This document shows positions 1-23,999 of a stretch of 23,999 nucleotides of DNA, piece by piece (within the stretch, counting starts at the first letter, position 1; each line of letters starts with the position of its first letter). The notes beneath the pieces were generated by a model. That model did not search any database, was not told the DNA's origin, and saw only the letters and a program-made list of their open reading frames with translations. This DNA is from Bathymodiolus azoricus thioautotrophic gill symbiont. Lineage in GTDB: Bacteria > Pseudomonadota > Gammaproteobacteria > PS1 > Pseudothioglobaceae. Position numbers and translations under genes: made by a program. The stretch is taken from contig NZ_CDSC02000026.1 of the NCBI RefSeq assembly GCF_001298715.1, forward strand, positions 1 through 23,999, in the 5' to 3' direction.

Positions 1-338
1 ATCCCAATAGAATTGCCTCTGGTGTTGAACCGCTAGACTTAACCAACAACCCTCCACTAGAGTTTTACGCACCTGATTTAGACAAGTTTGCTTGTTTAAG
101 ACAAGCATTTGATGCGCTCAAACAAGGTGGTAATGCAATGGGCACACTCAATGCCGCTAATGAAGTTGCAGTTGAGCATTTCTTAAACAATAAAATTTCA
201 TTTTTAGACATTACAAAAGTTATTCAACACACCTTAGATACTGTCCAACACACGGATATCTCTTCATTAGAGGCCATTATTGCTAACGACACAACAGCGC
301 GCGAAACAGCGCGCGCAATCATCAAAAAATATGCGTAA
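1..338 (+). CDS. dxr: 1-deoxy-D-xylulose 5-phosphate reductoisomerase, C-terminal part (5' end outside window)
   Basis: This is the C-terminal ~110 residues of Dxr, which converts DXP to methylerythritol 4-phosphate with NADPH in the cytosolic MEP isoprenoid pathway. The open frame is entered at base 3 without a start, so the gene begins upstream. What is visible matches the family's C-terminal helical domain: RIASGVEPLDL (E. coli has RVNSGVKPLDF), FYAPDLDKFACLRQAF, and LNAANEVAV (E. coli LNAANEITV). The NADPH-binding and catalytic domains lie outside the window. The TAA stop overlaps the start of the next gene by 8 bp, so the two are probably co-transcribed. A direct repeat of ACAGCGCGCG near 295-317 encodes TARETARA and seems to be coincidental coding. 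Confidence 0.95.
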   Translation, partial: PNRIASGVEPLDLTNNPPLEFYAPDLDKFACLRQAFDALKQGGNAMGTLNAANEVAVEHFLNNKISFLDITKVIQHTLDTVQHTDISSLEAIIANDTTARETARAIIKKYA

Positions 339-1146
339 ATCTACACTACTTTTATTACTTACATTATTTTTTATAAGCAGCGCCAATGCGCTTGAACGCT
401 CTACTATTTATATCACTCGTTCACTTGCCTACGATGCACAGAAAATGGGTATTAACCAAAAAACCATTAATAATATTGTGCGTATCTTCTCGTGGAGCAT
501 TGATTTTAATCGAGATTTAAAAAGAGGCGACCGTTTTATTATTATTGGCAAAAGGCGCACCGCACCAAGCACATTAATTTATATTGGCAAAAAAAAGCGT
601 GTTGCTGTTTTCTCACATACTGACAAATATGGACGCCTTGGTTATTACGGCATTAATGGCAAAACACTCTACCCTAGCTTTTTAAGAGCACCTTTGAAGT
701 ACAAATACATTAGCTCAAAGTTTCAACTAAAGCGCTTTCACCCAATTCTAAAAACTTGGCGACCACACAGAGCTGTTGATTACGCTGCAAAATACGGCAC
801 ACCTGTTTACGCTGCAGCCGATGGCATCATTAAGCATCGCAAAAGAATGGGGGCACTTGGCAAATCTGTGCATATTACACACGGCAGTAATTATTTAACC
901 GTTTATGCACACTTGTCTAGATTTTCTCGTGGGCTCAGAGCATCATCTAGAGTTAAAAGAGGGCAAGTGATTGGCTATGTAGGCTCAACAGGTCGCTCAA
1001 CGGGGCCACATTTACACTACGAATTACACTACAAAGGCAAGCGCAAAAACCCACTCACATGGCGGCTGCCTAAACAAAAACGCGTCGCAAAATCTGATTT
1101 AAAGCGCTTCCAAAAAAGAGCAAGATCTATTCTGCGTAGTTTGTAA
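331..1146 (+). CDS. secreted M23 (LytM-type) peptidase
   Basis: A predicted periplasmic zinc endopeptidase that cleaves peptide cross-links of peptidoglycan. I chose ATG at 331, not the longer frame from TTG at 280, because it places a signal peptide at the N-terminus (MRKSTLLLLLTLFFISSANA, cleavage near residue 20). The M23 domain covers about residues 140-245 of 271. Its expected ligands are present: His146 and Asp150 (HRAVD), His194 (VYAHL) and the HxH pair His227/His229 (GPHLHYEL), so it should be active rather than an EnvC/NlpD-like activator. The region before the domain (about 25-130) resembles the linker of MepM-type proteins, without a recognisable LysM motif. The protein is strongly basic. 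It overlaps dxr by 8 bp and ends 2 bp from a convergent gene. The exact orthologue is unclear. Confidence 0.88.
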   Translation: MRKSTLLLLLTLFFISSANALERSTIYITRSLAYDAQKMGINQKTINNIVRIFSWSIDFNRDLKRGDRFIIIGKRRTAPSTLIYIGKKKRVAVFSHTDKYGRLGYYGINGKTLYPSFLRAPLKYKYISSKFQLKRFHPILKTWRPHRAVDYAAKYGTPVYAAADGIIKHRKRMGALGKSVHITHGSNYLTVYAHLSRFSRGLRASSRVKRGQVIGYVGSTGRSTGPHLHYELHYKGKRKNPLTWRLPKQKRVAKSDLKRFQKRARSILRSL

Positions 1147-1148
1147 AA

Positions 1149-1754
1149 CTATTGTCTGTCTATCCAAGCGCGCCAATTTTTCACTTTTAGCTTTTGTGCT
1201 TTATTATCTATATATTGCGCTTGATACTCAGCTGCGCCTTTAACATTGTTTAAAATTGCAAAAGTAATCAACTCGTCAATGCGTTGTTTGTCTTTAATAA
1301 TAGGCGCTAAGGATTCATTTCTGATAACTGCGGCGACGAAAGCAGACTGTGGATTGGAATATATCTGCGTTGACTTTTCTAATAAATTGAGCGCCATTAA
1401 CGCATCTTTAACAAAGCCACTATCGCCATCAAGCAGATATAACGCACTGTCATAAATTGCTGGTTCGTAGCCTTGATTGAGCAGTTTGCTTAATATTTTA
1501 TTGGCAATTTGCACTTGTGGTGGATAGCCCATTATTTGATTACCTGAACGCGTTTGCTTTGATGCTTCGTACGCTGCATCAAAGTCGTTTAATTCAAACA
1601 TCCCTTTTATCAGTAAATCTTGCCCATTCTTTACCACGGCAGGCGAACCAACCTCATTGCCTATTTTGATCATTCTAAGTGCGCTATCACTCAACGGCGA
1701 TGCTGTTGCAAATTGCGTAATAAATAGGGCGGTGATTAGAAGTTTTTTTATCAT
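1149..1754 (-). CDS. secreted helical-repeat protein of unknown function
   Basis: I do not recognise this 201-residue protein. The N-terminus looks like a signal peptide (MIKKLLITALFITQFATASP), so it is probably periplasmic, and there is no lipobox cysteine. The rest is rich in Ala, Leu and Lys with helix-pair patterns such as FDAAYEASK, AIYDSALYLLDGDSGFVKDAL and AEYQAQYIDNKA, which suggests a TPR- or Sel1-like helical repeat. That is a structural guess, not a family assignment. It is convergent with the M23 peptidase gene (2 bp between stops) and divergent from purC with 74 bp between starts. No terminator is visible between the convergent stops. Confidence 0.75.
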   Translation of the reverse strand: MIKKLLITALFITQFATASPLSDSALRMIKIGNEVGSPAVVKNGQDLLIKGMFELNDFDAAYEASKQTRSGNQIMGYPPQVQIANKILSKLLNQGYEPAIYDSALYLLDGDSGFVKDALMALNLLEKSTQIYSNPQSAFVAAVIRNESLAPIIKDKQRIDELITFAILNNVKGAAEYQAQYIDNKAQKLKVKNWRAWIDRQ

Positions 1755-1816
1755 AGTGCTAAGGTGAATTTTACCATAGACATTTTTAACAAGTTAAAAT
1801 AGCGCTTAAATCACTA

Positions 1817-1822
1817 TTTAAT
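1817..1822 (+). promoter_or_regulatory. possible -10 element for purC, very close to the start codon
   Basis: TTTAAT stands six bases before the GTG start of purC, with TTAAAA about 17 bp further upstream as a weak -35. A transcript from here would begin at or next to the GTG and carry no Shine-Dalgarno sequence; none is visible upstream of this start. AT-rich sequence yields such matches by chance. Confidence 0.22.
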
Positions 1823-1828
1823 ACAAGC

Positions 1829-2704
1829 GTGCAAACACTTTTTGAAACTTCAATCGGCCTGCCATTAATCCAAAAAGGCAAAGTGCGAGACATTTATGAT
1901 ATTGACGAACATCGACTGCTAATTGTAACCACTGACCGACTTAGTGCCTTTGATGTGGTGTTCAATCAGCCAATTTCTGGCAAAGGGCGTGTACTGAACG
2001 AAGTGGCTAATTTCTGGTTTGAAAGAACCTGCCACATCATCTCTAATCAATTAACCCATGAATCGCTTGATAGCGTTTTAACACCAGAAGAAATTGAGCA
2101 AGTAGATGGTCGTGCAATCATCGTCAAAAAACTCAAGCCCCTTCCTGTTGAGGCAATTGTTCGAGGCTATATTATAGGCTCTGGATGGAAAGACTACCAA
2201 CAAACAGGCTCAGTTTGTGGCATTAAACTACCAAAAAACCTGCAACTGGCAGAAAAATTACCACAAACACTTTATACGCCCTCTAGTAAAGCGACGGCTG
2301 GTGAACACGATCAAAATATTGACTTCAAACAAACCGTGCAGCTTGTAGGTAAAGATTTAGCACAACAAATCAAAGATGCCAGTTTGGCTCTGTATCAGTT
2401 TGCGGCGGATTATGCGCTAGAACGCGGTATTATCATTGCTGACACCAAGTTTGAATTTGGCTTAGACGAAGCAGGCAAACTGACATTAATGGACGAAGTG
2501 CTAACACCAGATTCTTCGCGTTTCTGGTCAAAGGCCAATTATCAGGTAGGCATTAGCCCAAAAAGTTTTGACAAACAAATTGTACGCGATTATTTAGAAA
2601 CATTGGATTGGGGCAAAACCCCGCCCGCACCAACCCTATCTGATAATATCGTGCAGGAAACTGCCGACAAATACAAGCAAGTGCAGCGGTTATTAACACA
2701 ATGA
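1829..2704 (+). CDS. purC: phosphoribosylaminoimidazole-succinocarboxamide synthase (SAICAR synthetase)
   Basis: Joins CAIR and aspartate with ATP to make SAICAR, a step of cytosolic purine synthesis. The 291-residue length fits the longer (~300 aa, yeast-like) SAICAR synthetase form rather than the ~237 aa E. coli enzyme. Visible motifs are GKVRDIYDI at residues 17-25, RLSAFDVVF, the signature VEAIVRGYIIGSGWKDY, PSSKATAGEHDQN, IIADTKFEFG and LMDEVLTPDSSRFW. The start is GTG at 1829, the only one that keeps the conserved N-terminus. It has no visible ribosome-binding site. The stop overlaps the next start as ATGA, so the DUF2797 gene is probably translationally coupled. Confidence 0.96.
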   Translation: MQTLFETSIGLPLIQKGKVRDIYDIDEHRLLIVTTDRLSAFDVVFNQPISGKGRVLNEVANFWFERTCHIISNQLTHESLDSVLTPEEIEQVDGRAIIVKKLKPLPVEAIVRGYIIGSGWKDYQQTGSVCGIKLPKNLQLAEKLPQTLYTPSSKATAGEHDQNIDFKQTVQLVGKDLAQQIKDASLALYQFAADYALERGIIIADTKFEFGLDEAGKLTLMDEVLTPDSSRFWSKANYQVGISPKSFDKQIVRDYLETLDWGKTPPAPTLSDNIVQETADKYKQVQRLLTQ

Positions 2705-3501
2705 CTAAAACTGGCAACATACAAAAAATGCAAACCTCGCTTGAGCGTGATAATGCAATCTACCAACTGCCGATTGGCAATGATTTGATCTCAATGAATG
2801 AATTAATAGGGCAAGAAATTTCCCTCACATTCAATAGCGAAATCACTTGCTCAAACTGTAACGCAATAATTCGAAAAAGTTATTCTCAAGGCTATTGTTT
2901 TCCGTGTTGTCGAGATTTGGCGCGGTGTGATTTGTGCATTATGAAACCCGAAACTTGCCATCATCACCTTGGCACTTGCCGTGAGCCACTGTGGGGGTTG
3001 GACAATTGCTTTGCACCACATATTATTTATTTGGCAAACTCATCAGGCATCAAGGTCGGCATTACTCGCAAGCGCAATACCCCCAGTCGTTGGATTGACC
3101 AAGGTGCTGTCGCTGCTCTGCCAATACTTGAGGTGGATACACGACTCAAATCTGGGCAAATTGAAGTGGCTTTAAAAACATTCGTCAACGATAAAACCAA
3201 CTGGCGCAAAATGCTTAAAAACGAGGTGGATAAAGTTGACCTTGTAGCAACAAAAAATCAACTGTTGCCAGAGGTATCCAATATGATGGCGGATTTAGAC
3301 GCAATAGAGTTAAACAATGAAGTCGTAAAAATTCACTACCCTGTGGTAGAATATCCAAGCAAAATAGTATCATTAAATTTTGACAAAATGCCTGAGATTA
3401 CTGGTATTTTGCAAGGCATCAAGGGGCAATATTTACTACTAGATTGTGGCGTCCTTAATGTTAGAAAATTTGGCTCATATAATATAACTTTAACTTATTA
3501 A
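2701..3501 (+). CDS. DUF2797 family cysteine-rich protein
   Basis: A 266-residue protein that I place in the DUF2797 family, found mainly in Proteobacteria and Actinobacteria and without an established function. The N-terminal half holds metal-site candidates: Cys50-X2-Cys53, Cys66-X2-Cys69, Cys76-X2-Cys79, Cys86 followed by three His, Cys93 and Cys103. After these comes IIYLAN (108-113), KVGITR (118-123) and R130-W131 followed by DQGA. The spacing and chemistry of these two strands and arginines recall the GIY-YIG nuclease core, which is my inference. The C-terminal ~50 residues look like a small beta domain. It overlaps purC by 4 bp, and the FKBP gene follows after 3 bp, so the three are likely co-transcribed. 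Start ATG 2701 is supported by the ATGA overlap. Confidence 0.85.
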   Translation: MTKTGNIQKMQTSLERDNAIYQLPIGNDLISMNELIGQEISLTFNSEITCSNCNAIIRKSYSQGYCFPCCRDLARCDLCIMKPETCHHHLGTCREPLWGLDNCFAPHIIYLANSSGIKVGITRKRNTPSRWIDQGAVAALPILEVDTRLKSGQIEVALKTFVNDKTNWRKMLKNEVDKVDLVATKNQLLPEVSNMMADLDAIELNNEVVKIHYPVVEYPSKIVSLNFDKMPEITGILQGIKGQYLLLDCGVLNVRKFGSYNITLTY

Positions 3502-3504
3502 AAA

Positions 3505-3828
3505 ATGGCAGAATTACAAATAGAAGACATTGAAATTGGCAAAGGTACAGCTTGCAAGGCTGGAGACTTTGTGTCTATGCACTATACTGGCTGGCTAACC
3601 AATGGCAAAAAATTTGACTCAAGTGTTGACAGGAATGAACCTTTTGACTTTAAACTCGGGGCAGGACAGGTCATCTCCGGCTGGGACACGGGCATTGAAG
3701 GTATGCTGATGGGTGGCAAGCGCAAACTTACTATTCCATCAAAATTGGCTTACGGTGAGTTTGGCGCAGGTCCAATTCCACCCAGTGCAACCACCATTTT
3801 TGATGTTGAATTATTAGATATTAAATAA
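3505..3828 (+). CDS. FKBP-type peptidyl-prolyl cis-trans isomerase
   Basis: A 107-residue single-domain FKBP, the size of human FKBP12, that speeds cis-trans isomerisation of prolyl bonds. There is no signal peptide, so it should be cytoplasmic. Family residues of the active-site pocket are present: [15 protein letters not shown], the [15 protein letters not shown] segment with Val-Ile-x-x-Trp, [15 protein letters not shown] and [14 protein letters not shown]. There is no flap (IF) domain of the SlyD kind and no dimerisation domain of the FkpA/Mip kind, so it acts alone. It follows the DUF2797 gene by 3 bp and is 19 bp before alaC. Substrates cannot be inferred. Confidence 0.93.
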
Positions 3829-3847
3829 AGAACGACTCTAAAAATCC

Positions 3848-5035
3848 ATGGATAACGATTTCCCACGAATAAAAAGATTGCCAGAATATATTTTTGCAAT
3901 TACCAATAAGCTAAAGGTTGAAGCCAGATCTCGTGGTGAGGACATTATCGACTTTGGCATGGGTAACCCCGACCAACCAACGCCTGAACATATTGTAGAA
4001 AAGTTAGTGGAAACAGCACGCCGTGGCGATACACATCGTTATTCTACTTCTCGCGGCATTCCACGCTTGAGACGCGCAATTTCAAACTGGTACAAAAATC
4101 GTTTTGATGTTGATATTGATGCGCAAACCGAGGCGATTGTTACCATTGGTTCAAAGGAGGGTTTGGCAAATTTAGCACAAGCGGTTGTTGGTAGTGGCGA
4201 TACGGTTTTAGTGCCCAACCCTGCTTACCCTATTCATCCCTATGGGTTTGTGATTGCAGGTGCTGATATTCAACATGTGCCTTGTGGGCCTGAAGATGAT
4301 TTTTTTGCAGCGTTAGAGCGCTCAATTAAAAATACTTTTCCAAAGCCAAAGATGTTGGTGCTTAACTACCCATCTAATCCAACTACTGAGTGCGTTGAAT
4401 TAGAGTTTTTTGAACGCGTTATCAAAGTTGCCAAAGAGCACAAGATTTGGGTGGTGCAAGATTTAGCCTATGCAGATATTGTTTTTGATGGTTATGTGGC
4501 GCCAAGCATTTTGCAAGTAAAAGGGGCTAAAGATATTGCGGTTGAGTTTTTCTCACTATCAAAAAGCTACAATATGCCAGGTTGGCGTGTTGGCTTTATG
4601 GTGGGCAATCCAATCTTAGTAGGCGCACTGGCTAAAATCAAATCTTACTTAGATTATGGTATGTTTACCCCTATTCAAGTAGCAGCAATTGAAGCGTTAG
4701 AAGGCGACCAAACCTGTGTTACAGAAATTGCACAAATGTATCAAGATAGGCGTGATGTTTTGTGCGAAAGCTTAAATTCTATTGGCTGGGCAGTAACACC
4801 ACCCAAGGCCACAATGTTTGTTTGGGCAAAAATTCCTGAATTTTATCAAGCAATGGGCTCATTAGAGTTTACCAAAAAACTCATTGCAGTGGCAAAAGTT
4901 GGCGTCTCTCCTGGTATTGGTTTTGGTGAATATGGCAATAACTATGTACGCTTTGGTTTGATTGAAAATGAACATCGCACCCGCCAGGCTGTTCGCGGCA
5001 TTCGTGAAATGTTCAAACAAGATGGTTTGTTATAA
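3848..5035 (+). CDS. alaC: alanine transaminase AlaC (class I/II PLP aminotransferase)
   Basis: Transfers amino groups between alanine/pyruvate and glutamate/2-oxoglutarate; the cofactor is PLP and the enzyme is cytosolic. The 395-residue sequence lines up along its whole length with E. coli AlaC as I remember it: [79 protein letters not shown] and [11 protein letters not shown]. The PLP lysine is Lys239 in [12 protein letters not shown]. The C-terminus has [13 protein letters not shown] and the substrate-carboxylate arginine in YVRFGL. In many gammaproteobacteria homoserine dehydrogenase and threonine synthase genes follow alaC; here an NTPase gene and metA follow. No strong ribosome-binding site precedes the ATG at 3848. 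Confidence 0.95.
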
Positions 5036-5036
5036 T
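5028..5036 (+). promoter_or_regulatory. extended -10 promoter for the NTPase-metA-mutY-ribF run
   Basis: TGTTATAAT spans the alaC stop codon and is a perfect TGnTATAAT extended -10. No good -35 is visible, which is usual for extended -10 promoters. Transcription would begin near 5043, about 8 bases before the ATG of the NTPase gene, giving a very short leader. It would let the downstream genes be expressed independently of alaC. Confidence 0.42.
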
Positions 5037-5050
5037 GTCTTTGCACTATT

Positions 5051-5887
5051 ATGAAACTTCCTGCTAAAGAGTTTTCTAAGTCAAAACACAAACACCTAAC
5101 ACTGCTCGGTATGTCAGGCGTTGGCAAAACACACCTTTCAAAGTTACTTGGTCTTGATGATAAGTGGTATCACTATTCTGGCGATTATCGCATTGGTGCT
5201 GAGTATTTAAATAATGCTATTCTTGCTAATATCAAACAACAAATTAAACAAGATGGATGCTTAGCAGATTTGTTAGACAATGACTCTATCACGGTTCAAA
5301 ATCATATTACTTTTGACAACCTGTCTTCGGTGTCAAGCTTTTTAGGCAAAGTCGGCAACCCCGAATTGGGTGGGTTGCCAATTGGTGAATTCAACCGCCG
5401 ACAAGCGCTACACAGAGAAGCTGAAGCCCGGGCTATGTTGGATGTTGGAGAGTTTATCACAAAATCTCAAGCGCAGGGCTATAGGCATTTTATTAATGAT
5501 GCAGGAGGTAGTTTATGTGAATTGGATGATAATAAGGTCTATCAATCATTGGCAGATAATACGCTGATTGTTTATATTTGCGCTCACGAAGATAACGAGT
5601 CTGCCTTGATTGAGTGTGCACGAACGCACCCCAAACCACTTTACTATCAACAAAATTTCTTACAACAACAACTAGAGATTTACCTACAAGAAAATCAATT
5701 TTCCTATGTCGCACAAATTGACCCCGATGCGTTTGTGCGTTGGATTTTTCCACGCTTACTTCGGCACCGCAAGCCAAAATATGAAGCGATTGCCAGCCAA
5801 TATGGCTGCACGATTGATAGCATAGACTTACACCAATGTCAAAATAGTAGCGAGGTAATGGAGCTAATCACAGGGGCAATACGCTAA
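5051..5887 (+). CDS. conserved P-loop NTPase of unknown function
   Basis: A 278-residue cytosolic protein with Walker A GMSGVGKT at residues 20-27 and a probable Walker B/sensor segment HFINDAGGSLCE at 146-157. Further blocks that I remember as conserved in an uncharacterised proteobacterial 'ATPase' family are WYHYSGDYRIGAEYL (39-53), ITFDNLSSVSSFLGKVG (86-102), GGLPIGEFNRRQALHREAEARAML (107-130), the HPKPLYYQ segment and DPDAFVRWIFPRLLRHR (224-240). The fold is probably like that of small-molecule or nucleotide kinases (P-loop, short lid region), but no substrate can be named. It lies 15 bp after alaC, and its stop overlaps the metA start by one base. A role linked to amino acid metabolism is only suggested by position. 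Confidence 0.85.
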   Translation: MKLPAKEFSKSKHKHLTLLGMSGVGKTHLSKLLGLDDKWYHYSGDYRIGAEYLNNAILANIKQQIKQDGCLADLLDNDSITVQNHITFDNLSSVSSFLGKVGNPELGGLPIGEFNRRQALHREAEARAMLDVGEFITKSQAQGYRHFINDAGGSLCELDDNKVYQSLADNTLIVYICAHEDNESALIECARTHPKPLYYQQNFLQQQLEIYLQENQFSYVAQIDPDAFVRWIFPRLLRHRKPKYEAIASQYGCTIDSIDLHQCQNSSEVMELITGAIR

Positions 5888-6942
5888 TGCCTTTAATCGC
5901 CCATACCAACTTACCTTCTTTTGAACGCCTGCGTAACGAAGGCGAGACGGTGTTAAGCAAAGACCGTGCTAATCATCAAGTCATTCGTGAATTACACATT
6001 GGTTTATTAAACATGATGCCAGACCCAGCACTTGAAGCAACTGAGCGGCAATTTTTCCGCTTGATTGGACATTCTAACCAAATTGCGCAATTTTATCTGC
6101 ATCCGTTTACACTGCCTTCTATTAAACGAGGTGAAAAAACGCAGACACATATTGACCAATATTACCAAAGTTTTGATGATATTAAAACGCAGGGATTAGA
6201 TGCATTGATCATTACAGGCGCACATATTGAAGATGCCGATTTAAAAAAAGCACCTTTTTATGAGCAACTTAAAAAGGTGATTGATTGGTCGTATAGTCAT
6301 GTTACTTCAACGCTATGCTCGTGCTTGGCAACACACGCTGTACTGGAATTTCGCTATGGACAAAAGCGTCAAGCCATTGGTAAAAAATGCTGGGGCGTAT
6401 TTCCACACCAAGTGTTAGACCGACAACATCCTTTAATGAGTGGTGTGAATACGCGTTTTGATGTGCCTCACTCTCGTTTTAACGAAATCACGAAATCACA
6501 ACTTGACGATGCTAAGATTAAAGTTTTGGTTGAAGGAAAAATCGGCGCACACTTATGTGTGAGTGAAGATTTATTAAGAATTGTATTTTTTCAGGGGCAT
6601 CCAGAATACGATACTATTAGTCTATTAAAAGAATACAAGCGCGATATTATTGCCTATTTAGCAAAAACACGCAACGACTATCCGCCTTTTCCTAAGCACT
6701 ATTTAACCGAACAAAGCAAAGCCATTCTCAATGAGTATAAAACCAAGCTATTATCTGGCGAATTTACGCTAGCAGATTTTCCTGAACAACTTATCAGCAA
6801 AACCTTAAACAACACTTGGGGCAACGCCACTAATGTCATTATCAATAACTGGATTGGTTGCGTCTACCAAGTAACGCATCAGGACATTGACAAGCCATTT
6901 ATGGAGGGCATTAATCCAGATGACCCGCTTAACTTAAAATAG
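5887..6942 (+). CDS. metA: homoserine O-acyltransferase MetA (acetyl-CoA use predicted)
   Basis: Acylates homoserine, the first committed step of methionine synthesis in the cytosol. Catalytic residues are visible: nucleophile Cys146 in STLCSCLATHAV, and His238 and Glu240 in FFQGHPEYD, matching Cys142, His235 and Glu237 of E. coli. At 351 residues it is about 40 longer than E. coli MetA, mostly by a C-terminal extension. The annotation 'O-succinyltransferase' would be automatic, but Glu115 in TGAHIED aligns with position 111, where Gly goes with succinyl-CoA and Glu with acetyl-CoA in tested enzymes. The product may therefore be O-acetylhomoserine. The start overlaps the NTPase stop by 1 bp and the stop overlaps the mutY start by 1 bp. 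Confidence 0.93.
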   Translation: MPLIAHTNLPSFERLRNEGETVLSKDRANHQVIRELHIGLLNMMPDPALEATERQFFRLIGHSNQIAQFYLHPFTLPSIKRGEKTQTHIDQYYQSFDDIKTQGLDALIITGAHIEDADLKKAPFYEQLKKVIDWSYSHVTSTLCSCLATHAVLEFRYGQKRQAIGKKCWGVFPHQVLDRQHPLMSGVNTRFDVPHSRFNEITKSQLDDAKIKVLVEGKIGAHLCVSEDLLRIVFFQGHPEYDTISLLKEYKRDIIAYLAKTRNDYPPFPKHYLTEQSKAILNEYKTKLLSGEFTLADFPEQLISKTLNNTWGNATNVIINNWIGCVYQVTHQDIDKPFMEGINPDDPLNLK

Positions 6943-8042
6943 TGCATCCAATTTCAAAGCCATTGCTAAAGTGGTTTGAGCAATTTGGTCGTCATCACCT
7001 ACCTTGGCAAGCGACAAACAGTAGCCCTCTAGGAGGGCAGGCAACACATAGCGACCTATCATACAGCACGAGCAATTTACAGCAGTTCGCTGAGGGGAAG
7101 ACAATCAACCCTTACCATGTTTGGTTGAGTGAAATTATGCTACAACAAACGCAAGTAACCACGGTTATCGGCTACTTTAACAACTTTATTCAACATTTCC
7201 CAACAATAAAGGCGCTTGCCAATGCCAGCGAAGATGCAGTATTGGCACAATGGGCTGGGCTGGGTTACTACGCACGAGCAAGAAACTTGCACAAATGCGC
7301 GCAAATTATTGTTGAGCAGCATCAAGGCGCACTCCCAAAAAAGTTTGAACAAGTGATTGATTTGCCAGGTATAGGTGAATCTACAGCGGGCGCTATTCTA
7401 TCCATTAGTTTTAATCAGAACCACGCCATACTTGACGGCAATGTTAAACGCGTACTTTCAAGGTACCATCAAGTTAAGGGGCATTACGGACAAAGTGAAA
7501 CCCTTAAAGAATTATGGCGTTTGGCTAAGTATCACACGCCCAATAAACGCAATGCCAACTACACACAAGCCATTATGGACTTAGGTGCAACCCTGTGTAC
7601 ACGCAACAACCCAGAGTGTGATCGTTGCCCCCTTGCTCAACATTGTCAAGCAAAACAACACAACACACAAGGCAACCACCCCAACCCAAAACCAAGAAAA
7701 AACAAACCAACGCGCTCAGTTGCAATGCTTATTTATCAAAACACAGCAGGGGAGGTTTATTTAGAAAAACGACCGAAAAAAGGCATTTGGGGTGGGCTTT
7801 GGAGCCTTATGGAATGTGAAAATGATGAGAAAACCATTGACCAAGCCATTAAAAAATTTGATAAAAATGCAAAAATAGAACAGAAGCTGTCTACTATTAA
7901 GCATAGTTTTACCCACTATCACTTAATGATTAGCCCTATTATGGTAACTTGCTCAAAGAACACTGAGGGTTTTCGCTCTATTGCTGAATTAAAAGTTGGT
8001 TTGCCGGCACCTGTTAAGAAAATCATTGCCCAATTAGACTAA
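6942..8042 (+). CDS. mutY: adenine DNA glycosylase MutY with an in-frame insertion near the N-terminus
   Basis: Removes adenine mispaired with 8-oxoguanine. Domains in order: HhH-GPD glycosylase (about 1-240) and the NUDIX-like MutT-type domain that reads 8-oxoG (about 255-366). Catalytic Glu64 (LSEIMLQQTQV) and Asp165 (AILDGNVKRV) are present, as is the 4Fe-4S set Cys219-X6-Cys226-X2-Cys229-X5-Cys235. All of these sit exactly 27 residues later than in E. coli MutY, because about 29 extra residues lie between LPWQ (20-23) and NPYHVW (56-61). The extra segment is rich in Ser, Gly and Gln, and its DNA is GC-richer than its surroundings. The reading frame is intact and the core motifs are kept, so the enzyme may still work. 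GTG start at 6942 overlaps the metA stop by 1 bp. Confidence 0.95.
   Translation: MHPISKPLLKWFEQFGRHHLPWQATNSSPLGGQATHSDLSYSTSNLQQFAEGKTINPYHVWLSEIMLQQTQVTTVIGYFNNFIQHFPTIKALANASEDAVLAQWAGLGYYARARNLHKCAQIIVEQHQGALPKKFEQVIDLPGIGESTAGAILSISFNQNHAILDGNVKRVLSRYHQVKGHYGQSETLKELWRLAKYHTPNKRNANYTQAIMDLGATLCTRNNPECDRCPLAQHCQAKQHNTQGNHPNPKPRKNKPTRSVAMLIYQNTAGEVYLEKRPKKGIWGGLWSLMECENDEKTIDQAIKKFDKNAKIEQKLSTIKHSFTHYHLMISPIMVTCSKNTEGFRSIAELKVGLPAPVKKIIAQLD
7011..7106 (+). repeat. in-frame palindromic insertion inside mutY
   Basis: The segment encodes residues 24-55 of MutY, about 29 more than the family has here, so roughly 87 of its 96 bases are inserted. It counts 50 G+C of 96 (52%), clearly above the AT-rich flanks. 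It contains a perfect hairpin, GCCCTC (7024-7029), loop TAG, GAGGGC (7033-7038). Two of its modules recur in secA: AGTAGCCCTCTAGGAGGGC, which encodes SSPLGG, and ATAGCGACCTATCA, which encodes SDLS. Insertion without a frameshift and a related copy in a second gene point to a dispersed palindromic element rather than drift. Confidence 0.6.
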
Positions 8043-8051
8043 AATAACCCC

Positions 8052-8966
8052 ATGAAACTTATTCGTGGTCTACAGAATTTAACAACTTATGCGGGCAGTG
8101 TTGTTACCATAGGTAACTTTGATGGCGTACACATAGGACACCAAAAAATCATCTCGCAACTGGTGAAAAAATCCAAAGAACTGGGCTTGCCCTCTGTGCT
8201 GATTTCATTTTCCCCCACGCCACAGCGTTTTTTTTCTCATGAGCAAGCATCGCTCAGCAGTTTTAAAGAAAAACACCATCTATTGGACAAACTGGGCTTA
8301 GACACACACCTAATTATTCGCTTTAATCAGGCCTTTTCTCAATTAGAAGCGCAAATTTTTGCACAAGAAATATTACTCAACAAGCTAAATATGAAATATT
8401 GTCTGATTGGTGATGATTTTCGTTTTGGCAAAAAGCGGAAGGGTGGCTTTGAATCGTTACAAAACTTATCAAAAGACCAGGATTTTACGGTGGAACAAAC
8501 ACCCAGTATTCTGTGTAATAATCACCGCATTAGTAGTTCAGAAATTCGCAAACTTCTAGCAAATGCTAACATACAATCAGCATCAAAAATGCTGGGGCGT
8601 GAGTTCTCTATCACTGGCAAAATTATTCACGGGCTAAAAAACGGTCGCTCTATTGGTTTTCCAACTATCAACATCCCCATTAAACGCAAAATCAGCCCAG
8701 TTTATGGAATATTTGCTGTAACTATTGATCTGGATGGTGCTACTTATCAAGGTGTATGTAGTGTCGGCAATCGCCCAATAATTGGTGACAAGAAAACTCT
8801 GTTGGAAGTGTTTCTCTTTGATTTTAACCAGCAAGTGTACGGACTTGAGGCGAAAATCATCTTTAAACACAAGATTAGAGATGAGAGAAATTTTAATGAT
8901 TTTAAAGCGTTAAAACAACAAATTGAGCTCGATGTTCAAAATGCCAAAGATTATTTGACGAATTAA
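8052..8966 (+). CDS. ribF: bifunctional riboflavin kinase / FAD synthetase
   Basis: Phosphorylates riboflavin to FMN and adenylylates FMN to FAD in the cytosol. The N-terminal FAD synthetase domain (about 1-180) has the nucleotidyltransferase motif [11 protein letters not shown] (21-31, with HIGH at 27-30), [13 protein letters not shown] and [11 protein letters not shown]. The C-terminal flavokinase domain (about 185-304) has [42 protein letters not shown] and LEVFLFDF. At 304 residues it is near the normal length (E. coli 313). It follows mutY by 9 bp and closes the NTPase-metA-mutY-ribF run. Its stop overlaps the stop of the convergent pyrC by 4 bp, with no terminator visible. Confidence 0.96.
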
Positions 8967-10012
8967 ACCACTTTCCAATTAAGCATTTTTTCTGCCATAA
9001 ATGGCACAATATCGCCGCTTATGAAAGGATAACTTGCTGGCACGATCCAATCTTGTTTTTTCAAAGTAATGGTACTTGTGTTATACGCCAAACCATAAAA
9101 ATCTGCACCAAATTTTGAAGCAAAGCCCTCCAGCTTATCTATTGCACCTGCTTGGTCAAATGCTTGCGCATAAAGTTCAATAGCATGTGGTGCAGAAAAT
9201 ACGCCTGCACAACCACAACTAGATTCTTTATCAGTTTTGGCATGTGGTGCAGAATCTGTACCTAAGAAAAACCTAGGATTGCCACTGGTTGCCACCTCAA
9301 CGAGTGCACGCTGATGCTCAGCTCGTTTTAACACAGGCAAACAATAAGTATGTGGCTTAATACCGCCCACTAACATATCATTACGATTATTTAAAAGATG
9401 TTGAGGTGTGATAGTTGCCGCAACACGATCACCACTCTCACGCACAAAATCTACTGCATTTTTAGTGGTGATATGCTCAAATACAATTTTCAATTTAGGG
9501 AAGTCGTTCACCGTCTGACTTAAAACCTCATCAATAAATACCGCTTCACGGTCAAAAATATCCACCTCACTACGCGTTACCTCACCATGCACTAATAATA
9601 GCATACCCAGTTTTTGCATTGTCTCTAAGCTACGATAGATATTTTTAATATTGCTCACGCCACTATCAGAATTAATGGTTGCACCTGCAGGATATAGCTT
9701 TGCTGCCACCACGCCTGCGTTATAAGCCCGAGTAATTACCTCAGATGTGGTATTATCGGTCAAATATAAAGCCATTAACGGCTTAAATGTGCTGTCTTTT
9801 GGCAAAGCACTAAGGATTTCCTCTTGATACGCATTCGCACCATTTGCATCCGTCACAGGTGGGTTTAGATTGGGCATAATAATCGCTCTGCCCATTTGTT
9901 TGGCACTCATGCCAATGACTGATTTTAACGCTTCGCCATTACGCACATGTAGGTGCCAATCATCTGGTTTAATTAAGGTTATTTGTTGTTGTTTCATCTG
10001 TTCAAAAATCAT
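8963..10012 (-). CDS. pyrC: dihydroorotase, class II
   Basis: Closes N-carbamoyl-aspartate to dihydroorotate in pyrimidine synthesis; a cytosolic zinc enzyme. It belongs to the monofunctional E. coli-type group. Metal ligands and catalytic residues are present: His20 and His22 ([10 protein letters not shown]), the carbamylated Lys105 ([16 protein letters not shown]), His142 (LLVHGEV), His180 (FEHITT) and catalytic Asp253 (GTDSAPHA). Substrate-binding MPNLNPP is near residue 46. The annotated start gives 349 residues. Met6 (9997) would give 344 and fits the E. coli N-terminus slightly better; neither has a clear ribosome-binding site. It is transcribed alone, with its promoter in the 129-bp gap next to the AlbA_2 gene end. 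Together with pyrD at 20509 it gives two consecutive pyrimidine steps in the window. Confidence 0.95.
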
Positions 10013-10100
10013 TGTTTTTTTACTTAAAGTTTGTCTAATTAAAATTTATTTTTATTTTTAAACATTACCTTAAAGTCTTTATACAACTATCATTTAATAA

Positions 10101-10143
10101 AAAAAATGTCTAAAAATGTCTAAAAAATGTCTAAAAAATGTCT
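10101..10143 (-). repeat. four tandem ~11-bp repeats behind the AlbA_2 gene
   Basis: Reading the plus strand, AAAATGTCTA recurs with ATGTC starting at 10106, 10116, 10127 and 10138, so the spacing is 10, 11 and 11 bases. The array begins at the stop codon of the minus-strand AlbA_2 gene and runs toward pyrC. An inverted copy (TTTAGACATTTT, 10154-10165) lies inside the last codons of that gene. Confidence 0.8.
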
Positions 10144-10165
10144 AACTTTTAGGTTTAGACATTTT
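10132..10165 (-). terminator. possible hairpin terminator of the AlbA_2 gene
   Basis: AAAATGTCTAA (10135-10145) pairs with TTAGACATTTT (10155-10165) across a 9-base loop, giving an 11-bp perfect stem that starts within the last codons of the minus-strand gene. In the sense of that gene the stem is followed by short T-rich stretches supplied by the tandem repeats. The stem is AT-rich and the T run is broken, so termination may be weak. Confidence 0.35.
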
Positions 10166-11782
10166 CCATAACTTACCATATGGCTCTATTAGTTTTTGTT
10201 TTTTTAAACTTTGTAGGTTGTTCCGAACCTTGTTTCTTTTTTGTTGTTTGTTTAATACATCAGGCAACTTATCTAACAGCATTTCTTCAAAATCTTGTCG
10301 TCTGCCGTTTTTAAATTTTTTTAAAAAATCAAGTATCATTTTTTGACAGTAATCATTGTCAATACCTTTGTGTTTAATATAAACAGATTTTCCACCTGTT
10401 GATTCTGCAATAAAGGATGAAATATGAAAATTAGGCTTGCGCCCCTCAATCAACTTCTTACGCCTCAACACCTTAACCTCGGTATTCAACAAAGGTAGGT
10501 GTTTAGCGACTTTATCTAACAAAATAATCTCTTGTAAAGTTAAATCATTTTTTGATTGTGCAAGTCTGCGCGCATAGTTCACATCCAGTACTTTACCAAT
10601 AATTTTTACTTTGACTTTGTTGTCACCTAAGTTATATATTGGTAAAGGAAAGAACTTGTCCTCTTGCAGCTTAAACATTTTTTTAATACCACTACCAATG
10701 GTGTCAATCATACCTAAACCAACCATGGCATCTGCTAAAAATGGGTTGCGATAACAAGTTTCTGGCGCATCTACCTCAAGAACTTTTTCTATGCTTTCAG
10801 GAATGAATCCACCTGAGTTAATAAAAGTCAAAATACCGTCTTCCCTTTCCACCACATTAATTTTTCCGCCAAGTGTGTAATCTTGATGGGCAATACAGTT
10901 ATTTAATGCTTCACGAATAATATAAGGGTCAAACTGATTGGTCTGTTCAGGGAATAAAGTCTCTTCTGGTAAATAACGGTATTTTAAATTTCTAATTTTC
11001 GCATAAACATTATCAATATTCGCCAGCAATGGGCAGCTAAAGTGTTCATAATCTTTTTCAAGGTTGTCCTTGTCTTTTAATATCCAAGTGATTTTCGCCA
11101 CAGCGGGATTAATAAAATGTTCAGATTCTGGCTCTCCAAGCAGTAGTATCGCAGTATTGGTTATTTTTCCCTTAATAGTAACCTTGGACTTGTCTAGAAA
11201 TTTGGCATTATTCCACAAGTTTATCTCTGTTGCTAAATTAGGATTTTTTGTCAAAAATTGCTCTCGTGCTAGAACGATCGCTTCTGCAGAAAGATCTTCA
11301 ATTGTAGCATTATCAATAGTTTTTGCGCTCCAGTCAAAGGCAATATTTTGTCGTATAATTCGCTCTAATTCTTCTATATTAAGCGCGCCCAAACTCTCTC
11401 CATCTCTACCATAATAGTGACTCTTCCAACTGGTTAGCACACCCTTTGACGCAGGTGGAATTTGAAACATTAACACTTGTTTATCTTTAACATCAACACG
11501 ATAAATTTTTATAAAATTAGATGTTGGCGAGGTACTATTTGCTATTTCTCGCTTATATTCATTTAATGTTTGGTCGGTGATTTGTGTGCCAACAATACCA
11601 CGGTCATCGTTAACACCAAAAATCAACCATGCACAAGATTTATTGGCAAGATTGGCTTCATTGCTAAGTGCAGAAAAATATTTTCCTAGTTTATCTGCTT
11701 GAAAAGTGCGTTCGGCTGTTTTAAACTCTAACACTTCTGTTTCCATGCCTTCTGCTAATAATCTTTCTAAAGTGTCTATCAT
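10142..11782 (-). CDS. AlbA_2 (Schlafen-type) and GHKL ATPase domain protein
   Basis: A 546-residue protein of the type often labelled 'ATP-binding protein' or 'RecG-like transcriptional regulator'. Domain order: AlbA_2/Schlafen nucleic-acid-binding domain at about 1-130 (EVLEFK 16-21, SALSNEANL 37-45, AWLIFGVNDDRGIVGT 51-66); GHKL ATPase of the HATPase_c_4 type at about 285-375, with N-box REALNNCIAHQDY (290-302), INSGGF (321-326) and GLGMIDTIGSGIKKMF (355-370); and a basic C-terminal winged-helix-like part. Family members are scattered by horizontal transfer, and some act in regulation or phage defence; the role here is unknown. Its start overlaps the anmK stop as ATGA, so it is translationally coupled to that gene. 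A repeat array and hairpin follow it. Confidence 0.88.
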   Translation of the reverse strand: MIDTLERLLAEGMETEVLEFKTAERTFQADKLGKYFSALSNEANLANKSCAWLIFGVNDDRGIVGTQITDQTLNEYKREIANSTSPTSNFIKIYRVDVKDKQVLMFQIPPASKGVLTSWKSHYYGRDGESLGALNIEELERIIRQNIAFDWSAKTIDNATIEDLSAEAIVLAREQFLTKNPNLATEINLWNNAKFLDKSKVTIKGKITNTAILLLGEPESEHFINPAVAKITWILKDKDNLEKDYEHFSCPLLANIDNVYAKIRNLKYRYLPEETLFPEQTNQFDPYIIREALNNCIAHQDYTLGGKINVVEREDGILTFINSGGFIPESIEKVLEVDAPETCYRNPFLADAMVGLGMIDTIGSGIKKMFKLQEDKFFPLPIYNLGDNKVKVKIIGKVLDVNYARRLAQSKNDLTLQEIILLDKVAKHLPLLNTEVKVLRRKKLIEGRKPNFHISSFIAESTGGKSVYIKHKGIDNDYCQKMILDFLKKFKNGRRQDFEEMLLDKLPDVLNKQQKRNKVRNNLQSLKKQKLIEPYGKLWKMSKPKS

Positions 11783-12858
11783 AGAATATTCTTATCAATT
11801 TGATAAATTGCACCTAAAATCCGCCTGCCTTTAGCGCCGGTTACCAGCGGTAGGTTTGATGGCTCACCATTCATTGTTTGTTTGGCAAAATAAGCAAAAG
11901 CCGCCGCTTCTACATAATCCACTGGCACGCCTAAATCATCAGTCACTGAGATTTCACTCTCAGGATTTTGATAAGTTAGGCGTTCGCATAAAAACAAATT
12001 ATGTACACCGCCGCCGCATAAATAGACATCTTCTCCCTTAGGGATACTTGCAGAAATGCTCATTACCGTTAGTTCTGTCAGGGTTCTTTGCACATCTTCA
12101 GGTGTCTCAGCACTTGTTAAGTGTTGTGATAGCCAGTCTAGGTTAAAGTATTCTGGTCCTGTACTTTTGGGGTACTTTTGCTGAAAGTAATCATCTGCAA
12201 GTATTGAGTCTAGTAACACTGAATCAACCACTCCAGAACGAGACCACAGTCCGTCTCGGTCATAATTTGTGCCTTTATTTTTCTTTACCCAATTATCTAA
12301 TAATGTATTGGCAGGGCCTGTGTCAAATCCAAACACCTCATTGTTTTTAACAATCGTAATATTGGCAATACCACCCAAATTAATAATCACACCCTCTTTG
12401 CCATTAAGCATATATTGGTGGTATGCTGGCGTGAGTGGTGCACCTTGCCCGCCAGTGGCAATATCTTGCATACGAAAATCTGCCACTGTGGTAATGCCTG
12501 TTTGCTCAGCAATAAGTGCACCGTGTCCGATTTGCATAGAATACTTGCTACCTTGATGGTAGATAGTCTGTCCATGAGAGCCAATCGCTCGGATGTCATC
12601 CTTATTCAATGAGCTTTGCGTTAATAGTTGATTGGCAGTTTGTGCAAATATTTGTGCCACCTCAATATCAACTTGCGCCAAGTCTGCCAAAGAGGTGTTT
12701 CCAGTTTGGCTTAATTGTTGCAAGCGTGTTTTTAGCTCTATGGGGTATGGGGTATAAGCTGAGGTAATAATTTTTTGACGCTCGTCAAGTATAACACCGT
12801 CAACACCATCCATGCTGGTGCCTGACATTAGTCCTATATAGGCACTAGCTTTTGCCAT
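11779..12858 (-). CDS. anmK: anhydro-N-acetylmuramic acid kinase
   Basis: Opens and phosphorylates 1,6-anhydro-MurNAc to MurNAc-6-phosphate in cytosolic peptidoglycan recycling. Family motifs: [16 protein letters not shown] at the N-terminus, [63 protein letters not shown] and [13 protein letters not shown] chose ATG at 12858 (359 residues), since the conserved sequence begins within a few residues of it; a frame-open GTG at 12888 would add ten unconserved residues. With this start it overlaps the secA 3' end by 14 bp. The next gene overlaps its stop by 4 bp. No strong ribosome-binding site is visible, which fits translational coupling to secA. Confidence 0.93.
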
Positions 12859-15553
12859 GACATTGTTTGTATTTTTTGCCTGAGCCACAAGGGCAAGGGT
12901 TATTACGCCCTATCTTCGCACCACTGCGTTGATAAGTTTGCGAATCATTTGGGGTCTCGCTATCTGTATTTTCCATTGCTACAGCTTCGTGCTGTGTGTT
13001 CCCCCCCAGAGGATTGCTGTGTATCGCTGATATGTCGCTATTGTCTTGTTGCTCTACATTCTCAGCGCTAATGTTCTCATCAATGGCCACACTGGAAAGC
13101 GCCTTAACAATCTCAATATTAATCGTATTTAACAGGGTTTCGAACATTGCAAAAGACTCACGCTTATATTCTTGCGTTGGATTTTTCTGTGCATAGCCTC
13201 GCAACTTCACACTTTGACGCAAACAATCCATCGCTGCCAAATGTTCTTTCCAAAAATGATCCAAGGTTTGCAACATCACTGCTTTTTCAAAGCCACGCAT
13301 TTGCTCACCACCCACAATCTCTTCTTTGTAATCACAAATTTGCCCCAAACCTTGGGAAATTCTTGATTCCAATTCATTTACATCCACACCTTCATCCAGC
13401 CATTCTTGTAGCGGAAAATCTGCCGCATAATCTGCTTTTAAAACATTGTGCAGACCTTCAACATCCCAATCTTCTTCAGCTTGTGCTGGGGAAATGTAAT
13501 CAGCAAACAAATCACCAACAACCTCTTGACGAATAGCAATAAATCTATCTTGCACATCGTTGGAGTCCATCAATTCATCGCGTAATTTATAAATAATCTT
13601 ACGCTGGTCATTTGACACATCATCATATTCTAAAAGGTCTTTACGCGCGTCATAGTTCATTTCTTCGACTTTTTTCTGTGCATTTTCAATAGCGCGATTC
13701 ACCATCTTGTGCTCAATCGCTTCGCCTTTTTCCATGCCCAATCGCTGCATCATCGCCGCCATTTTTTCACTGGCAAAAATACGCATTAAATTGTCTTTTA
13801 AAGATAGATAAAAACGCGTTGAACCTACATCACCTTGACGACCAGAACGACCACGCAACTGATTATCCACACGACGAGACTCGTTACGCTCGGTACCCAC
13901 AATATGCAATCCGCCCGCTTTAATCACATCATCATGGTGTTTTTGCCAATCTTGTTTTTGCGCATCGGTTGCATCTTCTGCTAATTTGCCGCCCAGTACA
14001 ATATCCGTGCCTCGACCTGCCATATTAGTCGCAATTGTCACCGCACCAATCGCACCTGCGTTGGCAATAATTTGCGCTTCACGCTCATGCTGTTTAGCGT
14101 TTAAAACCTCGTGTTTGACTTTCTTTTGCGTCAGCAGCGCTGAAATAGCTTCGGAATTTTCGATACTACTTGTGCCTACTAAAACAGGCTGCCCTGTCTT
14201 TTGACAGCCTTCTACATCTTGAGCGATTGCTTCTAATTTTTCATCTAATGTTAGATAAATTTTGTCAGACATATCGTCTCGTGATGACGCCCTATTCGGT
14301 GGCACAACCACAGTTTCTAAATTATAAATTGCTTGAAATTCAACCGCCTCAGTATCTGCTGTACCTGTCATACCTGAGAGCTTATTGTAGAGTCTAAAAT
14401 AGTTTTGAAAAGTAATCGACGCTAAGGTCTGATTTTCATTTTTAATGCTCACACCTTCTTTGGCTTCAATCGCCTGATGCAGGCCTTCAGACCAGCGACG
14501 CCCCGGCATCGTTCTACCAGTAAACTCATCAACAATCACCACCTCATTGCCATCAACAATATAGTTGTCATCTTTATGAAACAAAACATGCGCACGCAGT
14601 GCTGAATTAATATGTTGCATCAGCAAAATATTGCTAGCGTCATATAAACTCACGCCTTCTGGTAAGACACCAACTTCAATTAATAAATTTTCTGCTTTAG
14701 CGTGCCCCTCATCAGTCAAAAACACCTGCTGATGCTTCTCATCAACGGTGTAATCACCCACTTTTTCAACCACAGCCTCTTTACCTTCACCGCTCTCAGT
14801 TTGTTTGGTAAAGTTTGGAATCATGTGGTTAATCGCCTGATAAATCTCAGAATAATCGTCTGCTGATCCAGAGATAATAAGTGGCGTTCTGGCTTCATCA
14901 ACTAGAATAGAATCAACCTCATCAATAATAGCAAAATTAAGTTCACGCTGTACTTTTTGCTCAGTAGTGAACGCCATGTTGTCTCTTAGATAGTCAAAAC
15001 CTAACTCGTTATTCGTTGCATAAACAATGTCACAGTCGTAAGCGACTTTTTTATTTTCTGGCAGCATGTCTGAGGTGATAATGCCAACACTTAAATCTAA
15101 AAAATCAAATATTTTGCCCATCCACTGCGCATCACGCGCTGCCAAATAATCATTCACCGTAACGATATGAACACCCTTGCCAGTCAGTGCGTTTAGATAA
15201 GCGGGCAAAGTTGCCACTAAAGTTTTTCCTTCGCCCGTACCCATCTCAGCAATATTGCCGTCATGTAACACCATGCCGCCGATCATTTGCACATCGTGGT
15301 GTCTGAGCCTTAGCACTCTAACACTGGCTTCACGAATCACTGCAAACGCTTCTGGCAACAGAGACTCTAATGTTGCTTGATTTTCCAATTTTTGCTTAAG
15401 TTCTTGTGTTTTAGCGCTTAATGCTTTGTCATCCAAAGCTTGCAACCCAGGCTCAAGTACATTAATGCCTTCAACTACCTTGCTTAGTTTTTTTATTAGC
15501 CTATCATTGCGAGAGCCGACAATTTTAGCGGCAATTTTATTTATAATGCTCAT
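12845..15553 (-). CDS. secA: preprotein translocase ATPase SecA
   Basis: The motor that drives unfolded precursors through SecYEG at the inner membrane. The 902-residue length is normal (E. coli 901). Visible: Walker A MGTGEGKT (104-111), [89 protein letters not shown], and the C-terminal zinc site [14 protein letters not shown] (Cys887, Cys889, Cys898, His899) that binds SecB and phospholipids. The linker before the zinc site (about 835-870) carries modules shared with the mutY insertion and a run of seven G. It is divergent from dciA across 79 bp and begins the secA-anmK-AlbA_2 run. Confidence 0.98.
12981..13042 (-). repeat. copy of the mutY-insertion modules in the SecA C-terminal linker
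   Basis: On the coding strand this reads ATAGCGACATATCA, then a short spacer, then CAGCAATCCTCTGGGGGG, AACACA and CAGCACGAAGCTG. It matches ATAGCGACCTATCA, CAGTAGCCCTCTAGGAGGG and CAGCACGA of the mutY insertion, with the first two modules in swapped order. The translations share SD(I/L)S (SecA 839-842) and S(N/S)PLGG (846-851), so both genes read the element in the same frame. The SecA linker is variable in length and sequence, so an insertion here would be tolerated. Confidence 0.45.
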
Positions 15554-15632
15554 TGTATGTTTATTGAAATATGATTTTAAAATTTTTTCTATTTTCCCAC
15601 AGATAACGCAATATATATAAGTTAAAACGCCC

Positions 15633-15935
15633 GTGTCAGAAAAAATAACAAACTTATCAAAATTTACTCCGAAAGGAGCGTTAGGGCAATTGTTTCAGAA
15701 AGCTAGAACCTTAAATCGTCTCAACGAACAACTCTCAGTGCACTTGCCAGAACAATTTGCATCGCTATCTTTGTGCACTATTGAAAACAACACCGCTATT
15801 TTTGTCACTGACAATCAAGCGATAATTTTTCGCGCGCAAAAACAAAACGATATCTTGCTAAATGCAGTAAAACAAATAGAGTCGCTTATTCACATAGAAA
15901 AAGTGGTTATCAAAATTGATTTGAAAGAATATTAG
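15633..15935 (+). CDS. dciA: DciA-like DUF721 protein (predicted replicative helicase loader)
   Basis: A 100-residue protein that fits the DUF721 domain in size and pattern: an N-terminal helix ([20 protein letters not shown]), then [42 protein letters not shown], which is the alternating strand-helix core. DciA loads DnaB helicase at the origin in bacteria without DnaC. Position supports the call, since DUF721 genes commonly lie beside secA in gammaproteobacteria. The protein is at the short end of the family and consists of the KH-like domain with little extension. GTG start at 15633 keeps the full domain; no Shine-Dalgarno sequence is seen. Divergent from secA. Confidence 0.78.
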
Positions 15936-15941
15936 AATAAG

Positions 15942-15972
15942 TTAATTCAATAAAGCTGATATACATTATAAT
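15942..15972 (+). promoter_or_regulatory. predicted promoter of petABC
   Basis: A perfect TATAAT at 15967-15972 lies 48 bases before the petA ATG. Upstream, TTAATT (15942-15947, 19-bp spacer) or TTCAAT (15946-15951, 15-bp spacer) may act as -35. The 85-bp gap between dciA and petA also holds AAGGA at 16005-16009, a good ribosome-binding site 11 bases before the start. Confidence 0.4.
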
Positions 15973-16020
15973 TATTGGGTTTTTATATTCATCATTTTTT
16001 CAAAAAGGAATAGCAATCTT

Positions 16021-16656
16021 ATGTCGGAACAAACAATAGACCTTAAGAAAAGACGCTTCCTAACCAACGCAACAAGCGTGGTTGGTGCGGTTGGCGTCGG
16101 TTTTGTGGCGTGGCCGTTTTTATCAACATGGAATCCATCTGCCAGAGCAAAGGCCGCTGGCGCGCCTGTTGAAGTTGATATTAGCAAACTTGAAGAAGGA
16201 CAATTGGTTCGAGTACTTTGGCGCAAACAACCGGTTTGGATTTTTAAACGCGACAAAACCACTGTTTCAAATTTAAGCACATTAAATGATATATTAGTCG
16301 ACCCAAACAGTCTGGAAACCTCTCAGCAACCAGAATACGCCAAAAACCCTTACCGTTCAATTAATCCTGATATTGCAGTCATTATTGGCTCTTGCACCCA
16401 TCTGGGTTGCTCACCAACTTACCGCCCTGAGCTCGGTGCCGCCGACCTTGGTGGTGACGCTTGGAAAGGCGGTTTTTATTGTCCATGTCATGGCTCTAAA
16501 TTTGATTTGGCAGGGCGTGTGTACATAGATGTTCCCGCACCCATTAATTTGATGATTCCGCCTTATCACTTCGTATCAGACACACTCATTCAAATTGGTG
16601 TTAGCCCAGAAGAGCACGAAGTAACCCCTATTTTTAAATCTAACAAACTCACTTAG
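16021..16656 (+). CDS. petA: ubiquinol-cytochrome c reductase, Rieske iron-sulfur subunit
   Basis: The Rieske subunit of the cytochrome bc1 complex, which takes an electron from ubiquinol at the Qo site and passes it to cytochrome c1. The 2Fe-2S ligands are Cys125/His127 (CTHLGC) and Cys154/His157 (CPCHGS), with the disulfide pair Cys130 and Cys156. The N-terminus has KKRRFLTNATSVVGAVGVGFVAWPFL (residues 9-34), a twin-arginine signal that stays as the membrane anchor, as is usual for the family. The 211-residue length is normal for Proteobacteria. The ATG at 16021 has a ribosome-binding site at 16005. First gene of petABC, with petB 4 bp downstream. Confidence 0.97.
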   Translation: MSEQTIDLKKRRFLTNATSVVGAVGVGFVAWPFLSTWNPSARAKAAGAPVEVDISKLEEGQLVRVLWRKQPVWIFKRDKTTVSNLSTLNDILVDPNSLETSQQPEYAKNPYRSINPDIAVIIGSCTHLGCSPTYRPELGAADLGGDAWKGGFYCPCHGSKFDLAGRVYIDVPAPINLMIPPYHFVSDTLIQIGVSPEEHEVTPIFKSNKLT

Positions 16657-16660
16657 CATT

Positions 16661-17887
16661 ATGGATAACAATAAAAACTGGATTGATCAAAGATTCCCGC
16701 TAACTAAAGTTTGGAACGAGCATTTAGCAGAGTATTACACACCAAGAAACTTTAACTTTTGGTATTTCTTTGGCTCGTTAGCTATGCTGGTATTAGTAAT
16801 GCAAATCGTTACAGGAATCTTTCTAACCATGCATTTTAAACCTGACGAGTTAAAAGCCTTTGCATCGGTTGAATACATTATGCGTGATGTTAACTGGGGT
16901 TGGTTAATTCGCTATTTACATTCAACGGGTGCCTCAGCGTTCTTTATTGTTATTTATCTACATATGTATCGTGGCTTGCTTTACGGCTCATACAAATCGC
17001 CACGAGAGTTGATTTGGATTCTCGGCATGGTGCTCTACATTGCACTCATGGCTGAGGCGTTTATGGGTTATGTACTGCCATGGGGTCAAATGTCTTACTG
17101 GGGGGCGAAAGTCATTATCTCGTTATTTGGCTCTGTGCCGTTTATTGGTTCTGACTTATTGGTGTGGATTTTAGGTGATTATGCGGTGGGTGACCCAGCA
17201 CTCAATCGCTTCTTCTCATTGCATGTTATTGCATTGCCACTTATCCTAGTAATACTGGTATTCCTACACATTGTAGCACTCCATACGGTTGGTTCAAACA
17301 ACCCAGATGGTGTTGAGATTAAAAAGAATAAAGATAAAAATGGTATTCCAAAAGACGGTATTCCGTTTCACCCATACTACAGCGTTAAAGACATCGTTGG
17401 TGTGGTGGTATTCTTGATGATTTTCTCGGCAGTAGTGTTCTTTGCACCAGCGATGAACGGTTACTTTTTAGAGCATGCTAACTTTATTGAAGCCAACCCA
17501 CTAAAAACCCCCGAACATATTGCGCCACTTTGGTATTTGACGCCTTTTTACTCGGTATTAAGAGCGATTCCGCCTATGTTTAACTCACAATTCCCAGGGG
17601 TTGTGGGTATGTTTTCAGCGCTATTAATTTTACTGGCGTTGCCATGGTTAGACCGCTCTAAAGTAAAGTCAATTAGATATCGCTCATGGCCTTACAAAGT
17701 CGCGCTAGGTGTTTTTGTGGTTAGTTTTATCATGCTTGGCTGGTTAGGCATGGAGTCAGTAACAAAAACAAACTCTATATTAGCACGAGTTTTCACTGTG
17801 ACTTATTTTGGTTTCTTTATCTTAATGCCATGGTTTACTTCTATTGGAAAAACCAAAGAAGTGCCTAAAAGAGTAACGGGGAAATAA
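16661..17887 (+). CDS. petB: ubiquinol-cytochrome c reductase, cytochrome b subunit
   Basis: The membrane core of the bc1 complex with hemes bL and bH and both quinone sites. The 408 residues hold eight or so hydrophobic helices. Heme histidines are His87 and His101 (RYLHSTGASAFF, IYLHMYRG) and His188 and His203 (SLHVIALPL, VFLHIVALH). GSNNPDGVEIKKNKDKNG and FHPYYSVKD follow, as in beta- and gammaproteobacterial forms. The Qo motif usually written PEWY reads PLWY here (289-292). C-terminal helices such as FVVSFIMLGWLGM and TYFGFFILMPWF complete the family's eight-helix form. It follows petA by 4 bp, and petC starts 1 bp after its stop. Confidence 0.98.
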   Translation: MDNNKNWIDQRFPLTKVWNEHLAEYYTPRNFNFWYFFGSLAMLVLVMQIVTGIFLTMHFKPDELKAFASVEYIMRDVNWGWLIRYLHSTGASAFFIVIYLHMYRGLLYGSYKSPRELIWILGMVLYIALMAEAFMGYVLPWGQMSYWGAKVIISLFGSVPFIGSDLLVWILGDYAVGDPALNRFFSLHVIALPLILVILVFLHIVALHTVGSNNPDGVEIKKNKDKNGIPKDGIPFHPYYSVKDIVGVVVFLMIFSAVVFFAPAMNGYFLEHANFIEANPLKTPEHIAPLWYLTPFYSVLRAIPPMFNSQFPGVVGMFSALLILLALPWLDRSKVKSIRYRSWPYKVALGVFVVSFIMLGWLGMESVTKTNSILARVFTVTYFGFFILMPWFTSIGKTKEVPKRVTGK

Positions 17888-17888
17888 A

Positions 17889-18755
17889 ATGAAAAAATTA
17901 TTAACAATAGCATCTGTTTTAGTGGGCTTAACAATCTCTTTCAATCTTTTGGCAAATAGTGATATACACCTTGACCACGCTAATACAGACATTAGGAATC
18001 AAAAATCACTACAAAATGGCGCACAGTTATTTATGAACTATTGCTCGGGTTGCCATTCTCTCTCTTTTATGCGTTATAAACGCATCGGCAAAGATTTATT
18101 TTTAGGTGATATCGTAAGCGCTTATAAGCAAGCAAAAACAAATTTGTCAAATGACAACCCATTAAGTCATTCCGATTTACAAGCGCTTTCAAATGCGATT
18201 GATAATCCGGTAAACAACGCCAAAGAAGCAGAAAAAATGCTGAACAACCTTTCTGACGATGTTATTGCAGAAAACTTAAGCAAGGCAACTGACGAAATGA
18301 TTAAAAAAAACCTTATGTTTAACGCCGATAAAGTAGGTTCTCCAATAATTGCAACCATGTCGAAAAAAGGGGCGGAAGCTTGGTTTGGCACAACACCGCC
18401 AGACTTGTCTTTGGCCGCTCGCTCTAAAGGCACAGATTGGATTTACACCTACTTGCGTAGTTTTTACAAAGACGACTCTCGCCCCTTTGGTGTGAATAAT
18501 AAAGTGTTGGCTAATGCCTCTATGCCAGATGTTTTGTGGCATCTTAAGCAAAGTAAATCAACAAAAGAGTTTAACCAAGATGTGCGTGACATTACTAACT
18601 TTTTAGACTATGTTAGCGAGCCTGCAAAACTGGTACGCGTTGACCTGGGTTACAAAGTATTGGGCTTCTTGTTTATTTTATTTATCCTTGCTTATTTAAT
18701 GAAAAAAGAATACTGGAAAGATGTGAAATATGGCAAATGGCGCGCCAAGGATTAA
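17889..18755 (+). CDS. petC: ubiquinol-cytochrome c reductase, cytochrome c1 subunit
   Basis: The heme c subunit of the bc1 complex, on the periplasmic side, that passes electrons to soluble cytochrome c. A signal peptide (KKLLTIASVLVGLTISFNLLANS) precedes the heme site Cys52-Ser-Gly-Cys55-His56, followed by the family block SLSFMRYKRIGKDL. The likely sixth ligand Met is in ANASMPDVLWHL. A single C-terminal helix (VLGFLFILFILAYLM) anchors it, ending in a short basic tail. At 288 residues it is somewhat long; the extra length lies in a charged helical segment at about 75-140 with many Asn and Lys, between the heme site and WFGTTPPDLSLAARS. Confidence 0.96.
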   Translation: MKKLLTIASVLVGLTISFNLLANSDIHLDHANTDIRNQKSLQNGAQLFMNYCSGCHSLSFMRYKRIGKDLFLGDIVSAYKQAKTNLSNDNPLSHSDLQALSNAIDNPVNNAKEAEKMLNNLSDDVIAENLSKATDEMIKKNLMFNADKVGSPIIATMSKKGAEAWFGTTPPDLSLAARSKGTDWIYTYLRSFYKDDSRPFGVNNKVLANASMPDVLWHLKQSKSTKEFNQDVRDITNFLDYVSEPAKLVRVDLGYKVLGFLFILFILAYLMKKEYWKDVKYGKWRAKD

Positions 18756-18832
18756 TTAGTCTCATTTTCTCTAATACACCAACTCAGTGTTCTAGTAATG
18801 ACGCTGTTTTTTATTTTTAAGGATAACTCAAT

Positions 18833-19465
18833 ATGTTAAGTAAACCAAACCCATCTTCAACCATTCTTTACTCTTCTGCTAGCGAAATGGAATCTCATAT
18901 AGTGCGATTCATTATGGCAGAAAAGAACATCGAAAGAGAAGTTGCCAATCTAAAAACTGAAGAAATTCCTGAAGAAATCCTAGATTTAATGCCTTACCCA
19001 ACATTACCAACATTGTTTGACCGTAATATTGTTTTATATGACCTTTCTGTCATTATGGAATACTTAGATGAGCGCTTTCCGTTCCCGCCATTATTGCCCG
19101 TTGACCCAATTGAAAAATCAGAAAAACGCTTGCTAATCTTTAGATTTACAAGGGCAGTTAATAGCTGGTTTGAATTAGCAAATACTATCGAAACAGGCAC
19201 GAAAAAAGATGCCGACAACGCAAGAAAAACACTTAAAAGCAGCCTAATTGAATTAGTGCCTTTGTTTGCACACCAGCCTTTCTTTAAGAGCAACGATATG
19301 ACGATTGTTGACGCTTGTTTAGCTGTATTATTATGGCGCTTAAAAAGACTTGATATTGATTTAGGAAAATCTGGAAAAGCGGTCACTGACTATGCAAGCC
19401 GCTTGTTTTCAAGAGAAAGTTTTAAAGAAAGTTTGACCGATTGCGAAAAGGAATATAACGCTTAA
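18833..19465 (+). CDS. sspA: stringent starvation protein A
   Basis: A glutathione-transferase-fold protein that binds RNA polymerase and helps acid and stationary-phase survival in E. coli; it has no transferase activity there. The 210-residue length matches (E. coli 212). The N-terminal thioredoxin-like domain has SSASEMESHIVRFIMAEKNIERE and MPYPTLPTLFDRNIVLYDLSVIMEYLDERFPFPPLLPVDP, and the C-terminal helical domain has TIVDACLAVLLWRLKRLDIDL. A good ribosome-binding site, AAGGA at 18819-18823, is 9 bases before the ATG. petABC-sspA-sspB is a familiar gammaproteobacterial order, which supports the call. 77 bp separate it from petC, room for its own promoter. Confidence 0.94.
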   Translation: MLSKPNPSSTILYSSASEMESHIVRFIMAEKNIEREVANLKTEEIPEEILDLMPYPTLPTLFDRNIVLYDLSVIMEYLDERFPFPPLLPVDPIEKSEKRLLIFRFTRAVNSWFELANTIETGTKKDADNARKTLKSSLIELVPLFAHQPFFKSNDMTIVDACLAVLLWRLKRLDIDLGKSGKAVTDYASRLFSRESFKESLTDCEKEYNA

Positions 19466-19475
19466 AAATACTGTC

Positions 19476-19838
19476 ATGGCATCGGTCGTACCTTATTTGA
19501 TTCGCGCTTATCATGAATGGATGGAAGACAGTGGGTTTACGCCACATATTTTGGTTGACTGTTCAAAACCTGATGTTGTTGCGCCCAAACCCTTTATTCA
19601 ACAAGACAAAATTGTACTCAATATCAGTAGCGATGCGACCACCTCCTTGGTGATAAACAATGAAGCGATTTCATTCAAAGCACGCTTTGATGGAAAATCT
19701 CAAGATATATATGTACCTACTGATGCAGTGCTAACAATTTATACGGGTGAAAATGGTGAAGGCATGTTTTTTGAAAACAAAGCCAAGCCCACTGACACAG
19801 ACAAACCTAAAAAAACCAATCTGAGCGTATTAGATTAG
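19476..19838 (+). CDS. sspB: ClpXP adaptor SspB
   Basis: Binds ssrA-tagged peptides and hands them to ClpXP for degradation in the cytosol. The 120 residues contain the folded tag-binding domain (about 1-100) with PYLIRAYHEWMEDSGFTPHILVD, VLNISSDATTSLVINNEAISFKARF and IYVPTDAVLTIYTGENGEGMFF. A flexible, charged linker follows, and the C-terminal tail LSVLD stands where other SspB proteins have the short ClpX-docking peptide. It is 10 bp after sspA, in the standard order. The last 9 bp overlap the end of the convergent bioD. Confidence 0.93.
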   Translation: MASVVPYLIRAYHEWMEDSGFTPHILVDCSKPDVVAPKPFIQQDKIVLNISSDATTSLVINNEAISFKARFDGKSQDIYVPTDAVLTIYTGENGEGMFFENKAKPTDTDKPKKTNLSVLD

Positions 19839-20471
19839 TGTCAACACCTTGGCATTAAAGCCGTCTAAATTATCTTTGTTAAAAACCACCACATCAACAT
19901 CTGTATAAGCACTGAGTGCCTTGGCATTGTCTAAGTTGTTGGGTGTTATTTGATTTAACACCAATATTGCAATATTGAGCTTGTGCTTTTTAGCGGCCTC
20001 TATGCTAAGTAACGCCTGATTAATAGCGCCCAACTCATCCTTAACAACAATAACAATAGGTAAATTAACAACAACAGCAAGCTCACTATTTAACACTTGT
20101 TGTGCAATGGGTGAATATAGTCCGCCCGCACCCTCAATCACCACAAAATCATCACCGCCACTTGGTTGTGCCGCCTTAACCAAATCCTCAAGCATAACAC
20201 TCAAACCTTGCTCTGTACTGGCTTTTTCACCACTCACACAGGCTTCAAATTTAAATTGACAAACTGCATCAATCGGCTCTGGGTTGGTACAGACATTATT
20301 TAATAGCACTGCGTCTTTTGGCAACAAACCATCACTAGTTTTGACGCAGTCACTCTCAATTGGCTTTCTAGCCACAACGCGATATTTTGCATTAAGCACT
20401 TGAATAATATAACTGGCAACAAATGTTTTTCCAACATCGGTGCCACTGCCACTGATAAACAATCCTTTCAT
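19830..20471 (-). CDS. bioD: dethiobiotin synthetase
   Basis: Forms the ureido ring of dethiobiotin from 7,8-diaminopelargonate, CO2 and ATP, the next-to-last step of biotin synthesis in the cytosol. ATG at 20471 (213 residues) is the start, because it places the P-loop SGSGTDVGKT at residues 7-16 as in all BioD proteins; upstream in-frame codons have no homology and would run into pyrD. KPIESD (substrate lysine loop), FKFEACVSGEKAS, VIEGAGGLYSPI (Walker B region, E. coli EGAGGWFTPL) and VNLPIVIVVKDELGAINQALLS are present. No other bio gene is in the window. It is divergent from pyrD with 37 bp between starts and convergent on sspB. Confidence 0.95.
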   Translation of the reverse strand: MKGLFISGSGTDVGKTFVASYIIQVLNAKYRVVARKPIESDCVKTSDGLLPKDAVLLNNVCTNPEPIDAVCQFKFEACVSGEKASTEQGLSVMLEDLVKAAQPSGGDDFVVIEGAGGLYSPIAQQVLNSELAVVVNLPIVIVVKDELGAINQALLSIEAAKKHKLNIAILVLNQITPNNLDNAKALSAYTDVDVVVFNKDNLDGFNAKVLTLI

Positions 20472-20495
20472 AGTGAATGATTTTAACAAAAAATG

Positions 20496-20501
20496 TATAA
20501 T
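20496..20501 (+). promoter_or_regulatory. -10 element next to the pyrD start
   Basis: A perfect TATAAT ends seven bases before the pyrD ATG, in the 37-bp gap between divergent bioD and pyrD. A transcript starting the usual 6-8 bases downstream would have almost no leader, and no Shine-Dalgarno sequence is visible. No good -35 is seen, so the match could be chance in AT-rich DNA. Confidence 0.35.
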
Positions 20502-20508
20502 AGCACCT

Positions 20509-21465
20509 ATGCATAATAACTTAAAAACTAAGTTCTGTGGAATATCGCTAGACTCACCAATTATCCTACTTTCAGGCTGTGTTGGCTTTGGCGAAGAATA
20601 TACCCGCATTCAAGGCTTTTCCAATAAAGATGTGGGTGCAATCTGCCTTAAAGGCACGACACTTGAACCACGCCTTGGCAATATCCCACATAGAGTCTGT
20701 GAAACACCCGAAGGCATGATTAATGCCATCGGTTTGCAAAATCCAGGTAGCGACGCTGTCATTAACGACATTATGCCTAAGTTAGATAAGACTGAAACTC
20801 GTTTTATCATTAATATTTCAGGCTCGTCTGTCCAAGAATACGGTGAAATTGCCAAACGCTTTAATGACACTGATATTGACGCTATAGAAATCAACATTTC
20901 ATGCCCAAATGTCAAAGAAGGGGGGGTGGCATTTGGTAACGACCCTGATATGTCCTATCGTGTGGTTGAGATTTGTCGCCAAAACACAACAAAGCCAATC
21001 ATTACCAAACTCTCGCCTAATCAAACTGACATCGCTAATAGCGCACAGCGTTGTATTGATGCAGGCACAGATGGTTTGGCCGTCATTAACACACTCATGG
21101 GTATGGCAATTGATACCAACTCACGCAGGCCTATTATTGGCAATAACCAAGGTGGCTTGTCAGGTCCTGCTATCAAACCCGTTGCGCTACTCAAAGTGCA
21201 TCAAGTCTATCAGATTAGTAAAAATCACAATGTGCCGATTATTGGTCAAGGCGGTATTATGAGTGCAAATGATGCGATTGAATTTATCATTGCGGGAGCA
21301 GCCACTGTTGGTGTTGGCACAGCATTATTTTATGACCCTTTGGTATGCAATAAAATCAACGATGGTATTAGTCAATATCTCACAAACAACAATCTAAGTG
21401 GTGTCGATGAACTGGTTGGCACACTGGAGCTCCACCCTGCTATTTCGCCTTGTAACTCAAAATAA
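20509..21465 (+). CDS. pyrD: dihydroorotate dehydrogenase, class 1B-like catalytic subunit
   Basis: Oxidises dihydroorotate to orotate with FMN. ATG at 20509 (318 residues) starts just before [19 protein letters not shown], the family N-terminus; the open frame extends upstream but overlaps bioD. The catalytic base is Cys132 in [12 protein letters not shown], followed by FGNDP, which marks a class 1 soluble enzyme and best fits subtype 1B. Class 2 membrane enzymes of most gammaproteobacteria have Ser there. FMN-site blocks are [31 protein letters not shown] and [29 protein letters not shown]. Class 1B normally needs PyrK (FAD, 2Fe-2S) to pass electrons to NAD; none is in the window. leuS follows 4 bp after the stop. 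Confidence 0.9.
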
Positions 21466-21469
21466 AACT

Positions 21470-23920
21470 ATGAATTCAGAATATAACGCCCAAGAAATTG
21501 AGGCACAAGCACAAAAATATTGGCAAGAAAACAAGTTATTTGAAGCTATTGAGGATAATTCAAAAGAAAAGTTTTACTGCTTAAGTATGTTTCCATACCC
21601 TTCAGGTCGCCTACATATGGGGCATGTGCGTAATTACAGTATTGGTGATGTCATTGCTCGCTATCAAAAAATGCAAGGCAAAAATGTACTACAGCCGATT
21701 GGTTGGGACGGGTTTGGCTTGCCTGCTGAAAATGCTGCACTTAAAAACAAAGTACCGCCTGCAAAATGGACTTATGAAAATATTAACTATATGCGCCAAC
21801 AGCTTACCGAGTTGGGTTTTGGCTATGATTGGTCTCGTGAATTAGCAACCTGCCACCCGCAATATTATCGCTGGGAACAATGGCTATTTGTTAAACTCTT
21901 TGAAAAGGGCTTGGTATATAAGAAAAATGCGGTTGTTAATTGGGACCCTGTAGACCAAACAGTGCTCGCCAATGAGCAAGTGATTGATGGACGCGGTTGG
22001 CGCTCAGATGCACTAATTGAAAAAAAAGAAATCTCTCAATGGTTTATGCGTATCACTGATTACGCTGATGAACTATTAGAGGGTTTAGACAAGTTAGACG
22101 GATGGCCCGATGCAGTTAAAACCATGCAAAAGAACTGGATTGGTAAATCAATCGGTTTAGAAATCGACTTCACCAGAAAAAATTTTGACACGCTAAGTGT
22201 TTACACCACACGCCCAGATACGCTGATGGGTGTTACTTATTTGGCAATTGCAGCCGAACACCCTTTGGCACTGGAGGCTGGCAAAGACAACCCTGCTGTG
22301 CAAGCCTTTATTGATGAATGCAAGGCTATGGAAACTTCTGAAGCCGCTATGGAAACCATGGAGAAAAAAGGCATTGATTCAGAGCTTAAATGTACTCACC
22401 CGATTACGGGTGAGGTGGTGCCAATTTGGGTTGCCAATTTTATACTCATGGGCTACGGTACAGGTGCAGTAATGAGTGTTCCAGCACACGATGAACGCGA
22501 TTATGAGTTTGCCAAAAAATACAACATCAACATCAAGCAAGTTATCAATAAAGATAAAAACACCAATGAAGGCGCTATTACTGATAAGGGGGTTTTATTT
22601 AATTCTGGGCAGTTTGATGGTTTAGGTTTTGACCAAGCTTTTGATAAGATTGCCAAGACCCTTGAGGATAAAAACCTAGGCAGTAAAAAAACCAACTATC
22701 GTCTGCGTGATTGGGGTGTATCGCGTCAACGCTATTGGGGCTGTCCAATCCCTGTTATTAACTGTCCAAGTTGTGGCTCAGTGGCTGTGGAAGAGAGCGA
22801 CCTACCCGTTGTTCTCCCTGAAGAAGTGAGCTTTGATGGTGTTGGCTCACCGATTAAGAAAATGCCAGAATTTTATACAACCACTTGCCCAAAATGTGGC
22901 AAAGCAGCACAGCGTGAAACTGACACCTTTGACACTTTTTTTGAGTCTTCTTGGTATTTTTCCCGCTATACCTGCAAAGATAATAGCAAAGCAATGTTAG
23001 ATGAGCGCGCTAACTATTGGTTAAAAGGTGGTGGTGTAGACCAATACATTGGTGGTATCGAGCATGCAATCCTGCATCTTTTGTACGCACGGTTTTTCAA
23101 CAAATTACTGCGAGACGAAGGCTTGGTTGAAAATGATGAACCCTTTAAAAACTTACTCACACAAGGCATGGTCTTAAAAGACGGCGCTAAGATGAGTAAA
23201 TCCAAAGGCAACACAGTTGACCCACAAGAAATGATAGCCCAGTATGGTGCAGATACAGTGCGCTTGTTTATCTTATTTGCTGCCCCACCGACACAAGATT
23301 TAGAGTGGAGCGATTCTGGACTAGAAGGCGCACACCGCTTCATTAACAAGGTTTATCGTTTAGTCAAAGACTTTATAAAAGACCAAGTAAGCAACCCTGT
23401 TGGCTCTTTAGACAATCTCAATGAAATCCAACAAAATATTCGCTTTAAAACCCACCAAACACTCAAAAAAATCACTGATGATATGGAGCGCAGACACCTG
23501 TTTAACACAGTGATTGCCGCACTCATGGAGCTTAGCAACACACTATCAAAGTTCACTGATACCACAGACACTTCAATGGTAGTGCGCAAGGAATCATTGC
23601 ATATCTTACTTAAAACCCTCAGTCCGATTGCACCACATCTATGTCATCACCTGTGGCAAGAATTGGGACATAAGACAGCGATTATCAATGAACCTTGGCC
23701 AAGTATTGACGAGAGCGCTCTCGTGCAAAATAAGGTACAAATTATCGTTCAAGTTAATGGCAAACTGCGCGCTAAACTAATAACACATGCTGATACTAGT
23801 AAAGCACAAGTGGAGGCACAAGCTCTAGCTGATGAGAATGTGGCTAAATTCATTGATGGCAAAACCGTAATCAAGGTTATCGTTGTGCCAAATAAGTTGA
23901 TCAATATTGTTGTTCATTGA
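21470..23920 (+). CDS. leuS: leucyl-tRNA synthetase
   Basis: Charges tRNA-Leu in the cytosol and edits misactivated amino acids. ATG at 21470 (816 residues) is preferred over the open frame further upstream, which overlaps pyrD. The class I signatures are HMGH at residues 49-52 ([13 protein letters not shown]) and KMSKS at 574-578. The CP1 editing domain lies at about 220-400 with [18 protein letters not shown] and [19 protein letters not shown]. Two Cys pairs (CPSCG, CPKCG) follow it near the ZN-1 region, and then [17 protein letters not shown]. The C-terminal domain ends with [16 protein letters not shown], so the gene is complete. It is about 45 residues shorter than E. coli LeuS. It starts 4 bp after pyrD with no visible ribosome-binding site. 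Confidence 0.97.
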
Positions 23921-23974
23921 ATGATGAATAAAACTATTTGTCTATCAAAATATTCAAAAAATTATTAACAAATA
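23921..23974. other. short region after leuS without a convincing gene
   Basis: An ATG directly after the leuS stop opens only 15 codons (to the TAA near 23968), without homology that I can see. In many gammaproteobacteria lptE follows leuS; no lipoprotein signal is seen here. Confidence 0.4.
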
Positions 23975-23999
23975 GAGACTTTTGCATAACTCATAATTT
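23975..23999. mobile_element. possible terminal inverted repeat of an insertion sequence, cut by the window end
   Basis: The final 25 bases start GAGACTTTTGCATAAC, which resembles the terminal repeats of some IS5-type elements (GAGAC-C/T-TTTGCA is a common beginning, from memory). No transposase is visible because the window stops here, so the call rests on the resemblance and on the break in coding directly after leuS. Confidence 0.3.

Follow-up and report, generated by a model that had tools for sequence, protein, structure and literature searches.

A palindromic ten-codon repeat, apparently translated in mutY and other genes, in one family of sulfur-oxidising Gammaproteobacteria

The window analysed here, 23,999 nt from the thioautotrophic gill symbiont of Bathymodiolus azoricus, encodes a MutY protein with extra residues in its conserved N-terminus, and the question that this locus raises is what kind of DNA was added there. 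The gene (6942..8042, + strand, GTG start) specifies an A/G-specific adenine glycosylase of 366 aa that matches NCBIfam TIGR01084 with 350.5 bits (cut-off 286.5) as well as MutY entries of the PDB, and its nearest named relatives belong to Bathymodiolus sulfur-oxidising symbionts, Thiodubiliella and Ruthturnera. A sequence-only reading of this DNA had placed Gln23 and the catalytic Glu64 41 residues apart, against 12 in E. coli MutY, with a constant offset of 27 residues downstream, and had concluded that about 29 residues were gained in frame. The ORF residues 23 and 64 and the PDB alignment of E. coli MutY (Q25 of LPWQ, E37 of WLSE) bear out all of these figures. The net gain is 29 residues relative to E. 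coli and 28 relative to the commonest linker among relatives (37 versus 9), and 34 residues separate LPW from the PYxxWLSE motif with Glu64, compared with 6 in most parsed relatives. The G+C content of 52 % reported for the added DNA was also reproduced (0.52 at 7011-7106, and 0.53 at 7008-7097), against 0.42 for the remainder of mutY.

The same reading had drawn attention to a perfect hairpin with a 6 bp stem and a 3 nt loop, which is indeed present (GCCCTC-TAG-GAGGGC, 7024..7038, + strand); the window contains 13 such hairpins, however, so this one is unremarkable by itself. When the insert region was compared by BLAST with its own genome a second place was found, and a wider search yielded more in that genome and in others of the same genus. 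The repeated unit is 30 nt, or ten codons, long, with a consensus of about CTAGCGACACACAGCARTCCTCTRGGAGGG. A covariance model of 32 positions (R1), built from 16 copies of which none came from the window, finds 12 places in the window's genome at E≤0.01, including 7008-7039 (+) and 12999-13030 (−). The first of these matches scores 43.5 bits, with an E-value of 2.3e-8 for the 1.86 Mb genome, and is thus far beyond chance.

The insert can be read as three head-to-tail units of 30 nt (7008-7097) that start directly after the LPW codons (6999-7007), about 6 nt of the former linker having been lost beside them. Unit 1 (7008..7037, + strand) reads QATNSSPLGG and accounts for the strong model match. 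Unit 2 (7038..7067, + strand; QATHSDLSYS) is degenerate, although its first half is in register with the unit at the expected 30 nt spacing and the relatives P0047 and P0067 have clear second units. Unit 3 (7068..7097, + strand; TSNLQQFAEG), also degenerate, is in another phase and matches the model weakly (7.9 bits at 7069-7091, E-value of 0.67 within the window), and its peptide is similar to the frame +2 copies TCDLQQSSGR of G080 and TGDLQQSSRR of P0067. The score of units 2 and 3 against the G080 homologue is equalled by 53 of 2000 codon shuffles, and the two units are too degenerate for proof on their own. Taking the three together, we consider it likely that the MutY insert consists of three tandem copies of a dispersed palindromic 30 nt repeat belonging to one family of sulfur-oxidising Gammaproteobacteria. 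The earlier proposal of an in-frame insertion thus stands, but the added DNA begins at 7008 and would represent three units and not a single event of 87 nt.

The palindrome is a property of the repeat as a whole. The unit has a stem of 5 to 6 bp, and 413 of 430 stem cells are paired across units, a number reached in 1 of 2000 shuffles, while double changes that affect both sides of the stem number 5 against 1.2 in shuffles (7 of 2000 as high); both tests are blind to the relatedness of the copies. Among 86 unique units the majority letters before the stem are CAGCA, and GTAG occurs there in minority variants only, the window copy included. All of the arrays that were read (G003:C97, C113 and C47; G008:C6; G018:C33) run head to tail with a 30 nt period. 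A search of 6900-13200 against Rfam gave nothing at the repeat and two sub-threshold matches elsewhere only. The mutY gene of G003 (L096, G003:C47) contains three units in a row that are identical at the protein level, with an N run in the assembly further on, and a Sel1-repeat protein (L203, G008:C6) has five perfect decapeptide units and a degenerate one in tandem near its N-terminus, a tract that is likely to vary in length.

The repeat recurs in the family of the window's genome, which we take to be the Thioglobaceae. At E≤0.001 with stricter filters it was found in 31 of 83 genomes of this family, representing five of 11 genera, and one large genus (29 genomes) yielded no units at all under those settings. 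Outside the family none of 15 genomes has a unit at E≤0.01, and with the stricter filters two of 141 do at that threshold, with E-values (0.0013 and 0.0091) that are about the level expected by chance. Carriage by phages or plasmids was considered and rejected, there being no match to an exact 26-base pattern in IMG/VR and none to the insert region in a distant blastn search of phages and plasmids, both searches to which divergent units are invisible. As judged from these comparisons of genome sequences, we regard the repeat as real, restricted to this lineage and apparently translated. The sequence-only reading had likened the insert to the palindromic elements of Rickettsia and had advised a search for further copies; dispersal and in-frame occurrence in many genes agree with that comparison, whereas the length of 30 nt, in place of about 100-150 nt, does not.

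The history of the MutY site can be followed in 111 of 120 proteins for which the linker, counted from LPW, could be parsed (the other nine are truncated there). Linker lengths are 9 (72 proteins), 11 (3), 12 (21), 15 (1), 18 (2), 19 (5), 22 (2), 29 (2), 37 (1, the window) and 42 (2) residues; 19 and 29 correspond to 9 plus ten and twenty, and 22 and 42 to 12 plus ten and thirty. Linkers of 18 and 37 are neither 9 nor 12 plus tens and thus must have lost residues. The stepwise series is plain in LPW-QSKPAN (P0014), LPW[QATYSSPRGG]QSKPAN (G016) and LPW[QATYSSPLGG][QAPHSSPLGG]QSKPAN (P0047), while the proteins of P0067 and G080 have an extra frame +2 copy nested within a unit. The window's MutY has three units and a shortened tail, and its sister P0003 retains pieces only (QVSNNSPQASHSTPN), in a linker that is identical in G006 and the Bathymodiolus sp. 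5 South symbiont. Some 12-residue linkers (ASHSSPAN, ASNSSPVN) resemble remnants of the unit, but others (IGQKNKAN) do not. The insert is thus absent or shorter in many relatives, and the genome contains other copies of the DNA. The earlier reading had named as telling against it that every relative should share a conserved segment of this kind and that the genome should lack further copies, and neither was found.

A recognizable unit is present in 13 of the 111 MutY proteins, in other genera as well. On a tree of these proteins, made by a quick method with the linker excluded and with linker states parsed by a strict pattern, this state requires at least ten changes, of which seven are forced by well-supported branches; with shuffled labels the mean is 12.5, and a value as low as ten came up in 5 of 500 shuffles. 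This argues that the site has either been filled repeatedly, or was filled early and then emptied many times. In an AlphaFold2 model made with 59 sequences (mean pLDDT 87), whose top Foldseek matches are MutY-DNA complexes, residues 27-52 are the only stretch with a pLDDT below 50, and because of this the insert is most likely a loose loop, the point on which the earlier reading had proposed modelling. The helix that carries Glu64 (residues 57-67) follows this low-pLDDT stretch within the insert, as had been supposed. Most likely the insert is neutral for MutY, forming a disordered loop ahead of the helix that bears the catalytic residue.

The second copy in the window, which the earlier reading had missed, lies in secA (12845..15553, − strand), the gene for a preprotein translocase subunit SecA of 902 aa from its ATG (ORF; NCBIfam NF009538, 1196 bits, cut-off 814). 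It is a single unit (12999..13030, − strand; R1 30.7 bits, E-value of 5.2e-5 genome-wide) in the C-terminal linker, where it has the sense orientation and the reading frame of the MutY copy. The linker reads NNEDVQTQHEE in G092 and DNSDI...TQHEA in the window, which has ten more residues, and these ten are missing from SecA of G003, G016 and G092. Of 20 SecA loci six were parsed, with a unit in the window's genome (G000) and in G006, none in those three, and an apparent remnant in G018. A reductase-like gene gives a further comparison of this type, NIAG-LAIEPG in G095 against NIAG[LAIHSSPLGG]LAIEPG in G093, again a difference of ten residues, and 3 of its 15 parsed loci (of 19) have the unit and 12 do not.

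The clearest full and empty copies are within the window's genome itself, where many contigs (e.g. L299-L308) contain a MITE-like element about 161 bp long that is bounded by GAGACCTTTGCATAAATA terminal inverted repeats; 50 such ends are found within two mismatches. Among 15 aligned copies seven are empty, seven contain a unit and one, internally deleted, is without the site. The unit (CCAGCGACACCCAGCAGTCCTCTAGGAGGG or a variant) lies between GATTTTT and TAAACCC, and one of the seven is a degenerate unit of 29 nt. The seven copies probably trace to one insertion that was multiplied by the MITE. No target duplication is evident when full and empty copies are aligned, and this is the sole pair that fixes the ends of the unit unambiguously. 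All of the full and empty pairs (mutY, secA, the reductase-like gene and the MITE) differ by 30 nt, and the same ends are compatible with every pair examined.

How might such a unit spread? The bases just upstream provide one indication: at positions −3 to −1 of 23 single copies picked by hand, 37 of 69 letters match the last three bases of the unit, against a background mean of 11.5 and a maximum of 17, while the 3′ flank (19 of 69; background 13.1, maximum 21) is not clearly enriched. GG is nevertheless absent just upstream at 10 of the 23 sites, including the clean MITE site (TTTTT). A fixed target duplication was rejected as a rule, the 5′ and 3′ trimers being identical at five of the 23 sites, with 36 of 69 letters the same, a value reached by 345 of 10000 shuffles. 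We propose that a copy lands in a gene, where its 30 nt would preserve the frame; that the sense frame 0 would supply a peptide that is free of stops, small and polar, so that copies in loops and linkers would survive; and that arrays would later lengthen, shorten and degenerate until only scars such as LPWQASHSSPAN are left. The movement may be transposition-like, a possibility that we place somewhat below an even chance and that would account for the defined ends, the missing target duplication, the hairpin and the preference for GG just upstream. Elements of the IS200/REP type transpose as single strands, and a single-strand enzyme of this kind (Y1/HUH type) acting in trans would yield such features, the unit's own GGG end attracting the next copy. 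We suggest, tentatively and aware that it could well prove wrong, an undescribed mobile element of exactly ten codons that would have defined ends, be moved by way of its hairpin by an enzyme acting in trans, leave no target duplication, offer its own end as the target for the next copy and so build in-frame arrays in essential genes.

The main rival to transposition is template switching at short GG homology, by which the unit would spread without an enzyme of its own: during replication a nascent strand switches at GG-rich homology to an array that already exists elsewhere, copies one 30 nt period and returns, and slippage then builds the arrays. The similarity of the 5′ flank to the end of the unit itself is what such a process would leave, as is the resemblance of the reductase site GGGCTAGCAAT to the unit junction GAGGG-CTAGCGAT; the head-to-tail course of the arrays that were read suits it as well, and so does the failure to find a mover, since a search of 30 genomes for Y1_Tnp (PF01797) gave no match in that of the window. 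Template switching should, however, also produce rotated units, whereas identical ends fit the pairs examined, and the clean MITE site is without homology of this sort; it is a serious candidate that we nonetheless judge to be on the unlikely side.

Slightly less probable still is that a RAYT/REP pair of the family moves the unit, the transposase having been lost from the window's genome or missed in the draft. Y1_Tnp is found in 11 of 12 unit-bearing genomes and in one of seven unit-free genomes among 19 of the family, although several of the 12 have a single weak unit and the co-occurrence is confounded by kinship. Scanning eight Y1 transposase loci of relatives with the unit model revealed no unit at any of them, and the sole Y1 transposase of G003, the genome with the most copies in the E≤0.01 search, is flanked by a different repeat; a RAYT was for these reasons rejected as the proven mover and is kept as a rival only. 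The G003 gene (L193, G003:C119), which is RAYT-like, has the hairpin repeat GAGGAAGGCAAGGCTTTCACC on its flanks, and the adjoining ORF appears porin-like by eye.

The unit sits in genes and at many sites outside them. The 111 places examined (66 of the 75 in the E≤0.01 set, nine same-array neighbours being left out, and 45 of the 46 new ones in the E≤0.001 set, with one neighbour left out) include 42 inside ORFs of at least 110 codons in the first set or 100 in the second, and 69 outside ORFs of those lengths. After five short or unconvincing rows were removed (two of G011 and one each of G002, G084 and G089), the remaining 37 were merged by eye into 20 gene sites in a tally made by hand, and families were assigned by NCBIfam or Pfam searches with a single sequence for each gene. 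The sites are in MutY, SecA, YhdP, BioF (slightly under the model cut-off), RuvB, NadB, an isomerase of the KpsF/KdsD type, PepN (two sites, one named by eye), MoaA, the Sel1-repeat protein, MurU, a DUF2201 protein, an Lcl_C protein, the reductase-like protein (without a family match), Gor, LpxB, PgeF, AhcY and MoaC. In the DUF2201 protein the unit (about residues 313-322) falls in the gap that separates Pfam domains at 48-311 and 336-460. The N-terminal copies (NadB, RuvB, MoaA, AhcY, MoaC, Gor, PgeF and Lcl_C) may partly precede the true start. At the extreme N-termini of AhcY, MoaC and the Lcl_C protein (L104 in G024, L073 in G014, L188 in G073, L192 in G078) there are truncated units that lack the 3′ arm of the hairpin and, in a different frame, encode KRHTA(I/V)Q or KRHTAQ. 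An ATG comes immediately after the unit at the end of lpxB (L158 in G096, L151 in G097, L155 in G090); it overlaps the end of that gene and may be the start of the next one.

By the same hand tally 19 of the 20 gene sites have the unit on the sense strand and one, in PepN, has it antisense; 14 sites use frame 0, three use frame +2 and two, which are copies missing the 3′ arm of the hairpin, use frame +1. Binomial values computed from these counts take no account of common descent among the copies. Frame 0 encodes [QL]AxxS[SN]PLGG, typically [QL]ATHS[SN]PLGG, and frame +2 encodes SDTQQSS(G/R)RA. It is very unlikely, in our view, that the decapeptide is a useful protein module, either a flexible linker or a recognition tag, which protein-level selection has retained and spread. 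The one frame common to 14 sites might suggest this, together with differences that keep the peptide (for example AGCAGTCCT and AGTAGCCCT, both Ser-Ser-Pro), but most places are outside ORFs of the chosen lengths, Gor, LpxB, PgeF, AhcY and MoaC use other frames and PepN the antisense strand, and only the 13 MutY relatives already mentioned have a recognizable unit. Two of the other frames have stops in the TAG-loop form, and the antisense frames encode Cys and hydrophobic residues, so the bias to frame 0 can come from tolerance. That the insert is an ordinary hypervariable MutY loop whose likeness to repeats elsewhere is chance can be dismissed, since even though linkers vary anyway from 9 to 42 residues and some of 12 residues are unlike the unit, the match to a model free of window sequence refutes it, and 30 nt steps and DNA common to unrelated genes and MITEs speak against it too.

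A literature search of narrow scope found no prior description of this repeat family, and its likeness to known systems is only partial. Rickettsia palindromic elements are about 105-150 bp long, form long stem-loops, fall into ten families and lie in frame in Rickettsia genes, and one tested protein remains active (PMC10969869, PMC2229807); the present repeat is likewise palindromic, in frame in unrelated conserved genes (the 20 sites) and also intergenic, but it is set apart from their description by its 30 nt length, its 5 to 6 bp stem, its head-to-tail arrays and its occurrence in Gammaproteobacteria. GTAG/CGTC REPs are stem-loops of 20-40 bp, some of them intragenic and many in replication or repair genes, and over half of the intragenic ones occur as dimers or groups that encode 20-30 residues; they include the intragenic RPE-4 and RPE-6 of R. 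conorii (PMC3733652). The unit shares with these the palindrome, the size range, the dispersal and the partly intragenic location, singly or in groups, but its consensus has no GTAG or CGTC tag by the stem, it was found in one bacterial family only, units in the arrays that were read follow one another head to tail at 30 nt intervals, and no RAYT with a unit was found at the eight Y1 loci. PARCELs are palindromic coding repeats, in tandem and in flux between genomes, with a conserved Trp and mostly in membrane or surface proteins (PMC2996958); the unit is also palindromic, coding and tandem, but its frame 0 peptide, ten linker-like residues, is without Trp and its hosts are mostly housekeeping enzymes. 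MITEs such as ERIC, Correia/NEMIS and RUP are small non-autonomous repeats that are sometimes translated in frame (PMC2229807), but the unit is at most about a third of their size, shows no target duplication at the clean site and is itself nested inside a MITE-like element. The unit thus works like RPEs, REPs and PARCELs, yet departs from each in a defining feature, be it size, tag or motif.

Rickettsia is the best-known source of in-frame palindromic elements, and some other genomes have them as REPs; this family offers a clean case outside Rickettsia. Its unit is ten codons long, one genome holds the same MITE with and without it, and orthologous genes across the family show many states; the step size, the missing target duplication, the frame bias and the co-occurrence with Y1 are all testable. 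There is also a warning for annotation, in that insertions of this type in MutY, SecA, RuvB and MoaA are repeats and not protein domains. If the unit is indeed a mobile element of ten codons, it would rank with the smallest self-contained mobile units and would go on supplying insertions to proteins, having placed in-frame decapeptide arrays in repair, secretion, cofactor and envelope enzymes of five genera.
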